DNA from: an uncultured Clostridia bacterium
GTDB lineage: Bacteria; Bacillota; Clostridia; Oscillospirales; Acutalibacteraceae
DNA length: 64,000 nt
Reading direction: 5' to 3'
Assembly (NCBI GenBank): GCA_945787805.1
Contig: CALZID010000001.1
Location: forward strand, 308,946 to 372,945
The number at the start of each line of letters is the position of its first letter. Positions within the stretch are counted from its first letter, which is position 1. Shown here piece after piece: positions 1 to 64,000 of this stretch. Below the pieces are notes generated by a model. It was not told the origin of the DNA. It did no database searches and worked only from the letters and a program-made list of their open reading frames with translations. The position numbers and the translations under genes are program-made.

Positions 1-674
1 ACCTGATAGTCATTGTCAAATCTTAAAATTCTTGCAGTGGTTCTGCTGCTTAAATTTGAATGATTTATATTTATTAAAAGAATTTCATCGCTTTTGTCAT
101 TGTTAAAATCATCAACAAAAACTTTTGTAAAGTATTCGGTTTTTATAAGGTTTATACCTACATCCGAATAATTATAAACAGTCAAAACTCTATCACTTGT
201 TTTTGAAAAAGAATTATTAGAGTTTTTCTCATCATCTGACAGAAAAGTCCAGGAAATTAGAATTTCTAAAATGCCGTCGCCGTTTAGGTCTGCAAAATCG
301 ATTTCATAGATTTCTTCTCCGCGCCCTTTTAAATTCGCAACTTGTATCCACTCATTATTCACCATCTTAAAAACGCTGAAATAGGCGACTTCGCTGATTG
401 AGGGGTCCGAATAAAAAGCAAACGCTTCTTGAATGTCGTCCGAATCTATATCATAAAACAAAAATGATGATCGGCTGTCACCGCTAATTGGATTTTTCAT
501 AACTATTGAATCAGAATTATCAAGTGATTTTTCAAAGGCAACTTGAAGAAGACTGCTTTCGCCACTGAGTTTTGGCGGTCTCATTAAATTGTCAACAGTA
601 TTTATTGAAAAATCGCAGGCAGAAAAGGAGAGACAAATTATAAACGCTAAACATATTGCAATAATTTTTTTCAT
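1..674 (-). CDS. Putative lipoprotein, 3' end outside window
   Basis: Only the first 224 codons lie in the window. The start ATG (672-674) has an AGGAGGA ribosome-binding site 6 bases upstream. The N-terminus is a lipoprotein signal peptide: a Lys-rich n-region, a hydrophobic stretch and an LSFSAC lipobox, so the mature protein should be anchored outside the membrane. The rest is an acidic, soluble domain. It contains two stretches resembling FG-GAP/VCBS-type Ca-binding loops, one of them DLNGDGILEI. Such repeats often form beta-propellers, but the protein's function is unknown to me. It lies 17 bases downstream of cdaR on the same strand and is probably co-transcribed with cdaA-cdaR, a position where glmM is often found in other Firmicutes. 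Confidence 0.8.
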   Translation of the reverse strand, partial: MKKIIAICLAFIICLSFSACDFSINTVDNLMRPPKLSGESSLLQVAFEKSLDNSDSIVMKNPISGDSRSSFLFYDIDSDDIQEAFAFYSDPSISEVAYFSVFKMVNNEWIQVANLKGRGEEIYEIDFADLNGDGILEILISWTFLSDDEKNSNNSFSKTSDRVLTVYNYSDVGINLIKTEYFTKVFVDDFNNDKSDEILLININHSNLSSRTTARILRFDNDYQ

Positions 675-691
675 AATTTGTCCTCCTTTAA

Positions 692-1984
692 TTATTGATT
701 AGATGTAGTTTTAATCTTTATATCATACTTGCCGAAAGCCCAGCAATTATTGCTTCCTACCACGGTAACATTTGCAGTAATTGTATTTGTATCATTTGTA
801 ATTTGTTTATCTGCCGTATCAATGATTACGGAAATATTATCAGCCGTTATTTTTTCAAGATCTGACGATGTGCCAACAACCGTAACTATAATATCCTTAT
901 TATCTTTCAAAGAAACATTAAAATCATTTCTGTTGTTTTTTAGAACTATATTACCGACAGGAACGGATATTGCTTTTGCATCAAATTCAGACGCATTTAC
1001 ACAAATAGTAAAGCGCTTGAGTGATTCATCAACAATTTTAAACGAATTTATTGACTCGACATCAACATTAAAAGTGTTTTTGCTATTACTTATATCAGAA
1101 AAATCTATTGTATCAACAACAAAATGCTTTGTTGTTTCTATTGAGTCTACGGGTACGGCAACCTTAACGGTTGAGGGGTAAACGCTGTATGAAAGCGGAT
1201 TTTCAATAAAATATGACGGTGCATTTTTAAACTCAACAATTGCAGGTAAAGTCACAATCTTCAACACGGGCACTGTCATAGTAATTTCAGACTCGTCAAT
1301 TGACATTTTAGAATATTCAAGATTTGAACCGTCATTTGTAATCAGTTTGATTTCCGGGTCAAAGGTTGTTGTTTTTTCTAAAACTTCATTTACATTTACC
1401 GTTGCATAAACACCTGTAATTCGGTTGATTTCAGTCGTAGGTCCTGAAATTTTCACAGTGTTTTTCGAAAAAACAGCATCTCCCATTATGCACCCCGTAG
1501 GAACAATAGCATCAAGATTTGTTTTAATATCACCGTTTAACGGCAATTCAATCTCTTTATATGTATCAAAGAAAATCTCAATATATGTTGACGATACACT
1601 TACAATATCAAAGGCATTTGAGTTGTTTGAGGGTGAAATTTTAAGCTGAAGTGTCTTTTTACCCGCACTGTCAACATAGTTTGTATTTGCTTCAACATGA
1701 ATATCATCGGCGCTAAGGCTTGATAAAATATATTTTTTACCTGTAACCGTAACATCAACGGTAAATTCTGATTCACCGAAAATCTGTAAGCCTAACTGCT
1801 GAGGAATACTGTTTTCAAGATTGATTGCGACAGGAACATTTGTGATAACCGTTTGTATTTCAGGGCTTTTATCAATTGCAACCCAAACCCATATTCCAAA
1901 AGCAATTAAAAGGGAAATAACCGTTAAGATGCGGCTGTTACCAAGAATACTGTCAAGTGAAATTTTATTATTCTTATTCTTCAT
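692..1984 (-). CDS. cdaR: CdaR/YbbR-domain regulator of diadenylate cyclase
   Basis: This is a membrane-anchored extracytoplasmic protein of about 430 residues. It has a short basic N-terminus, one transmembrane helix (around residues 20-38) and then several YbbR repeats rich in beta strand. In Firmicutes, CdaR binds and modulates the diadenylate cyclase CdaA. The ORF can be extended to a GTG at 1993, but that codon overlaps the AGAGG ribosome-binding site. The ATG at 1984 sits 8 bases after it and is preferred. The gene overlaps the 3' end of cdaA by 11 bases, the usual translationally coupled arrangement. The family call rests on the gene pair and the single-TM plus YbbR architecture. Confidence 0.87.
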   Translation of the reverse strand: MKNKNNKISLDSILGNSRILTVISLLIAFGIWVWVAIDKSPEIQTVITNVPVAINLENSIPQQLGLQIFGESEFTVDVTVTGKKYILSSLSADDIHVEANTNYVDSAGKKTLQLKISPSNNSNAFDIVSVSSTYIEIFFDTYKEIELPLNGDIKTNLDAIVPTGCIMGDAVFSKNTVKISGPTTEINRITGVYATVNVNEVLEKTTTFDPEIKLITNDGSNLEYSKMSIDESEITMTVPVLKIVTLPAIVEFKNAPSYFIENPLSYSVYPSTVKVAVPVDSIETTKHFVVDTIDFSDISNSKNTFNVDVESINSFKIVDESLKRFTICVNASEFDAKAISVPVGNIVLKNNRNDFNVSLKDNKDIIVTVVGTSSDLEKITADNISVIIDTADKQITNDTNTITANVTVVGSNNCWAFGKYDIKIKTTSNQ

Positions 1985-2843
1985 TTTTGCCACCTCTTAA
2001 TATTTTTTTGATTTTGTTGTCATTGTCGTTTGTTTTAACAAAATTCTTCATAAGAATTTCACGAAGTACACCGGCTGATACATTTCGCTGCAGCTTGCCT
2101 TTTTCGGCTACGGAAATCGCACCGGTTTCTTCTGATACGACAGCAACAATTGCATCACTGGATTCCGACATACCGATTGCAGCTCTGTGTCGGGTTCCCA
2201 ATTCACTGTCTAAATCATTATTGGCGGTTAGAGGCAAAATGCAACCGGCAGCCGTTACCCGTCCGTCTTTAATAATTACTGCTCCGTCGTGCATTGGAGC
2301 CTTAGGGAAAAAAATGTTTTCGATAAGCTCTGTTGTAACCTGAGCATCAAGGAATGTACCTGTTTTTGAAATCTCACCCAACAGTGCATCTTTTTCAAAG
2401 ACAATAAGTGCACCGATTTTTTTGTCGCTCATATCACCGCAAGCTTTACAAATACTGTTAATTGAAGTCACTATATTCTCTTGCTCTTCCACATCTATTC
2501 GGTTTTTAAAGTTAAACAGATTAAAATTTGATACCGAGCTTCTGCCCATACTTTCAAGAACATGCCTGATTTCGGGAGAAAAAATTATAACAATAATAAT
2601 GAACAGATTACTGAAAATAAAATTCAAAATAAATTTACTCGCTTGCATATCAACAAGACTGACAATGGCATAAGCACCGACTAGCAAAACCAGTCCTTTT
2701 GCCAATTGCATTGCCCTTGTTTCACGAATCAGTTTTATTATATGAAAGATAACAAAAGCAACTAATAATATATCCAGCAAATCGCTGATACTGTCAAAAG
2801 AAAAAATAGCTTTTTTGAATTGTTCCAAGGATTCCATAAACAT
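1974..2843 (-). CDS. cdaA: Diadenylate cyclase CdaA (c-di-AMP synthase)
   Basis: It makes cyclic di-AMP from two ATP at the membrane. Three hydrophobic helices (about residues 25-90) precede a DisA_N/DAC domain. That domain carries both signature motifs: HDGA (Asp near residue 186) and GTRHRAA (near 217-223). The length (289 aa from the ATG at 2843) fits the family. Other possible starts are an ATG at 2837 and a GTG at 2855, and no strong ribosome-binding site decides between them. cdaR follows with an overlap. A long hairpin ending in a T-tract lies only about 20 bases upstream of the start, which leaves almost no room for a promoter. Expression probably depends on read-through from the cysteine-desulfurase genes. 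Confidence 0.93.
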   Translation of the reverse strand: MFMESLEQFKKAIFSFDSISDLLDILLVAFVIFHIIKLIRETRAMQLAKGLVLLVGAYAIVSLVDMQASKFILNFIFSNLFIIIVIIFSPEIRHVLESMGRSSVSNFNLFNFKNRIDVEEQENIVTSINSICKACGDMSDKKIGALIVFEKDALLGEISKTGTFLDAQVTTELIENIFFPKAPMHDGAVIIKDGRVTAAGCILPLTANNDLDSELGTRHRAAIGMSESSDAIVAVVSEETGAISVAEKGKLQRNVSAGVLREILMKNFVKTNDNDNKIKKILRGGKNEE

Positions 2844-2862
2844 AAAACGGCACACTCACTCT

Positions 2863-2935
2863 CAAAAAAAAATACAATATATCGCAAATATCCGTAAAAA
2901 AGCATACAGATATACATATTCACGATATATTGTAT
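2863..2935 (-). terminator. Long terminator-like hairpin ahead of cdaA
   Basis: Read on the minus strand, a 13-base arm (2923-2935) pairs perfectly with 2872-2884. Inside it is a second stem, ATATCTGTA against TACGGATAT with one G-U pair. The 3' arm is followed by nine consecutive T (2863-2871). It follows the cysteine-desulfurase stop at 2947 and ends 20 bases before the cdaA start. It could be that gene's terminator or an attenuator for cdaA. Confidence 0.65.
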
Positions 2936-2946
2936 CATAAAACATT

Positions 2947-4080
2947 TCATTTTGCAATTTTTCTTACACATTTTATTAAAAAATCTATATCTTTTTTTTG
3001 CGTAAAAAATGACGGAGAAATTCTGACCGTTCCCGAATCAACAGTAGACATTTTTTGATGAGCAAGCGGTGCACAGTGAAGTCCCGCTCTGACCGCAATA
3101 TTATATTCAGAAAGCTTTAATGCAGTTTCTTCGCTATGCAAACCGTCAATATTAAATGACAGTATCGGTGCATAATTATATAACTCGTTTCTGTAAACAA
3201 TTACACCGTCAATTTTTTTAAGTTCGTTATATAAATACATAATCAGCTTATTTTCATGTTTAAAAATACCGTCAGCAGAATATCTGTTTACAAAATCCAT
3301 ACCGCACCCCAACGCAATTATACCTTGCACATTCGGTGTTCCGCTTTCAAATCTGTCCGGTAAAATATCAGGCTGTAATTTATTTACAGAGCTACTGCCC
3401 GTACCGCCTTCAACAATTGTTTTCATATCAATATCCCCGTTAATAACTAAAACTCCCGTTCCGGCAGGACCGTATAAGCCTTTATGCCCAGCGCAACAGA
3501 GAATATCTATATTATCCTTTTGCATATTTATGGGGATGACGCCGCCGATTTGAGCGGCATCGAGTATAAACAAAATGTTATTTTTGTGCGCCAGTTCTGC
3601 AATAAGCTTATAGGGCGTAATTATTCCAAAAACATTTGATGCCCCTGTACAAATAACAGCAACCGTGTTCTTTCTTATGCATTTTAAAAAGTTACTTACG
3701 TTTTTTTTGTCGTCATAAGATATTTCCGCAATCGAATAGTCGCATATACCCTCACACTTTAGTTTTTCCACTGTTCTTAAAACCGAGTTGTGCTCTAAAT
3801 CCGATATAATGAAATGGCCGCCGTTTTTTGCAACGCCCTTAATCGCCATATTTAATGACATTGTACAATTGTAGGTAAATATAACATTTTCAGGGTTATC
3901 ACAGCCAAAAAAATCCGCAGCTTTTTTTCTTGTATTATATATCTGTTCGGTTGTCTTGACCGCCATATCATAAAAGCCTCTACCCGCATTTGCACCGTAT
4001 TTATACATGGATTTTTCAAAAGACTCTGTTACGGCTTTGGGTTTGGGATATGTGGTTGCACTGTTGTCTAAATATATCAT
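2947..4080 (-). CDS. Cysteine desulfurase family protein (EF2568 type)
   Basis: This is a PLP-dependent class V aminotransferase-fold enzyme of 377 aa, expected to strip sulfur (or selenium) from cysteine or selenocysteine as an enzyme-bound persulfide. The N-terminal MIYLDNSATTYPKP is typical. The PLP lysine is in AGHKGLYGPAGTG, and the active-site cysteine is in AGLHCAPLAH near residue 340. The small-protein gene upstream (DUF3343) overlaps it by 4 bases, so the two are translationally coupled. In other genomes this subfamily co-occurs with DUF3343 proteins and has been linked to selenium-dependent molybdenum hydroxylase maturation. No selD or hydroxylase gene is in this window, so the actual acceptor is unknown. 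It is not an IscS/SufS housekeeping call, because no iscU or suf genes adjoin it. Confidence 0.87.
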   Translation of the reverse strand: MIYLDNSATTYPKPKAVTESFEKSMYKYGANAGRGFYDMAVKTTEQIYNTRKKAADFFGCDNPENVIFTYNCTMSLNMAIKGVAKNGGHFIISDLEHNSVLRTVEKLKCEGICDYSIAEISYDDKKNVSNFLKCIRKNTVAVICTGASNVFGIITPYKLIAELAHKNNILFILDAAQIGGVIPINMQKDNIDILCCAGHKGLYGPAGTGVLVINGDIDMKTIVEGGTGSSSVNKLQPDILPDRFESGTPNVQGIIALGCGMDFVNRYSADGIFKHENKLIMYLYNELKKIDGVIVYRNELYNYAPILSFNIDGLHSEETALKLSEYNIAVRAGLHCAPLAHQKMSTVDSGTVRISPSFFTQKKDIDFLIKCVRKIAK

Positions 4081-4292
4081 TTTATCAACTCATAACCTAA
4101 ATACTTAACCTTATTCATATCAAGTCTGACAATTGCACGGTTGATATCACCGACAAAAATTATGCTGTATCCGCAGCCTTCGTTTTTTGAAGGATTTGAG
4201 TTTTTGTTAATTTTCACCCTGTATCCCATATTCTCCATTATCTCTTTTGCTTTTAAAGCATGTGTAACAGAAGAAAATTTAATTTTATACAT
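4077..4292 (-). CDS. DUF3343 putative Se/S carrier-like protein
   Basis: This is a 71-residue protein beginning MYKIKFSSVTHALKAKEI. It has a single conserved cysteine in EGCGYSI near residue 40, the pattern of DUF3343 proteins, which are related to the C-terminal part of YedF. They are thought to carry sulfur or selenium. The ORF extends to a GTG at 4301, but that GTG is part of the AGGTGAT ribosome-binding site, so the ATG at 4292 is chosen. It overlaps the cysteine desulfurase start, so a donor-acceptor pair is a reasonable inference. Confidence 0.78.
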   Translation of the reverse strand: MYKIKFSSVTHALKAKEIMENMGYRVKINKNSNPSKNEGCGYSIIFVGDINRAIVRLDMNKVKYLGYELIK

Positions 4293-4320
4293 TTTTATCA
4301 CCTATTACATAATATGAGAG

Positions 4321-4350
4321 AAAAGAAAAAAGGCTCACATGAGCCTTTAA
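4321..4350 (-). terminator. Rho-independent terminator after ispF
   Basis: On the minus strand a 9-base stem AAAGGCTCA/TGAGCCTTT is followed by TTTTTTCTTTT. It lies 2 bases past the ispF stop and separates the aminotransferase-ispD-ispF transcript from DUF3343. Confidence 0.9.
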
Positions 4351-4351
4351 G

Positions 4352-4849
4352 CTATATAAATTTAATTTTCTTCTTATCTTCTACAAGGCATACACAATGC
4401 ACGGCAATTCCTTCTTTACGGCCAGTAAACCCGAGTTTTTCTTCTGTTGTAGCCTTAACGCTCACCCGGTCAACAGGAATTCCAAGTGCTTGTGAAATAT
4501 TCAATCGCATTTCATCAATAAAAGGTGCAAGTTTAGGAGCTTGAGCAATTACGGTTGCATCAATATTATTTATTGAAAAACCGTATGATTTGATTATTTC
4601 AACAACTTTTTTCAACAGTTCAAGACTGTCGGCATCTTTAAAACTCATATCCGTATCCGGAAAGTGTTTTCCGATGTCCCCTAATGCACATGCGCCAAGT
4701 AAAGCATCTGAAACGGCGTGCAGTAAAACATCGGCGTCCGAATGACCTAAAAGTCCAATGCCGTCATTCTCGATTTCAACACCGCCAAGGATGAGTTTTC
4801 TGTTTTCGACAAGTTTGTGGACATCGTATCCGTGACCGATTCTAATCAT
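4352..4849 (-). CDS. ispF: 2-C-methyl-D-erythritol 2,4-cyclodiphosphate synthase
   Basis: It converts CDP-methylerythritol 2-phosphate to the cyclic diphosphate and CMP, a step of the non-mevalonate (MEP) isoprenoid pathway. The metal-site motif IGHGYDVH opens the protein, and [14 protein letters not shown] supplies the third metal ligand. The length of 165 aa matches the family's 155-165. The start is set by AGGGGAG 6 bases upstream. It overlaps the end of ispD by 8 bases, as in many Firmicutes, so the two enzymes are co-expressed. ispE is about 20 kb away in this window, at 24.6 kb. Confidence 0.97.
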
Positions 4850-5570
4850 TGCTTACTCCCCTTTTTGACAAATATGCTTCTGCAACAACAATATCATTCG
4901 GTGTAGTTATCTTTATATTCTCATAGTCACCGTCAACAATTTTTACGGACTTGCCATAGGCTTCAATCAGCTTACAGTCATCGGTAAAATCTTTACTGTT
5001 TGCTACATTTTCAACCGCATTAAGATATAATTTTTTATTGAAAATCTGTGGTGTTTGCACCGCTCTTAAAGCAGCTCGGTCAGGCGTTGAAATAATATTT
5101 TCATCATTATCGACACATTTGATTGTATCAACTACTTTAACGCCTGTTGCCGCAGCTTCGCAGTCAAAGGCACTGGTTAATGTATCAAAAATGACTTTTT
5201 CTGTTACAAGCGGTCTGGCACCGTCATGGACAGCAATATAATCTGCATTGTCTGAAGTTTCTTTAACTCCGTTTAAAACGCTGATTTGACGGGTTTCGCC
5301 GCCAACAACGACGGACTTAACCTTTTTTAAACCATATTCACAAATAATTTCAGTTATCTTTTGTATGTCGGGTTTGCGAGTTACAACCACAATTTCGTCA
5401 ATAAAATCACAGTCGGAAAATGCCTTGACTGAATGAGCAATAACGGGCATACCGCATATATTCAAAAATTGCTTATTGATACCGCCCATACGCGAAGAGC
5501 TTCCCGCCGAAACAATGACAGCGGAAACAAAAGACTTGTTATTCTTTTTTTCTTCACGAGTGTCAGACAT
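4842..5570 (-). CDS. ispD: 2-C-methyl-D-erythritol 4-phosphate cytidylyltransferase
   Basis: It transfers CMP from CTP to methylerythritol phosphate in the MEP pathway. The nucleotide-binding N-terminus reads [15 protein letters not shown] (about residues 16-30). VHDGARPLV and the later [11 protein letters not shown] segment are the usual family signatures. At 242 aa it is slightly longer than most homologues because of a charged 12-residue N-terminal extension. The ribosome-binding site AAGGTGA precedes the ATG. It sits 9 bases after the aminotransferase gene and overlaps ispF, forming one operon that ends at the terminator after ispF. Confidence 0.96.
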
Positions 5571-5579
5571 AGTATCACC

Positions 5580-6848
5580 TTATATTAACGCTTCAATTGC
5601 CGCAATTTTTGCACAAAGGCAGAAAACCTCCATTGCCTTTTTCAAGTCTTCAACAGATGGGAATGTAGGTGCAATTCTAATATTTTTATCTTCGGGGTCA
5701 ATACCGTATGGATATGTTGCACCCACGGTTGTGAGAACAAGTCCCGCACCTTTACAAAGCTCACCTATTCTCTTTGCGCTTGAACCGATTGTATCATAGC
5801 TGATGAAATATCCGCCTTTTGCTTCAACCCATTTTCCTATTCCGAGAGGTTTGATTTCATTTGCAAGCATATCAAGAACAATTTGAAACTTCGGCGCAAT
5901 AATAGCGGCATGTTTCTTCATGTGCTCACGGATTCCGTCAACATTCCTAAAATATCTCACATGACTTAACTGTTTAAGTTTATCATAGCTAATAGTCTGG
6001 AAACCGAGTCTTTTCTTTATATCGGCAATATTTGCGTCGGAAGCGGCAATGGCGGAAACACCGGCTCCCGGAAATGAAATTTTTGATGTTGAAGTAAATT
6101 CAACAAAGTAATCTTCTGTGCCGAATTCTTTACACACTTCAAATATGTTGAGAAGCACATCAGGATTATCGGTTAATTCGTGAATAATATACGCATTGTC
6201 CCAGATAACTCTGAAATCGGGTGCGGCGGGTTTTAATGCCGCAAGTGCACGGACAACACTGTCGGAATAAGTTATCCCGTTGGGATTGGAATATTTAGGC
6301 ACACAGAACATACCCTTAACCGTCGGGTCTTTAATAAGTTCGGCGATTTTTTCCACATCGGGACCGTCGCTTTTCATTTCGACGGAAATCATTTCAATTC
6401 CGAAAAATTCCGTAATTGCAAAATGTCTGTCATATCCCGGAACATTACAAATGAATTTTACCTTTCCCTGCTTTGACCAAGGCTCACAGCCTGCTACACC
6501 CAAATACATACATTGATTTATGTAGTCATACATAAGATTAAGACTTGACGAACCGCCGACAATTACATTTTTCGGGTCCACTTCAAAAAGCTGTGCAAAA
6601 AGTTTCTTACATTCGGGAATACCGTCAAGCACGCCGTAGTTTCGGCAGTCAAAACCGTTTTCGTCTTTACAGTCATTGGCAGTGGCAACAATATCAAGCA
6701 TATCAACGGATAAATCAAGCTGGTCTGCGCCGGGTTTACCGCGGGACATATCAAGTGAAAGCCCAAGTGATTTTACTTCTTCATATTCTTTTTCAAGTTG
6801 ATTTTTAAGAGAAACAAGTTCATCTCTGCTCATTTCATTATAAAGCAT
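5580..6848 (-). CDS. Aspartate-type aminotransferase, subgroup Ic (MocR-like fold)
   Basis: This is a 422-residue PLP enzyme. It has the N-terminal LSLDMSRGKPGADQLDLS and internal GGSSSLNLMYD, PKYSNPNGITYSD and FTSTSKISFPGAGVS segments of the Pfam Aminotran_MocR group, which includes characterised aspartate aminotransferases. The PLP lysine is in STSKISFPG near residue 255. The amino-donor specificity cannot be read from the sequence alone; aspartate/2-oxoglutarate is the likeliest. GGAGG lies 7 bases before the ATG. A consensus promoter lies just upstream at 6879-6907. It is the first gene of an operon with ispD and ispF. Confidence 0.88.
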   Translation of the reverse strand: MLYNEMSRDELVSLKNQLEKEYEEVKSLGLSLDMSRGKPGADQLDLSVDMLDIVATANDCKDENGFDCRNYGVLDGIPECKKLFAQLFEVDPKNVIVGGSSSLNLMYDYINQCMYLGVAGCEPWSKQGKVKFICNVPGYDRHFAITEFFGIEMISVEMKSDGPDVEKIAELIKDPTVKGMFCVPKYSNPNGITYSDSVVRALAALKPAAPDFRVIWDNAYIIHELTDNPDVLLNIFEVCKEFGTEDYFVEFTSTSKISFPGAGVSAIAASDANIADIKKRLGFQTISYDKLKQLSHVRYFRNVDGIREHMKKHAAIIAPKFQIVLDMLANEIKPLGIGKWVEAKGGYFISYDTIGSSAKRIGELCKGAGLVLTTVGATYPYGIDPEDKNIRIAPTFPSVEDLKKAMEVFCLCAKIAAIEALI

Positions 6849-6878
6849 GGGACAACCTCCAAATTATTTATCGCGATT

Positions 6879-6907
6879 ATTGTATATTATTTATCATCAT
6901 TTTGCAA
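6879..6907 (-). promoter_or_regulatory. SigA-type promoter of aminotransferase-ispD-ispF
   Basis: Minus strand TTGCAA, a 17-base spacer and TACAAT lie about 30 bases ahead of the aminotransferase start. Confidence 0.65.
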
Positions 6908-6992
6908 GTAAATAATTAAAAAATTGCATTTTTTAGCATAAAAATGTTGTTTTTACAATAATTCTGAATAAATTGTAAACTTATTGTGCAAA

Positions 6993-8291
6993 TTACTTGG
7001 ATTTTTTAATAAATCTCGGCAGAATAACCGGCCTTTTATTTTCAATCATTGAAATTTGACTAATCAATTGCTTCTTTAACTCATTTTTTACATTTTTATA
7101 CTCTTTTGAACTAATCAAATTGCACTTCTGCGCTTTATCTGCAAAATTATCATACAGATAGTCTTCAAAATATATTTTGGAGCTTGACGATAAAAATTTT
7201 GCGCAAGATACAGAATATGTGTATTGCTTTGTCCTTATTGCTCTGCCGCATTGGCTTTCGCTGATTTGAATAAATGCACAATCGGTATCCGGCTTAAATT
7301 GAATTGCCGTTCCCTGATAAGTTTCGGGAATATCAATTTCAGCAGATTTAAGCAATGTCGGCGGCAAATCAATTAAACTGACTATTTTATCATCTCGCTT
7401 ACCTTTTGAAAATCCGCTTCCTTTAATTACAAGCGGTATATGAATTGATGAGTCGTGACAGCTTCTCTTGTATTCGGCATTTCTTGTTTTAAAATGACAT
7501 CCGTGGTCAGAAGTGTATATAATTGTAGTGTTGTCATATATTCCTTTTTCTTTCAACACACCAATCAATCTGCCTAAGTTATCGTCAAGACTCTCAATAG
7601 CGGCAAGATAGTCCGGGTATTGCTCCTTGTAATTACCTTTTAAGAATGACAAATCATCCGGAATAGGATAATCTCTATACTTTTCTACTTTTTCTTTTGG
7701 GCCTTCAAATCTGTTACGGTCATTTTGATGATGCGGTTCAAGTTGAGAAATAAACATAAAGAAAGGCTTGTTCCTGTCATAATTCTCAATATATTCTATT
7801 GCAAAATCATTGATTCGGTCTGCACGATAGCCTTCAAAATCAATCTTATTTCCATTTTCGTCGAAGATATAACCGTCATAGCCGTGAGAAGTAAATTCCA
7901 ATACATCGGCACCGCGAAAATATTTGTATCCCCACAAACGCTCCTTGGGAATAGCGGTCTTTTCGCATTTTATGCTTTTACCGCCGTTTTTGCCCGATGC
8001 AAGATGCAGTTTACCTATGTATGCAGTTTCATATCCGTTATCATTAAAATAATCCGCAAGCGTTTTGGTGTTATCCGGAAGCGGAATTCCGTTTATATGA
8101 CAACCGCATTCGGTGGGATATACCCCTGTTTGCAAGCCCGCTCTTGCAGGACCGCAGACAGGCTGGCAAGTATAACAGTTTTCAAAAAATGTTCCTTCAT
8201 CTGCAAGGACCGTTAAATTAGGCATTATTTCAGCATTAGCCGTGTCGTACCTTTGTTGGTCCGAAAAATAGAAAATAATGTTATCTTTCAT
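6993..8291 (-). CDS. Sulfatase family hydrolase
   Basis: This is an alkaline-phosphatase-superfamily sulfatase of 432 aa. The metal-binding start NIIFYFSDQQRYDTANA and the signature CGPARAGLQTG are present. Cys46 in the C-x-P-x-R motif would be converted to formylglycine by an anaerobic radical-SAM maturase, which is not in the window. IYTSDHGCHF supplies further metal ligands. There is no signal peptide, so the enzyme should be cytoplasmic and act on an imported sulfated sugar or a small ester. It is transcribed alone, divergently from manA. The substrate cannot be told from sequence. The family also includes phosphonate and phosphodiester hydrolases, but the CxPxR signature argues for a sulfatase. 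Confidence 0.87.
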   Translation of the reverse strand: MKDNIIFYFSDQQRYDTANAEIMPNLTVLADEGTFFENCYTCQPVCGPARAGLQTGVYPTECGCHINGIPLPDNTKTLADYFNDNGYETAYIGKLHLASGKNGGKSIKCEKTAIPKERLWGYKYFRGADVLEFTSHGYDGYIFDENGNKIDFEGYRADRINDFAIEYIENYDRNKPFFMFISQLEPHHQNDRNRFEGPKEKVEKYRDYPIPDDLSFLKGNYKEQYPDYLAAIESLDDNLGRLIGVLKEKGIYDNTTIIYTSDHGCHFKTRNAEYKRSCHDSSIHIPLVIKGSGFSKGKRDDKIVSLIDLPPTLLKSAEIDIPETYQGTAIQFKPDTDCAFIQISESQCGRAIRTKQYTYSVSCAKFLSSSSKIYFEDYLYDNFADKAQKCNLISSKEYKNVKNELKKQLISQISMIENKRPVILPRFIKKSK

Positions 8292-8354
8292 ATTCTTTCT
8301 CCGCTTGTTTAATGAAAATATTATAACACAAGTTTCGGATTATACAATGTGTTG

Positions 8355-8383
8355 TTGAAAATAAATGTTTTATATGTTAGAAT
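8355..8383 (+). promoter_or_regulatory. SigA-type promoter of manA
   Basis: TTGAAA, 17 bases, then TAGAAT, 30 bases before the manA start. Confidence 0.6.
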
Positions 8384-8412
8384 TATTTGAAATAACATAA
8401 GGAGTTTTTACT

Positions 8413-9360
8413 ATGGAAATTTTAAAACTAAATCCCGTGTTTAAAGATTATATTTGGGGCGGTACAAAGCTTCGTGACGATTACGGCTTTAAATCAAGTC
8501 TTGAAAAGCTCGCTGAAGGTTGGATGCTTTCTTGTCATAAAGACGGAGAAAACGCCGTATTAAACGGTGAATTCAAAAACAAAACCCTTAGCTTGGTTGT
8601 AAAAGAAAACCCCGAATTTTTAGGTGAAAACGGGAAAAAATATGAGTATTTTCCAATCTTAATAAAGCTAATAGATGCAAAAAACGATTTGTCGGTGCAA
8701 GTGCACCCTGACAATGAGTATGCCATGAGAGTTGAAAAGGAATACGGTAAAACAGAGTGTTGGTATATTCTTGACTGCGATGAAGATGCAGAGCTTATCT
8801 ATGGCTTTAACCGTAATCTTTCAAGTGATGAATTCAGAAAAGCTATTGAAGAAAATACATTTATGGATGCGGTGAACAAAGTAAAAGTTAAAAAAGGTGA
8901 TTTGTTCTTCATAGAAGCAGGTACTCTTCACGCAATCGGTAAAGGTATTCTTTTAGCGGAAATTCAACAGAATTCCAATACCACATATAGGGTATATGAT
9001 TACGGACGACTTGGCGCAGACGGTAAACCGAGAGAATTACATACCGAAAAAGCCGTTGATGTAACCGTTTGCACTCCGCCGACAAGGGATACAAATCCCG
9101 AAGGTGAACTTATTACGGGTAACGGCTATTCCGAACAATTACTTACGAAATGCGACTTATTTAATGTAAAAAAGATTTCTGTGACAAATGAATATTCGGA
9201 TGTTGCAGACGAAAAATCATTTGTTTCTGTTCTGATTACTGACGGCAACGGTACAATTGATGATACGGAAATTAAAAAAGGAGACAGTCTTTTTATTCCC
9301 GCAAATTACGGTGAATTCAAAATTTGCGGCAATATTGAGGGAATAATAACAAGAGTATAA
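8413..9360 (+). CDS. manA: Mannose-6-phosphate isomerase, class I
   Basis: It interconverts mannose 6-phosphate and fructose 6-phosphate. The protein is 315 aa, the short Bacillus ManA/Pmi type. The N-terminal LKLNPVFKDYIWGGTKLRDDYG, the zinc-site LSVQVHPDNEYAM and the later EIQQNSNTTYRVYDYGR are diagnostic. AAGGAG precedes the ATG. The stop overlaps the start of the following MFS gene (ATGA-type overlap), so the permease is translationally coupled. This suggests that the permease brings in a mannose-like sugar, although import without phosphorylation would need a kinase not found here. Confidence 0.96.
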   Translation: MEILKLNPVFKDYIWGGTKLRDDYGFKSSLEKLAEGWMLSCHKDGENAVLNGEFKNKTLSLVVKENPEFLGENGKKYEYFPILIKLIDAKNDLSVQVHPDNEYAMRVEKEYGKTECWYILDCDEDAELIYGFNRNLSSDEFRKAIEENTFMDAVNKVKVKKGDLFFIEAGTLHAIGKGILLAEIQQNSNTTYRVYDYGRLGADGKPRELHTEKAVDVTVCTPPTRDTNPEGELITGNGYSEQLLTKCDLFNVKKISVTNEYSDVADEKSFVSVLITDGNGTIDDTEIKKGDSLFIPANYGEFKICGNIEGIITRV

Positions 9361-10589
9361 TGAAAAAAAGAACTTTTAACGGCACAAAAATTGCATGTTA
9401 TACCGGCTATATTGTACAAGGTATAATAAATAACATTGCTCCCCTGTTGTTTGTGATTTTCAGTGATAAATTTAATATAACACTGGCAAAATTATCACTT
9501 TTAATCACAATAAATTTTGCAACTCAATTCATTGTTGATACTTTATCAATAAAGTTTGTTGATAAAATCGGGTACAAGCCGCTTGCGGTTGTCTCTCAAA
9601 GTATTGCTTTTTTAGGTCTTGTATGTTTGGGAATTTTACCCTATGTTATGGCAAATTCTTACATTGGCATTGTGATTTCTATTGTACTTTCCGCAATAGG
9701 CAGCGGTATAACGGAGGTTATTATCAGCCCCATTGTAGAGTCAATTCCCGGTGAAAAGAAAACTGCGGAAATGAGTCTTTTGCACTCGTTTTATTGCTGG
9801 GGACAGGTAATAGTTGTATTCTTAACAACAATGCTCATAAAACTTCTCGGCAGTGATTTGTGGTATGTTACGCCGATTTTATGGTCAGTAATACCGCTTG
9901 TCAACTCAATTAACTTTATAAGTGTACCTATAAAACCGAATTTAACCGTTGAAGAAAAAACTCCCTTTTTTAAAATGCTGTTTTCAAAGCAATTTATTTT
10001 GTTGATGGTGATTATGGTTTGTTCAGGTGCTTCAGAAATCGGAATGTCGCAATGGTCTTCATATTTTGCCGAAGCGGGATTAAAAGTGTCAAAGCTGACG
10101 GGCGACTTATTGGGACCCTGCCTTTTTGCAATACTTATGGGTACCGGCAGAATGATATTCGGATTTGTCGGTGAAAAAATAGACCTAAAAACTGCGTTAA
10201 GCGTCTCAAGCTTGCTTTGCGCCGCTTGCTATTTGGGAACTTGTTTTATAAAAAGTCCCGTTTTGTCGCTTCTGACCTGTGCTTTAACAGGTATCAGTGT
10301 CAGTATTATGTGGCCGGCAACTTTAAGTCTTTCTGCAAGACTTTTTCCAAAAGGCGGCGGCTCAATGTACAGTGTACTTGCGCTTTCGGGTGACACCGGC
10401 TGCACACTGGGTCCCTGGTTTATCAGTTTTATGTCTATAAAACTCTCTGCCGATTTAGTATCGGGGGAATCAATAAAAATCGGCCTTGGCTTCGGCGCAT
10501 TATTCCCCCTTCTTATGCTTATAGCAATATCAATGCTTACTATATCAAAAAAAGCTATTGACAAATCAAATAACAGTGATATAATCTAA
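9360..10589 (+). CDS. MFS transporter (predicted sugar permease)
   Basis: This 409-residue membrane protein has about 12 hydrophobic helices, with the major-facilitator loop pattern between TM2 and TM3 (FVDKIGYKPL) and a mid-protein charged loop. The sequence resembles fucose-permease-like sugar symporters in its overall pattern. Residues such as SPIVESIPGEKKTAEMSLLH in the first half support MFS membership, but no substrate motif is recognisable. The start overlaps the manA stop, and no separate ribosome-binding site is needed. A promoter for the next transcript lies within its last codons. Specificity is inferred only from its neighbour. Confidence 0.8.
   Translation: MKKRTFNGTKIACYTGYIVQGIINNIAPLLFVIFSDKFNITLAKLSLLITINFATQFIVDTLSIKFVDKIGYKPLAVVSQSIAFLGLVCLGILPYVMANSYIGIVISIVLSAIGSGITEVIISPIVESIPGEKKTAEMSLLHSFYCWGQVIVVFLTTMLIKLLGSDLWYVTPILWSVIPLVNSINFISVPIKPNLTVEEKTPFFKMLFSKQFILLMVIMVCSGASEIGMSQWSSYFAEAGLKVSKLTGDLLGPCLFAILMGTGRMIFGFVGEKIDLKTALSVSSLLCAACYLGTCFIKSPVLSLLTCALTGISVSIMWPATLSLSARLFPKGGGSMYSVLALSGDTGCTLGPWFISFMSIKLSADLVSGESIKIGLGFGALFPLLMLIAISMLTISKKAIDKSNNSDII
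10558..10585 (+). promoter_or_regulatory. SigA-type promoter of the ribU riboswitch transcript
   Basis: TTGACA, 16 bases, TATAAT. It is embedded in the last codons of the MFS gene and lies just ahead of the FMN riboswitch. Confidence 0.75.
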
Positions 10590-10609
10590 TCAAAATTAAA
10601 TATTAGTTG

Positions 10610-10715
10610 TCTTCAGGGCGGAGTGCAATTCTCCACCGGTGGTTAAAGTCCACGAGCTGATGCTGAACAGGTGTGATTCCTGTACCGACGGTTATAGTCC
10701 GGATGAAAGAAGATG
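10610..10715 (+). promoter_or_regulatory. FMN riboswitch (RFN element)
   Basis: The conserved blocks CTTCAGGGCGGAGTGCAATT, CCACCGGTGG, GTCCACGAGC, GATTCCTGTACCGACGG and AGTCCGGATGAAAGAAGATG occur in RFN order. FMN binding should favour the downstream terminator and shut off riboflavin uptake. Confidence 0.97.
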
Positions 10716-10738
10716 CAACAATTTTTTCTGTTACATTT

Positions 10739-10764
10739 GCCCTGCATTTTATGCGGGGCTTTTT
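10739..10764 (+). terminator. Riboswitch expression-platform terminator before ribU
   Basis: Nine-base stem GCCCTGCAT/ATGCGGGGC with a TTT loop and TTTTT after it. It sits between the FMN aptamer and ribU. Confidence 0.92.
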
Positions 10765-10801
10765 CTGTTTGACAACTAATCAATATGAAAGGATGATTTT
10801 T

Positions 10802-11395
10802 ATGTCAAACAAAAAGAACAAAAAAGTATTCGGAATTACACTCACTGCGGTTATGACTGCAATTTCTTCAATTATTTATATGGTGTTTCCCGAAATCAAC
10901 ATTATCCCCGGAGTCAGTTATATGAAAATTGACTTTTCAGATTTTCCCGCTATTCTGACAGGCTTGGTTTTCGGTCCGGTTCAAGGTATTCTTGTTGAAG
11001 TTGTAAAGAATATTATTCACCTTACAAAAACAACTACTATGGGTATCGGTGAAATTATGAATGTTATTATGGGTTCTGCTATTATTCTCTCAATGTATTT
11101 TTTCACAAAGATTTTTGCAAAAGTATTCAAAGAGAAAAAGTTTTCTGCTAAAACATACATAATTTCTTCTGTAATCACTGTTGTTATTACAATTATCACC
11201 GGTTGGCTTGCAAATATGATTTTTACTCCCATTTTCTTCAAGCTTATGGGTATTCCGCTTGTTGCCGAGTCATATTGGGCAGGCGTTTGGGGTTCGACTG
11301 CACTCAATACAGTAAAAGGTGCATTTAATGTATTACCGTTCTATCCCATTTATTTCAGCGTGGAAAAAGCCGCAAAAAAATATATTTTACAATAA
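10802..11395 (+). CDS. ribU: Riboflavin ECF transporter S component
   Basis: This is a small integral membrane protein (197 aa, five or six hydrophobic segments) that binds riboflavin and works with a shared ECF energising module encoded elsewhere. The S-component character shows in AVMTAISSIIYMVFPEIN at the start, the DFSDFPAILTGLVFGPVQG segment typical of RibU/ThiT-like folds, and VKNIIHLTKTTTMGIGEIMN. The riboflavin call is secured by the FMN riboswitch directly upstream. An upstream in-frame start at 10673 would lie inside the aptamer. The ATG at 10802, with AAAGGATG ahead of it, is the real start. Confidence 0.94.
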   Translation: MSNKKNKKVFGITLTAVMTAISSIIYMVFPEINIIPGVSYMKIDFSDFPAILTGLVFGPVQGILVEVVKNIIHLTKTTTMGIGEIMNVIMGSAIILSMYFFTKIFAKVFKEKKFSAKTYIISSVITVVITIITGWLANMIFTPIFFKLMGIPLVAESYWAGVWGSTALNTVKGAFNVLPFYPIYFSVEKAAKKYILQ

Positions 11396-11402
11396 TATCC
11401 GG

Positions 11403-11430
11403 TTGACAATACGGAAAAATGTGATAAAAT
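11403..11430 (+). promoter_or_regulatory. SigA-type promoter of metK
   Basis: TTGACA, 16 bases, TAAAAT. It begins 7 bases after the ribU stop and leads into the SAM riboswitch. Confidence 0.75.
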
Positions 11431-11448
11431 GTAGTTAACTGAATATTT

Positions 11449-11544
11449 CCCTTATGCAGAGTGGTGGAGGGACCGGCCCTGTGAAACCCGGCAACCTGCT
11501 TTAGTGCAAGGTGCTAATTCCTGCGGATTTTCCGAGATATAAGG
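11449..11544 (+). promoter_or_regulatory. SAM-I riboswitch (S box)
   Basis: The P1 arms are CCCTTAT and ATAAGG. Between them are AGAGTGGTGGAGGGACCGGC, CCTGTGAAACCCGGCAACC and AAGGTGCTAATTCCTGCGG, the S-box consensus blocks. High SAM should stop metK expression. Confidence 0.98.
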
Positions 11545-11557
11545 TTGACTTTACAAG

Positions 11558-11584
11558 GCACCCTTATGGGTGCTTATTTTTTTG
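11558..11584 (+). terminator. SAM riboswitch terminator before metK
   Basis: GCACCC, a TTAT loop, GGGTGC, then a T-rich run. It ends 15 bases before the metK start. Confidence 0.9.
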
Positions 11585-11598
11585 AAGGAGATGCTGAT

Positions 11599-12786
11599 AT
11601 GGCAAAATATTTATTTACATCCGAATCGGTTACAGAAGGACATCCCGATAAAATCTGTGACAAAATTTCCGACGCAGTACTTGACGCAATGTTAGAACAG
11701 GACCCAATGTCAAGAGTTGCTTGTGAAACAACAGTTACAACAGGACAAGTTCTTGTTATGGGTGAAATCACATCAAAAGCTCAAGTTAATATTCCCGAAA
11801 TAGTCAGAAATACTATTCTTGAAATCGGATATGACGACAGCGAAAAAGGCTTTGACGGCAATACATGTGCCGTACTTGTGGCACTTGACAAGCAATCGGC
11901 CGACATTGCTCTCGGTGTTGATAATTCAATGGAAATCAAAGACGGTAACGATGATTATTACAATCTTAACGGCGCAGGCGACCAAGGTATGATGTTCGGC
12001 TTTGCCTGTGACGAAACGCCCGAGCTTATGCCAATGCCGATTTCACTTGCAAATAAACTCTCTGTACAACTTACAAAAGTTAGAAAAGACGGCACTCTCG
12101 CCTATCTTCGTGCAGACGGTAAAACTCAGGTTACAGTTGAATACGACGATGACAGAAACCCTGTCAGAGTCGATGCCATTGTTGTTTCTTCGCAGCACAG
12201 TGCAGATGTTGAGCTTGCACAAATTCGTGAAGATATTAAAAAATATGTAATCGCACCGATAATTCCGTCAAATCTTATTGATGAAAACACAAAGATTTTT
12301 GTCAATCCGACAGGCAGATTTGTAATCGGCGGTCCTATGGGCGACTCAGGTCTTACAGGCAGAAAAATAATTGTTGATACCTACGGCGGTTATTCCCGTC
12401 ACGGCGGCGGTGCATTCTCGGGCAAGGACCCCACAAAAGTTGACCGTTCAGCCGCATATGCCGCAAGATATGTTGCAAAAAATATTGTTGCTGCAGGTCT
12501 TGCAAAAAAATGTGAAATTCAGTTAGCGTATGCCATCGGTGTTGCAAAGCCCGTTTCGGTAATGGTTGACACATTCGGCACAGGCATCTTAAAAGACTCG
12601 GAGCTCGGCGATATCGTCAATGAAGTCTTTGACCTTCGACCTGCCGCTATTATTGACACGCTAAAGCTTCGCAAGCCTATTTACAAGCAGCTTGCCGCAT
12701 ACGGTCATGTGGGCAGAACCGATTGTGATGTTATGTGGGAAAAAACCGATAAAGTTGAAATTTTAAAACAAAAAGCAAAAATTTAA
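11599..12786 (+). CDS. metK: S-adenosylmethionine synthetase
   Basis: It forms SAM from methionine and ATP. The protein is 395 aa, the standard length. It begins [20 protein letters not shown], with the ATP-site hexapeptide GAGDQG (in [15 protein letters not shown]) and the P-loop-like [16 protein letters not shown] both intact. A longer in-frame start at 11545 falls within the riboswitch terminator. GAAGGAG before the ATG at 11599 fixes the true start. It is controlled by the SAM-I riboswitch just upstream, a feedback loop on its own product. Confidence 0.99.
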
Positions 12787-12790
12787 TTTT

Positions 12791-12820
12791 TTGAATAAAG
12801 CATATATTTTTACTTATAAT
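12791..12820 (+). promoter_or_regulatory. SigA-type promoter of the DUF378 gene
   Basis: TTGAAT, 18 bases, TATAAT, about 40 bases before the DUF378 start. Confidence 0.6.
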
Positions 12821-12861
12821 AATCGTGCAAGAATAACAAACGATATTTTTAAGGAGTGAAT

Positions 12862-13077
12862 ATGATGCTTGACAGAATTTCTTTAATTCTTGTTATAATC
12901 GGTGCTATTAACTGGGGTGCAATCGGGTTATTTCAATTTGATATTGTAGCATGGCTCTTTGGCGGTCAGGGCGCAATTATCAGCCGAATAATATACACAG
13001 TTGTCGCATTAGCCGGAATTTGGTGTTTGTCACTTTTATTCCGAAATAACGATGTTCTTGCTTCTGACGAAGCATAA
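12862..13077 (+). CDS. DUF378 (YuzA-like) small membrane protein
   Basis: This is a 71-residue protein with two hydrophobic helices. It carries the DUF378 pattern: LDRISLILVIIGAINWGAIG, then FDIVAWLFGG, then IIYTVVALAGIWCL. Function is unknown for the whole family. An in-frame GTG at 12856 overlaps AAGGAG. The ATG at 12862 (or the next one, at 12865) has proper spacing and is used. The 3' end is directly followed by the structured repeat, and the stop codon lies within the 11-base sequence duplicated at the far side of that repeat. Confidence 0.85.
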   Translation: MMLDRISLILVIIGAINWGAIGLFQFDIVAWLFGGQGAIISRIIYTVVALAGIWCLSLLFRNNDVLASDEA

Positions 13078-13081
13078 AACA
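13071..13081 (+). repeat. Left copy of 11-bp direct repeat (possible target-site duplication)
   Basis: AGCATAAAACA here matches 13240-13250 exactly, and the 158-bp structured repeat lies exactly between the two. Removing the element and one copy restores a plausible sequence running from the DUF378 stop codon into AT-rich spacer. Confidence 0.6.
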
Positions 13082-13124
13082 ACAGGGGCTGTAAAAAAAC
13101 GGAAGTTTTTTTACAGCCCCTGTT
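13081..13124 (+). terminator. Terminator-like hairpin at the 5' end of repeat copy 1
   Basis: Perfect 20-base arms with a GGAA loop. Because each arm contains an A7 or T7 run, it could end transcripts from either strand. It follows the DUF378 stop by 3 bases and is part of the repeat unit. Confidence 0.8.
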
Positions 13125-13239
13125 TGGGGGTTAGGAAAAAATGCGTAGAATGGACAAACTGAGCGATAACAAGGCTTTTGCCTTGTTATCGGTTACCCGA
13201 CGGCGTACAAAGGTACGCCGAGCGGCGAAGTTTGTTCAT
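13082..13239 (+). repeat. Structured dispersed repeat, copy 1 (MITE-like, unclassified)
   Basis: Bases 13126-13235 match 63891-64000 with only four differences in 110. The element has four parts. First is a 5' terminator-like hairpin (13081-13100 against 13105-13124). Second is an outer stem ATGGACAAACT (13150-13160) with AGTTTGTTCAT (13229-13239), including one G-U pair. Inside that are hairpin A (13164-13175 with 13180-13191, TTTT loop) and hairpin B, CGGCGTAC with GTACGCCG around an AAAG loop (13201-13220). The outer stem encloses both hairpins, giving a three-way junction. The right edge of the outer stem coincides with the start of the flanking 11-bp direct repeat. No protein is encoded convincingly. 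The family is not one I recognise. Confidence 0.85.
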
Positions 13240-13250
13240 AGCATAAAACA
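13240..13250 (+). repeat. Right copy of 11-bp direct repeat (possible target-site duplication)
   Basis: Second AGCATAAAACA, immediately after the outer stem of the structured repeat ends at 13239. It is identical to 13071-13081. Confidence 0.6.
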
Positions 13251-13310
13251 TTATTTTTTCTGTTTTGTTTTTTATTACTCTTATGCGATTAAATATTGTT
13301 TTGGGGTATT

Positions 13311-13335
13311 AAAAAACCTTTATATATTGGGTTTT
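13311..13335 (-). terminator. Weak terminator candidate after rqcH
   Basis: On the minus strand AAAACC pairs with GGTTTT and is followed by further T. The stem is only six bases, and it lies about 30 bases past the rqcH stop. Confidence 0.35.
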
Positions 13336-13364
13336 ATGCGGTCTACACTTTTTTTACAATCCCC

Positions 13365-15116
13365 TTATTTTATGCAAAGTTTTTCAATTAGTTCCTTTTT
13401 CGGTGTTACATAAATTGTGTTATATGTGTTATAAATTACTTTGCCGGGCTTTGCGCCAAAAGGCTTTTTGACATTTTTAATCAAAGTGTAGTCAACTGCT
13501 GCCGACGATGAATTTTTGCATTTACTGTAATATGCAGCGATACAAGCGGCTTCATAGATTGCCGTTTCGGTAATTTCTTTTTTGTCGGCAACAATAACGG
13601 TGTGTGAGCCTGTATACTTTTGAATATGCAGCCACATATCATAATTCTTAGCGGTTTTCAGAGTCAATATATCGTTTTGAATATTGTTTCTGCCGACGAG
13701 AATTTTAAATCCGTCACTTGAACAAAACTCCAAGGGCGGTAAAGGTTTTTCTTTTTTATTCTTATTCCCCTTTTTGTGCTTTATATATCCGCTTTGCTCT
13801 AATTCTTCACGAATTTCTGCAATTTCTCGTTCCGACTCGGCACGGGACAGATTATCCAACACAGAATCAAGATATGATAGCTCTTGCTCACCTTCTTCAA
13901 TAAGGCTATGCAGCATTTTTTCGGCATTAACTGCTTTTTTATATTCTTTAAAATACTTTTGAGCGTTTTGCAAAGGGGTTAATGCGGGATTTGCCGGTAT
14001 TTCTATGATATTGTTATTATCATAATAATTCTCTAATTTATAAACAGTTGCTTTTTCATTTAATCTGTATTGATTGGCTGTAATCAATTCGGCAAAAATT
14101 CTTATTTCTTCACGGTTTTCGCTTTTTTGAAGTTCTAATTGTCTGTTATTGATTTTTCTTGATGTTCTTTCAATAGCACTGTTAAGCAGTTTAAATAAGT
14201 CTGCGGCTTTTCTTTTTGTGCGATTGATTTTATCTTTTTCAAAATAGAAGTCATCAAGTAATTCCGATATTGATTCATAATACTTTTTTTCTGCTGAATT
14301 TCCGTATTGACGGATGTCGGTAAAAGAAAAATCAAAGGGTATTCCGTCAACCGAATTCAGTATCACAAGCTCTTTGTTATCAATAATATCGGACTTAATT
14401 GTTTCAATTTCATTTATTAAACGCTCTTTTTCTATCTCAAGAAGCAAACCGACTTGTTTATCGTCAAACACAGTTCGATATGCAATTTCCCTGCCGACAA
14501 TCGGTGAAAAGCCCTCAACAGTTTCTAAAACGGCTTTTGAAAGTAATTTTTCAGGCAATTCAAGAATCTTTTTAACAATATTTTCGGCACTGTCAATATA
14601 AATGTCGCACTTGTTCTGCATTGGCGGTAATTCATATTTAAGCCCAGGCAAGATTTCACGGACAGACGATTTTTCTTCGTCTACCCTTTTTACGGCATCA
14701 ATAATTTTGTAATCTGCGTCACAAAAAATAATATTACTTCGTTGCCCCATAATCTCACAGATTACATAGTATTTGGTTTTGTCACCGATTTCAGTTGTAC
14801 CGTCAAATTCAAAAATTATAATTCTGTCGTTTTTTATTTGCTTAATGCTCACAAGTGTTGCACCGCAAAGCCTTTTACGGAGAAGCATACAAAGCATCGG
14901 CGGAGTTTTAGGGTTTTCAAGATTATATCTTGTTAAATGCACACGGGGGCTTTGTCCGTCACATGACATATAGAGTCTGTAACCGCCGTTTCGGGTACGC
15001 AAAATAAACACCAATTCATTTCGTGTAGGTTGGTGTACTTTTTCAATTTTTGAGCCTAAAATATACTTTTCAAGCTCTTTTTTTACAAGACCGAGTGTAA
15101 TTCCGTCAAGTGCCAT
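13365..15116 (-). CDS. rqcH: NFACT-family protein RqcH (Rqc2 homologue)
   Basis: This 583-residue protein acts in ribosome-associated quality control. It binds obstructed 50S-peptidyl-tRNA complexes and directs C-terminal alanine tailing; older annotations call it fibronectin-binding protein FbpA. It has an NFACT-N domain beginning MALDGITLGLVKKELE, a long charged coiled-coil region (about residues 280-440) and a C-terminal NFACT-R domain with GFKILVGRNNIQNDILTLK and the DMWLHIQ motif. AGAGG precedes the ATG. It follows the Nif3-like gene by 9 bases. The 3' end points toward the structured repeat on the opposite strand. Confidence 0.94.
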   Translation of the reverse strand: MALDGITLGLVKKELEKYILGSKIEKVHQPTRNELVFILRTRNGGYRLYMSCDGQSPRVHLTRYNLENPKTPPMLCMLLRKRLCGATLVSIKQIKNDRIIIFEFDGTTEIGDKTKYYVICEIMGQRSNIIFCDADYKIIDAVKRVDEEKSSVREILPGLKYELPPMQNKCDIYIDSAENIVKKILELPEKLLSKAVLETVEGFSPIVGREIAYRTVFDDKQVGLLLEIEKERLINEIETIKSDIIDNKELVILNSVDGIPFDFSFTDIRQYGNSAEKKYYESISELLDDFYFEKDKINRTKRKAADLFKLLNSAIERTSRKINNRQLELQKSENREEIRIFAELITANQYRLNEKATVYKLENYYDNNNIIEIPANPALTPLQNAQKYFKEYKKAVNAEKMLHSLIEEGEQELSYLDSVLDNLSRAESEREIAEIREELEQSGYIKHKKGNKNKKEKPLPPLEFCSSDGFKILVGRNNIQNDILTLKTAKNYDMWLHIQKYTGSHTVIVADKKEITETAIYEAACIAAYYSKCKNSSSAAVDYTLIKNVKKPFGAKPGKVIYNTYNTIYVTPKKELIEKLCIK

Positions 15117-15125
15117 AAAAACCTC

Positions 15126-15869
15126 TTACACAGTGATTACAGGCGATTTCTGCACTGCCAAAGCGCAGGGAACGCCAAAAATCATTTCTATCTTATTCAT
15201 CAAGGGCGCCATTGCCGGATTTTCTGTTTCAAAATGACCTGCGGCAATTAAAACAATGCCCATTTCATCAGCGTCAAGGAATTTGTGGTGAGATGCGTCG
15301 CCTGTTAAAAATGCGTCACAGCCCAAATCCCCTGCAAGTTCAAGATAATCGCAACCCGAACCGCCGCATACGCCGACTTTTTTAATTTCTTTATTTATAT
15401 GATTATATCTGATTGTACTTCCCAATACGCTTTTAATGTGATTTACAAAGGAATTCAGCGACATTGGTGTTTCGTACTCGGCAACATTGATATGTGCGTC
15501 ATCAGTTTTCTTAAAATCATTCAGCCCGACGGCGCGGCAAAGCACATCATTTATTCCGTAATGGGCTTTATCATAATTTGTATGCGCCGAAATTACATTA
15601 ATTTCATTTTTTACAGCCTCATACAAAGGACTGCCTTTCACTATATTTGAAACAGGCTTAAAAATCAAAGGATGATGGGAAACAATCAAATTTGCGCCCA
15701 TATTTTTTGCCTGTAAAATCACATCTTTTGTAATGTCAAGAGCAAAAAGTATTCTTGACACCTCTGCATTTTCATCACCGGCAAGAAGTCCCGAATTATC
15801 CCATTCTTCTTGCGTACTAAAAGGCGCAATCAAGTCAATATAGTCATAAATATCTTTTACTTTAGGCAT
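15126..15869 (-). CDS. Nif3-like dinuclear metal centre protein (YqfO type)
   Basis: This 247-residue member of the Nif3/DUF34 family forms hexameric rings with a two-metal site. Metal-binding motifs are visible: ISHTN-type His residues in LIVSHHPLIFKP (near residue 63), SAHTNYDKAHYGIND and the C-terminal AAGHFETENPAM. The biochemical role is uncertain; GTP cyclohydrolase I-like and other activities have been proposed for relatives. It lacks the central PII/CutA-like insertion of Bacillus YqfO, consistent with its shorter length. It overlaps the end of trmK by 13 bases, a pairing very common in Firmicutes. Confidence 0.93.
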   Translation of the reverse strand: MPKVKDIYDYIDLIAPFSTQEEWDNSGLLAGDENAEVSRILFALDITKDVILQAKNMGANLIVSHHPLIFKPVSNIVKGSPLYEAVKNEINVISAHTNYDKAHYGINDVLCRAVGLNDFKKTDDAHINVAEYETPMSLNSFVNHIKSVLGSTIRYNHINKEIKKVGVCGGSGCDYLELAGDLGCDAFLTGDASHHKFLDADEMGIVLIAAGHFETENPAMAPLMNKIEMIFGVPCALAVQKSPVITV

Positions 15870-16525
15870 TTTTTCAACTCCTTAACAATTTTTTCAAGAC
15901 TGTCGCACTCTTTATTTGAGTTTTTTAATGCGCAATACTTTTTATAATATTTGTAATAAATTTTATGTAGATATTCTTTTGACGGCTCATCTTCATTTTG
16001 AGGCAATCTGCCCACAATCAAGTCAAGTTGCGTATATGCCGTAAAATCTTCATAATAATATGCGCTCAAAACTATGTAAAGTTTGTTGCCGTCTTTTGCA
16101 ACAATTTCTTTATCAATTATAAATCCGTTATCAAACAGAGTTTTCCGCACATCTTCAATATGAGTCATCGGTTGCAAAATCAGGTGAATATCCGGATTTT
16201 TTAGCCATTTGGTTTCGTTAATAAACTGAGAAATGAGAAGTCCGCCCATACCCGCAACGGCAATTTCATCTGCTTCATTTTCATTGAAATTTTTGAGCCC
16301 GTCGGAAAGCCGAAGCTCTATTTTGTCGGAGTATCCGTATAACTCAACAGTTGCTTTTGCATTTTCAAGGGGGCCCACACGCAAATCAGCGGCAATAGCT
16401 CTATTTATAATACCCCTTTCAACAAGATACACGGGCAAATATGCGTGGTCCGTTCCGATATCTGCAAAACTCTTATCCTTTCTGACAAGATTTGCAATCG
16501 CCATAAGCCTGCTGTCAAGCTTCAC
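15857..16525 (-). CDS. trmK: tRNA (adenine(22)-N1)-methyltransferase
   Basis: This SAM-dependent enzyme makes m1A22 in bacterial tRNA. It is about 222 aa. The SAM-binding motif reads ADIGTDHAYLPVYLVERG (near residues 20-40), and AVAGMGGLLI corresponds to the NPP-like catalytic region of the family. The ORF extends to a GTG at 16534, but that codon overlaps the AGAGG ribosome-binding site. The GTG at 16525, 8 bases downstream of it, is preferred. It is separated from the upstream DUF1858 gene by a terminator and is coupled to the Nif3-like gene. Confidence 0.93.
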   Translation of the reverse strand: MKLDSRLMAIANLVRKDKSFADIGTDHAYLPVYLVERGIINRAIAADLRVGPLENAKATVELYGYSDKIELRLSDGLKNFNENEADEIAVAGMGGLLISQFINETKWLKNPDIHLILQPMTHIEDVRKTLFDNGFIIDKEIVAKDGNKLYIVLSAYYYEDFTAYTQLDLIVGRLPQNEDEPSKEYLHKIYYKYYKKYCALKNSNKECDSLEKIVKELKKCLK

Positions 16526-16539
16526 AATACTCACCTCTT

Positions 16540-16572
16540 TTGAATAAAATCCCCCTATTGAGCATAGGGGGA
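16540..16572 (-). terminator. Rho-independent terminator after the DUF1858 gene
   Basis: Minus strand TCCCCCTAT, a short loop, ATAGGGGGA, then TTTTATT. It lies between the DUF1858 stop and the trmK start. Confidence 0.85.
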
Positions 16573-16580
16573 AATTCTAA

Positions 16581-16793
16581 TTATTTGTTTACATTCTCTC
16601 TGAGAAATGCGTTAATACCGTCTACAAATTCATCTGCGTCAACACCGTGAACCATGCAAGCCTGTTCAACTGTTTCTCCGCGAGCTGACGGGCAACCAAG
16701 GCAGTGCATTCCCAGGTCTAAAAAGAACGGTACTGTCTCTCTTGCATTGTCAAGAATTTCGCCGATATTCATATCTTTTGTAACTTGAAACAT
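16581..16793 (-). CDS. DUF1858 domain protein
   Basis: This is a 70-residue cytoplasmic protein made of a single DUF1858 domain, with the pattern VTKDMNIGEILDNARETVPFFLDLGMHCLGCPSARGE. The two cysteines in CLGC, plus another in EQACMVHGV, could bind metal or be redox active. Standalone copies are found widely in anaerobes, often near redox or hybrid-cluster proteins, but no function is established. It follows ileS by 3 bases and is probably expressed with it. A terminator lies just downstream. Confidence 0.88.
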   Translation of the reverse strand: MFQVTKDMNIGEILDNARETVPFFLDLGMHCLGCPSARGETVEQACMVHGVDADEFVDGINAFLRENVNK

Positions 16794-16796
16794 TTT

Positions 16797-19700
16797 TTAT
16801 TCTCCTTTGACAACCGAAACTGAAACTTTTTTATCATTGACTGTGAACTCGCTTGTATAATCAGCTTTGATTTCACTGTTGATTGAAACAGTGATTGCAA
16901 GAAGCTCCCCGGCAATGAATTCAAGTTTTTCAGTAAGTGCATTTACAATAAAGTCATCGTCAACATTGATTGCTGCATTGATTCTCTGCTCAACCTGATA
17001 ACCCGCATCTTTACGGGCAACCTGGCACTGACGGATGATATCACGGACAATGCCTTCTTTAAGAAGCTCATCTGTGAGAACAATATCAAGTGCAACAACA
17101 CTGTTTTCAGCAAATTCAGCTGATACAACGCCTTCTTTTGTTTTTGACTGTACTGCGAAAATTGATGAATCAAATTTTTCGTCCCAACCCGGAACTGAAA
17201 CCTCGCCGCCTGTAACCACCGCAGAAGTAAGAGTTTTCATTTCTTCGGCTGAAAGGCCTTCGAGAGTTTGCTTCATCTTGTTGACATTCTGTTTGAGAAC
17301 TGCACCTGCAACCTTAAAATTGACTGCAAGGAATTGGTCTTCAAGAACATTGATGTCATCAATATATTCAACAGATTTAATATTAAGCTCATCAAGAATA
17401 TTTTTCTCAAAAGTCTTGATTTTATTAGCGGTATCTTCATCGCAGCAAATAAAGAGCTTTGAAAGCGGTTGACGGACTTTAATCTGTTGCTCGTTACGAA
17501 GTCTCATTGCCGTTGCAATAACATCACGAACAAGAGCTGTTTGCTCAATAATGCCGTCATCTTCAATGCCTTCAATAACCGTCGGCCAATCACTCAAATG
17601 AACTGATTCGGCAGCCGTAGCGTCGCACTTCTTAATAAGGTTTTGCCAAATATATTCTGTCATAAACGGTGTAATAGGCGCAATTGTCTGAACACAAACT
17701 TTAAGCGCATTAAAGAGTGTCCAGTATGCCACCATCTTGTCTTGCTTATCTTCTGTTTTCCAGAAACGGCGACGGTTTGTTCTGATATACCAGTTAGAAA
17801 TATCGTCAACAAACACTTCAAAATCTTTAATAAGTGCGAAAGCCTTATAATCATCCATCGAGGCTGTTGCTTTCTTTAAGTATTCGTTTGTTCTGACAAC
17901 AAGCCACTTATCAATCGGAGTGAGCATTGAAAAATCAATTTTATAGTCGGTAAAATTCGGTTTATCAAGCTGTGCATAGGTATCAAAGAATGTATAAATA
18001 TTCCAGAAGCCAAGCATTTTTCTTCTTGCTTCGTCACCGAGATTATAACCGAAACGGACATCGTTTGTATTCGGTGCGCTTGCATAAAGATAACGGACTG
18101 TGTCAGCACCGATTTTTTCGGCAGCTTCATCAAATTTAATCATAAAGCCTGTTTTTGAGAATTTAGAACCGTCTTCGGAAACAACCATACCGTTAGTAAC
18201 GACTCTCTCATAAGGTGCTTTACCCACAAGAACGGTGCTCATAAAGAGCATTGAATAGAACCAAAGTCTAACCTGCTCGTGCATTTCCGTAACCCATTCT
18301 GCCGGGAAATTCTTTACCCATGCTTCACGGTCGGTAAAGTAACCGAGTGTTGAGAAAGGAACGATACCGGCGTCAAGCCAAACATCACCGATTTCAGGCA
18401 CACGAGAAACTTCTTTGCCACAATGCGGACACTTTATCTTTATTTCATCAACCCAAGGTCTGTGAAGCTCGGGAAGTGCATCAACTTGTGCAGGGTCAAC
18501 TGCATTTTCACGAAGTTCTGCTTTTGAACCGATAACAGTTACATGACCGCAATCACAAGGATAGAACGGAAGAGGCATACCGTAATAACGCTTACGGGAA
18601 ATATTCCAGTCACCCATATTGTTAAGCCAGTCATTCATTCTTTTACCGTTTGAAGCAGGCTCCCATTTAACAGAATTAGCACACTCAATGAGTTTAGGTT
18701 TGATTTCGCTTGTTCTGATATACCAAGCGGGAACAAGACGGAATACAACTTCGCTCTTACATCTCCAACAAACGGGATAGCTGTGCTCGTGAGGTTCGAC
18801 CTTATAAAGCTTGTTTTGTTCTTCAAGCTTTGCAAAAACCTCGTCGGCAATTGTGTGGCTGTCTTTACCTGTCATAAAGCCGAAGCCGTCAAGATAAATA
18901 CCCATATCATCAATAGGCATAACCTTTGGAAGACCGAGTCTTTCGCCAAGTTCAAAGTCTTCTACACCGCAACCGGGAGCGATATGAACAACACCTGTAC
19001 CTTCATCGGCCGCAACATCTTCCCAGGCAACAATTTTATGCTCAATGCCTTGTTGTGCGGGAATGTCGGCAAAACAAGTTTCATAATGAAGACCGACAAG
19101 TTCTTCACCTTTAAGTGCACGAATAACTTCAAGTTTATCGTCACCGAGATATTTGATAGCATTTTTTGCAAGGATTAAAGTTTGCTCATCACTCTTGATT
19201 TTAACTTCAACATAGTCAATTTCGGGATTAACCGCCAAAGCTACATTGGAAGAAAGAGTCCAGGGAGTAGTTGTCCAAACAAGGATTTTTGAACCCAGCT
19301 CTTCAATGGGAAGCTTGAAGAAAACAGAGTTATGAGTCATCATCTTATATGAGCCTGTCATTTCATGCTCTGAAAGTGATGTACCGCATCTCGGGCACCA
19401 AGGCATCGGTTTATATTCACGCTGAATCCAGCCGTGATTATCACATTCCTTTAAGAAGTGCCAAATACCCTGAATGTTAAGGTCTGTATTTGTGTAGTAT
19501 GAATTGTCCCAATCCATCCACTGACCGAGTCTCTTTGACTGCTCGGTAATAATGCCTGAGAAATGCTTTACACGGTCAACACATTGGCGTGTAAACTTGT
19601 CCATACCGTAATTTTCAATGTCTTTCTTTGTTTTAAAGCCGAGCTGTTTTTCAACTTCAACTTCAACCCAAAGACCTTGTGAGTCAAAACCGTTTTGACG

Positions 19701-19931
19701 GCGGCAATCATATCCGCGCATTGCTTTATAGCGGATAAAAATATCTTTTGTGCTTCTGCCCCAAGCGTGATGAATACCCATTGGGTTGTTTGCAGTGATA
19801 GGGCCGTCAAGGAAACGGAACATTTTTTTGCCCTTATTTTTCTCAACAAGCTTTTCATAATAATTCTCTTTGTCCCAAAGCTCCATGACCTCGTGTTCAA
19901 GGTCAACAAAGAGATTTTTCTCGTCTGCCAC
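16797..19931 (-). CDS. ileS: Isoleucyl-tRNA synthetase, long (type 2-like) form
   Basis: It charges tRNA-Ile. At about 1044 aa it falls in the longer, eukaryote-like branch rather than the roughly 920-aa type 1. The HIGH-equivalent signature reads HHAWG (about residues 54-58), and the KMSKS-equivalent reads KFSKT in SEDGSKFSKTGF. Editing-domain and zinc-like cysteine motifs (WCPRCGTSLSEHEM, CWRCKSE, CPHCGKE) are present. The ORF extends to a GTG at 19943, but that codon overlaps AAAGG. The GTG at 19931 has correct spacing and is preferred. A promoter lies at 19981-20008. I see no T-box leader, unlike many Firmicutes ileS genes. Type 2 enzymes are often naturally tolerant of mupirocin; whether this one is cannot be seen here. 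Confidence 0.95.
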   Translation of the reverse strand: MADEKNLFVDLEHEVMELWDKENYYEKLVEKNKGKKMFRFLDGPITANNPMGIHHAWGRSTKDIFIRYKAMRGYDCRRQNGFDSQGLWVEVEVEKQLGFKTKKDIENYGMDKFTRQCVDRVKHFSGIITEQSKRLGQWMDWDNSYYTNTDLNIQGIWHFLKECDNHGWIQREYKPMPWCPRCGTSLSEHEMTGSYKMMTHNSVFFKLPIEELGSKILVWTTTPWTLSSNVALAVNPEIDYVEVKIKSDEQTLILAKNAIKYLGDDKLEVIRALKGEELVGLHYETCFADIPAQQGIEHKIVAWEDVAADEGTGVVHIAPGCGVEDFELGERLGLPKVMPIDDMGIYLDGFGFMTGKDSHTIADEVFAKLEEQNKLYKVEPHEHSYPVCWRCKSEVVFRLVPAWYIRTSEIKPKLIECANSVKWEPASNGKRMNDWLNNMGDWNISRKRYYGMPLPFYPCDCGHVTVIGSKAELRENAVDPAQVDALPELHRPWVDEIKIKCPHCGKEVSRVPEIGDVWLDAGIVPFSTLGYFTDREAWVKNFPAEWVTEMHEQVRLWFYSMLFMSTVLVGKAPYERVVTNGMVVSEDGSKFSKTGFMIKFDEAAEKIGADTVRYLYASAPNTNDVRFGYNLGDEARRKMLGFWNIYTFFDTYAQLDKPNFTDYKIDFSMLTPIDKWLVVRTNEYLKKATASMDDYKAFALIKDFEVFVDDISNWYIRTNRRRFWKTEDKQDKMVAYWTLFNALKVCVQTIAPITPFMTEYIWQNLIKKCDATAAESVHLSDWPTVIEGIEDDGIIEQTALVRDVIATAMRLRNEQQIKVRQPLSKLFICCDEDTANKIKTFEKNILDELNIKSVEYIDDINVLEDQFLAVNFKVAGAVLKQNVNKMKQTLEGLSAEEMKTLTSAVVTGGEVSVPGWDEKFDSSIFAVQSKTKEGVVSAEFAENSVVALDIVLTDELLKEGIVRDIIRQCQVARKDAGYQVEQRINAAINVDDDFIVNALTEKLEFIAGELLAITVSINSEIKADYTSEFTVNDKKVSVSVVKGE

Positions 19932-19980
19932 TGTAATGTCCACCTTTCAAGTGATATATGTACATAATTTAACAGATAAT

Positions 19981-20008
19981 ATTATACACGAATACCGCTA
20001 AAATTCAA
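19981..20008 (-). promoter_or_regulatory. SigA-type promoter of ileS
   Basis: Minus strand TTGAAT, 16 bases, TATAAT, about 50 bases before the ileS start. Confidence 0.6.
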
Positions 20009-20037
20009 GTGATTTATGGCAATTTTCCTTAATATAT

Positions 20038-20289
20038 TTATTTTTTACACATATATTTTTCTTTTGTCGCCATACCGCCCCTGATATGTCGCTCTGCTTT
20101 ATTGATTTCAAGGACTTTTCGCACTTCTTTATATAAATTGGGATTTACTTTTTTCAGTCTTTCGGCAACATCCATATGCACCGTACTCTTGCTTATGCCG
20201 AACGCTTTTGCGGCAGCACGGACCGTAGCTTCATTTTCTACAATATATTCACCGAGCATTGCGGCTCTTTCTTCAACTAAATCTTTCAA
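20038..20289 (-). CDS. spoIIID: Sporulation transcription factor SpoIIID
   Basis: This is a small helix-turn-helix regulator of mother-cell gene expression during sporulation, 83 aa. It is recognised by LKDLVEERAAMLGEYIVENEATVRAAAKAFGISKSTVH and the C-terminal ERHIRGGMATKEKY, both near-invariant in SpoIIID. The open frame runs far upstream, but homologues begin here. AGGAGGG lies 7 bases before a TTG codon at 20289, so a TTG start is proposed. The recognition helix has STVHMDVAERLK, with Met where Lys is usual. A SigE-like promoter sits at 20316-20345. Confidence 0.94.
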   Translation of the reverse strand: MKDLVEERAAMLGEYIVENEATVRAAAKAFGISKSTVHMDVAERLKKVNPNLYKEVRKVLEINKAERHIRGGMATKEKYMCKK

Positions 20290-20315
20290 GTCAAACCCTC
20301 CTGTTCTGTCATAAA

Positions 20316-20345
20316 TAAATATGAACGGAGTGTTTTGAATATAAC
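20316..20345 (-). promoter_or_regulatory. Possible SigE-type promoter of spoIIID
   Basis: Minus strand GTTATATT, 14 bases, CATATTTA. The -35 matches the Bacillus SigE consensus GKMATATT at 7 of 8 positions; the -10 match is partial (CATAT then divergent). It is 27 bases upstream of the TTG start. Confidence 0.4.
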
Positions 20346-20424
20346 TTGAAATAATAATAATATGTGATAGAATATTATTTATAACGATATAATACGCTAA
20401 AAACAGTTGATAGAAGAGAAAAAT

Positions 20425-21573
20425 ATGATTTTTGAAACAGATAGACTGATTCTCAGACCTTGGACTGAAGATGACGCAGAAAGCCTGTATGAATATGCAA
20501 AAAATCCTTTGGTTGGCCCTATTGCCGGTTGGCCTGTTCACACAAGCATTGATAACAGTAAAGAGATTATACAAACGGTATTGTCGGCAAATGAAACCTA
20601 TGCGGTTTGTCTGAAAGAAGATAATGTAGCAATCGGCAGTATCGGCCTTATACCGCCGGCGCAGTCACACACAAAAGCAGGCGATGACGAAATTGAAATC
20701 GGATATTGGATTGGAGTGCCGTTTTGGGGAAAAGGCCTTATTCCCGAAGCTGTAAAGAAACTGCAGGAACACGCCTTCAACGACCTTGGAATCAGCGCTA
20801 TGTGGTGCGGATATTATGACGGAAATGAAAAATCAAAGAGATGTCAGGAAAAATGCGGCTTTGTTTTTCATCATACCGAAAAGAATAAACCATGTGCATT
20901 GATGGAAGATGTTCGTACAGAACATTTCACAAGAATCACAAAGGAGCAATGGCAGAAAAATAACCGAAAAGAAGATATTGTTGTATATATTCACGGCAAA
21001 GGCGGCAGCGCAAGCGAAGCGGAGCATTATAAACAGTTCTTTGAAGATGATGTCTACGGTTTTGATTATAAATCGGAAAATCCTTGGGATGCAAAAACAG
21101 AATTTAATGATAAATTCAAAGAGCTTTCTGAAAAATACAACAAAATTACCCTGATAGCTAACAGTATAGGAGCATATTTTTCAATGAATTCAGCAATCGG
21201 TCAATTTGTTCATAAGGCATATTTCATTTCACCCGTTGTTGACCTTGAAAAGTTAATTCTTAAAATGCTTGAATGGGCAGGGACCACCGAACAGGAGCTG
21301 AAGAAGAAAAAAATCATTTCTGTAGATTTTGGAGATGATTTATCATGGGATTACCTTCAATATATCAGAAACAATAAATTATTCTGGCAGGTATCGACCG
21401 ATGTGCTTTACGGAAGCTGCGATAATTTACAATCACTTGATACCGTAAAAGAGTTCTGCTTGAAAACATCATCAACACTTACGGTAATGGACGGTGGAGA
21501 GCATTGGTTCCATACGAAAGAGCAGATGGACTTTTTAGATGAGTGGATAAAAAGCCGCTGTGTTAATACATAA
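20425..21573 (+). CDS. GNAT acetyltransferase fused to an alpha/beta hydrolase
   Basis: This two-domain protein has about 382 aa. Residues 1-170 form a RimJ/RimL-type GNAT domain, with FETDRLILRPWTEDDAESLYE, acetyl-CoA-site region GYWIGVPFWGKGLIPEAV and GYYDGNEKSKRCQEKCGF. After a short linker, residues 185-380 form an alpha/beta hydrolase: an oxyanion HGKGG strand, a nucleophile elbow LIANSIGAYF (Ser in N-S-I-G), and GGEHWFH supplying the likely catalytic His. Both active sites look intact. The substrate is unknown. An in-frame TTG at 20407 is possible, but the ATG at 20425 matches homologous N-termini. The gene for a low-molecular-weight phosphatase starts 16 bases after its stop. Confidence 0.83.
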   Translation: MIFETDRLILRPWTEDDAESLYEYAKNPLVGPIAGWPVHTSIDNSKEIIQTVLSANETYAVCLKEDNVAIGSIGLIPPAQSHTKAGDDEIEIGYWIGVPFWGKGLIPEAVKKLQEHAFNDLGISAMWCGYYDGNEKSKRCQEKCGFVFHHTEKNKPCALMEDVRTEHFTRITKEQWQKNNRKEDIVVYIHGKGGSASEAEHYKQFFEDDVYGFDYKSENPWDAKTEFNDKFKELSEKYNKITLIANSIGAYFSMNSAIGQFVHKAYFISPVVDLEKLILKMLEWAGTTEQELKKKKIISVDFGDDLSWDYLQYIRNNKLFWQVSTDVLYGSCDNLQSLDTVKEFCLKTSSTLTVMDGGEHWFHTKEQMDFLDEWIKSRCVNT

Positions 21574-21589
21574 AGGAGAAAAACGGCCT

Positions 21590-22060
21590 ATGACAAAAAT
21601 CCTGTTTGTCTGCCACGGTAATATTTGTCGCTCACCGATGGCTGAATTTGTTATGAAAGATATTGTTAAAAATGATGGTTGTGCAGATGATTTTATCATT
21701 TCTTCAAGTGCAACAAGTACCGAAGAAATCGGCAACGATACGCATTGGGGCACTAAATCAATTCTTGATGAAATGAACATTCCCTATACCAAAAGGCAAG
21801 CTGTTCAGCTTCAAAAATCCGACTATGAAAAATACGATTACATAATCGGAATGGACAGTGCCAACATGAGAAATATAAATCGGATTATCGGCTACGACAG
21901 AGATAATAAAATACATAAACTGTTAAGCTTTGCGAATTCTGACAAAGATGTTGCAGACCCTTGGTACACAAGGGATTTTAAGACAACTTACAATGATATT
22001 TTCCTTGGTTGCACAAGGTTATATGAATATATAAAAGGGAACGGTGAAAAAAATGCTTGA
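21590..22060 (+). CDS. Low-molecular-weight protein-tyrosine phosphatase family protein
   Basis: This 156-residue phosphatase has the P-loop CHGNICRSP near residues 9-17 (Cys nucleophile, Arg ligand) and the catalytic Asp in VADPWYTRDF near residue 123. In bacteria such enzymes often counter bacterial tyrosine kinases or act as arginine phosphatases; the specificity here is not readable. The frame is open from 21560, inside the preceding gene, but homologues start at MTKILFVCHGN. AAGGAG at 21572 is spaced somewhat far from this ATG. The stop overlaps the start of the next gene by 8 bases. Confidence 0.92.
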   Translation: MTKILFVCHGNICRSPMAEFVMKDIVKNDGCADDFIISSSATSTEEIGNDTHWGTKSILDEMNIPYTKRQAVQLQKSDYEKYDYIIGMDSANMRNINRIIGYDRDNKIHKLLSFANSDKDVADPWYTRDFKTTYNDIFLGCTRLYEYIKGNGEKNA

Positions 22061-24548
22061 AAACAAAATACATGTAGCATACGGATTTCATGTAAACTGT
22101 TATCACTCATACCGCGGTGACACAAATGACAATCTCGGCTTTGGTTCTGACATCAGAATCATCAGAAAAACACTTGATGTTTTAACTGAGTTTAATGAGA
22201 AAGGTATTCCCGTTAAGGGCACTTGGGATACCGAAAACTTTTTCTCACTTCAAAAAATCTTGCCGGAATATGCGCCCGATATCATTGAAAAAATGAAAGA
22301 GCGTGTAGAAAAATACGGTGATGAAAACATCATTATGGGTTACAATAACGGCGCACTTTCCGCAATGACAGAGGATGAATTCTGTGAAAGTATAAACCTT
22401 GCGGTTACTAACCCCGACGGCAGCGGACTTGACGATATTTTCGGTACTTGTGAAAAGATTGTGCGTCCGCAAGAAGTGATGTTTACGCCGTCACAAGTAT
22501 CTTTATATAACAAACTCGGTGTAAAAGCACTTTGCCTTTATTACAGCTGCGTGCCTTTTGATGCATTCAGGACAATTATACCAAAGCTCTCTGACGAAGA
22601 AGCCTTCAACCCACTCACCTACACATACAAGGGCGAAAGTATGACAATTATTCCTACATATTCAAACTCCGATGTGTGCGATGCAGGTTGTCTTCGTGCT
22701 TGGGTAAAAGACTTGAGAAGCAAACAAGAGTCAGGTGAAATCAACAACGACCTTTTCATATTCATAAATATGGACGCTGACGCTATATTCTGGGAAACAA
22801 TGGATATGGGTAAGCTTACAGGCAAAATCGCCAATACCGACGGTATTCACGGTCTTATTGAAGAAGTTGCAGATTTACCGTATATTGTTTTTGACACTCC
22901 CGGCGGATATATTAAAACTCATAGTCCGATAGGTAAAATCGAATTCACACACGACACTGCCGACGGCAACTTTACAGGTTATGCTTCTTGGTCGGAAAAG
23001 CCCTTTAACAGACAGATTTGGACTCGACTTGAAAGAGCAAGAGCAATGTCAAAATTAACAAGTGACAGAGATATAAACTCACCGTCTTTTATGAACAGAG
23101 TTTTATTGCTTTCAACAACACATTTCGGTCTTGCAACACCCGTATTAAATATTCAAAGAGAAAAAACTGCTCTTGAACTTAGCGAAAGAGTCATTGCAGA
23201 TGAGCTTTCCATGATGCCAAAGGCAAAGAAAATTACAATTCACAATATAAATAATTCAACTTTGCAATGTGTTCAAATAGAAATTAAAGAAAATATCTCT
23301 GATATTTCTTCGTTGGTTGTAAAATCAAAATATCTTGAAGACTATGTTGCTGTTGCTACGGATGATGAATGTAAATCAGCGTTTTTAATGCTTAAATTCA
23401 AAGAAAGCAAGAAGAAATATGACTTGGAAATTTCATTTGACGAGCCAAAAGAAGCATTACCTTTTAAGAACTTGCTTGAAACGAACCGAATTCAAATTAT
23501 GTTCACACCCAAAGGTCAGATTTCATTCGTACAAATTGACGGTAAAAAAGTCGGCGACTATGATTTCTTGCAATCATATATCACCTATGGCAAAAACAAG
23601 TTTGAATTCAAGAATTTAAGCGTATCTCCCCTTTCGGTTGCAGGTAACGGTTACGGTGTAAGTGTCAAAGGTGAAATTCACTTGCCGAAAGAATTAGAAT
23701 CAGGCAACTATACATTTGATTTCTTCACCACTTCCTTCTCGGACGCTGTTTTTGTGCGTACAACCGTGAAATACCCCTACACCGCAGAAACGACTTCGAT
23801 TTCAACCGAAAATTCCGCTTTGGGCAGATACAGTGATATGCAATGGAAAGAAACCGTACCCTTCCAAATTACGCCGAAATTTAACGGTGATGTGTCAGTT
23901 ATCAAGAGAAACTTTATGGATGATGTTTCATCATTCAGAACACAGAACTTCCCCGAATGTGACCCAAAAAATGACTATATTGCTTCATTCAACCATCAAT
24001 TGACAGGCGGATTTGTAGGACTTTATGATGAAGAATCGGGCATTGTTATTGCAAACTCACGACAAGTGCTTTCTTCCATGGCTCATTGTCCTATGAGATT
24101 GGAAAAAGACAAGACTGTCAGAATGAATCCCTACGGCAGTTATTTCGGCAACCAAAGACACCATTTCGGCAGAGCCAAGGACCAAATACTCGACACATAT
24201 ACGCTTGTTGCGGCACAAGGCAAGAGTATTGCCCCGTCATATAACGGAAGCCGGGAAACAGCTATGTTCGGTATTTATCCAATGTCTAATCAACAGCTTA
24301 CAGATGTTGAAAAAGAAGAAATTTGTGCATTTGCTGACGGGGCTGTAATTACAGCTGACGAAAACAACTCTGTTGCACCGTTTAATAAAGACAATGTAAT
24401 TCTTCACGAAAGCCAAAGTGACGGAATAAATGAAAAAGACCTGAAAAATCCTATAATGACAGGTTTTTCAGGAAATCTCGGTAAATATGTGACAAGGGGC
24501 GCAAAAGCAATTTCACACATAATTAAAACTCAAATTAAAGCAAAATAG
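22053..24548 (+). CDS. Large protein, possible GH38/GH57-like glycosidase fold
   Basis: This is a cytoplasmic protein of about 831 aa with no signal peptide or membrane segment. I do not recognise it with certainty. Residues 1-330 look like a (beta/alpha) barrel of the GH38/GH57/deacetylase type: VAYGFHVNCYHSY at the start, KGTWDTENFFSL, LFIFINMDADAIFWETMD (a possible catalytic Asp) and RQIWTRLERARAMSKL, which resembles the helical segment after GH38 barrels. Residues 400-800 are beta-rich, as in the C-terminal sandwich of such enzymes. The HxD metal motif of GH38 is not obvious (it reads FHVN), so activity is unproven. It overlaps the phosphatase gene. A GTG at 22044 is an alternative start. 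Confidence 0.6.
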   Translation: MLENKIHVAYGFHVNCYHSYRGDTNDNLGFGSDIRIIRKTLDVLTEFNEKGIPVKGTWDTENFFSLQKILPEYAPDIIEKMKERVEKYGDENIIMGYNNGALSAMTEDEFCESINLAVTNPDGSGLDDIFGTCEKIVRPQEVMFTPSQVSLYNKLGVKALCLYYSCVPFDAFRTIIPKLSDEEAFNPLTYTYKGESMTIIPTYSNSDVCDAGCLRAWVKDLRSKQESGEINNDLFIFINMDADAIFWETMDMGKLTGKIANTDGIHGLIEEVADLPYIVFDTPGGYIKTHSPIGKIEFTHDTADGNFTGYASWSEKPFNRQIWTRLERARAMSKLTSDRDINSPSFMNRVLLLSTTHFGLATPVLNIQREKTALELSERVIADELSMMPKAKKITIHNINNSTLQCVQIEIKENISDISSLVVKSKYLEDYVAVATDDECKSAFLMLKFKESKKKYDLEISFDEPKEALPFKNLLETNRIQIMFTPKGQISFVQIDGKKVGDYDFLQSYITYGKNKFEFKNLSVSPLSVAGNGYGVSVKGEIHLPKELESGNYTFDFFTTSFSDAVFVRTTVKYPYTAETTSISTENSALGRYSDMQWKETVPFQITPKFNGDVSVIKRNFMDDVSSFRTQNFPECDPKNDYIASFNHQLTGGFVGLYDEESGIVIANSRQVLSSMAHCPMRLEKDKTVRMNPYGSYFGNQRHHFGRAKDQILDTYTLVAAQGKSIAPSYNGSRETAMFGIYPMSNQQLTDVEKEEICAFADGAVITADENNSVAPFNKDNVILHESQSDGINEKDLKNPIMTGFSGNLGKYVTRGAKAISHIIKTQIKAK

Positions 24549-24554
24549 CAGAAT

Positions 24555-24586
24555 AAAAAGAAGTAGGTAATCGCCTACTTCTTTTT
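24555..24586. terminator. Bidirectional terminator between the glycosidase-like gene and ispE
   Basis: A 13-base perfect stem, AAAAAGAAGTAGG with CCTACTTCTTTTT, works on both strands and separates convergent genes. Confidence 0.92.
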
Positions 24587-24588
24587 AT

Positions 24589-25455
24589 TTAATCTAATTC
24601 AATTACCCCTGATTTAGTGGGTTTGCAAATATATACCTGATTATATTTACTACTTAATTTTTCGTAACAATCTTTAGCCTTATTTTCGTTAGAGAATAAA
24701 CCGAATACTGTAGGTCCGCTGCCGCTCATACATGTTGCATCTGCGCCGCATTTTCTCATAATCCCTTTGATATGCGGTCTTTTGGGCACTTCAACTGCCT
24801 GTTCAAACACATTGCCGCAAAGTGAGCAGATTTTTTCATAATCACCGTTTGAAACTGCATCAATCATTGAAATTCTGTCAAGGTGACGAACTCGTGTTAG
24901 TGCATCGAATTGTGCATAAGCTTCGGGGGTAGAAACATCTTGCTGAGGTTTTGCGAGAACAATCAGACAATCGGGCAAATCTTTGACGGGCGCTATAACA
25001 TTACCGGTGCCGAGAGCTACTGCTGTGCCACCTGTTAAACTAAACGGAATATCAGCACCGACTCTATTACCGATTTCACAAAGCTCTTTTTGAGTTAGGT
25101 TTGTGTTATAAATTTTGTTTAAGCAATAAATTACCGCCGCACCGTCGGCACTGCCGCCTGCTATGCCCGCAGCCATGGGGATATTTTTCTCAATCTTAAT
25201 TGTAACTCCAACATCTTCTATATTACAATATTCAAAAAACTTTACTGCACATTTATATGCAATATTCTTTTCATTGCAAGGAACACCGTCTTTATCACAT
25301 TCAATTAAAATTTTATTTAAATTGTTTTTTTCAACTGTTACTGTATCAAAAAGGTCAACGGACTGCATTATCATAAAAAGGCTGTGATAACCGTTATCAA
25401 GCCGTTTTAGAATGTCAAGCATCAAATTTATTTTTGCTGCCGCTTTTACTTTCAT
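24589..25455 (-). CDS. ispE: 4-diphosphocytidyl-2-C-methyl-D-erythritol kinase
   Basis: It phosphorylates CDP-methylerythritol in the MEP pathway, between the IspD and IspF steps. It is 288 aa. It has the GHMP-kinase ATP loop IPMAAGIAGGSADGAAV (near residues 90-106), the N-terminal KAAAKINLMLDILKRLDNGYH and the C-terminal CMSGSGPTVFGLF. The frame extends to 25473, but AAGGAG directly precedes the ATG at 25455. It lies 1 base downstream of the PHP-domain gene, so the two share a transcript, apart from ispD-ispF at 4.3-5.6 kb. Confidence 0.97.
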   Translation of the reverse strand: MKVKAAAKINLMLDILKRLDNGYHSLFMIMQSVDLFDTVTVEKNNLNKILIECDKDGVPCNEKNIAYKCAVKFFEYCNIEDVGVTIKIEKNIPMAAGIAGGSADGAAVIYCLNKIYNTNLTQKELCEIGNRVGADIPFSLTGGTAVALGTGNVIAPVKDLPDCLIVLAKPQQDVSTPEAYAQFDALTRVRHLDRISMIDAVSNGDYEKICSLCGNVFEQAVEVPKRPHIKGIMRKCGADATCMSGSGPTVFGLFSNENKAKDCYEKLSSKYNQVYICKPTKSGVIELD

Positions 25456-25456
25456 A

Positions 25457-26281
25457 TTAGTTCTCCTTTTCAATTTTCATAAGCATAGGTGTTCGTTTTT
25501 GGAAGAATGTTATACACTCAAAGCCTGCTTCTAATGCCGCATCAAAAGCCTTGTCAATATCAGCCGCTAAATGTTCCGCATAATGAGCATCGGAGCCGAC
25601 AGTTACATATCTGCCACCCATTTCTCTGAATCTTTTTATTATATCAATCTCGGGTGCAAGCTTATTCAGCGGTTGGCGTAACGCTGCCGTATTTATTTCA
25701 AGCGCAATTCCTTTTTCAATTGTAAGTTCCAAAATTTTATTTATCTGTTCATCAAATTTTGATAAATCAATTTCTAAATTTGACTGTGAATAAAAATATC
25801 TTAACGGATATGTCAAATGCGCAAGAACATCAAAATTACCCCATTCAAGCATTATTATTATCTCATCAAAATATTGTTTGAGTAAATCTTCTGCTTGTGT
25901 TAAGGTGAGATTTTCCATATAATAAAAATCTTCGCCGCCGCGCAAGTTATGAACCGAACCGATTATCTGGTCATAATCATAACGGTTGATAATATCTTCG
26001 GCGGTTTCAATATCGAAAGCAGGTTGTCCGAGTTCAATGCCGTTTAAAACAATCATTTTACCCTTAAATGCCGAACGGACTTTTGCAACTTCAAAAAATG
26101 CCTGAAAAATCCTTTTTTCATATTCGGCATCACCTTTAAATTGGTCAACTTCGCAGTGGTCTGTAAATGCGACAGCTCTTAATTCTAATAATTCTGCCTT
26201 TTCACAGAAAAAGGTTGCGGAATGATTTCCATCGAATGAGTTGTCAGTATGAACATGTAAATCAACAATATTTTTATACAT
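25457..26281 (-). CDS. PHP-domain phosphatase, histidinol-phosphatase (HisJ) type
   Basis: This 274-residue PHP-fold metallohydrolase has the trinuclear metal motifs VDLHVHTDNSFDG (N-terminus), AFTDHCEVDQF, NGIELGQP, IGSVHNLRGGEDFYY and a late VGSDAHYAEHLA. The best family match by pattern is the HisJ/HisK histidinol-phosphatase group, but PHP proteins also include general phosphoesterases. No other histidine genes are nearby, so the substrate is only a family-based inference. GGGGG precedes the ATG. ispE follows almost directly. Confidence 0.8.
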   Translation of the reverse strand: MYKNIVDLHVHTDNSFDGNHSATFFCEKAELLELRAVAFTDHCEVDQFKGDAEYEKRIFQAFFEVAKVRSAFKGKMIVLNGIELGQPAFDIETAEDIINRYDYDQIIGSVHNLRGGEDFYYMENLTLTQAEDLLKQYFDEIIIMLEWGNFDVLAHLTYPLRYFYSQSNLEIDLSKFDEQINKILELTIEKGIALEINTAALRQPLNKLAPEIDIIKRFREMGGRYVTVGSDAHYAEHLAADIDKAFDAALEAGFECITFFQKRTPMLMKIEKEN

Positions 26282-26378
26282 TTCAATACCCCCATATATA
26301 ACTATTTACAATAATTTTACTACATTTTCAAAAATTTTCAACTTTATTTACAAAAATAATAAAGTAAAAAAATAAGCA

Positions 26379-26407
26379 TTCACTTTTTACATCTTTTATG
26401 TTAAAAT
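26379..26407 (+). promoter_or_regulatory. SigA-type promoter of the ACT/UPF0210 pair
   Basis: TTCACT, 17 bases, TAAAAT, about 30 bases before the ACT-domain gene. Confidence 0.5.
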
Positions 26408-26437
26408 AAATTAAAAAGATTTTGGGAGGTAATATTC

Positions 26438-26707
26438 ATGAGAGGTATTATCACTGTTGTCGGTAAAGATATGGTTGGCATTCTCGCCAAAGTTTCGGGA
26501 GTATGCTCCGAATATAATGTAAATGTAATTGAAGTATCGCAGTCAATTTTGCAGGATATGTTTTGTATGATTATGCTGGTTGACTTTGAAAAGTGTTCAA
26601 CATCTTTTTCGGATTTTTCCGATAAGGTTTCCGCTATCGGTGATGAAATGTCACTTTCAATTCATGTTATGCACGAAGATATCTTTAATTCAATGCATAG
26701 AATATAA
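26438..26707 (+). CDS. ACT-domain protein, UPF0237 family
   Basis: This 89-residue single ACT domain starts MRGIITVVGKDMVGILAKVSGVCSEYNVNV, the ligand-binding turn of the fold. UPF0237 proteins are thought to sense a small ligand such as an amino acid, but none is established. It lies 13 bases ahead of the UPF0210 gene, an arrangement conserved across many Firmicutes and archaea, so the two products probably work together. TGGGAGG precedes the start. Confidence 0.92.
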   Translation: MRGIITVVGKDMVGILAKVSGVCSEYNVNVIEVSQSILQDMFCMIMLVDFEKCSTSFSDFSDKVSAIGDEMSLSIHVMHEDIFNSMHRI

Positions 26708-26720
26708 GTGAGGTAGCTTT

Positions 26721-28076
26721 ATGATAAATACTCACGATATACTCGAAACCATCAATATGATACAGGAAGAAAATCTTGATATCAGAACAATTACTATGGG
26801 TATTTCTCTTCTTGACTGTATCGACAGCGATATTGAAAAAGCCTGTTCAAAGGTATATGATAAAATATGCCATAAGGCACAAAACCTTGTTAAAACAGGT
26901 GAAGAGATTGAAAAAGAATACGGAATTCCCATTATAAATAAGAGAATATCCGTTACACCTATTTCAATGATTTCAGCCGCATCAAAGGGCGACCCCATTA
27001 AGTTTGCCAAAATTCTCGATAAAGCGGCAAAAGAGGTTGGCGTAAACTTTCTCGGCGGATATTCAGCCCTTGTTCAAAAAGGCTTTGCCGCAGGTGATAT
27101 TGAGCTTATTAAGAGCATTCCCCAAGCTTTGGCGGAAACGGAACGCATTTGTTCAAGCGTCAATATCGGCTCCACAAAAACAGGCATAAATATGGACGCT
27201 GTGAAGCTTATGGGTGAAATTGTCCGTGAATCTGCAATTCTTACAAAAGACAACGGGCTTGTAGGTCCTTCAAAGCTAGTTATTTTCTGCAACGCAGTTG
27301 AGGATAATCCCTTTATGGCGGGTGCTTTTCACGGCGCAGGCGAGCCTGACTGCGTAATAAATGTGGGTGTTTCCGGCCCCGGAGTTGTCAGAGCGGCGCT
27401 TTCAAAAATTCCCGATGCCGATATTACTGAAATTGCTGATACAGTTAAAAGAACGGCATTTAAGATTACAAGAGTCGGTCAGCTTGTTGCAACAGAAGCG
27501 TCAAGAAGACTCGGTGTTCCGTTCGGTATTGTTGATTTATCGTTGGCTCCCACCCCTGCAATCGGCGACTCGGTTGCTCATATTCTTGAAGAAATGGGAT
27601 TGGAACAATGCGGAGCTTGCGGAACTACCGCCTGTCTTGCACTTCTCAACGACGCCGTTAAAAAAGGCGGGGTTATGGCGTCTTCCCATGTTGGCGGTCT
27701 TTCGGGCGCTTTTATTCCTGTTTCAGAAGACGCAGGTATGATTGACGCCGCAAGAAACAACACACTTTGCATTGAGAAGCTTGAAGCAATGACGGCTGTA
27801 TGCTCTGTCGGACTTGATATGATTGCTATTCCCGGTGATACTCCCGCAGAAGTTATTTCTGCTATCATTGCCGACGAGGCGGCAATCGGTATGGTAAATT
27901 CAAAAACAACGGCTGTCAGAGTTATTCCCGCCATCGGAAAAAAAGACGGTGAAGAAATTGAGTTCGGCGGACTTTTCGGTGTTTCTCCGATTATGAAAGT
28001 CAATACCGCCTCCCCTGCTAAATTTATTAACCGCGGCGGACGAATCCCCGCACCGCTTCAAAGTCTTAAAAACTAA
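26721..28076 (+). CDS. UPF0210/PFL family protein (DUF711)
   Basis: This 451-residue soluble protein belongs to the UPF0210 (DUF711) family, whose fold is related to pyruvate formate-lyase-like barrels but which lacks a known reaction. Recognisable stretches are [39 protein letters not shown] and [17 protein letters not shown]. It carries conserved glycines and no glycyl-radical motif of the true PFL type that I can see. It is paired with the ACT-domain gene upstream and followed by a strong terminator. Confidence 0.92.
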
Positions 28077-28091
28077 ATACATATATAGATT

Positions 28092-28130
28092 AAGGGTAGT
28101 AACTTTTTGCGGTTACTACCCTTTCTTTTA
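28092..28130 (+). terminator. Rho-independent terminator after the UPF0210 gene
   Basis: A 12-base stem, AAGGGTAGTAAC with GTTACTACCCTT, followed by TCTTTT. It may also serve the convergent spoIVB. Confidence 0.9.
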
Positions 28131-29372
28131 AGATGCATTTTCAATAACTTCGTATTTTTGCATCTCCTGACAGACAGAGGTTTCAAGCATTCTTTCGGCG
28201 AAAATTCCGTATCCTTGTTTTGGGTTGTTGACGAACACATGGGTTATTGCGCCTATGAGCATTCCGTCTTGAATAATCGGTGTGCCGCTCATTCCTTGCA
28301 ATATTCCGCCTGTTTTTGAAATCAATTCATTATCTGTTACTTCTATTATTAAATCTTTATTTATCGATGACGAGTTAGAATACACTTTTACTATTTTTGC
28401 ATCATAATACTGTGGCGGATTTTTATCGACAGTGCAATAAATTTGAGCGTATCCTTCATGGACTTCCTGTTTTACCGCAACGGGCATTTGTTCGCCTTCG
28501 GCACCGAAATAAGTGTAGCCGTAAACTCCGGTTTCGTTATTTATTCTGAGTGTACCGATGTTTTTCCCGGTCAATACCCCGCACAATTCTCCCACATTAC
28601 CGTTTTGGCTTTTATAGAGTCCGTTCACATAGGCTTCTGCCATTTCGCCTTTTTTTAACGGCATAACTTCACCCGTATCAACATCACATATTGCGTGTCC
28701 CAGACCGCCAAAGGAATTGTTTGACGTGTTATAAAAAGTTACTGTTCCTATTCCTGCGGTACTGTCTCTGACCCAAAGACCTGCTTTATATTTCTCGCTT
28801 GTTTTCTCTTTCACCGTTGCAAAGTTCAAATCAATATTTTCACCGTTTCGGTTTATTGATAATTTTGCTGCTTTGCCCCGGCTGTTTTGTAACAAATTCG
28901 TAAAGTGTTTTGTGGATTCAATTTCTGTATCATTAAACTTTAACACTATATCTCCGATTTTCAGGCCTGCTTTTTCAGCCGGACATTCTTTTCCGTTCTG
29001 TGTTTCAATTGTATCTGTTCCGACAATTACTACACCTTCGGTATAAAGCTTTATTCCAAAAACTTCTCCGCCAATGACAACATACTGCCTTTTCGTGCTT
29101 GTGATTTTTGTTTTCTTTACGGGAATAATATTTAAAAGTTTTATTTCTGAGTTTTCTTGTGATACACGAGCTGTCCCCGTAACAACACCTGCTTCGCGAA
29201 TTGTTTCACTTTTAAATACATTAAATCCCAGAAATACAGGAGCATTGTAGCCTGTTTCTTCAACCGTCATAATCCTATCGGGTATGAGCATATCGCCAAC
29301 ATAAATCAAAACAAAAATTATTGTGCAAACAAAAGCGCTTATCACTGATAAAAATTTGATTAAACTTCGCAT
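28128..29372 (-). CDS. spoIVB: SpoIVB serine peptidase (sporulation checkpoint)
   Basis: This S55-family peptidase is made in the forespore and secreted to the intermembrane space, where it triggers pro-SigK processing. It is 414 aa. It has an N-terminal signal-anchor (about residues 5-27), a PDZ domain (about 110-190, PAEKAGLKIGDIVLKFN) and the peptidase domain with FGGLGHAICD (catalytic His) and GGILQGMSGTPIIQDG (catalytic Ser). GGAGGTG precedes the ATG. It is separated from aroK by a terminator, so it has its own promoter within the 29373-29440 region. I could not assign a SigG/SigF site there with confidence. Confidence 0.95.
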   Translation of the reverse strand: MRSLIKFLSVISAFVCTIIFVLIYVGDMLIPDRIMTVEETGYNAPVFLGFNVFKSETIREAGVVTGTARVSQENSEIKLLNIIPVKKTKITSTKRQYVVIGGEVFGIKLYTEGVVIVGTDTIETQNGKECPAEKAGLKIGDIVLKFNDTEIESTKHFTNLLQNSRGKAAKLSINRNGENIDLNFATVKEKTSEKYKAGLWVRDSTAGIGTVTFYNTSNNSFGGLGHAICDVDTGEVMPLKKGEMAEAYVNGLYKSQNGNVGELCGVLTGKNIGTLRINNETGVYGYTYFGAEGEQMPVAVKQEVHEGYAQIYCTVDKNPPQYYDAKIVKVYSNSSSINKDLIIEVTDNELISKTGGILQGMSGTPIIQDGMLIGAITHVFVNNPKQGYGIFAERMLETSVCQEMQKYEVIENAS

Positions 29373-29444
29373 TTTTCACCTCCGTACGACTTTTTGCCGC
29401 ACTAATAATTTGCCACTGCGAAGTTTTTTTATTAACGGAAAAAT

Positions 29445-29495
29445 AATCGCCTCACGGAGAATTTTCACTGAATTTGAAAAATCCGTAAGGCGATT
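29445..29495 (-). terminator. Rho-independent terminator after aroK
   Basis: Minus strand: 14-base arms at 29482-29495 and 29445-29458 pair with one mismatch. They enclose a small inner hairpin and are followed by TATTTTT. Confidence 0.8.
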
Positions 29496-29497
29496 TT

Positions 29498-29995
29498 TTA
29501 ATTTTCAATTTTTTGACAAATTTTTGAGACTGCCTCTTCAACATTGCAATCGGTCAAATCTAATATTTCGTCTGCAAACTTTTTATAAAGAAATTCACGC
29601 TCTGCAAAAATATTTTCTATTGTATCGTTTTTATCAGCGGCAATTCCCCTTGTGCTGATGTTATTCAATCTTTTTTTGATTTCAGAAAGCGGTACATCAA
29701 GATAGAAAATTATTCCGTTCTTTTTAAGATGATTTATTGCTTCTTCACGGTAAACAACACTACCGCCCGTCGCAATAACGGTATTGTTGCAATCAACGGT
29801 TTTAACCGCTTTTTCTTCACAGTCTAAAAAGAATTCAATACCGTCAGAATCAATTATATCTTGTAAAAGTCGGTTTTCTCTTTGTTGAATTATCAAATCG
29901 GTGTCAATAAAACCGACACCGATAGTTTTGGCAAGAATAACTCCGATTGTGCTTTTGCCGCAACCGGGCATTCCTATAAGAATAATATTTGACAT
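29498..29995 (-). CDS. aroK: Shikimate kinase
   Basis: It phosphorylates shikimate in aromatic amino acid synthesis. It is 165 aa. It has the P-loop GMPGCGKSTIG (residues 8-18), FIDTDLIIQQRE (Asp that binds shikimate) and VIATGGSVVYRE (Walker B region), in the usual order. It is on the same strand as pfkA, starting 3 bases after its stop. It is the last gene before a clear terminator. No other shikimate-pathway gene is in this window. Confidence 0.95.
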   Translation of the reverse strand: MSNIILIGMPGCGKSTIGVILAKTIGVGFIDTDLIIQQRENRLLQDIIDSDGIEFFLDCEEKAVKTVDCNNTVIATGGSVVYREEAINHLKKNGIIFYLDVPLSEIKKRLNNISTRGIAADKNDTIENIFAEREFLYKKFADEILDLTDCNVEEAVSKICQKIEN

Positions 29996-29998
29996 AAT

Positions 29999-30961
29999 TT
30001 ATATTGAAATTTCGTGAGCGATTTTATACTCTTCAATATTGAGCGTTTTCTTCATATTAAGGCCTTCAAAGATGTCAAAATCTACTATTTCATCTTTTTT
30101 CACTGCAATAACTCTGTTACCGATGCCTTGTTTAAGAAGCTCGACTGCCTTATAGCCCATAAGAGAAGCTGTAACTCTGTCACGAACTGTCGGATGACCG
30201 CCGCGCTGAACATGGCCTAAAATTGTTGCTCTTGTTTCAACACCGGTTTCAGCCTCAATACGCTTTGCCATTTCTTCAACGCCGCCGATACCTTCGGCAA
30301 CGATAATAATAAAATGCTTCTTTCCCGTCTGTTGTGTTCTCTTCATTCTGTCAATAACATCACGCTGGAAATCATATTCAACTTCAGGAATAAGAATAGA
30401 TGTAGCGCCGCAAGCGATACCTGCATTAAGCGCAATGTAGCCGGCTCGTCTGCCCATAACCTCAACAACTGAGCATCTGTCATGAGATTCTGAAGTATCA
30501 CGAAGTCTGTCAACCATTTCAAGAACGGTATTCATGGCAGTATCATAACCGATTGTGTAGTCACTGCAAGCGATATCGTTGTCAATAGTGCCGGGAATAC
30601 CGACACAGTTAACGCCGCGGAGTGACAAGTCACGAGCGCCGCGGAATGAACCGTCACCGCCGATAACAACAATGCCTTCCATATTGACATCTTTAGCTAC
30701 TTTAAGTGCTTTTTGAAGTCCTTCTTCCGTTTTAAATTCAGGACTTCTTGCAGAATAAAGGATAGTACCGCCACGGTTGATAATATTTGATACAGAGCGA
30801 AGGTTCATCTCAAACATATCGCCTTGCATAAGACCGTTATAGCCTCTTCTGATACCCATTACTCTAAAACCGTTTTCACAGCCTGCACGAACAACTGCAC
30901 GAACAGCAGCATTCATACCGGGAGCATCGCCGCCGCTTGTTAAAACGCCTATAGTTTTCAT
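29999..30961 (-). CDS. pfkA: ATP-dependent 6-phosphofructokinase
   Basis: This is the glycolytic enzyme forming fructose 1,6-bisphosphate. It is 320 aa, the size of bacterial PfkA. The motifs TSGGDAPGMNAAVR (N-terminus), VIGGDGSFRGA, GIPGTIDNDI and VEVMGRRAGYIAL are intact. The Gly in GGDGS at the position that distinguishes ATP- from PPi-dependent enzymes favours ATP. It has its own promoter at 31004-31032 and shares a transcript with aroK. Confidence 0.98.
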   Translation of the reverse strand: MKTIGVLTSGGDAPGMNAAVRAVVRAGCENGFRVMGIRRGYNGLMQGDMFEMNLRSVSNIINRGGTILYSARSPEFKTEEGLQKALKVAKDVNMEGIVVIGGDGSFRGARDLSLRGVNCVGIPGTIDNDIACSDYTIGYDTAMNTVLEMVDRLRDTSESHDRCSVVEVMGRRAGYIALNAGIACGATSILIPEVEYDFQRDVIDRMKRTQQTGKKHFIIIVAEGIGGVEEMAKRIEAETGVETRATILGHVQRGGHPTVRDRVTASLMGYKAVELLKQGIGNRVIAVKKDEIVDFDIFEGLNMKKTLNIEEYKIAHEISI

Positions 30962-31003
30962 TTTATCACCCTTAATTTACAATTATTACCACATTGAAAC
31001 ATT

Positions 31004-31032
31004 ATGATAACACAAGATATTACAAAATGCAA
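31004..31032 (-). promoter_or_regulatory. SigA-type promoter of pfkA-aroK
   Basis: Minus strand TTGCAT, 17 bases, TATCAT, in the 80-base gap after dnaE. Confidence 0.6.
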
Positions 31033-31041
31033 GAAAATATA

Positions 31042-34000
31042 TTATTTTTGTAATATCACATTTTCATCCCCGATTAGATTTTTAAGTTTTTCGATTATAT
31101 CGTCATTAACATTTATTTTTTTACACGGAAAATACTTTTTACTGTCATTAAAATATAAGTAAAGCATAGTTTCACCGGCGGTTGAATGTTGGTTTAAATA
31201 TTCTTTACAATTATTATACTCTCGGGAATTATTATTTGAAAATCTTAAAAACAATCCGACTCGTTTATTAGTGTTTACCTTTATTTGCTCTGCCGCTTCA
31301 ATATAATCTAAAATAATCTTTGGATTTTCTTCTTCGCGAACCGAAAGTCTTCCGCCAATCATTACTGTTGAGCCGCTTGCAATTTTATTTGCAAATTTAG
31401 CCAAAAGTTTCGGAAAAACTACAATTTCAACAGAACCGACAACATCTTCAACAGTGAGAAAAGCCATGTATTCGCCACTCTTTGTTTGTTTTTTAGTGAT
31501 TCCTGTTATTATTCCGAATACTTTTACGGGAGAGCCGTCAACATATACGGAATTATAGTCATCCGCACTTAAAATATCCAAAATCTTGTCACATTTTAGT
31601 TTTTGCGACAATTCTGCATATTCTTCCATCGGATGAGCAGAAATATAAAGACCGGTAGTTTCTTTCTCCATTGATAAAAGTTCCTGCGTAGAAAACTCTG
31701 ATATGGGCTTCATTTTATAATCAGCCGTATCGGTATTGTTCATTAAATCAAAGAACCCGATTTGCCCATCAAGATTTCTGCGCTTTGAAGCGTCTAAATC
31801 ATCAATAATAAAGGGAAGATTTATTATCATTTCGTGTCTGTTGCTTCCGAGACCGTCAAGCGCACCGCATTTTATTAAGCTTTCAATGGCTCGTCGGTTA
31901 AACCCTTTACCGTAGACTCGTTTACAGAACGAATAAAAAGAAATATACTTTCCGTTAAGATTACGCTCTTTTATTATGGTATCTATAAAATCATTACCCA
32001 AATTTTTGACCGCTAACAGTCCGAACATTATTGATTTATCGGTTTTACTGTCAGTTGTAAAGGTTTTATTACTGTAATTTACATTCGGTGTTAAAATTTT
32101 AATACCGTTTCGTTTACAGTCTTCAATATATCCCGATACTTTTGCGGCATTATCTAATACGCCGGTCAAAAGTGATGCCATAAATTCACAGGGATAATAC
32201 GCTTTTAAATACGCTGTTCTGTAAGCAACAACAGCATAAGCTGCTGCATGAGATTTATTGAAAGCATATGAGGCGAATGATGACATATCATCAAATATCT
32301 CATTAGCAATACTTTGTGAAATTCCGTTTTTAGCGCAACCGTCACAGAAAAAAGCTCTCTCGGCTTCAAGAACTTTATGTTTTTTCTTTGACATTGCACG
32401 GCGAACTATATCGGCTCTGCCCAGCGAATATCCCGCTAATGAACGGAAAATCTGCATAACCTGTTCCTGATAGACCATACAGCCGTAAGTAACATCAAGA
32501 ATATCCTTTAACATCGGGGTTTTATAGCTTATATAATTACTGTTATGCCGATTTTCAATATAGGTGTCAATTGAATCCATAGGACCCGGTCGGTAAAGCG
32601 AAATAACCGCAATAATATCTTCAATATTTGTAGGTTTAAGACGCATAAATACGCTTCTCATTCCACTTGACTCACACTGAAAAACGCCGTCGGTTTGGCC
32701 GTTTGTGAATAAAGAATATACTTTTTTATCATCAAGTGGAATTTTTTCAATATCAAAGTCAGGACTGCGCTTTTTAATCATTTTAACACAGTCGTTTATA
32801 ACGGTTAATGTGCGTAGACCTAAAAAGTCCATCTTCAAAAGACCGAGCTCTTCGATTGTTGTCATTGTAAACTGTGTGACGATGGAGTCATCATTTCGAG
32901 CAAGGGGCACATAATCGCTGACAGGATTATCCGTAATAACAATACCTGCGGCGTGAGTCGAAGCGTGTCTTGGCATTCCTTCAACTTTTTTTGCATTGTC
33001 AACAAGCTGTTTTACAGACAAATCACTGTCATATAACGCTTTTAGCTCTCCGCCTTCCGTCAATGCATCGTTAATTGTAACACCCGGACCTCTCGGTATC
33101 TTTTTTGCAACATTGTCAACTGTTGCATAGGAAAGTCCCATAGCACGGCCTACATCGCGAATAGCGGCACGAGCCGCCATTGTACCAAAAGTTACAATCT
33201 GGGCAACATGGTCGGCACCGTATTTATTGATAACATAGTCGATTACCTCTCCCCTGCGCTCATAGCAAAAGTCCACATCAATATCGGGCATACTAACACG
33301 CTCGGGGTTTAAAAAGCGTTCAAAAATCAAATTGTATTTTATCGGGTCTATATTAGTTATTCCCATACAATATGCGCAAATACTGCCGGCACCGGAGCCA
33401 CGGCCGGGGCCAACGGGAATACCGTTGTCACGGGCATATTGAATAAAATCGGCAACTATTAAGAAATAGTCTACATAGCCCATACTGTTTATAACCGATA
33501 ACTCATATTCAAGTCTGTCGATATATAACTTATCGGGATTTTCGCCATATCTTTCTTTTAAACCCACATAGCATTTGTTTTTGAGATAATCAAAATGGGT
33601 TTGAGAGCTTGGCACATCAAAATTCGGGAGTTTGGTATTGCCGAATTCAAAATCAAAATTGCACATATCGGCAATCTTTTGAGTATTTTCAATTGCTTCA
33701 GGAACATAGCCGAATAGTGTTCTCATCTCATCTTCGGTTTTAAGATAGAAATTATCAGTTTCAAATTCCAACGAATTTTCTTCGTCAATTGTGTGGTTTG
33801 TGGCTATGCAGATAAGAATTTTCTGTATTGTTGAATCTTCACGGTCAATATAGTGCACATCATTAGTGGCAACAAGCGGAATACCCGTATCCCTTGAAAG
33901 CTCAATAAGTCCGTCATTGACTTTAACCTGGTCTGCAATACCGTGATTTTGTATTTCCAAATAGAAATTACCTTTTCCAAAGGTTTCTTGATACCAAAGG

Positions 34001-34473
34001 GCAGTTTCTCTTGCTTTGAGCGTTTCGTTTCTTTCAATAAGCTTGGGGATTTCACCCGCAAGACAAGCTGAAAGGCAGATAAGCCCTTCGTGGTATTTTT
34101 CAAGTAATTCTTTATCTACTCTGGGTTTTGTGTAAAAACCGTCAACCCAAGCAGATGAAACCATTTTTATCAGGTTTTGATAGCCGATTTCATTTTTGCA
34201 AAGCAGTACAAGATGATGCCTGTCGGAATCAACACCGTGTACCTTATCAAACCGTGAACGGGCAGCCACATAAACCTCACAGCCTATTATCGGTTTAATT
34301 CCCGCTTTTTTAGCCGCTTTATAGAAATCAACCGCACCGAACAGATTGCCGTGGTCAGTGATTGCAATAGCATTTTGTCCCCGTTCTTTGGCAACGGAAC
34401 AAAGCCTGTCAAGACGGCAAACGCCATCTAACAAGCTGTATTCGGTATGCACATGTAAGTGAACGAAGGACAT
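31042..34473 (-). CDS. dnaE: DNA polymerase III subunit alpha, DnaE type
   Basis: This 1143-residue replicative polymerase has an N-terminal PHP domain (FVHLHVHTEYSLLDGVCRL), a palm with catalytic acids in SMPDIDVDFCYERR, a fingers region and a C-terminal OB-fold (VFGIITGITKKQTKSGEYMAFLTVEDV, about residues 990-1060). It lacks the internal exonuclease domain of PolC. In Firmicutes DnaE usually works beside PolC, which is not in this window. It starts 13 bases after lysA and is the last gene of the lon-engB-lysA-dnaE run. Confidence 0.97.
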   Translation of the reverse strand: MSFVHLHVHTEYSLLDGVCRLDRLCSVAKERGQNAIAITDHGNLFGAVDFYKAAKKAGIKPIIGCEVYVAARSRFDKVHGVDSDRHHLVLLCKNEIGYQNLIKMVSSAWVDGFYTKPRVDKELLEKYHEGLICLSACLAGEIPKLIERNETLKARETALWYQETFGKGNFYLEIQNHGIADQVKVNDGLIELSRDTGIPLVATNDVHYIDREDSTIQKILICIATNHTIDEENSLEFETDNFYLKTEDEMRTLFGYVPEAIENTQKIADMCNFDFEFGNTKLPNFDVPSSQTHFDYLKNKCYVGLKERYGENPDKLYIDRLEYELSVINSMGYVDYFLIVADFIQYARDNGIPVGPGRGSGAGSICAYCMGITNIDPIKYNLIFERFLNPERVSMPDIDVDFCYERRGEVIDYVINKYGADHVAQIVTFGTMAARAAIRDVGRAMGLSYATVDNVAKKIPRGPGVTINDALTEGGELKALYDSDLSVKQLVDNAKKVEGMPRHASTHAAGIVITDNPVSDYVPLARNDDSIVTQFTMTTIEELGLLKMDFLGLRTLTVINDCVKMIKKRSPDFDIEKIPLDDKKVYSLFTNGQTDGVFQCESSGMRSVFMRLKPTNIEDIIAVISLYRPGPMDSIDTYIENRHNSNYISYKTPMLKDILDVTYGCMVYQEQVMQIFRSLAGYSLGRADIVRRAMSKKKHKVLEAERAFFCDGCAKNGISQSIANEIFDDMSSFASYAFNKSHAAAYAVVAYRTAYLKAYYPCEFMASLLTGVLDNAAKVSGYIEDCKRNGIKILTPNVNYSNKTFTTDSKTDKSIMFGLLAVKNLGNDFIDTIIKERNLNGKYISFYSFCKRVYGKGFNRRAIESLIKCGALDGLGSNRHEMIINLPFIIDDLDASKRRNLDGQIGFFDLMNNTDTADYKMKPISEFSTQELLSMEKETTGLYISAHPMEEYAELSQKLKCDKILDILSADDYNSVYVDGSPVKVFGIITGITKKQTKSGEYMAFLTVEDVVGSVEIVVFPKLLAKFANKIASGSTVMIGGRLSVREEENPKIILDYIEAAEQIKVNTNKRVGLFLRFSNNNSREYNNCKEYLNQHSTAGETMLYLYFNDSKKYFPCKKINVNDDIIEKLKNLIGDENVILQK

Positions 34474-34486
34474 AGTTTACTCCAAA

Positions 34487-35758
34487 TTATTCAGTAACTT
34501 TTTTATAAAAATCAAAGCAGTCGAATGTTGCAAAATAATCGGCAGGTGTTTCTGCACGGCGAATCATCTCAAAACTACCGTCTTCTTTAAGAAGAATTTC
34601 CGCTGATTTAAGCTTACCGTTATAATTATAGCCCATTGCAAAGCCGTGAGCGCCTGTATCGTGAATAAAGAGTAAATCACCCATATCCACTTTTGGCAGC
34701 ATTCTGTCAATTGCAAATTTGTCATTGTTTTCGCAAAGTGAACCTGTTACATCATATTTATAATCACAGGGTTCGTTCTCTTTTCCCATAACTGTTATAT
34801 GGTGATAAGCACCGTAAATTGCGGGACGCATAAGGTTTACCGCACAAGCATCGACACCTATATATTCCTTATGAGTATGTTTCTGGTTAATTGCACGAGT
34901 GACAAGTGCACCGTAAGGCGCCATCATAAATCTACCGAGTTCGGTAAAAATTGCCACATCATCCATACCGGCGGGAACAAGGACTTCGTTATACACCTTT
35001 TCAACGCCCTTGCCGATTTCAAAAATATCGTTACCCTCCTGGTCGGGGCGATAAGGAATACCGATACCGCCTGAAAGGTTAATGAATTTAATATTAGCGC
35101 CTGTTTCTTTTTTGAGTTTAACCGCAACTTCAAAAAGAGTCTTTGCAAGTGTCGGATAATATTCGTTTGTTACTGTGTTACTTGCAAGGAAAGCGTGAAT
35201 ACCGAATTCTTCAACGCCCTTAGACTTCATAATTTTAAATGCTTCAAAGAGCTGCTCCGTTGTCATTCCGTATTTTGCGTCACCGGGATTATCCATAATA
35301 TTATTTGCGATTGAGAAATATCCGCCCGGATTATATCGGCAAGAGAGCTTCTTCGGAAGATAACCGAGAGTTTTTTCAAGAATGTCAATATGAGTAATAT
35401 CGTCAAGATTGATAATCGCACCGATATCGTCAGCATATTTGAATTCTGCGGGCGGTGTGTCGTTTGACGAGAACATTATATCGTCACCTACCGCACCGAT
35501 TGCCTTTGAAAGCATAAGCTCGGTTATTGATGAACAGTCGCAGCCGCAACCGTATTCTCTCAAAATGTTAATAAGAAACGGATTGGGTGTAGCTTTTACC
35601 GCAAAATATTCTTTAAAGCCTTTATTCCAAGCAAACGCTTTTTTTAGATTTTCAGCATTTTTACGGATACCTGCTTCATCGTAGAGATGAAATGGTGTCG
35701 GATAAACCTTTGCTATTTCTTCTAATTTTTCTTTTGTTGTGAACGGTATTTTACTCAT
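34487..35758 (-). CDS. lysA: Diaminopimelate decarboxylase
   Basis: This fold-type III PLP enzyme makes lysine from meso-diaminopimelate. It is 423 aa. The PLP lysine is in YFAVKATPNPF (near residue 53), with HAFLASN, the glycine-rich NLSGGIGIPYRPD and the active-site Cys in DVTGSLCENNDKFA. Ornithine/arginine decarboxylase relatives are less likely given the SLCEN..D motif. AGGAGAATAGAT precedes the ATG. It lies 2 bases after engB and is probably read with it. Confidence 0.93.
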   Translation of the reverse strand: MSKIPFTTKEKLEEIAKVYPTPFHLYDEAGIRKNAENLKKAFAWNKGFKEYFAVKATPNPFLINILREYGCGCDCSSITELMLSKAIGAVGDDIMFSSNDTPPAEFKYADDIGAIINLDDITHIDILEKTLGYLPKKLSCRYNPGGYFSIANNIMDNPGDAKYGMTTEQLFEAFKIMKSKGVEEFGIHAFLASNTVTNEYYPTLAKTLFEVAVKLKKETGANIKFINLSGGIGIPYRPDQEGNDIFEIGKGVEKVYNEVLVPAGMDDVAIFTELGRFMMAPYGALVTRAINQKHTHKEYIGVDACAVNLMRPAIYGAYHHITVMGKENEPCDYKYDVTGSLCENNDKFAIDRMLPKVDMGDLLFIHDTGAHGFAMGYNYNGKLKSAEILLKEDGSFEMIRRAETPADYFATFDCFDFYKKVTE

Positions 35759-35760
35759 AT

Positions 35761-36348
35761 CTATTCTCCTACATATTTTTCTATATATTGTTTTAAAATA
35801 TCCAAGCCTTCTCCTGTTTCGGATGAAAAAGGAATAATCCTTTCAGGCGGAATAAAGCTCATTTCAAGCTTTGACTTTTCAATTCGTTCGTTATAGTCTT
35901 TCTTCTTTTTGAGCTTGTCCGACTTTGTCATAACGACAATAAAATCATATCCGCTGCTTTGTAAAAACTCCATCATCATCATGTCGTCTTTGGTTGGAGG
36001 ATGGCGCATATCCACAAGTTGGACAACAAGCTTTATATTTCTGTCGGAATTGAAATATCCTTCCATCATCTCTGCCCAGCGTTGCTTTTCGGTTTTAGCA
36101 ACTTTAGCGTAACCGTAACCCGGCAAGTCAACAAAATTCACATCTTCAACCTGATAAAAATTGATAGTAATAGTTTTACCGGGTACCGAGCTTACTCTCG
36201 CAAGGTTTTTGCGCCCGAAAAGTTTGTTCAGTAAAGAGCTTTTGCCAACATTTGAACGGCCGGCAAAGGCTATCTCGGGCAAATCGGTTTCGGGTAACTG
36301 AGCAAATGTGCCGTAAGCCGCTTTAAATTCTGCTTTATCGTATCTCAT
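35761..36348 (-). CDS. engB: Ribosome biogenesis GTPase YsxC/EngB
   Basis: This 195-residue GTPase acts in 50S subunit assembly. G1 is GRSNVGKSSLLNKLFG, followed by the characteristic SSVPGKTITINFY switch, G3 DLPGYGYAK and G4 TKSDK. The length and motif spacing match the family. It lies 11 bases after lon, the common lon-ysxC pairing in Firmicutes. Confidence 0.98.
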   Translation of the reverse strand: MRYDKAEFKAAYGTFAQLPETDLPEIAFAGRSNVGKSSLLNKLFGRKNLARVSSVPGKTITINFYQVEDVNFVDLPGYGYAKVAKTEKQRWAEMMEGYFNSDRNIKLVVQLVDMRHPPTKDDMMMMEFLQSSGYDFIVVMTKSDKLKKKKDYNERIEKSKLEMSFIPPERIIPFSSETGEGLDILKQYIEKYVGE

Positions 36349-36359
36349 AATTACCTCAC

Positions 36360-38723
36360 TTATACAAGGGCAACCTTTAAAACATCGTCCCCTGTTTTTG
36401 CAAAAACAAAATTGATTTTTTCTTTAACTTTTTCATCAACTTGCTCTAAATCACTGCGGTTTGCTTCGGGAATAACAACTGTTTTTATTCCTTCAACATA
36501 GGCAGCCATTGTTTTTTCACGAAGTCCGCCAATGGGCAAAACTCTGCCCGTAACGGTGATTTCACCCGTCATTGCCACATTTGATTTAACTTTACAGCCT
36601 GAAAGAGCAGATACAAGCGCCGTAAAAATCGTAACACCGGCGGATGGACCGTCCTTTGGCACTGCGCCTTCGGGAAAATGAATGTGAATATCTTTATTTT
36701 GATAAAAGTCTTTATCAATTCTGTATTTTTCGGCATTTGTTCTTATATAACTGATTGCCGCTTTGGCTGATTCTTTTATAACATCTCCAAGTGAGCCCGT
36801 CAGCTCAATGTTGCCTTTACCGTCCATAACAGCCACTTCTACCGTCAGCATTGTGCCGCCGACAGAAGTATAGGCAAGTCCGTTTACAACACCGACTTGG
36901 TCAAATTTTGAGCTTTCATCGGGTTTGTATTTCGCCGAACCGAGATATTGCTCTAAATCGGTATCTTTAATTGTAACTTTTCCGTCATAGCCTTTTGCGT
37001 ATTGCACTGCAATTTTTCTCAGTACTTTCGCAATTGTTCTTTCAAGAACACGAACACCCGCTTCCTTTGTATATCCGCTAATAATCGCTTTGAGCGCTTT
37101 ATCGGAAAATTTCACATAGGATTTTTTAAGTCCGTTTGCGACAATCTGCTTTGGAACAAGATGTTTTTTGGCAATATTGAACTTTTCTTCGTATGTATAA
37201 CCGGGAATATCTATAATTTCCATTCTGTCAAGTAAGGGTGCAGGAATTCTGCTTTTATCGTTAGCGGTAGTAACGAATAACACCTTGCTTAAATCGTATG
37301 GGATTTCAAGATAATGGTCAGTGAAATTATTGTTTTGTTCTGCGTCAAGAACTTCTAAAAGTGCTGATGACGGGTCACCGCGATGGTCGGAGCCTAATTT
37401 ATCAACTTCGTCAAGCAGAATTAAAGGGTTGGAGCTTTTTGCATTTTCAATTGCTTCAATTATTCTGCCAGGCATTGAGCCGATATATGTCTTTCTGTGG
37501 CCGCGAATATCAGCTTCGTCACGAACACCGCCGAGAGAAATTCTCGCATAGGTTCTGCCCATTGCATTCGCAAGTGAGCGTGCGATTGATGTTTTACCGA
37601 CACCGGGAGGACCTGCAAGACAAATAATCTGACCTTTTACATCAGGATTGATTTTTCTGACCGCAAGAAATTCCAGAATTCTCTCTTTAACATCAAAAAG
37701 ACCGTAATGGTCATTATTAAGCACATTCTCTGCATATTCTATATCGGTGTTTTCTTCCGTACAATAGCCCCAAGGCAAAGAAACAATTTTATCGAGATAA
37801 TTTCTAATGACCGCAGATTCAGGGCTTGAAGATTGCATCTTCATAAGTCGGTCACATTCACGAAGAAGCTTTCTTTCAATGTCTTCATTAAAACCGATTG
37901 CCCGTATTTGCTCTTTGTATTCTTCTGCTTCGGAAATTGCACCGTCGCCCTCGTTAAGCTCTTCCGATATGGCTTTAATCTGCTCACGAAGATAATATTC
38001 ACGCTGATTTTCTTCCATCTGGTCCTGAACTCTGTCGTTGATTTCTTCTTCAATTGACAAAAGCTCAATTTCTCTTGTCAAAATCACGCAAAGCCTTTCG
38101 CAACGCTTTAACGGATTCAATTCTTCTAAGAGAGATTGCTTAACAGAGTATTCAAGGGGTATATTTGAAATTATAAAATCGGAAATTTCACTTGCTTCTT
38201 TTCTTACGGAAACGCCTACGATTACATCGGTTGGCAGCTTTGGAATGAAGAAGGCATAGTCGCTGAAAATCTTTTCGGTTTTTCTGACGAGCGCTTCTTC
38301 ATATTTTTTATCCGCTTGAGAAACATCATCGGTTTGAATTTTTTGAACTATCGCAGACAGATGAGGATTGGCAGATGTTAAATGTAAAAGCTCTGCTCTG
38401 TAAAGTCCGTAAACAACAACACGAAGTGTATCTGTACCCGGCAGCTTCATAACCTGTTTAATTTCGCAAACTACACCTGAACGGTACAAATCATCTGCTC
38501 TCGGGTCGTCACATTCCATATCAATTTGAGCAGTTAAAAATATATTTGTTTTTCGTTCCATTGCGGTTTTTACGGCGCGAACGGACTTTTGTCTTCCCAC
38601 ATCAAAATGCAATGTCATTTCGGGAAATATTACAAGTCCTCTGAGTGCTACCATCGGTAACGAAAAAGCTTTCTCATTAAATTCGTTAAATAAAGTTTTA
38701 TTGCTCTCCATAGTTTTAAACAT
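36360..38723 (-). CDS. lon: ATP-dependent Lon protease
   Basis: This soluble AAA+ protease is 787 aa. The N-terminal substrate-binding domain (about 1-200) is followed by a coiled coil, Walker A GPPGVGKTSIARSLA, Walker B LILLDEVDKLGSD and a C-terminal peptidase domain. The Ser-Lys dyad is in VPKDGPSAGVTIF and LPIGGLREKTMAA. AGGAG lies before the ATG at 38723, and a consensus promoter sits at 38746-38774. No CIRCE-like inverted repeat is visible upstream. Confidence 0.98.
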   Translation of the reverse strand: MFKTMESNKTLFNEFNEKAFSLPMVALRGLVIFPEMTLHFDVGRQKSVRAVKTAMERKTNIFLTAQIDMECDDPRADDLYRSGVVCEIKQVMKLPGTDTLRVVVYGLYRAELLHLTSANPHLSAIVQKIQTDDVSQADKKYEEALVRKTEKIFSDYAFFIPKLPTDVIVGVSVRKEASEISDFIISNIPLEYSVKQSLLEELNPLKRCERLCVILTREIELLSIEEEINDRVQDQMEENQREYYLREQIKAISEELNEGDGAISEAEEYKEQIRAIGFNEDIERKLLRECDRLMKMQSSSPESAVIRNYLDKIVSLPWGYCTEENTDIEYAENVLNNDHYGLFDVKERILEFLAVRKINPDVKGQIICLAGPPGVGKTSIARSLANAMGRTYARISLGGVRDEADIRGHRKTYIGSMPGRIIEAIENAKSSNPLILLDEVDKLGSDHRGDPSSALLEVLDAEQNNNFTDHYLEIPYDLSKVLFVTTANDKSRIPAPLLDRMEIIDIPGYTYEEKFNIAKKHLVPKQIVANGLKKSYVKFSDKALKAIISGYTKEAGVRVLERTIAKVLRKIAVQYAKGYDGKVTIKDTDLEQYLGSAKYKPDESSKFDQVGVVNGLAYTSVGGTMLTVEVAVMDGKGNIELTGSLGDVIKESAKAAISYIRTNAEKYRIDKDFYQNKDIHIHFPEGAVPKDGPSAGVTIFTALVSALSGCKVKSNVAMTGEITVTGRVLPIGGLREKTMAAYVEGIKTVVIPEANRSDLEQVDEKVKEKINFVFAKTGDDVLKVALV

Positions 38724-38745
38724 ATCACTCCTATTATGAAATAAT

Positions 38746-38774
38746 ATTATATAATAAAATACAAATTACTGCAA
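38746..38774 (-). promoter_or_regulatory. SigA-type promoter of lon-engB-lysA-dnaE
   Basis: Minus strand TTGCAG, 17 bases, TATAAT, 23 bases before the lon start. Confidence 0.75.
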
Positions 38775-38894
38775 GAATTTAATAGGATTTTTCCGTATTT
38801 TGTTCTGTTTTGAGAATATTGTTAAAATTTTGCACAATTTTTTAGGCAAATAGTTTAAATATGTAAAATAGTTTGACAAAAAAATAACTATCTA

Positions 38895-38924
38895 TTGACT
38901 TTTAATGTAAAAGTTTGTTATAAT
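38895..38924 (+). promoter_or_regulatory. SigA-type promoter of serC-serA
   Basis: TTGACT, 18 bases, TATAAT. A second -35-like TTGACA lies 22 bases upstream of this -35 element. The spacer holds a palindrome (38898-38914). Confidence 0.75.
38898..38914. promoter_or_regulatory. Palindrome in the serC promoter spacer (operator candidate)
   Basis: ACTTTTA, ATG, TAAAAGT: a perfect 7-3-7 inverted repeat between the -35 and -10 boxes. A regulator bound here would block RNA polymerase. The factor is unknown. Confidence 0.45.
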
Positions 38925-38966
38925 CATTGCATTGTCAAACATTTTAACACACTTGGAGGTATTTTT

Positions 38967-40049
38967 ATGGCAAGAGTTTATAATTTTTCAGCAGGTCCTT
39001 CTATGCTCCCTGAAGAAGTATTAAAAAAAGCAGCAGCAGAAATGCTTGATTATCAAGGCAGCGGTCAATCCGTTATGGAGATGAGTCACCGCTCAAAGAT
39101 TTATGACTCAATTATTAAAGGTGCAGAACAGCTTCTCCGTGAGTTATATAACATTCCGGATAATTACAAGGTTCTCTTCTTACAAGGCGGTGCTTCTACA
39201 CAGTTTGCCGCTATCCCATTAAACTTTATGAACAAAAGCGGAAAAGCGGACTTCGTAATCACAGGGCAGTGGGCAAAAAAGGCATATCAAGAAGCACAGA
39301 AATACGGTGAATGTAAAGCGGTTGCATCATCTGCCGATAAAACATTCTCATATATTCCAAAACTTGATAAAAATGAGTTCACAAAAGATGCGGACTATTT
39401 CTATATTTGTATGAACAATACAATTTACGGAACTGTTTATCACGAAATCCCCGACACAGGTGATGTTCCGCTTATCGCTGATATTTCATCATGCTTCCTT
39501 TCGGAGCCCCTTGATATTTCAAAATTTGCAATGGTTTATGGCGGTGCGCAAAAAAATGTTGCTCCCGCAGGTCTTACAATATGTATCATTCGTGAAGATA
39601 TGTTGGGTAATGCAAGAGATATTACCCCCACAATGCTTAACTATCAAATTATGGCGGATAATGATTCTCTCTACAACACTCCGCCATGCTATACAATATA
39701 TATCTGTAAGCTTGTTCTTGAATGGCTTAAAGAAAACGGCGGTCTTGAAGCTATGAAGGAAACAAATTTGAAAAAAGCAAAAATTCTTTATGATTTTCTT
39801 GATAACAGCAAGATGTTTAAAGGTACTGTTGTAGCTGAAGACCGTTCGCTTATGAATGTTCCGTTTGTCACAGACAGTGAAGAGCTTAATGCGAAATTCA
39901 TTAAAGAGGCTACAGAAGCAGGTTTTGTAAATCTCAAAGGTCACCGCACAGTTGGCGGTATGAGAGCATCAATTTATAATGCAATGCCTGTTGAAGGTGT
40001 TGAAAAGCTCGTAAAATTTATGGCAGAGTTTGAAAAAGCTAATTCATAA
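38967..40049 (+). CDS. serC: Phosphoserine aminotransferase
   Basis: This PLP enzyme makes phosphoserine from 3-phosphohydroxypyruvate. It is 360 aa. It begins RVYNFSAGPSMLPEEVL, with the PLP lysine in YGGAQKNVAPAGLT near residue 195, and the C-terminal HRTVGGMRASIYNA contacts the substrate phosphate. The frame extends upstream to 38895, into the promoter. GGAGG before the ATG at 38967 sets the start. serA follows after 13 bases, so the first two steps of serine synthesis are co-expressed. A serB-like phosphatase is not in the window. Confidence 0.98.
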   Translation: MARVYNFSAGPSMLPEEVLKKAAAEMLDYQGSGQSVMEMSHRSKIYDSIIKGAEQLLRELYNIPDNYKVLFLQGGASTQFAAIPLNFMNKSGKADFVITGQWAKKAYQEAQKYGECKAVASSADKTFSYIPKLDKNEFTKDADYFYICMNNTIYGTVYHEIPDTGDVPLIADISSCFLSEPLDISKFAMVYGGAQKNVAPAGLTICIIREDMLGNARDITPTMLNYQIMADNDSLYNTPPCYTIYICKLVLEWLKENGGLEAMKETNLKKAKILYDFLDNSKMFKGTVVAEDRSLMNVPFVTDSEELNAKFIKEATEAGFVNLKGHRTVGGMRASIYNAMPVEGVEKLVKFMAEFEKANS

Positions 40050-40062
40050 GGGAGTGGACAAA

Positions 40063-41226
40063 ATGTATAATATTTTAACTTTAAATAAAATTTCGGATAC
40101 AGGTCTTTCACATTTTGACAATAAATATACCTGTTCAACAGAAATGGCTAATCCCGACGCTATTCTTGTCCGTTCAGCATCAATGCACGATATGGAGTTT
40201 GATGAAAACACTATCGCTATTGCCCGTGCGGGTGCCGGCGTAAACAATATTCCCATTGACAAATGCAGTGAAGCGGGAATTGTTGTTTTCAATACCCCCG
40301 GCGCAAATGCAAATGCCGTTAAAGAGCTTGTTCTTACAGGACTTTTTCTTTCTTCAAGAAAAATTATTCCCGCAATTGACTGGGCAAAAACACTTAAAGG
40401 TAACGGTGATACCGTGCCCAAAGATGTTGAAAAAGGCAAGAGTGCTTTTGCAGGTCCCGAAATCAAAGGAAAAACTCTTGGTGTTATCGGTCTCGGCGCA
40501 ATCGGTATTTTAGTTGCCAATGCTGCCGCGGCACTCGGAATGAATGTAATCGGTTATGACCCGTTCCTTTCCGTAACACAAAGCATTACGCTTAATCATC
40601 ATATTAAACTTACAGATAATCTCAATAGTATTTACGCTGATAGTGATTATATTACACTTCATTTGCCCCTTAACGACAGCACTCGCGGTCTTATCAATGC
40701 TGACACAATCGGCATTATGAAAGACGGTGTCAGAATTCTCAATTTTGCCCGTGGCGAATTGGTTGATACAAACGACATTATTACCGCACTTGAAAAGGGA
40801 AAGGTTTCTTCTTATGTTACAGACTTTCCTAACGATGCGGTAATCGGTGCAACAGGAGTTATTGCTATTCCGCACTTGGGCGCTTCAACACCCGAATCGG
40901 AAGACAACTGTGCGATAATGGCGGTTAATCAGGTTGCGGATTATCTCGAAAACGGAAGCATTATAAATTCTGTAAACTACCCTGCCGTAGAGCTTTCACC
41001 CTGTGAAAAGCACAGAATTACTATTATGCATAAAAACATTTCGGGTATCGTCAGCAAAATCACATCTGCTTTCGCTAATGAAGATGTGAATATTGATAAT
41101 ATGGTAAACAAATCCAAAGGCGAATATGCTTATACTGTTGTTGATTCGGACACTGAGGCATCAGTAGAAGCCGTCAGCGCACTTAAAAAAATTAACGGAA
41201 TTATTCGTATCAGAGTAATTAAATAA
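40063..41226 (+). CDS. serA: D-3-phosphoglycerate dehydrogenase
   Basis: This NAD-dependent enzyme carries out the first step of serine synthesis. It is 387 aa. It has a Rossmann motif GVIGLGAIGILVANAAAALG, catalytic Arg in NFARGELVD, Glu in the FP(N)DAV region and His in PHLGASTPESE, plus a C-terminal ACT domain (about residues 315-387, RITIMHKNISGIVSKITSAF). It is the short form without the long intervening domain. The frame opens at 40030, inside serC, but GGGAGTG places the start at 40063. The ACT domain suggests serine feedback. Confidence 0.95.
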   Translation: MYNILTLNKISDTGLSHFDNKYTCSTEMANPDAILVRSASMHDMEFDENTIAIARAGAGVNNIPIDKCSEAGIVVFNTPGANANAVKELVLTGLFLSSRKIIPAIDWAKTLKGNGDTVPKDVEKGKSAFAGPEIKGKTLGVIGLGAIGILVANAAAALGMNVIGYDPFLSVTQSITLNHHIKLTDNLNSIYADSDYITLHLPLNDSTRGLINADTIGIMKDGVRILNFARGELVDTNDIITALEKGKVSSYVTDFPNDAVIGATGVIAIPHLGASTPESEDNCAIMAVNQVADYLENGSIINSVNYPAVELSPCEKHRITIMHKNISGIVSKITSAFANEDVNIDNMVNKSKGEYAYTVVDSDTEASVEAVSALKKINGIIRIRVIK

Positions 41227-41235
41227 TTAAAAATC

Positions 41236-41284
41236 AATAGCCCACTCAAAACGGAGTATTCCGGATTGAGTGGGCTATTTTATT
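41236..41284. terminator. Bidirectional terminator between serA and the exonuclease gene
   Basis: A 14-base stem, AATAGCCCACTCAA with TTGAGTGGGCTATT, and T-runs for the plus strand. It separates convergent transcripts. Confidence 0.92.
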
Positions 41285-42146
41285 ATACTTCTTTTTGTTC
41301 CGACGGAGTTTTAATGATTTCCGAATAATTTCTTTTTATATCAAGCCTGTCATAGTACTTTTTAATACGAAGATTAACTCTGAATTCTCTGTCGCAGTTT
41401 TCACAATAGAAAACCCCACGAAAGGATTGATTGGTAAACTTCCATTTTTTAATTACTTTTACCTTTTCACCGCATATATCGCAAAAACAATTAAAGAGAT
41501 TTTTATCAATCAACGGGTCATTCATATTTTTAATCACATACGGCTTAAATGCTAAACGTGAATAGAAATCATCATTACACACCTTTATAAACTCATTCAG
41601 CTTCTCTTTATTGTAGACTTTTACAAAACATTCCGCACTTAAAAGGCTATCGTCAAGCGCTCTGTGATGGGGGTATTTTTCAGCATCAATTTCAAGACAT
41701 TCGGCTGCATAGGAGAGTCCTGCTTGTTGAACATTCTCCATATTTATAAAGCATTGACAGTATCTTTGCAAATCTGCATATTTTTTAATAAAGGTAATAT
41801 TATCTTTTTTAAGAAAATATTTAAAATTTGTTTGAAGTGTTCTAATGTCAGTGTCGCCCCAAGTCATAACAACAGCGTCTTCCCCTACCCAATCTTCAAG
41901 TTGAGAAACCGCATCTTTTAAAGGCATACCGCTGAAAATTTCTTCATTTGTAATATGAGTTAAATCTTTAATTCTTGCACGCAATTTCTTTGACACAACA
42001 GGTTTAATAAGTTCTGAATATGTATCAACTATTTCAAGATTTTCATTAAGTTTTACTGCGCCGATTTCAATAATTTCATTGACAAATTTTTGAGCGGATT
42101 TCAAATATGCGTTATTCCACTCTAAATCCATAATTATATAGTTCAT
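41283..42146 (-). CDS. DEDDh 3'-5' exonuclease with C-terminal Cys motifs
   Basis: This 287-residue protein has an exonuclease domain in the first 180 residues: YIIMDLEWNN (Asp-x-Glu), a middle Asp in TWGDTDIRTL and HHRALDDSLLSAE (His..Asp). It resembles KapD/inhibitor-type and ERI1-like exonucleases. The C-terminal part has two CxxC pairs (CDICGEK and CENCDREF), suggesting a zinc ribbon that may bind nucleic acid. The substrate is unknown. It follows folK by 9 bases at the end of the folate operon and is probably a passenger gene there. Confidence 0.85.
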   Translation of the reverse strand: MNYIIMDLEWNNAYLKSAQKFVNEIIEIGAVKLNENLEIVDTYSELIKPVVSKKLRARIKDLTHITNEEIFSGMPLKDAVSQLEDWVGEDAVVMTWGDTDIRTLQTNFKYFLKKDNITFIKKYADLQRYCQCFINMENVQQAGLSYAAECLEIDAEKYPHHRALDDSLLSAECFVKVYNKEKLNEFIKVCNDDFYSRLAFKPYVIKNMNDPLIDKNLFNCFCDICGEKVKVIKKWKFTNQSFRGVFYCENCDREFRVNLRIKKYYDRLDIKRNYSEIIKTPSEQKEV

Positions 42147-42155
42147 ATTTCACCG

Positions 42156-42644
42156 TTAATCAATTTCTATTTTATTTAAGTATTTCTTTATGCCATTCCC
42201 TGTTAATTCATTTTCAGCCCATTCCCGATTAAATAAAGGATTTTCAAAATCTATATCGAGCAACGGTCTAATAACAAATTCCCGTTCAAACATTCTCGGA
42301 TGAGGCAAAACTAATGAGGGTGTATTTATTATCTCGTCTTCATATAAAAGCAAATCAATATCAATAATTCTGGGACCGTTTTTAATATTTCTTATTCTGC
42401 CAAGTCCCGCTTCAATACCGAGACAAGCACCGAGTATATTCTGCGCTGTTAATTCGGTTTCGATTTCAACTGCCATATTGAGAAAATCGTCTTGTTCTGC
42501 ATATCCCACCGGCTCAGTTTCATATACGCATGATATTGCAGTAACTTTTGTTGTCGGCAGAAGATTTAACGATAGTAAAGCATTTTTTAGGTTTTCTTCA
42601 CGATTACCGATATTTGTGCCTATTCCTAAATACGCCTTGCTCAT
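42156..42644 (-). CDS. folK: 6-hydroxymethyl-7,8-dihydropterin pyrophosphokinase
   Basis: It activates the pterin for DHPS in folate synthesis. It is 162 aa. YLGIGTNIGNREENL at the N-terminus, the loop region VYETEPVGYAEQDDFLNMAVEI and the ATP-binding GPRIIDIDLLLYEDE are typical. It overlaps folB by 4 bases. Confidence 0.97.
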   Translation of the reverse strand: MSKAYLGIGTNIGNREENLKNALLSLNLLPTTKVTAISCVYETEPVGYAEQDDFLNMAVEIETELTAQNILGACLGIEAGLGRIRNIKNGPRIIDIDLLLYEDEIINTPSLVLPHPRMFEREFVIRPLLDIDFENPLFNREWAENELTGNGIKKYLNKIEID

Positions 42645-43003
42645 ATTCTTTTCCTTTCAATTTCAACCGCTACATAGTCAAATTCTGCTTTAATCGGCGC
42701 TTCAGGCTTTTTAACCGTCACTTTTAATTCTTGAATTTTATCAAACTCTCGGAATAAAGCGTCAACTGTTCTTTGAGCAACTCTTTCAATTAAATCATCT
42801 TTTTGTTCTTGTGACACTCGCCTGACTGTTTTTATCATTTTTGCATAGCTGACAGTATCTTCAACATTGTCCGTTTCGCAAGGTGTTTTTAAATCAACGC
42901 TTGCTGTAATATCAAAAACAAAATTCTGCCCGTCAACTTTTTCTTCGGGATTGACACCGTGATAACAAAACAATTCTAAATCTTTTATAATAATTTTATC
43001 CAT
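42641..43003 (-). CDS. folB: Dihydroneopterin aldolase
   Basis: It cleaves dihydroneopterin to hydroxymethyldihydropterin and glycolaldehyde. It is 120 aa. It contains KDLELFCYHGVNPEEK near the N-terminus, with the conserved catalytic residues, and DTVSYAKMIKTV and TVKKPEAPI downstream. It lies between folP (1 base) and folK (overlap), so the operon is tightly packed. Confidence 0.96.
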   Translation of the reverse strand: MDKIIIKDLELFCYHGVNPEEKVDGQNFVFDITASVDLKTPCETDNVEDTVSYAKMIKTVRRVSQEQKDDLIERVAQRTVDALFREFDKIQELKVTVKKPEAPIKAEFDYVAVEIERKRI

Positions 43004-43004
43004 A

Positions 43005-43826
43005 CTACCCTCTTATAATCGCATCAGCCATTTTTAGTGCCAGCGAGTTTTCTTTTACATTGTGAACTCTCACAAAATCCGCACCGTTCATAGCAGATAA
43101 AACATTTGCGGAAATTGTTCCGTAAACTCTGTCATAACCGTCGGATTTTGTAGTTTCACCGATTAGTCTTTTAGATGAAAGTGCGACCAATAGCGCATTA
43201 TCATATTTTAATGTTTTAAGGTTTTTCAAAATTTCAATACTTTGCTCGGTTGTTTTGCCGAAGCCTATACCGACATCAAGCATTATTTGTTGTGAAGGTA
43301 TTTCAAATTCTTCACATTGTTTTTTAATGTATTCAAAAAAAACTTTAACATCTTCGGTTACACCGTTTTTATATTCGGGCACAAAATCGGCACTGCCGCC
43401 GCCTGTATGCATAATTATCCAACCGGCATTATATTTTTTTACAACCTGTGCCATTTCATCAGAAAACACACCCGAAACATCGTTGATTATTGCTGCTCCG
43501 TTCTGCAAGGCATATTCTGCCACAGTCGGATAAAATGTATCCACAGATATAACTGCCTTTGTTTCATTATAAAGAAACGGTAAATATTTTTTAATAATTT
43601 CTAGTTCATCATCCGCACTAATCTCTTTATGACCGGGACGGGTTGACTGAGCGCCTATATCAATAATATCGGCTCCGTCAAGTATCATTTCTTTTGTATG
43701 CTCCAACGCTTTTTTCGGCGAATTGTATTTTCCCCCGTCAAAAAAAGAATCGTCGGTAACATTTAAAATTCCCATTATATAAGTTTTAGTGCCTAAATTA
43801 AATTCAATATCTTTCGCTTTAAACAT
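43005..43826 (-). CDS. folP: Dihydropteroate synthase
   Basis: It joins hydroxymethyldihydropterin diphosphate to p-aminobenzoate. It is 273 aa. YIMGILNVTDDSFFDGGKYN, GADIIDIGAQSTRPGH and ALLVALSSKRLIGETT cover both substrate sites. The frame runs on to 43949, inside folE, but homologues begin [12 protein letters not shown]. The ATG at 43826 shares bases with the folE stop (TAATG), a classic coupled start. It is the expected target of sulfonamides, with no obvious resistance insertion visible. Confidence 0.97.
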   Translation of the reverse strand: MFKAKDIEFNLGTKTYIMGILNVTDDSFFDGGKYNSPKKALEHTKEMILDGADIIDIGAQSTRPGHKEISADDELEIIKKYLPFLYNETKAVISVDTFYPTVAEYALQNGAAIINDVSGVFSDEMAQVVKKYNAGWIIMHTGGGSADFVPEYKNGVTEDVKVFFEYIKKQCEEFEIPSQQIMLDVGIGFGKTTEQSIEILKNLKTLKYDNALLVALSSKRLIGETTKSDGYDRVYGTISANVLSAMNGADFVRVHNVKENSLALKMADAIIRG

Positions 43827-44389
43827 TATTTTATACCTAAAAGTGTCATTACTTCTGCTCTTGTTCTTGCATCTTTTTTCATTGTTCCTCGCAATGCAGA
43901 GGTTTGTGTTTTTGAACCTGCCGCACGAATACCGCGCATAGTCATACAAAGGTGTTCTGCTTCAACAACCACCGCAACACCCCGGGGATTCATTTCGTTA
44001 TCTATGAAATCTGCAATCTGTGCCGTAAGTCTTTCCTGAAGCTGCGGACGGCGGGCATAAGAATTAACTATCCTTGCAAGCTTTGAAAGCCCTATAACCA
44101 GTCCGTTATCGTTTGGGATATATGCAATATGAGCTTTTCCGACAAAAGGTAAGAAATGATGCTCACACATTGAATACATCGGTATATCACGAACGATTAC
44201 AATTTCATCACTTTGCCCTTCGTGAAACATTTTCAGGTGCTTAGTAGGGTCTTCTTCCAACCCCGAAAAAATTTCTTCATACATATTTGCTACTCGTTTT
44301 GGCGTTTCAATTAAACCTTCTCTGTCAGGATCTTCACCGATGGCTAACAATATTTCACGAAATGCTTTTTCAATTCTCTCTTTATCCAC
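43826..44389 (-). CDS. folE: GTP cyclohydrolase I
   Basis: It opens the folate pathway by converting GTP to dihydroneopterin triphosphate. It is about 187 aa, the type IA size. The zinc and catalytic residues are in [17 protein letters not shown] and [15 protein letters not shown], with [17 protein letters not shown] at the N-terminus. A TTG at 44398 overlaps the AAGG ribosome-binding site. The GTG at 44389 is correctly spaced and aligns with homologues, so it is preferred. It heads the folE-folP-folB-folK set and lies 5 bases after the transglutaminase-like gene. Confidence 0.96.
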
Positions 44390-44394
44390 AAAAA

Positions 44395-45534
44395 TCAACC
44401 TTCTTTAAAAACAATGCATATATACATTAAATTATCATCATTATAATATTCTACTTCATCCGTTATTAAATTTCTGCCGGACTTTTTAACCGCAGAGTTT
44501 ATATATTCAAAAAACTGTGCGTTATCATCCATGCTGTTCACTGCTCTGTCATAGTCGTATTTGTTTTTAAAACGAAGCTCGACACAGTTTTTGCCGCTGC
44601 TTAAAATTTTACCTGTTGCATCGGCAAACTGCGAAAAATGATAGAAAGTGTTTGCGTAAGTTCCGTTTTTGACAGAATAATTAAAATATGTACCGTTACA
44701 ATTATTATCGGTCGGTTCAAAATTTGAATGGTCACGGGAAAGCTCTTCGTCGGTAATATTAAAATACAGATAACTCGGCTCGTTTCTTTCGTCTATGTCA
44801 TTCCAGGTTATATCAAGATAATAGTTTTCATTATTGAGCCTTACAACATTCCACATGTGAGACTCCGTTTCACCGTCGGAAGTGCCGTCACCTACAACTA
44901 AATAGTTGTATATTCCCGATTTATCAAGCAATATCTGCATGGCTCTTGCATAGCCTTCGCAGACAGCTCTTCCGTTAACCAGAGTATTGTGCACCGATGC
45001 GCCTAATTTTCCATATGTGTCCATGTCATACACGGTATTTTGGCAGATATAATCATGGAAAAATAGCTCCTTATCATAATCAGTGGCACAAGAGCTTGCC
45101 ATATTTAAAATCTCATTGACTTTATTGTTTAATTCATTGCTGTATATTTCTGCTTCATCTTGGGTGTAAAGATAATTTGGTTTAAAAACAATGTTTTTGC
45201 CATAGATAAAATATTGATAATCGGTTTTAACCCAGAATATTTCAGGATTATCATATAAAACCGCAACAAAGACATCGGACAATGCTCCGCGCTCGATTTT
45301 CAGACTGCATTTTTCTTCAAAATCTTTGACCGATAAATACATTTTGATGTATGCATCTTTTTCTATATTATCCAATTGATTATAATAATACATACTTTTA
45401 TTGCCGAACTCTGCATTGAAATCTATGTTTGGTTTATTAAAAACATCATCGATATCGGTGGAAAAGCTATTATATAAAAATAATACAGAAAAACAAGCAA
45501 TAACAATTAAAAGTGTTTTATATATCTTTTTCAT
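44395..45534 (-). CDS. Membrane-anchored transglutaminase-like protein
   Basis: This 379-residue protein has an N-terminal signal-anchor helix (about residues 5-24) and a transglutaminase/protease-like domain. The Cys-His-Asp triad is visible as [13 protein letters not shown] (Cys), [10 protein letters not shown] (His) and YYLDITWND (Asp). Such proteins in Clostridia are predicted extracellular cysteine hydrolases or cross-linkers, perhaps acting on the cell wall. The actual substrate is unknown. It sits between an LCP-like gene (11 bases) and folE and is on their transcript. Confidence 0.85.
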
Positions 45535-45545
45535 ATTTGCCCCTT

Positions 45546-46355
45546 TTATTTTACTGTTGCTAAAAATCTATCTTCTGATTTAGAATATATTACCAAATTA
45601 TCAGCTTTTTCGGAATAATCTATAACCGAAATATCCGTTTTACAAAGATTTACGAATTTTTTAAACAAATCCTGTGAGTTTTCGGTATATTTTGGTATGA
45701 GTACAGAATTTAAGATATCGCAAAACACTTGTGAACGAGCATTATTGTCACTTACAAGAAGAAGCTTTACTAAATAGTCATTTGATAAAACTTGAGCACC
45801 GGGTTTGAGCTCAAGATTAAACTCAAAAGAATGATAATCAACAGGCGTTTCAACATTTATTTTAATGTCATCAAAAAGAGAAAAAACATCTTTTAACTGT
45901 GTTCTGTTGCAGACAATATATTTATCAATTTGCAACTCTGTGCTATTATTTAAAACCTCTTTAACTCCCTCAACAGACTTTTCGTTATAAATTTGAGCAA
46001 ATGTCTTGTTTTTTTCTGCTAAATCGTCACCGTCAAAGCAAGAAACTTTCATAAAAGATTCACTGTAATCCGTTTCAACCAAACAAACAAAATCCATTTT
46101 CTTGTCATTTTCGCAAATTAAAATAATTTTTGAGTTACCCGACAAATCGGATAACGACACATTATTTGTTTCAGTAGTTTCAGCGTCTGCGGCAGGTTCA
46201 GTTGTGGTCTTACCGGTTAAATTATTTAAATCAAAATCAATAGATTTCATAAACATAACAACGGACACGGCTGATAAAATAAGAATAAACAATGAAAAAG
46301 CAATTATAAAATATTTTAATGATTTATTTTTATTATTAGTATTGTTTTTAAACAT
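45546..46355 (-). CDS. Divergent LytR-CpsA-Psr-like membrane protein
   Basis: This 269-residue protein has a cytoplasmic basic start, one transmembrane helix (about 14-35), a Thr-rich linker and an extracellular domain. The order MDFVCLVETDYSESFMKVSCFDGD, IDKYIVCNRTQLKDVFSLFD and LELKPGAQVLSNDYLVKLLL parallels the three blocks of LCP wall-polymer ligases. The arginines and Asp that hold the pyrophosphate in active LCP enzymes (SDT, PRD and R-x-R) are not conserved. It may be an inactive or regulatory relative. The assignment is tentative. It stands at the head of the transglutaminase-folate run. Confidence 0.5.
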   Translation of the reverse strand: MFKNNTNNKNKSLKYFIIAFSLFILILSAVSVVMFMKSIDFDLNNLTGKTTTEPAADAETTETNNVSLSDLSGNSKIILICENDKKMDFVCLVETDYSESFMKVSCFDGDDLAEKNKTFAQIYNEKSVEGVKEVLNNSTELQIDKYIVCNRTQLKDVFSLFDDIKINVETPVDYHSFEFNLELKPGAQVLSNDYLVKLLLVSDNNARSQVFCDILNSVLIPKYTENSQDLFKKFVNLCKTDISVIDYSEKADNLVIYSKSEDRFLATVK

Positions 46356-46453
46356 ACAGTCACCAAAATTACAGTTTTTTTTAGTATATCACATATTTAT
46401 ATCATAAACAACATTTTTAAAATAAAAAAGAGCTTCAATGAAGCCCTTTAATA

Positions 46454-47827
46454 TCAATCTTCTCTTGTGAAATGATACTTAAACTCATTATTACCAAATG
46501 CCTCTGTACTGTCAGACGCTTTTAACAGGACTGTAACTGTTTGGAGAATAAGTTTAAAATCAAGCCATAAACTATACTTTTCAATATACATTAAATCAAG
46601 AACAAGTTTATCTTTCGGTGATGTGTTATACTTACCGGCGATTTGTGCATAACCCGTGAGACCGCCTTTAACTCTAAGTCTATAAGAAAATTCAGGAAGG
46701 TCTTCTGTGTATTTGTCAACATTTTCAATCATCTCGGGGCGTGGACCTACAACACTCATTTCACCTTTAAGAATATTGATTAGCTGTGGCAATTCATCTA
46801 TTCTGAATTTACGAAGGTATTTACCCACCTTAGTAATTCTGTCATCGTCAGAAGTAACAGATTTGTTAATACTGCCTTCTTCTTTCATAGTTCGGAATTT
46901 ATAAACTTTAAAAAGCTTACCGCCTTTTGTAGCTCTTGCCTGACGGAAAAAAACATGTCCTCCGTCTTCAAGTTTAATTAAAATTGCGCAAACAAGCATT
47001 ATTGGGCTGGCAACAAGTAATCCTATCGCAGACATAAGAATATCCATTGTTCGTTTAATCACTTTTTGTTCAAGGGTTAAGTCACGAACGACTGCCGAAA
47101 CAAGCGGTTTATCATCAATCAAAACTGTTTTTGCGCCCAACATAACAACATCGTTCATTTCAAAATTATAATAAACATTCTTATTTCTTTCATAACAATA
47201 TTCATTTAAAAGAATTTTCTCTTTTGAAGGAATATCGTACAGAAAAATTGTATCGTGGTCATTGATTATATCAAACACATCTTTTGATGAATAATGAATC
47301 ATTTCAAAAATTTTATATTGCTTTTTATACTTCAAAATCTTTGGAACAATATTATTCAAAGATTCAAGCGAGCTTGTTATAACACAACATTTTTCAGGCG
47401 AGTTGATTGTGAAATATAAATAATTACCAAAATATGCAAAGAATACAATCAAAGCACCCTGAATTAACATAACAAGCAATAACAAATGTGGTGCTTCATA
47501 TATAAAGTGGTCATTTAGATTGTCATTGACATTCATAATACAAAGCATAAAATGAGTTATCAAATCTGTGATAATTGTTGCCAGTGACATAGACATAATA
47601 ATAGGTTTACTCTTTAATCTGCCGATTAAATAACCGCCATATACTGAAATGAGCAATGTCTCCATAGCAGTAAATGTTACAAGCAACACGGCTGTTGTTC
47701 TGGACATATGAAGTATCCACTCAAATTTCAGGCCAAAAATCAGAAAAAAAGTTCCTGCTAAAAGAAAGTACAGAGTAGCTTTCAATAACAAAACAATAGT
47801 ATTTTTAAGCTTACTTAATATAGCCAT
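46454..47827 (-). CDS. Undecaprenyl-phosphate sugar phosphotransferase
   Basis: This 457-residue polyprenyl glycosylphosphotransferase starts exopolysaccharide or capsule repeat units by moving a sugar phosphate to the lipid carrier. There are four or five N-terminal helices (to about residue 155) and a CoA-binding-like middle. The C-terminal bacterial sugar transferase domain contains KRTMDILMSAIGLLVASP, VFFRQARATKGGKLFKVYKFRT and RIDELPQLINILKGEMSVVG. GGAGG precedes the ATG. The sugar is not determined, and no other polysaccharide genes adjoin it. Its promoter carries a striking palindrome (47880-47900). Confidence 0.93.
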   Translation of the reverse strand: MAILSKLKNTIVLLLKATLYFLLAGTFFLIFGLKFEWILHMSRTTAVLLVTFTAMETLLISVYGGYLIGRLKSKPIIMSMSLATIITDLITHFMLCIMNVNDNLNDHFIYEAPHLLLLVMLIQGALIVFFAYFGNYLYFTINSPEKCCVITSSLESLNNIVPKILKYKKQYKIFEMIHYSSKDVFDIINDHDTIFLYDIPSKEKILLNEYCYERNKNVYYNFEMNDVVMLGAKTVLIDDKPLVSAVVRDLTLEQKVIKRTMDILMSAIGLLVASPIMLVCAILIKLEDGGHVFFRQARATKGGKLFKVYKFRTMKEEGSINKSVTSDDDRITKVGKYLRKFRIDELPQLINILKGEMSVVGPRPEMIENVDKYTEDLPEFSYRLRVKGGLTGYAQIAGKYNTSPKDKLVLDLMYIEKYSLWLDFKLILQTVTVLLKASDSTEAFGNNEFKYHFTRED

Positions 47828-47859
47828 ATTAAGCCTCCAAAACGATTCGGTTTTTTCTC

Positions 47860-47888
47860 ATTTTACTTCAACGCACATTCTTTGTCAA
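47860..47888 (-). promoter_or_regulatory. SigA-type promoter of the sugar phosphotransferase gene
   Basis: Minus strand TTGACA, 17 bases, TAAAAT. The -35 box lies in the palindrome at 47880-47900. Confidence 0.75.
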
Positions 47889-47900
47889 TATTTGACAAAG
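47880..47900. promoter_or_regulatory. 21-bp palindrome over the -35 box (operator candidate)
   Basis: CTTTGTCAA, TAT, TTGACAAAG: a perfect 9-3-9 inverted repeat overlapping TTGACA of the sugar-transferase promoter. It fits a dimeric repressor site. No regulator gene is adjacent. Confidence 0.55.
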
Positions 47901-47927
47901 TTCTGTAATAATTGTGTCATTTTTACT

Positions 47928-48836
47928 TTAAACTGTATTGGTATTATTTTTTCTGATTTTTTTAATATCATCTACAGTTATTTGTGACAAAATTATTCCA
48001 ATAAAGATTAAAACGCAACCGAAATAACCCCTACCGCTCATCATTTCGTGAAGAATCAATGCTCCGCCGACGGCGCTGAACACAGATTCTGTTGAAAATA
48101 CAATTGATGCAAAAGTGGGGTCAGCATTTTTTTGACCTAAAATCTGGCAAGTGTAAGCAACGCCTACTGACATTAAACCGCCGTAAAGAATTGGTATTCC
48201 CGCAGCTTTCACAGCAGAAAATTCTATTGTTTCGGTGAATATGGCAAAAAACATACTAAAAGCACCGCAGGTCAGGAACTGAATCATACTGAATTTCAAA
48301 GTGCTTACCGTATTCACAAACCTATCAACAACAAGAATATGGCCTGCCCAGAAAAATGCGCCGATTATAAGGAGAATATCGCCAATACCAAAAGTGATTT
48401 TGTCGTTGGTCATACATAGAAAAAACAATCCGACAACGGCAAAAAGGGCACCGAAAAATGTTAAAATACTTGTTTTCTTGCCCATAAAGAATCGAATTAA
48501 TGGAACCAAAACTATGTAAAGGCCTGTTAAAAACCCTGCTTTGCCGGCACTTCCGGTAAAAACAACCCCAAATTGCTGAAGAGAAGATGCAACAAAGAGA
48601 ATTATGCCCGCAAGAATGCCTGTCCATAAAGTTTTCTTAAATTTCTTTTTATCAAACTTTTCTCTTTCAAATATTAAAATAACGGGAATCAAAGATGTTG
48701 CGCCCAGTAAAAATCGCACACCGTTGAATGTAAACGCACCCACATATTCGGCGCCTACTCGTTGTGCAACAAACGCAAAGCCCCATATAATTGCTGTTAA
48801 AAACAGCAGTACGGTTGATTTTATTTTTGTTTTCAT
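47928..48836 (-). CDS. EamA/DMT-superfamily transporter
   Basis: This membrane protein of about 302 aa has ten predicted helices in two EamA repeats (first repeat begins STVLLFLTAIIWGFAFVAQR, second TFGIGDILLIIGAFFWAGHI). The substrate is unknown. The frame reaches 48857, but that ATG lies in a hairpin and adds a Cys-rich stretch unlike relatives. The ATG at 48836 gives the usual MKTKIKS start, though its ribosome-binding site is weak (GTGGGTG). It lies about 50 bases after clpX. Confidence 0.85.
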   Translation of the reverse strand: MKTKIKSTVLLFLTAIIWGFAFVAQRVGAEYVGAFTFNGVRFLLGATSLIPVILIFEREKFDKKKFKKTLWTGILAGIILFVASSLQQFGVVFTGSAGKAGFLTGLYIVLVPLIRFFMGKKTSILTFFGALFAVVGLFFLCMTNDKITFGIGDILLIIGAFFWAGHILVVDRFVNTVSTLKFSMIQFLTCGAFSMFFAIFTETIEFSAVKAAGIPILYGGLMSVGVAYTCQILGQKNADPTFASIVFSTESVFSAVGGALILHEMMSGRGYFGCVLIFIGIILSQITVDDIKKIRKNNTNTV

Positions 48837-48859
48837 TTTTTTACACCCACAACACATAA

Positions 48860-48881
48860 GCCACGGGAAACCGTGGCTTTA
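48860..48881. terminator. Small hairpin between clpX and the EamA transporter gene
   Basis: A nine-base stem AAGCCACGG/CCGTGGCTT with a four-base loop. There is no clear T-run on the minus strand, so it may be a weak clpX terminator or a processing site. Confidence 0.4.
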
Positions 48882-48884
48882 TGT

Positions 48885-50195
48885 TTATATAGCTTTTTTA
48901 CTTGTTTTACCAATATTTTTTGAAGTCAAAATATTTGGCTTTCGGCTCTCATCACGAATTATTTCAGGCTCTGCACCGTTCACAACACACTCACGAGTGA
49001 TAATCACCTTTGCGATTGTATGTTCGGACGGAGTTTCATACATAATCGGCATTAAAACATTTTCCATTATGCCGCGAAGCCCGCGGGCGCCTGTATTCTT
49101 TTCAAGAGTTTTTTCTGCTATTGCAATCAATGCGTCATCTGTAAACTCCAGGTCAACATCGTCCATTTGGAACAACGCTTTAAACTGTTTTAACAATGCG
49201 TTCTTTGGCTCGGAAAGAATTTTAACAAGGTCTTCTTTTGAAAGCTGCTGCAACGCTGTTATTACAGGAACACGACCGACCAGCTCCGGAATAAGACCGA
49301 ATTTCACTAAATCTTGAGCAATAACCTTTGAATATACATTTTCAAGTTCAAGCTCTGTTTTATTTTTTATTTCGGCACCGAAGCCCAAGGCGGAATTGCT
49401 TGTTCTCTTTTCAACAATTTTTTCAATTCCGTCAAAAGCACCGCCGCAAATGAAAAGAATGTTTGAAGTATCAATTTGAATAAACTCTTGTTGCGGATGC
49501 TTTCTTCCACCCTGAGGCGGTACATTGGACACTGTTCCTTCAAGGATTTTTAAAAGTGCTTGCTGAACACCTTCGCCGCTTACATCACGGGTAATTGACG
49601 GATTTTCGCTTTTTCTTGCAATCTTATCAATTTCGTCAACATAAATAATGCCCCGTTCTGCTTTTTCAATGTCGAAATCCGCCGCTTGAATAAGACGAAG
49701 AAGAATGTTCTCAACATCTTCGCCAACATATCCCGCTTCTGTAAGAGTTGTTGCGTCGGCAATTGCAAAGGGAACATCAATAATTTTAGCGAGAGTTTGA
49801 GCGAGAACGGTTTTTCCTACGCCTGTAGGTCCCAAAAGAATCACATTACTCTTTTGAATTTCAACATCGGAATCAGAGCCGTGATATATTCTTTTGTAGT
49901 GGTTATAAACCGCAACGCTCAGTGCTTTTTTAGCTTCATCCTGACCTACTACATATTCGTCAAGCATAGCTTTAATATCTTGTGGTTTCGGTAAAACCTT
50001 TTCTTCAAGCTTAACCTTTTTACCGTTTTGTTTATAGTTTCTCTCTGCATTTTCATCAATTATTCCCATGCAGAGTTCAATACACTCGTCACAAATATAA
50101 ACACCCGGTCCCGCAATAAGCTTTTCAACCTGTTCCTGAGTTTTACCGCAGAAAGAGCACCTGACAGTTCTTTCTTTTTCGTTTTCTCTAGCCAT
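48885..50195 (-). CDS. clpX: ClpX, AAA+ unfoldase of ClpXP
   Basis: This ATP-dependent unfoldase feeds proteins to ClpP. It is 436 aa. It has a C4 zinc-binding domain (CSFCGKTQ...CDEC), Walker [17 protein letters not shown], Walker [12 protein letters not shown], and a [13 protein letters not shown] loop with LGF in place of the usual IGF ClpP-contact tripeptide. AAGGAG precedes the ATG. It follows clpP by 11 bases in the tig-clpP-clpX cluster. Confidence 0.98.
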
Positions 50196-50206
50196 AGATT
50201 AGCTCC

Positions 50207-50788
50207 TTATCTCTTGTAGAAAACCTTATCAACAATGCCGTAATCCATTGCTTCCTGAGCTGAAAGCCAATTGTCGCGCTCTGTATCAACAGCAATTTGT
50301 TCGATTGGCTTGCCTGTGTTTTCGGCAAGGATTTTATTAAGTTTTTCTCTTGTTCTGAGAATGTGTTCTGCCGCAATTTTAATATCAGTTGCCTGACCTT
50401 GTGCACCGCCGAGCGGTTGATGAATCATAATTTCACTGTTGGGAAGAGCAAAACGCTTGCCCTTTGCGCCTGATGAAAGCAAAAATGCACCCATGCTTGC
50501 CGCCATACCCATACAAATTGTAGAAACATCACACTTGATATATTGCATAGTGTCATAAATCGCAAGACCGGCCGAAACTGAGCCGCCGGGACTATTGATG
50601 TAAAGGCTTATATCTTTTTCGCTATCCTGTCCCTCAAGATAAAGTAACTGTGCAACAACCAAAGATGCAGTTGCATCATTAACCTCATCTGACAAAACGA
50701 TAATTCTGTCATTTAAAAGTCTTGAAAAAATATCGAATTGTCTTTCACCCCTGTTTGTTTGTTCAACAACATATGGTACAAGTGCCAT
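50207..50788 (-). CDS. clpP: ClpP protease subunit
   Basis: This serine peptidase barrel of ClpXP is 193 aa. The catalytic Ser is in [14 protein letters not shown] (near residue 97), the His in [16 protein letters not shown] and the Asp in the TERDNWLSA region. The frame opens at 50806, but GGAGG lies directly before the ATG at 50788. tig is upstream (92 bases) and clpX downstream. Confidence 0.98.
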
Positions 50789-50879
50789 AATATAACCTCC
50801 GTTCAAAACTTATGAAAAAGCATTAAAGAATTGCCCTATAATTATTGGACAATTCTTCAACACTTAAACAAATACCTTT

Positions 50880-52313
50880 TTATTCAGCGTCTGCTGCTTT
50901 TTTTGTTGTCTTTTTAGCTGCCGGTTTTTTAGCAGGTGCTTTTTCAGCAGTATCTTTCTTTGCAGTTGTTTTCTTTGCTGCCGGTTTCTTTTCAGCAGGT
51001 TCTTTCTTTTCGGCAGTCTTTTTGGCGGCTGCTTTTTCTTCGGTAATTACTGCATTATCTTTAACAAAGTCAACTGCTTTTCTTGATGTAATGTCGCCTT
51101 TAAGTGTATCTTCGGGAATTGCCTTTTTAACTGCGTCAACATCCATATTATACATCTTCGCAAGTTTCTCATATTCAGCTGCAACATCATCGCCGGTTGC
51201 TTCAATTTTTTCTGCCTTAACGATTTCTTCGAGAGCAAGCTGAAGTTTAACCTGTGATTCGGCTTGTTCTTTATAGCCCTCTCTGAACTTATCCATCTCC
51301 ATACCTGTATACATAAGGTATGTATCAAGATTAAGACCTTGCATTTGAAGTCTGTAATTAAAGTCGTTTACAATATCATCAATTGCTTTTTCAATCATAC
51401 AAGCAGGAATTTCTGCTTTGATACCGTTTGCAACTGTTTCAAGAAGCTCGGCTGCAACCTTATTATCAGCATCAGCTTTTTTAGCATCTTCAAGCTGCTT
51501 TTTAACGCTCTTTTTGAGCTCGTCAAGTGTATCAAATTCACTGACATCTTTAACGAATTCATCGTCAAGAGCGGGAAGCTCTTTAACTTTAATTTCGTGA
51601 AGCTTAATCTTGAAAACTGCGTCCTTTGATGCGAGATTTTCTTGATATTCTGCCGGGAATGTAACATTTACATCAAATTCTTCACCGATTTTGTGACCGA
51701 TAATCTGGTCTTCAAATCCCGGAATGAATGAACCGCTGCCGATAACGAGCTCATACATTTCAGCTTTGCCGCCGTCAAATGCAACTCCGTCAACAAAACC
51801 TTCAAAGTCAATAACCGCAGTATCGTTCTTCTTAACTGCTCTGTTATCAACAGAAACCATTCTTGAATTTTGTTCCTGCATTTTAGCAAGTTCTGCTTTA
51901 ACTTCGTCGGCAGAAACCTTAACCGCAGGCTTTGTCGCTTTAACGCCCTTATATTTGCCGAGTTTAACCTCGGGCTTAACCGTAACCTTTAATTTGAGAG
52001 TAACGCCGTTTTTACCGATTTCCGGTACATCAAGGTCAAAGGGAGTATCAACCACATCAAGATTAGCTTCTTTGATTGCATCAGCAACTGCATCAGGATA
52101 AAGAATTTCAAGTGCATCTTCATAGAATATACCTTCACCGTAAACTCTTTCAATGAACGCTCTTGGAGCCTTGCCCTTTCTGAAACCGTTGATAGAAATG
52201 TTTTTTCTCTGCTTGAGATATGCTTTTTGCACAGCAGCTTCAAAATCTTCACCGCTGATTGCAATTTCAAGCTCGTAGACATTTGTTTCTACTTTGTTTG
52301 ATGTTTTTAACAT
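50880..52313 (-). CDS. tig: Trigger factor with Lys/Ala-rich C-terminal tail
   Basis: This ribosome-bound chaperone and prolyl isomerase is 477 aa, longer than the usual 430-450. The ribosome-docking signature is GFRKGKAPRAFIE. The FKBP-type isomerase domain spans about 150-235 (AVIDFEGFVDGVAFDGGKAE), and the helical chaperone domain follows to about 425. The last 52 residues are a repetitive tail of Lys, Ala, Pro and Thr (18 lysines), resembling histone-H1-like or AlgP tails. AGGAGG precedes the ATG, and a consensus promoter is at 52368-52396. Confidence 0.96.
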   Translation of the reverse strand: MLKTSNKVETNVYELEIAISGEDFEAAVQKAYLKQRKNISINGFRKGKAPRAFIERVYGEGIFYEDALEILYPDAVADAIKEANLDVVDTPFDLDVPEIGKNGVTLKLKVTVKPEVKLGKYKGVKATKPAVKVSADEVKAELAKMQEQNSRMVSVDNRAVKKNDTAVIDFEGFVDGVAFDGGKAEMYELVIGSGSFIPGFEDQIIGHKIGEEFDVNVTFPAEYQENLASKDAVFKIKLHEIKVKELPALDDEFVKDVSEFDTLDELKKSVKKQLEDAKKADADNKVAAELLETVANGIKAEIPACMIEKAIDDIVNDFNYRLQMQGLNLDTYLMYTGMEMDKFREGYKEQAESQVKLQLALEEIVKAEKIEATGDDVAAEYEKLAKMYNMDVDAVKKAIPEDTLKGDITSRKAVDFVKDNAVITEEKAAAKKTAEKKEPAEKKPAAKKTTAKKDTAEKAPAKKPAAKKTTKKAADAE

Positions 52314-52367
52314 TTAATATTCCTCCTGAATATCGTTGTTTAATGATATTTACAAAAAATTCAATGT

Positions 52368-52396
52368 ATTATATCACAAAAAAATACAAAATACAA
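52368..52396 (-). promoter_or_regulatory. SigA-type promoter of tig-clpP-clpX
   Basis: Minus strand TTGTAT, 17 bases, TATAAT, 55 bases before the tig start. The untranslated leader holds no obvious CtsR box. Confidence 0.7.
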
Positions 52397-52454
52397 TATT
52401 TTACATAAGTTTTTCTTGATTTTTTAATAAAAATAATAATAATTTACAGTCAAT

Positions 52455-53147
52455 TCACTTGGAACTGATGTATAACGGGCAAAACTCTAAATAATCAGCC
52501 GAAACAAGTCGAAACTCAATTCCGTATTTTTCACCGTTTAAAGCACCCTTAATTGCGCCGCCGTGAAGATGCCCGTAATAACAGCGCTTAATGTTGTTTT
52601 GCAAAAGCACATTTAATATCGGTTCACAAGTACCGTGCATTGAAACAGGCGGATAATGAAGAAACACCGCTATTTCTCCCCCAAGCTCTTTTGCCGTATC
52701 AATTGACCGTTGAAGTCTCTCACATTCACGGGCTAATACTTTATCGATATTCTCCTTTTCGGCGTCAAAAAACCAACCGCGAGTGCCTGCAATTGCCGTA
52801 TTTTCAACACGGAAAGCGTTGTTATGCAGAAATTCAATTGAATCAAAGCCTTTTTCAGCCAAAAACCTATTCATTTTAGCGGCGGTATTCCACCAATAAT
52901 CGTGGTTTCCCTTTAAAATGATTTTCTTGCCGTTAAGATTGTGCAAAAACTCAAAATCCTTTTCACTTTCTTCAAGGCTCATACCCCAAGAAATATCGCC
53001 TGTTATTACCACAGTATCATTTTCAGTTACCAATTTTTGCCAATTGTTTTTAAGGCGGAATTCATAATCATCCCACCCTTTGAAGATATTCATCGGTTTA
53101 TCTGTTGAAAATGAAAGATGAGTGTCCCCGATTACAAAAATTGACAT
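52455..53147 (-). CDS. Calcineurin-like metallophosphoesterase
   Basis: This 230-residue cytoplasmic phosphoesterase has the metal motifs FVIGDTHLS (GDxH), VITGDISWG (GDxx), LKGNHDYWW (GNHD) and CYYGHLHGGA (GHxH) in order. Homologues are annotated as serine/threonine phosphatases or general metallophosphoesterases. The physiological substrate is unknown. It begins 68 bases from the divergent DUF1540 gene and ends about 140 bases upstream of the tig start, with the tig promoter in the gap. Confidence 0.9.
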   Translation of the reverse strand: MSIFVIGDTHLSFSTDKPMNIFKGWDDYEFRLKNNWQKLVTENDTVVITGDISWGMSLEESEKDFEFLHNLNGKKIILKGNHDYWWNTAAKMNRFLAEKGFDSIEFLHNNAFRVENTAIAGTRGWFFDAEKENIDKVLARECERLQRSIDTAKELGGEIAVFLHYPPVSMHGTCEPILNVLLQNNIKRCYYGHLHGGAIKGALNGEKYGIEFRLVSADYLEFCPLYISSK

Positions 53148-53215
53148 ATGGTAAATTCTCCTGTGAATAACTTTAACATCTCTTCAAAGAATAATTTTGA
53201 AAGGAGGTTATATAA

Positions 53216-53377
53216 ATGAGTAAAAATAATATCACTTGTGACGCTTGTCACTGCACTTATAATGACGGTCATATGAACTGCACTGCAGACGGTATCAATG
53301 TCGGTACACATAACGCTTGCTGTTGTGATGATACAAGATGTGCAACATTCAAAATGAAGGCTGATAGCACAAAATAA
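53216..53377 (+). CDS. Small Cys-rich DUF1540 protein
   Basis: This is a 53-residue protein. It has nine cysteines; the first three lie in TCDACHCTY, the fourth in NCTADGINVG, and five more in ACCCDDTRCATF and its surroundings. The spacing resembles DUF1540 proteins, which often occur in spore-forming Clostridia and may bind metal. The function is unknown. A near-perfect AAAGGAGGT ribosome-binding site lies 7 bases before the ATG, so it is clearly translated despite its size. A strong terminator follows 15 bases after the stop. Confidence 0.85.
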   Translation: MSKNNITCDACHCTYNDGHMNCTADGINVGTHNACCCDDTRCATFKMKADSTK

Positions 53378-53392
53378 GGTAAAATCAAAAAG

Positions 53393-53431
53393 TGCGGAAA
53401 CCATTATCACCCGGTTTCCGCATAATTTCTT
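53393..53431. terminator. Terminator between the DUF1540 gene and thrC
   Basis: A ten-base stem TGCGGAAACC/GGTTTCCGCA with T-rich bases after it on the plus strand. It separates convergent genes. Confidence 0.85.
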
Positions 53432-53439
53432 TTACGGGC

Positions 53440-54933
53440 TTATATGCCTAACATATCAAACACAACCTGTTTCATATTCTCTTTTTTTGCAACACCCGTA
53501 AATCTCGGCGTTTTGCCTTTAAGAGTTGCAAGTTGTGGGGGTACGGGCTCATTTGATTTTTCAAACAATTCGTCAACCATATCAAATTCGTTATCCGCTT
53601 TTATTTCGTCTGTAATGGCAGAGAGAACGCTTGCAGAGAATTTATAAGGATTTGCGGTTGAAGCGATAACTGTCGGAGTGTTGTCCCCTGTTTTTGCCAC
53701 ATAATCTTCATATACCTTAACGGCGACTGCCGTGTGAGTATCGCAAAGATAATTTTTCTCATCAAATACCTTGCCTATTGTTGCCTTTGTTTGGGCATCA
53801 TCACAGCAACCTGCTGCAAAAAGTGCTTTTACTTTTTCCGCAACATCGGCAGAAACCGTGTATTTGCCGCCGTTATTAAGCGAATTCATCCACTCGGCAA
53901 CCTGAACGTCATTTTCACCGCAAAGATGAAAAAGAAGTCTTTCAAGATTACTTGAAATAAGGATATCCATTGACGGTGATGTGGTGCAATAGAAATCTCT
54001 GTTTTTATCGTATGTTCCGCTTGTTAAGAAATCGGTGAGAACATTATTCGCATTTGACGCACAAACGAGAGTTTTGATGGGTACTCCCATCTCTTTTGCA
54101 TAATATGCCGCAAGAATATTACCGAAGTTACCCGTAGGTACAACTACATTCATTTCTTCGCCGTTTTTAAGTTCTCCGTTTTCAATCATATCGCAATATG
54201 CTGATACATAGTAAACAATCTGTGGAACAAGACGGCCCCAGTTAATTGAGTTAGCCGATGAGAATGCAAGTCCGTTTTCTTTGAATTTCTTTTCGATTTC
54301 TTTATCTGTGAAGATTTTTTTAACGCCCGACTGTGCATCGTCAAAATTACCTTCAATGGCACAAACGCTGACATTTTTACCTTCCTGTGTTGTCATTTGA
54401 AGCTTCTGCATCGGGCTGACGCCGTCAACAGGATAGAAAACGAGAATTTTTGTATTCGGTACATCTGCGAATCCTTCGAGAGCCGCTTTACCTGTATCGC
54501 CCGATGTTGCAACAAGAATAACTATTTCAGTATCCTTTACTGTTTTACCGGCTGAAACTGTCAAAAGATAAGGGAGAAGCTGAAGTGCCATATCTTTAAA
54601 TGCACAGGTAGGTCCTCTCCAAAGCTCTAAAACATTAGCAGAGTCGGATAATTTATATAACGGCGCTACCTTTTCAGAACTGAATTTGCCCGCTTTATAT
54701 GCGCCTTCGACGCACATTGAAAGCTCATCTTCCGTGAAATCCGTAAGATAGAGTCTTAAAACTTCTTTGGCTCTTTCAATGTAGCTCATCGGTACGAGCT
54801 TTTCAATAAATTCAAGAGAAATTGCGGGAATTTCAGTCGGAACAAAAAGTCCGCCTTCAGACGAAATTCCTTTAGCAATTGCCTGAGCGGCAGTTACTTT
54901 GACCGACTTATCCCTTGTACTTGTATAAAACAT
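53440..54933 (-). CDS. thrC: Threonine synthase
   Basis: This PLP enzyme makes threonine from phosphohomoserine. It is 497 aa, the long Gram-negative/yeast-like form. The N-terminal MFYTSTRDKSVKVTAAQAIA, the PLP lysine in GPTCAFKDMALQLLP near residue 112 and LVATSGDTGKAALEGF are diagnostic. AAAAGGA lies in a short leader, with a promoter at 54958-54986. No other threonine-pathway genes are nearby, and there is no T-box. Confidence 0.97.
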   Translation of the reverse strand: MFYTSTRDKSVKVTAAQAIAKGISSEGGLFVPTEIPAISLEFIEKLVPMSYIERAKEVLRLYLTDFTEDELSMCVEGAYKAGKFSSEKVAPLYKLSDSANVLELWRGPTCAFKDMALQLLPYLLTVSAGKTVKDTEIVILVATSGDTGKAALEGFADVPNTKILVFYPVDGVSPMQKLQMTTQEGKNVSVCAIEGNFDDAQSGVKKIFTDKEIEKKFKENGLAFSSANSINWGRLVPQIVYYVSAYCDMIENGELKNGEEMNVVVPTGNFGNILAAYYAKEMGVPIKTLVCASNANNVLTDFLTSGTYDKNRDFYCTTSPSMDILISSNLERLLFHLCGENDVQVAEWMNSLNNGGKYTVSADVAEKVKALFAAGCCDDAQTKATIGKVFDEKNYLCDTHTAVAVKVYEDYVAKTGDNTPTVIASTANPYKFSASVLSAITDEIKADNEFDMVDELFEKSNEPVPPQLATLKGKTPRFTGVAKKENMKQVVFDMLGI

Positions 54934-54957
54934 AAGAACACATCCTTTTCGTGTGGT

Positions 54958-54986
54958 ATTCTAACACATATTATTTTTCATTTCAA
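54958..54986 (-). promoter_or_regulatory. SigA-type promoter of thrC
   Basis: Minus strand TTGAAA, 17 bases, TAGAAT, 25 bases before the thrC start. Confidence 0.65.
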
Positions 54987-54999
54987 TATTTTAACAGAT

Positions 55000-55365
55000 T
55001 TAAATTCCGTTTGAATCAAAGGCATTTTCAATATGATTGATTTTGACGGGTTCGTCATCTTGAAAATAAACTTCGATAATATCAAACCGCGGCTGACGGA
55101 TTAAATCATAGGTCTTCAAATACAACTGTGATGACGCAATAATCTTTGCTCTTTTAGAACTGTCAACTGCATCCGACGGTGAATATTTCATTCCTGCACT
55201 TCTTGTTTTTACTTCAACAAAAACTACATACTTTTTATCTTCTGCCACAATATCTATTTCACCGAATTTGCAATGATAATTACCTTCTACAATTATGTAG
55301 CCGTGCTTTCTTAAATATCTTGCGGCTACAATCTCACCGTATTCGCCGATTAAACGCTTATCCAT
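55000..55365 (-). CDS. yraN: YraN family (UPF0102) nuclease-fold protein
   Basis: This 121-residue protein with a restriction-endonuclease-like fold has [41 protein letters not shown] (the Asp..Glu-x-Lys catalytic pattern) and a C-terminal RFDIIEVYF. Its role is not established; relatives are linked to DNA processing. It overlaps rnhB by 8 bases, a gene order seen across Firmicutes. Confidence 0.95.
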
Positions 55366-55966
55366 TATCGTTACCTAAAATCTTTCTTAAAAAAGATTTT
55401 CTGTGAACAGGTGAAACACCGTATTTTTCAATCATTTCATAATGAAGTTTTGTTCCGTATCCCTTATGCTTTTCAAAACAGTACTCTGGATATTTTTTTG
55501 CAATTTCAAGCATAAATCTGTCACGGCTGACCTTCGCAAGAATTGACGCGGCGGCAATTGACATACTTTTTCCGTCGCCTTTTACCACGGTTTCATCAGC
55601 AATTGATAATCCCGGATGCTGATTACCGTCGATTAAAGCATAGTCGGGTTTTACTGATAACCCGTCCACTGCTCTTCTCATCGCTAAAAATGTTGCATTT
55701 AAAATATTTATTTCATCAATTTCTTCTTCCGTTGCAATGCCGACAGAATAAGAAATCGCTTTTTCACAGATTATGTCAAATAATGCTTCCCGCTTTTTCT
55801 CGGAAAGCTTTTTTGAATCGTTCAGCCCGTCAATTTCAAGGTCAAGGGGCAAAATTACAGCAGCGGCATAAACGGGCCCCGCTAACGGACCACGGCCTGC
55901 TTCATCTATTCCGCAAATTGATTTATAGCCCTTTGCGGCAGCTTGTTTTTCATAGGAATAGTCCAT
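55358..55966 (-). CDS. rnhB: Ribonuclease HII
   Basis: It removes RNA from RNA-DNA hybrids and misincorporated ribonucleotides. It is 202 aa. The catalytic acids are in [20 protein letters not shown] (Asp, Glu) and in [10 protein letters not shown] plus [15 protein letters not shown]; the C-terminal segment is [17 protein letters not shown]. It lies 1 base after rbgA and overlaps yraN. Confidence 0.97.
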
Positions 55967-55967
55967 A

Positions 55968-56837
55968 TTATTTCACCGGTCTTTCTAATGAAATTGCACC
56001 TAATTTTCCGCCTCGGTATTCGTCAAGAAGCATTACCGAAGCTCGCTCACAGTCAATTTCGCCGCCCTTAATCATCATACCGCGCTTTTTGCCAATCATT
56101 TCTAAAACTTCCCAAGCTTCTTTATCTTTAAAATCTTGGATTTTATATCTTTCGGTTAATCTGTCGGCGTAATCTGTTTTCATAACCTCCAACAGTCTTA
56201 TTGCAAGTGTTTCGGCGTCTAATATTTCGTCCTTGACAGAGCCTATGAATGCCAATCTGTCACCGACTGCGGGGTCATCAAATTTCGGCCAGAGAACACC
56301 CGGAGTATCTAACAATTCAATACCGTTGCCAATCGGAAACCATTGATTATGCCTTGTCACGCCCGCTTTATCAGCCACTTTTGCTTTTGCGGAACCTGCC
56401 ATACGGTTGATAAAGGAGGATTTGCCAGTATTGGGGATTCCCACAACCATAATACGAAGTGCCTTGCCGGGCATTCCCCTGTCTTCGTTCTTCTTGATTA
56501 CATCTTTTAAAACATCACGAACGACATTTTTATAAACATTAAGACCTTTGCCTGTGCGGCAGTCGACGGGAATTGCAGAAATACCCTTGCTTTTATAAAA
56601 GTTTACCCATTCGTTCGTCGTGTTTTTATCTGCCAAATCGCACTTATTTAATAGAACTATTCGTGGTTTTCCGTTAATCATTTCTTCAAGCTCAGGGTTG
56701 GAACTGCTAACGGGAATTCTTGCATCAATAATTTCGGTAACGCCGTCAACAAGAGACAAGCTCTCTTTAATAAGACGACGGGTTTTTGCCATATGTCCCG
56801 GAAACCATTGAACAACTTGTCTTTGTGTATCAGCCAT
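55968..56837 (-). CDS. rbgA: Ribosome biogenesis GTPase YlqF/RbgA
   Basis: This circularly permuted GTPase acts in late 50S assembly. It is 289 aa. Motif order is G4 (LNKCDLADK), then G1 ([17 protein letters not shown]), then G3 ([10 protein letters not shown]), as expected for the permuted family. The N-terminal [14 protein letters not shown] is diagnostic. AGGAGAAAAAC precedes the ATG. It is in a run with two signal peptidases upstream and rnhB-yraN downstream. Confidence 0.97.
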
Positions 56838-56854
56838 TGTTTTTCTCCTAAACC

Positions 56855-57382
56855 TTAAGAATTGAAAAGCTTTGTATCACCGAGTTTATAAAAAACTTTC
56901 CCTACAACATATCTTTCGTCAATAAACCCGATACCGGGTTCACGGCTGTCTGCGGAATTGTTGCGGTTATCACCCATGACAAAAAGCTTGCCTTTCGGTA
57001 CGGTATAGCTTTGAGACATACTGTGGAAAAATATCATATCGTTCTTAATATAATCTTCTTCAATCGGAACGCCATCTACAAGAACGCATTTTTCTTTTTT
57101 ATCAAATGAAATTGTTTGCCCTTCTGTGCCGATAACTCTTTTTATCAAAACAAGCTCATAGCTATTGGGTTGAGATATTACCACAACATCGCCGTTTTTT
57201 ATTTCTCCGTTAATTGCAGTAATCAAAAGACCGTCACCGTTATGCAAGGTATTCTCCATTGATTCGCCCACGACCACCGAAATCTTAAAGAAAAAGGTAA
57301 AGATAATACTGACCGCTATCAAAGCAGTCAGCAATACAGAAGCAAAATCATAAACCGAACTTAATACTTTAGTCTTATTCAT
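56855..57382 (-). CDS. Signal peptidase I, second tandem copy
   Basis: This type I leader peptidase cleaves secretory signal peptides. It is about 175 aa. It has one N-terminal anchor helix, the catalytic Ser in VVVGESMENTLHNGD, the Lys in ELVLIKRVIGTEG and FVMGDNRNNSADSR near the C-terminus. The start is uncertain: the ATG at 57382 overlaps the stop of the preceding copy, with in-frame ATG at 57388 and TTG at 57406 as alternatives. It is about 45% alike by eye to the neighbouring copy. Confidence 0.93.
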   Translation of the reverse strand: MNKTKVLSSVYDFASVLLTALIAVSIIFTFFFKISVVVGESMENTLHNGDGLLITAINGEIKNGDVVVISQPNSYELVLIKRVIGTEGQTISFDKKEKCVLVDGVPIEEDYIKNDMIFFHSMSQSYTVPKGKLFVMGDNRNNSADSREPGIGFIDERYVVGKVFYKLGDTKLFNS

Positions 57383-57968
57383 AATCATCAATGTTCCAAT
57401 CGCCAAAAGGTAAAATTCTGATTTGTGCTACACCTAACACATATCTTTCATCAATAAATCCAATAGTTTTAAATCTGCTGTCAAGTGAATCGTTTCTATT
57501 GTCGCCCATTACGAAAAGACATCCTTCCGGGACTTTTAAGGGATAGACAAAATCGCCCATTCTCTCGGTTTTTTCTGCTATATAAGGTTCATACATTGAC
57601 ACGCCGTTAACCGTTACAATACCTTCAATGAAATCAATTGAAACGGTGTCTCCCCCTTTTGCAATAACACGCTTTATCAGCGGCTCGTTAAGTGAATTCG
57701 GCTGCGTTATAACAACAATATCGCCAACCTTGACTTCACCCGGTATTGCGCTGACCGTGAGCCAGTCACCGTCGGACAACGTAGGGTACATCGAGCTGCC
57801 GTTAACGCCTACAACTCTGAACATAAAAGCAAATATTATAAGAATTAAAATAATTGCATAGATTAACGAATCGAGCCAGTCATATAAAAATTCCCACGGC
57901 TTTTTATTTGACTTGGCAGTGTATTCGTCACTTTCAAATGAAATTGAAAATTCTTCAGTTTTTCTCAT
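57375..57968 (-). CDS. Signal peptidase I, first tandem copy
   Basis: This 197-residue leader peptidase has a longer Lys/Ser/Glu-rich cytoplasmic N-terminus, an anchor helix (about residues 33-52), Ser in VVGVNGSSMYPTLSDGD, Lys in EPLIKRVIAKGGD and FVMGDNRNDSLDSR. The ORF extends to a GTG at 57977, but the ATG at 57968 is preferred. The second copy starts within its last codons. Two SPases in tandem suggest different substrate classes or dosage. Confidence 0.94.
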   Translation of the reverse strand: MRKTEEFSISFESDEYTAKSNKKPWEFLYDWLDSLIYAIILILIIFAFMFRVVGVNGSSMYPTLSDGDWLTVSAIPGEVKVGDIVVITQPNSLNEPLIKRVIAKGGDTVSIDFIEGIVTVNGVSMYEPYIAEKTERMGDFVYPLKVPEGCLFVMGDNRNDSLDSRFKTIGFIDERYVLGVAQIRILPFGDWNIDDYE

Positions 57969-58010
57969 TTCTATCACCCGTATATCTTCAGCAAAAATGC
58001 AAAAAGTCCT

Positions 58011-58913
58011 TTATTTTATTGTGCTTGCAATACTGCATATTTTTTGTAATCGGTGGTTTACGCCTGAGCGTGAAATAGGTTCACTCAGGCACTCACCCAA
58101 TTCACGCAGTGACATATCGGGATTTTCGAGTCTTAACTCGGCAATCTCCCGAAGTTCATTTGATAAATATGAAAGTCCGACCGTGTTTTTAATATGTAGG
58201 ATTGCGTCAATTTGTTTAGCGGCGGCATCTATTGTCTTGTCAAGATTTGCGCTTTCAAAATTCAACTTTCTGTTCACATTGTTGCGCATATCTTTATACA
58301 TCTTAACGCCCATAAGCTCAAGGCACGAATTCATTGCGCCCATAACCGTCAAAATATCTTCAATAGCTTCGCTGTCTTTAAAATATATCACATAGTTGGA
58401 GCTTCGGCTGATTACCTTGGGCTCCGAAGTTAATTCATCATAATCGTTTATAAACACCTTTAAATCCTTGCTCAAGTTCAGATACGGAACAACAAATTCC
58501 AGATGGTAGCTTTTATTGGGGTCATTGATTGTACCGCAAGTTAAAAATGCTCCTTTAAGAAAAGCCGCTTTGCAGCATTCGTCTGAAATATTGCTCCAAT
58601 TAAGTCTTAAAGTACCTGATTTTTTATCATAACCGAAGGTTTCAAGAACACGCAATCTATCTTGCGGTGTTTTCACTTCAATTTTATATTTTCCTGCTTC
58701 TGTTTTATAAAACTCAGGTTCCACTTTGCAAACCTTAATAAGCATTTTTCTGTACATTTCTGCAATTCCGCTATGCTCGGTTAACAGAGAAATGTCAAAC
58801 GAAGAGAATGCTCTTGAAAAGAGAAGCATTCCATAGGCAAAAGCATGCATACAGCAATCATTTTCTGATTCAATTGATAAAATTTCGTTTTTTACATGTG
58901 CTGAAAAAGACAT
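58011..58913 (-). CDS. whiA: WhiA, DNA-binding regulator
   Basis: This 300-residue protein has an N-terminal LAGLIDADG-like domain (SFSAHVKNEILSI, then AFLKGAFLTCGTINDPNKSYHLEF) and a C-terminal helix-turn-helix (about 245-295, LREIAELRLENPDMSLRELG). Originally a sporulation regulator in Streptomyces, it influences division and metabolism in Firmicutes. It lies 9 bases downstream of rapZ in the hprK-murB-rapZ-whiA cluster. Confidence 0.97.
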   Translation of the reverse strand: MSFSAHVKNEILSIESENDCCMHAFAYGMLLFSRAFSSFDISLLTEHSGIAEMYRKMLIKVCKVEPEFYKTEAGKYKIEVKTPQDRLRVLETFGYDKKSGTLRLNWSNISDECCKAAFLKGAFLTCGTINDPNKSYHLEFVVPYLNLSKDLKVFINDYDELTSEPKVISRSSNYVIYFKDSEAIEDILTVMGAMNSCLELMGVKMYKDMRNNVNRKLNFESANLDKTIDAAAKQIDAILHIKNTVGLSYLSNELREIAELRLENPDMSLRELGECLSEPISRSGVNHRLQKICSIASTIK

Positions 58914-58922
58914 TTTTAACTC

Positions 58923-59783
58923 TTATCTCTTAATGTCACGGTGATAAACCGAAACATTATAACCCCTATCTTTAATATCATTATACACCAATTCTGCAAA
59001 AACTACCGAACGGTGCTTGCCTCCGGTACAGCCTACGGAAACAGTCAACTGACTTTTGCCTTCGCTGTGATAAAGCGGCACTAAATAATTTATTAAATCG
59101 AGCAATTTGGGCACAAGGCCCTTTGCCTGGTCAAAGCTCATTACATATTCACGAACAGGCTCTTCAAGCCCGGTATGTGTTTTAAGTTCGGGAATATAAA
59201 AGGGATTTGGTAAGCATCTGACATCAAAAACCAAATCGGAATCTTTCGGAACACCGTACTTAAATCCAAAAGAAACAACATTTATTTTCAATGTGTTTGA
59301 TATATTATCCAGAAACAATTCTGCAATTCGCTGTTTAAGCTGAGCCGCTGAAAGCAAAGATGTATCAACAACATAGTTAGCGATATTTTTCGCTTTTTTA
59401 AGCATTTCCCGTTCTTTAATTATTATATCAAGCAATTCGGTTGGGGAATTTTCATTCAAAAGCGGATGCTTTCTTCTAGTTTCCTGATAGCGACGCATAA
59501 TGACTTCATTGTCAGCATCAAGAAACAAAATTTTATAATCGCACCCCATAACTCTCAATTCTTCAAGCGCTGCAAATAATTGGTTAAAGGAGTCGCCTAA
59601 TCTGACATCGGCCGCTATCGCAACCTTTTCTCTTCGCTCGGTTGAATCGTTAAGAATTCGCACAAAAGTGGGAATCAGTTGCGGAGTCATATTATCCACA
59701 CAGAAAAAGCCTATATCTTCCATTGTATCAATTGCTCTTGATTTTCCTGCGCCGGACATTCCGGTTACGATTACTAACTGCAT
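58923..59783 (-). CDS. rapZ: RapZ/YvcJ nucleotide-binding protein
   Basis: This 286-residue P-loop protein has Walker A TGMSGAGKSRAIDTMEDIGF at the N-terminus and the C-terminal block TVSVGCTGGKHRSVVFAE, diagnostic for RapZ. E. coli RapZ controls GlmS through small RNAs. In Firmicutes the function is less clear but is linked to competence and wall precursors. It follows murB by 12 bases. Confidence 0.96.
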   Translation of the reverse strand: MQLVIVTGMSGAGKSRAIDTMEDIGFFCVDNMTPQLIPTFVRILNDSTERREKVAIAADVRLGDSFNQLFAALEELRVMGCDYKILFLDADNEVIMRRYQETRRKHPLLNENSPTELLDIIIKEREMLKKAKNIANYVVDTSLLSAAQLKQRIAELFLDNISNTLKINVVSFGFKYGVPKDSDLVFDVRCLPNPFYIPELKTHTGLEEPVREYVMSFDQAKGLVPKLLDLINYLVPLYHSEGKSQLTVSVGCTGGKHRSVVFAELVYNDIKDRGYNVSVYHRDIKR

Positions 59784-59795
59784 ACTGTTTCCCCG

Positions 59796-60704
59796 CTATT
59801 CTCCGATTATTTTTACTTCTGTTTCTAATTTTACACCGTGTTTTTCAAAAACAGTGTTTTGAATATGTTTTATGAGATTTATAATATCAGTCGATGTTGC
59901 CGTGCCACGGTTTATAACAAAGCCCGCATGTTTTTCGCTAATCTGAGCGCCGCCTATTGTATATCCTTTCAAGCCGCAATCTTCTATCAATGCACCTGCG
60001 AAATAGCCCTCAGGGCGTTTGAATGTGCTGCCTGCGCTCGGAAATTCAAGAGGCTGCTTTTCTTTTCTGCGACGCAGTTTATCGTTCATGGCCTCTTTTA
60101 TCTCTGCTTTTTCGCCCATATTAAGCTTTAACACCGCTGAAACAATTGTATATCCGTTATCGGTATAAGCACTTCGACGGTATCCCAAGTCAAGCTCGTC
60201 TTTTGAAAGTGTTGCAATGTTACCGTCACTGTCAATATGAGTGCAAGAATAGAGAACATCCTTCATTTCTCCCCCATAAGCACCCGCATTCATATAAACA
60301 GCACCGCCCAGATTACCGGGAATACCGAATGCAAATTCCAATCCGCTTAACGAATTTTCCAATGCAAAATTACAAAGGGTTTTCATCATTACCCCGGCTT
60401 CACATTCAATAGTGTTGCCGTCAAGTAATCTTATGCCCGAAAGCTTAGAACCGATTTTAATAATAACGCCTTTATATCCGTTATCCGTTACAAGCAAATT
60501 CGAGCCATTCCCCATAAGAAAAGGCTTAATATTTAATTCTTTGCATTTTTTTATTATCTGCGACAAAGAATTGACAGAAGCGGGAATGATAAGTAAATCG
60601 GCATTACCACCTGTTTTAAAACTTGTGTATTTTTTCATTGGAGCATTTTCATACACTTCGGCACCCAAGTTTTCAGCAAGTGATTCAAGTTCACCGTACA
60701 ACAT
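59796..60704 (-). CDS. murB: UDP-N-acetylenolpyruvoylglucosamine reductase
   Basis: This FAD enzyme of peptidoglycan precursor synthesis is about 302 aa. It has SFKTGGNADLLIIP, MGNGSNLLVTDNGYKGVII for FAD binding and the catalytic Ser in FPSAGSTFKRPEGYFAG. Its length is that of type II enzymes. Two adjacent ATG codons (60707 and 60704) are possible; the second is better spaced from GAGG. It follows hprK by 21 bases. Confidence 0.97.
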   Translation of the reverse strand: MLYGELESLAENLGAEVYENAPMKKYTSFKTGGNADLLIIPASVNSLSQIIKKCKELNIKPFLMGNGSNLLVTDNGYKGVIIKIGSKLSGIRLLDGNTIECEAGVMMKTLCNFALENSLSGLEFAFGIPGNLGGAVYMNAGAYGGEMKDVLYSCTHIDSDGNIATLSKDELDLGYRRSAYTDNGYTIVSAVLKLNMGEKAEIKEAMNDKLRRRKEKQPLEFPSAGSTFKRPEGYFAGALIEDCGLKGYTIGGAQISEKHAGFVINRGTATSTDIINLIKHIQNTVFEKHGVKLETEVKIIGE

Positions 60705-60725
60705 CATTACCTCTTTCTATAAATT

Positions 60726-61694
60726 TTAGTAATTTTGCCAAATATCAATTTCTTTTGCTTTTGGCTCATAGCCTTCATCCATTCCAAGCTGATGAAGAAG
60801 TTCACGAGCTGCGTTATAGCCCATTTTCTTTTGTCTGTTATTCATTGCGGCACATTCGATAATAACCGCAAGATTTCTGCCCGGTTTAACGGGAACAACA
60901 GTCAAAGGAACTTTTATATCCATAATTGTTATGTATTCATTATCAAGCCCCATACGGTCATAAACTTTTGAACTGTCCCAAGGTTCAAGCTGAATAACCA
61001 TATTGATTTTTTCGGTAAGCTTTACAGCACCCATACCGAAAATTCTTCTCGCATTGATAATGCCGATACCTCGAAGCTCAATAAAATGACGAATATTGTC
61101 GGGCGCCGTACCCACGAGTGTTCTTGACGATGTTTTCCTGATTTCAACCGCATCGTCCGCTATAAGACGGTGACCCCTCTTAATAAGCTCTATTGCGGTT
61201 TCGCTTTTACCGACACCGCTGTCGCCCACAATGAGAATACCTTCGCCGTAAACTTCAACCAATACACCGTGACGGGTAATTCTCTCTGCAAGCTCTGTGC
61301 CGAGAAAATAAATCAGACTCGCCATTGCGCTTGATGTGGATTCACTTGAACGAAGAATCGGAACGCTGTATTTTTGGGCAAGCTCAATCATACCGTCAAT
61401 AGGCTCGAAATTTCTCGTTATGAGAATTAAAGGAGGCTGCTTGCTAATCAAATCTTCTAAACACTTTAACTGTTTTTCTTTGGGCATTGAATTAAGAAAA
61501 TCCATCTCGCCAAAGCCTAAAAACTGAACTCTTGCAGGGTCAAAATACGGGTCCGCACCTGCAAGTAAAAGTCCGGGACGATTAACTTCTTTTGAAGTTA
61601 TTGAAAGTACAGAAGCATCGCATGGTAAATAGAGAACTTCATAGCCGTTCTCGTTGATAACTTTTTCAAGTGAAACAGAATGTTTTGTTACCAA
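60726..61694 (-). CDS. hprK: HPr kinase/phosphorylase
   Basis: This bifunctional enzyme sets the phosphorylation of HPr Ser46 and hence carbon catabolite control. It is 322 aa. It has an N-terminal regulatory domain, Walker A LIVGDSGVGKSETAIELI (near residue 150) and the HprK signature EIRGIGIINARRIFG-type block in FIELRGIGIINARRIFG. The frame runs to 61745, but GGGGAGG lies 8 bases before a TTG at 61694, giving a V-T-K-H-S start like homologues. It heads the hprK-murB-rapZ-whiA operon. Confidence 0.96.
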   Translation of the reverse strand: MVTKHSVSLEKVINENGYEVLYLPCDASVLSITSKEVNRPGLLLAGADPYFDPARVQFLGFGEMDFLNSMPKEKQLKCLEDLISKQPPLILITRNFEPIDGMIELAQKYSVPILRSSESTSSAMASLIYFLGTELAERITRHGVLVEVYGEGILIVGDSGVGKSETAIELIKRGHRLIADDAVEIRKTSSRTLVGTAPDNIRHFIELRGIGIINARRIFGMGAVKLTEKINMVIQLEPWDSSKVYDRMGLDNEYITIMDIKVPLTVVPVKPGRNLAVIIECAAMNNRQKKMGYNAARELLHQLGMDEGYEPKAKEIDIWQNY

Positions 61695-61791
61695 AATGCC
61701 TACCTCCCCTTTATAAATAATACAATTATAGTAATTATATAACATAGTTTTAAAATTTCCAATAGTTTTTTGAAAAATTATTTAAAATTTT

Positions 61792-61821
61792 GAACCCGAC
61801 AGAATATTTCCCGTCGGGTTC
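61792..61821. terminator. Terminator between SASP and hprK
   Basis: A nine-base stem GAACCCGAC/GTCGGGTTC. On the minus strand it follows SASP and is trailed by AAAATTTT; the T-run is better on the plus strand. Confidence 0.7.
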
Positions 61822-61842
61822 TTTTATTTAGTCAAAAGACAC

Positions 61843-62037
61843 TTATTTCATATTTTCTTCGTATGACTTAATCATCTTTTTAACCATCTGACCGCCAACA
61901 GAACCTGCTTGCTTTGAAGTAAGGTCACCGTTGTAACCCTGCTTAAGATTTACGCCAACTTCTGATGCAGCTTCCATCTTAAAACGGTTGAGAGCTTCAC
62001 GAGCTTCTGGTACTACGTTCTTTGAACTTCTTGACAT
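61843..62037 (-). CDS. Alpha/beta-type small acid-soluble spore protein
   Basis: This 64-residue DNA-binding spore protein protects chromosomal DNA in the spore core. The conserved ALNRFKMEAASEVGV and GDLTSKQAGSVGGQMVKKMI blocks include the GPR cleavage-site region EAASEVG. It is expressed alone, probably by forespore SigG, and has a hairpin terminator after it. I could not call a SigG promoter with confidence. Confidence 0.96.
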   Translation of the reverse strand: MSRSSKNVVPEAREALNRFKMEAASEVGVNLKQGYNGDLTSKQAGSVGGQMVKKMIKSYEENMK

Positions 62038-62124
62038 CTTATTTACACCCCAATCATTTTAAATCTTTGTCGTTTGCAATAATATTTTAAGCAGCTATAC
62101 GGGTTTTATTATTGAAAAATTTTG

Positions 62125-62991
62125 TCAAATCTTATAATCTCTTAAAGAACAAAATTCATATCCGTTTTCTCTTGCTGTATCAATAATTCTGCTAAGTGCA
62201 TTTGCATTGTCGGGCGATACCGAATGCAACAGTATTACTGCTCCCGGATGAAGACGGGATATGACCGTGTCATAAGCGAACTGTTCGCCTTTTTGATTAT
62301 TCAAATCCCAATCGGCATAAGCCAGTGACCAGAAAACACTTGTATAGCCTAATTTTCCTACTGTATTCAATGCATTCTCGTTGTATTCGCCTTTCGGAAA
62401 TCTGAAATACGGCTCACTGTAATTAAAATTATCTCGCAAATATTTATCCATTCCCAAAATTTCTTCTTTTATCTGTTCGGTTGATATTTCGGCAAAGGAG
62501 GGATGCGTTACGGAGTGATTTCCCACAATGTGGCCTTCATCAATCATTCTTTTAATTAAATCGGGATTTTCTTTCACCTGCGGCAAGGTACAAAAAAACG
62601 CCGCATTTACATTTTTCTCTTTTAATACATCAAGTATTTTGGAAGTATATCCGTTCTCATAGCCACAGTCAAATGTCAGATACAAAACCTTTTTCTGCGA
62701 CTTTGTATCAAGGCAAAAGGCTTTAAAATTATTACTTTCAAAATATTTCTGTGCATTTTTTGAAATATCATGTGCAACTCCGTTTTTTGCAACACCGTAG
62801 CTGTGTGATTTTTTATCGGCGGTACCCATTGGCTCGGGTGAAACTGTTGTTTCAATATCTTCATAATCGGTTGTAGTTTCTGTTCTTGTTTCGGTTTCAT
62901 AACTCTTCGGCTCGGATTTTCCTTCTTGTGTGCAAGAGCAAAGTAATGACAAGGACAGAACAGCACACATAATTTTTATAAGTTTATTCAT
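62125..62991 (-). CDS. PdaA-like polysaccharide deacetylase lipoprotein
   Basis: This 288-residue protein has a lipobox (LLCSC, Cys20), a Thr/Glu-rich linker and an NodB-type deacetylase domain (about 95-285). The order YLTFDCGYENGYTSKILDVL, then HSVTHPSF and RFPKGEYNE, resembles PdaA, which forms muramic delta-lactam in spore cortex. The first motif is TFDCG rather than TFDDG, with Cys109 at the second Asp position. Genes for PdaA relatives vary there. It begins 10 bases after a small unknown gene. Confidence 0.85.
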   Translation of the reverse strand: MNKLIKIMCAVLSLSLLCSCTQEGKSEPKSYETETRTETTTDYEDIETTVSPEPMGTADKKSHSYGVAKNGVAHDISKNAQKYFESNNFKAFCLDTKSQKKVLYLTFDCGYENGYTSKILDVLKEKNVNAAFFCTLPQVKENPDLIKRMIDEGHIVGNHSVTHPSFAEISTEQIKEEILGMDKYLRDNFNYSEPYFRFPKGEYNENALNTVGKLGYTSVFWSLAYADWDLNNQKGEQFAYDTVISRLHPGAVILLHSVSPDNANALSRIIDTARENGYEFCSLRDYKI

Positions 62992-63001
62992 TTTAAAGTC
63001 C

Positions 63002-63181
63002 TTATTTCATCATGCTGTTCATATTGTCAACAACATTTGAAAATGTGTTTACTGCTTTTTTAGCTGTTTTCTTCATTTTCTTTTTAGTTGAATTATTTGA
63101 TATTGCATTTGTCATTGCAAGTGCCGCTGTACCGGCAAGCACACCTGCGCCGAGTGCTTTATACATTGTATTGTTGTTCAT
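63002..63181 (-). CDS. Small Lys-rich protein with hydrophobic N-terminus
   Basis: This 59-residue protein begins MNNNTMYKALGAGVLAGTAA, with a glycine/alanine-rich hydrophobic segment (about 8-25) and then a basic KKKMKKTAKK stretch. GAAAGGGGA lies 7 bases before the ATG, so it is probably real. It resembles short Clostridia proteins with a glycine-zipper-like segment. I cannot assign a family. It is followed by the PdaA-like gene, suggesting a shared transcript and perhaps sporulation timing. Confidence 0.75.
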   Translation of the reverse strand: MNNNTMYKALGAGVLAGTAALAMTNAISNNSTKKKMKKTAKKAVNTFSNVVDNMNSMMK

Positions 63182-63335
63182 TTCTATTCCCCTTTCAAAA
63201 ATTTTTACTCATATTTTAATGAGCAAATATATTTTTTGAAAAAGTAATAAAAAAATTATGAAATTGTATTTAAAATTATTTCTAAAAATGTTATACTTTA
63301 AATTACATTAAATTTTCAAAATTTTGGTGATAAAA

Positions 63336-63842
63336 ATGACACTTAATATTGTTATGGTTGAGCCCGAAATTCCGCAGAATACGGGCAATGTGGCACGCAC
63401 ATGTGCGGCAACAGGCGCAAGACTGCACCTTGTCGGTAAAATGGGATTTACTCCCGATGATAAAAAACTCAAAAGAGCCGGACTTGACTATTGGTATTTG
63501 CTTGATATTACCTATTATGACTCCCTTGAAGAATTTTTCGAAAAGAATAAAGACGGTAACTTTTTCTATTTTTCAACAAAAGCACAAAAAAGACATTCCG
63601 ATGTGAAATACCCCGACAACACATATCTTGTGTTCGGCAAAGAAACTGCGGGACTTCCCGAAGACTTATTGTTCGCAAATGCCGACAAATGTGTGAGAAT
63701 ACCTATGATTGACGAAGCGAGAAGCCTTAATCTTTCAAATGCGGTGGCAATCGGTGTTTATGAAACCCTGAGACAATGGGACTATCCGCAGCTGCTCGAA
63801 CGCGGAGAATTGAGAAATTACAACTGGGCAGACCAGCAATAA
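63336..63842 (+). CDS. trmL: tRNA (cytidine/uridine(34)-2'-O)-methyltransferase
   Basis: This SPOUT-family enzyme 2'-O-methylates the wobble base of leucine tRNAs. It is 168 aa. It has NIVMVEPEIPQNTGNVARTC at the N-terminus, the SAM knot motif LVFGKETAGLPEDLL and EARSLNLSNAVAIGVYE at the C-terminus. The frame begins at 63324, but GGTGATAAAA places the start at 63336. The structured repeat copy 2 begins 6 bases after its stop. Confidence 0.95.
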   Translation: MTLNIVMVEPEIPQNTGNVARTCAATGARLHLVGKMGFTPDDKKLKRAGLDYWYLLDITYYDSLEEFFEKNKDGNFFYFSTKAQKRHSDVKYPDNTYLVFGKETAGLPEDLLFANADKCVRIPMIDEARSLNLSNAVAIGVYETLRQWDYPQLLERGELRNYNWADQQ

Positions 63843-63847
63843 TAAGT

Positions 63848-63890
63848 AAAAGAGGCTGTAAAAAAACTTTCGTTTTTTACAGCCTCTTTT
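63848..63890 (+). terminator. Terminator-like hairpin at the 5' end of repeat copy 2
   Basis: AAAGAGGCTGT pairs with ACAGCCTCTTT, then A/T-rich bases form the upper stem. Relative to copy 1, two base pairs changed on both sides, so pairing is kept (C-G to A-T, G-C to A-T). Confidence 0.85.
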
Positions 63891-64000
63891 GGGGGTTAGG
63901 AAAAAATGCGTAGAATGGACAAACTGAGCGATAACAAGGCTTTTACCTTGTTATCGTTTGCCCGACGGCGTACAAAGGTACGCCGAGAGGCGAAGTTTGT
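63849..64000 (+). repeat. Structured dispersed repeat, copy 2 (cut by window edge)
   Basis: This is the same unit as 13082-13239, offset by about 50.8 kb. After the hairpin, 63891-64000 matches copy 1 in 106 of 110 bases. Hairpin A (63929-63940 region) and hairpin B (CGGCGTAC/GTACGCCG) are kept, and the outer stem's right arm is cut 4 bases before its end. It lies in the same orientation, just after a plus-strand gene, as copy 1 does. Confidence 0.85.

Follow-up and report, generated by a model that had tools for sequence, protein, structure and literature searches.

A dispersed, strongly folded intergenic element of Clostridia that is usually preceded by a terminator-like hairpin

The window, that is the whole stretch of DNA that was analysed, comprises 64,000 nucleotides (G000:C1:308946-372945) of a host genome of 1.84 Mb that is distributed over 23 contigs. 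Within it, a gap of 287 bp between a DUF378 gene and a convergent NFACT-like gene holds an element of 238 bp (13127-13364), which runs from a GGGG at 13127 to a CCCC at 13364. The element is preceded by a 42-bp terminator-like hairpin, here named H (13082-13123), which is usual in the family, and its right end abuts the NFACT-like gene, whose stop codon begins at 13365. Two riboswitches are encountered elsewhere in the window, an FMN riboswitch at 10605-10718 and a SAM riboswitch at 11449-11545, and both are ordinary.

An earlier reading made from the sequence alone (the sequence-only reading) had described a dispersed repeat of 158 bp in two copies, 13082-13239 and 63849-64000, each a few bases after a plus-strand stop codon. 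Both copies are present at these positions, with 106 of 110 positions identical from the TTTGGGGG link onward, and both start a few bases past a plus-strand ORF (ORF ends at 13077 and 63842). Aligned over their full stretch, they are identical at 141 positions and differ by 11 mismatches and 6 gaps, with gaps at the ends counted; contig C1 and the window stop at the same point, which truncates the second copy. As the whole repeat, 158 bp is too short, since other complete copies share a right end about 125 bp further on. The front hairpin, the outer stem and hairpins A and B all match the layout that had been proposed, which missed a stem lying outside these (P1) and a further stem (P3). No gene is found within the element, as had been noted from the lack of a good ORF. 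The segment 13082-13400 folds into a single closed structure that closes at 13364, with a minimum free energy of -123.5 as compared with -70.3 ± 4.9 for 100 shuffles (z = -10.8). In this architecture P1 joins both ends, hairpins A and B form a three-way junction with P2, and P3 holds a variable loop. The features are as follows:

13082..13123, + strand: H, the terminator-like hairpin with a GNRA-type loop (GGAA), from the sequence and the host copies
13127..13149, + strand: P1 5′ strand, the left end of the element (GGGGTTAGG...GTAGA), from the fold and the comparison of copies
13150..13160, + strand: P2 5′ strand, the outer stem of the sequence-only reading (in alignment A1, described below, 97.3% of cells paired and two-sided changes at 11 of 12 pairs)
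13164..13191, + strand: hairpin A, which varies freely, is mostly paired and is absent in a minimal variant
13196..13225, + strand: hairpin B, the best-conserved part (CCCGA..GTACA..GGTAC..CGAG.GG)
13229..13239, + strand: P2 3′ strand
13241..13249, + strand: P3 5′ strand
13331..13339, + strand: P3 3′ strand
13342..13364, + strand: P1 3′ strand, the right end of the element
63851..64000, + strand: the second copy, with H from about 63851 and the P1 5′ strand from 63892, ending inside the P2 3′ strand

The fold was examined by comparison of copies. Distinct hits with enough flank numbered 131 and were reduced to 55 core stretches, a step at which 28 hits without a recognisable P1 motif were lost. 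Alignment was carried out for 41 of the 55; the other 14, left out by hand before counting, were variants without hairpin A, one copy with a misplaced start (L106) and some of an already represented GC-rich group. Five copies were added by coordinates (L048, L050, and L058, L064 and L073 of genome G045) to give the 46 rows of alignment A1, which are hand-chosen diverse copies with a structure written from L001. In A1, 91.9% of cells pair as against 77.8% when shuffled, and the covariation score is 0.390 versus 0.160 ± 0.008 for shuffled alignments (0 of 500). In slid registers the score is at most 0.130, although this control is biased towards a structure derived from one of the members. The sequence-only reading had looked to many copies with paired substitutions in the stems for its support, and this is what P2 displays across the 46 copies; stem positions that vary without compensation, which would have counted against it, did not appear. 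Hairpin A pairs at 70-81%, in part because the alignment is loose there. Hairpin B barely varies and therefore contributes little information from covariation, and its near-invariance is that of copies that had been found by this very motif.

The two terminal stems were assessed separately. With the right end placed from P1 alone, P3 pairs at 73.7% in 41 copies (about 15 of them with a wrongly placed right end, as judged by eye) versus 59.4% when permuted, with a maximum of 64.5% in 300 permutations. With the end placed from P3 alone, P1 pairs at 86.6% versus 82.2% (maximum 85.2%) in 36 copies, the margin being small because P1 bases vary little. The ends differ from copy to copy yet pair with each other, for example as GCGTAT/ATACGC in L165. 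The P3 loops measure about 7-140 nt where the right end looks reliable; in a sizeable fraction of copies the script placed that end doubtfully or not at all. Cells with G-U outnumber those with A-C by 41 to 3 in P2 and by 21 to 0 in hairpin B, and by 8 to 1 in P2 among 15 representatives of less than 75% identity; in hairpin A, where the alignment is poor, the counts are 18 and 21. This excess marks the + strand, which was also the choice of the sequence-only reading, as the folding strand. The copies share one conserved fold on the + strand, and RNA and single-stranded DNA would both give the observed excess of G-U.

The element family is real, widespread, strongly structured and dispersed. 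In the host genome the core sequence is present at 26 places, many of the copies being near-identical, and the covariance model R1 matches 22 of these; the other four are cut, one in contig C10 and three at the ends of C2, C6 and C19. The element breaks assemblies, in that four host contig ends lie inside copies. Members of the family measure about 150-290 bp. Within the genus, R1 matches 5 of 39 genomes, the four besides the host with 1-2 copies each. BLAST with the element matched 10 of 59 relatives, some by short stretches only, and the BLAST loci contain contig-cut copies in G005 and divergent copies in G010 and G027 that R1 missed; the genus count is for this reason a lower bound, and the element is less patchy in the genus than the model says. 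In G014 a contig breaks off just past an H and the opening bases of an element. A failure to find further copies, which the sequence-only reading had named as an outcome against it, did not occur in the covariance-model search of the host and its relatives.

Beyond the genus, at least 13 copies are present in G045, a genome from another family of the same order. In a sample of the class, scanned with stricter filters and with at most nine candidates scored per genome, 60 of 391 genomes match R1, in 36 of 223 genera; among these carriers, 52 have at least two matches and 35 have at least nine. A DNA pattern for hairpin B was found in at least 118 stretches in named genome contigs, where 79 of 80 titles among the matches listed name Clostridia or groups within, many from animal guts. 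The remaining title names Helicobacteraceae and is taken as a chance hit; three loci (L108, L168 and L191) were likewise dropped as likely chance hits by eye. Plasmid and phage records yielded no match to the host element. Three IMG/VR contigs (L195, L196 and L197) carry copies that look identical in the stretch printed. These are viral-annotated contigs that share flanking ORFs, and from them it appears that phages or prophages may carry the element.

The genomic setting was recorded for 124 copies by mechanical ORF calls of at least 70 codons; only nine of these copies are from the host because copies with the same core were collapsed. Convergent genes flank 34 copies, both genes point leftward at 26 and rightward at 17, one copy lies between two gene starts (1 of the 78 with both neighbours called), and 46 have one or both neighbours uncalled. 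Copies are located at gene 3′ ends, as in the sequence-only reading, whose common direction with the preceding gene is not general: the upstream gene points away in 35 of the 124. The neighbour genes look ordinary, and clustering of 726 ORFs near copies gave no common partner. At the window site, R1 has no match in 15 relatives. In six of these the same gene pair is 20-59 bp apart, the element is absent, and a hairpin is found by eye between the genes or over the stop, differing among the six and from H; in the remaining relatives the gap is larger or holds other genes, or a neighbouring DUF378 gene was not found. With these six short gaps as a guide, H plus the element takes up a position that elsewhere seems to belong to a native terminator.

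Tentatively, and at just short of an even chance, the element can be regarded as a non-autonomous mobile family of Clostridia that is moved in trans, with a RAYT-like Y1 (HUH) transposase as the best candidate enzyme. Movement is suggested by the distribution and by the relatives that are without the element. The folded single strand would be recognised by the trans-acting enzyme, most likely during replication, and H, by terminating transcription, would keep insertions between genes from doing harm; a terminating H would also allow the element to replace a native terminator. That the strand so recognised is single-stranded DNA is suggested by the terminator-like hairpin ahead of the fold, by the upstream genes that point away, and by the link to Y1 genes described below. 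A wider claim is that the element represents a new class, its whole body including the ends being one conserved single-strand fold with an invariant motif, gene-less, trans-mobilised and terminator-swapping, and in this way able to multiply harmlessly between genes; this is doubtful, if a real possibility.

The element may instead encode a functional structured RNA, for example one that is 3′-end derived or protein-binding, and spread as a useful or selfish sequence, which we consider unlikely. An RNA is suggested by the strong covariation with its G-U pairs on one strand, by the internal motif of hairpin B, nearly invariant across diverse copies (albeit copies found by that motif), and by the loops of H. 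Of the + strand loops scored, 18 of 21 in host copies and 8 of 14 at other loci are of the GNRA type, and they point to RNA-level selection, at least for H. However, in 25 of the 26 host copies, by eye, the folding strand is immediately preceded by a terminator-like hairpin, and H would tend to block transcription of that strand. The 35 copies with an upstream gene pointing away and the patchy presence within one genus also argue against a functional RNA, and G-T pairs are expected of single-stranded DNA too.

The sequence-only reading had offered a MITE-like or REP-like element equipped with its own terminator. Its dispersal, pairing ends, lack of ORFs and H agree with this, whereas the lack of target-site duplications, the greater length and a GTAG foot that is not independent do not. 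MITEs usually have target-site duplications. At the borders of H plus element in 20 host copies the mean direct repeat is 0.85 versus 0.99 for shuffled pairing, and palindromic target flanks are not above shuffled pairing in 20 host copies with H; at the border of the element only, raw matches reach 4 bases (6 T in L021) and consist mostly of T runs, in which a short duplication could go unnoticed. A classical MITE, with GGGGTTGTAAAAAA-like ends cut by a DDE transposase in trans, is distinctly unlikely. Terminal inverted repeats are present in the sense that P1 pairs both ends, and there is no ORF and the copies are dispersed, though the ends covary between copies and pair mutually, a property for which independent transposase sites would have no need. 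No target duplication above shuffled pairing is seen in the 20 host copies with H, and one end pattern searched over 785 kb around copies gave matches at 5 loci, all of them lone, with no gene bracketed by a pair.

MITEs are nevertheless closest in kind to the element. As described in PMC3733652, bacterial MITEs such as ERIC, RUP and NEMIS are 70-300 bp, non-coding, folded and next to genes, with pairing ends; in size class, lack of coding, secondary structure, gene-adjacency and pairing ends the element resembles them. It is unlike them in its multi-junction fold, its near-invariant core and its presence in many families of Clostridia. The element is also unlike MITEs in that no target duplication and, near copies, no related insertion sequence were found for it.

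H, probably a terminator, usually travels with the element. Its core pattern is present 27 times in the host and, among 39 genus genomes, elsewhere in G031 (5), G006 (2), G008 (1) and G014 (1); G031, G006 and G008 have both the H core and a model match, and G009 has model matches without H. The arms of H vary by locus and are complementary beyond the core, at 5.65 of 8 positions versus 4.69 expected (20 host copies, 0 of 500 shuffles). A reading in which the activity resides in H, as a mobile or converted terminator, and the rest is a passenger that homologous recombination or template switching carries from one terminator to another is very unlikely: solo H-type hairpins do sit between genes in the host, the H arms of L007, L020 and L025 differ by eye as if from two different copies, and H sits at the site of the native terminator, with GGCTGTA/TACAGCC shared between H and the native hairpin of one relative (L261), but the element follows an unrelated terminator without H in L021, is without H in L051 and L163, and the H core is confined to carriers within the genus.

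To return to a family mobilised in trans, Y1_Tnp matches number five in the host, the highest count among the 36 genomes searched; two of the five fall below the family cut-off. A RAYT-like profile (A2) was built from nine small Y1 proteins, with presence called at E 1e-8. Two members of A2 were compared with the NCBIfam REP-associated transposase model and reach 61-62 bits, below its cut-off of 80; a longer host Y1 protein scores 84.5 bits on this model. RAYT-like genes occur in 32 of the 60 element-positive genomes, as against 38 of the 331 element-negative ones (odds ratio 8.8, p 4e-12), an association that ignores kinship, as carriers and RAYT genes may share phylogeny; the other 28 element-positive genomes have no RAYT match at E 1e-8. 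A RAYT gene as a linked partner was rejected, for an element lies within about 1.5 kb at only 2 of the best 30 RAYT loci, of which 19 belong to carriers. In the host, one RAYT fragment lies immediately next to a copy, and several RAYT genes have, by eye, their own GTAG-type hairpins nearby. Given the rare adjacency, these hairpins and the possibly shared phylogeny, RAYT-like Y1 enzymes are no more than the leading candidate.

According to PMC6006769 and PMC3733652, REP/REPIN sequences with RAYT (TnpA-REP) transposases are extragenic, downstream of genes, hairpin-forming and 20-40 bp in length. By that description the element is similar in being extragenic, 3′ of genes, hairpin-forming and statistically linked to RAYT-like genes, and it differs in its length, in having no conserved GTAG foot and in that RAYT genes are rarely adjacent. 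A REP is a palindrome of 20-40 bp with a GTAG or CGTC foot; the element is about 240 bp, and in most copies ATAG or GTAG precedes P3, its first base being part of a covarying P2 pair (by eye). GTAG-footed GC-rich hairpins of the GTAGGGGCGGG...CCCGCC type were observed upstream of Y1 genes at L311 and L313 and between a Y1 gene and an element at L318; they are apparently ordinary REPs of these Clostridia. Inside RAYT-like genes of the host at L312 and L314, two stretches resemble mutually complementary GC-rich arms, in frame, similar to the REPs inserted in subclass 2.4 RAYT genes that are described in PMC6006769.

Other partners were rejected. TnpB is found in 3 of 60 carriers versus 92 of 331 other genomes, and the reverse transcriptase family RVT_1 in 22 of 60 versus 151 of 331, with neither found in the host. 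An autonomous version with a gene in the P3 loop was set aside on the basis of the reliable loop lengths given above and of the nearby ORFs, which have no shared partner. HEARO/OMEGA RNAs and the guide RNAs of IS605 TnpB are multi-copy structured RNAs on mobile DNA; the element is unlike these in having no Rfam match above threshold and in the rarity of TnpB among its carriers. Group IIC introns resemble the element in inserting just after intrinsic terminators. A group II intron was rejected, as RVT_1 was not found in the host and Rfam gave no match at the element. Rfam 15 gave nothing above the gathering score at the window element or anywhere in 12 further loci, and the six matches elsewhere in the scans are all sub-threshold.

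The end motif of TIRtrons and TIRYT, according to PMC3733652 and PMC6006769, is GGGGWSAS. The ends of the element likewise begin with GGGG, and the host has a 250-aa Y1 protein of TIRYT-like length; its gene has no long flanking inverted repeat. TIRYT ends were rejected because the repeats that flank such a gene in G196 read ACAAGGGGACGGTTCT, a different sequence. At that locus (L322) the Y1 gene is flanked by several ACAAGGGGACGGTTCT repeats that resemble the terminal inverted repeats of TIRtrons.

Among the papers listed in literature searches, no title or abstract opening describes the element; the 3161 candidate RNAs reported in PMC8040213 could include it unnamed. A strongly covarying element in 36 of 223 class genera, often in many copies and with no Rfam match, represents an annotation gap. 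If a mobilising enzyme is found, the element would extend the range of what Y1 or other enzymes can move, and if its product is RNA, it would constitute a widespread RNA class not yet described. The element would also offer a natural case of genes whose terminators have been exchanged.

Two kinds of unusual copies were encountered. A minimal variant (L055, L060, L129, L133, L141 and L194) is without hairpin A and keeps the conserved hairpin B, and its ends pair where read. Copies or partial copies in direct head-to-tail tandem are present at L104, L119, L145 and L087, and in some of this set the first unit is reduced to the right end.
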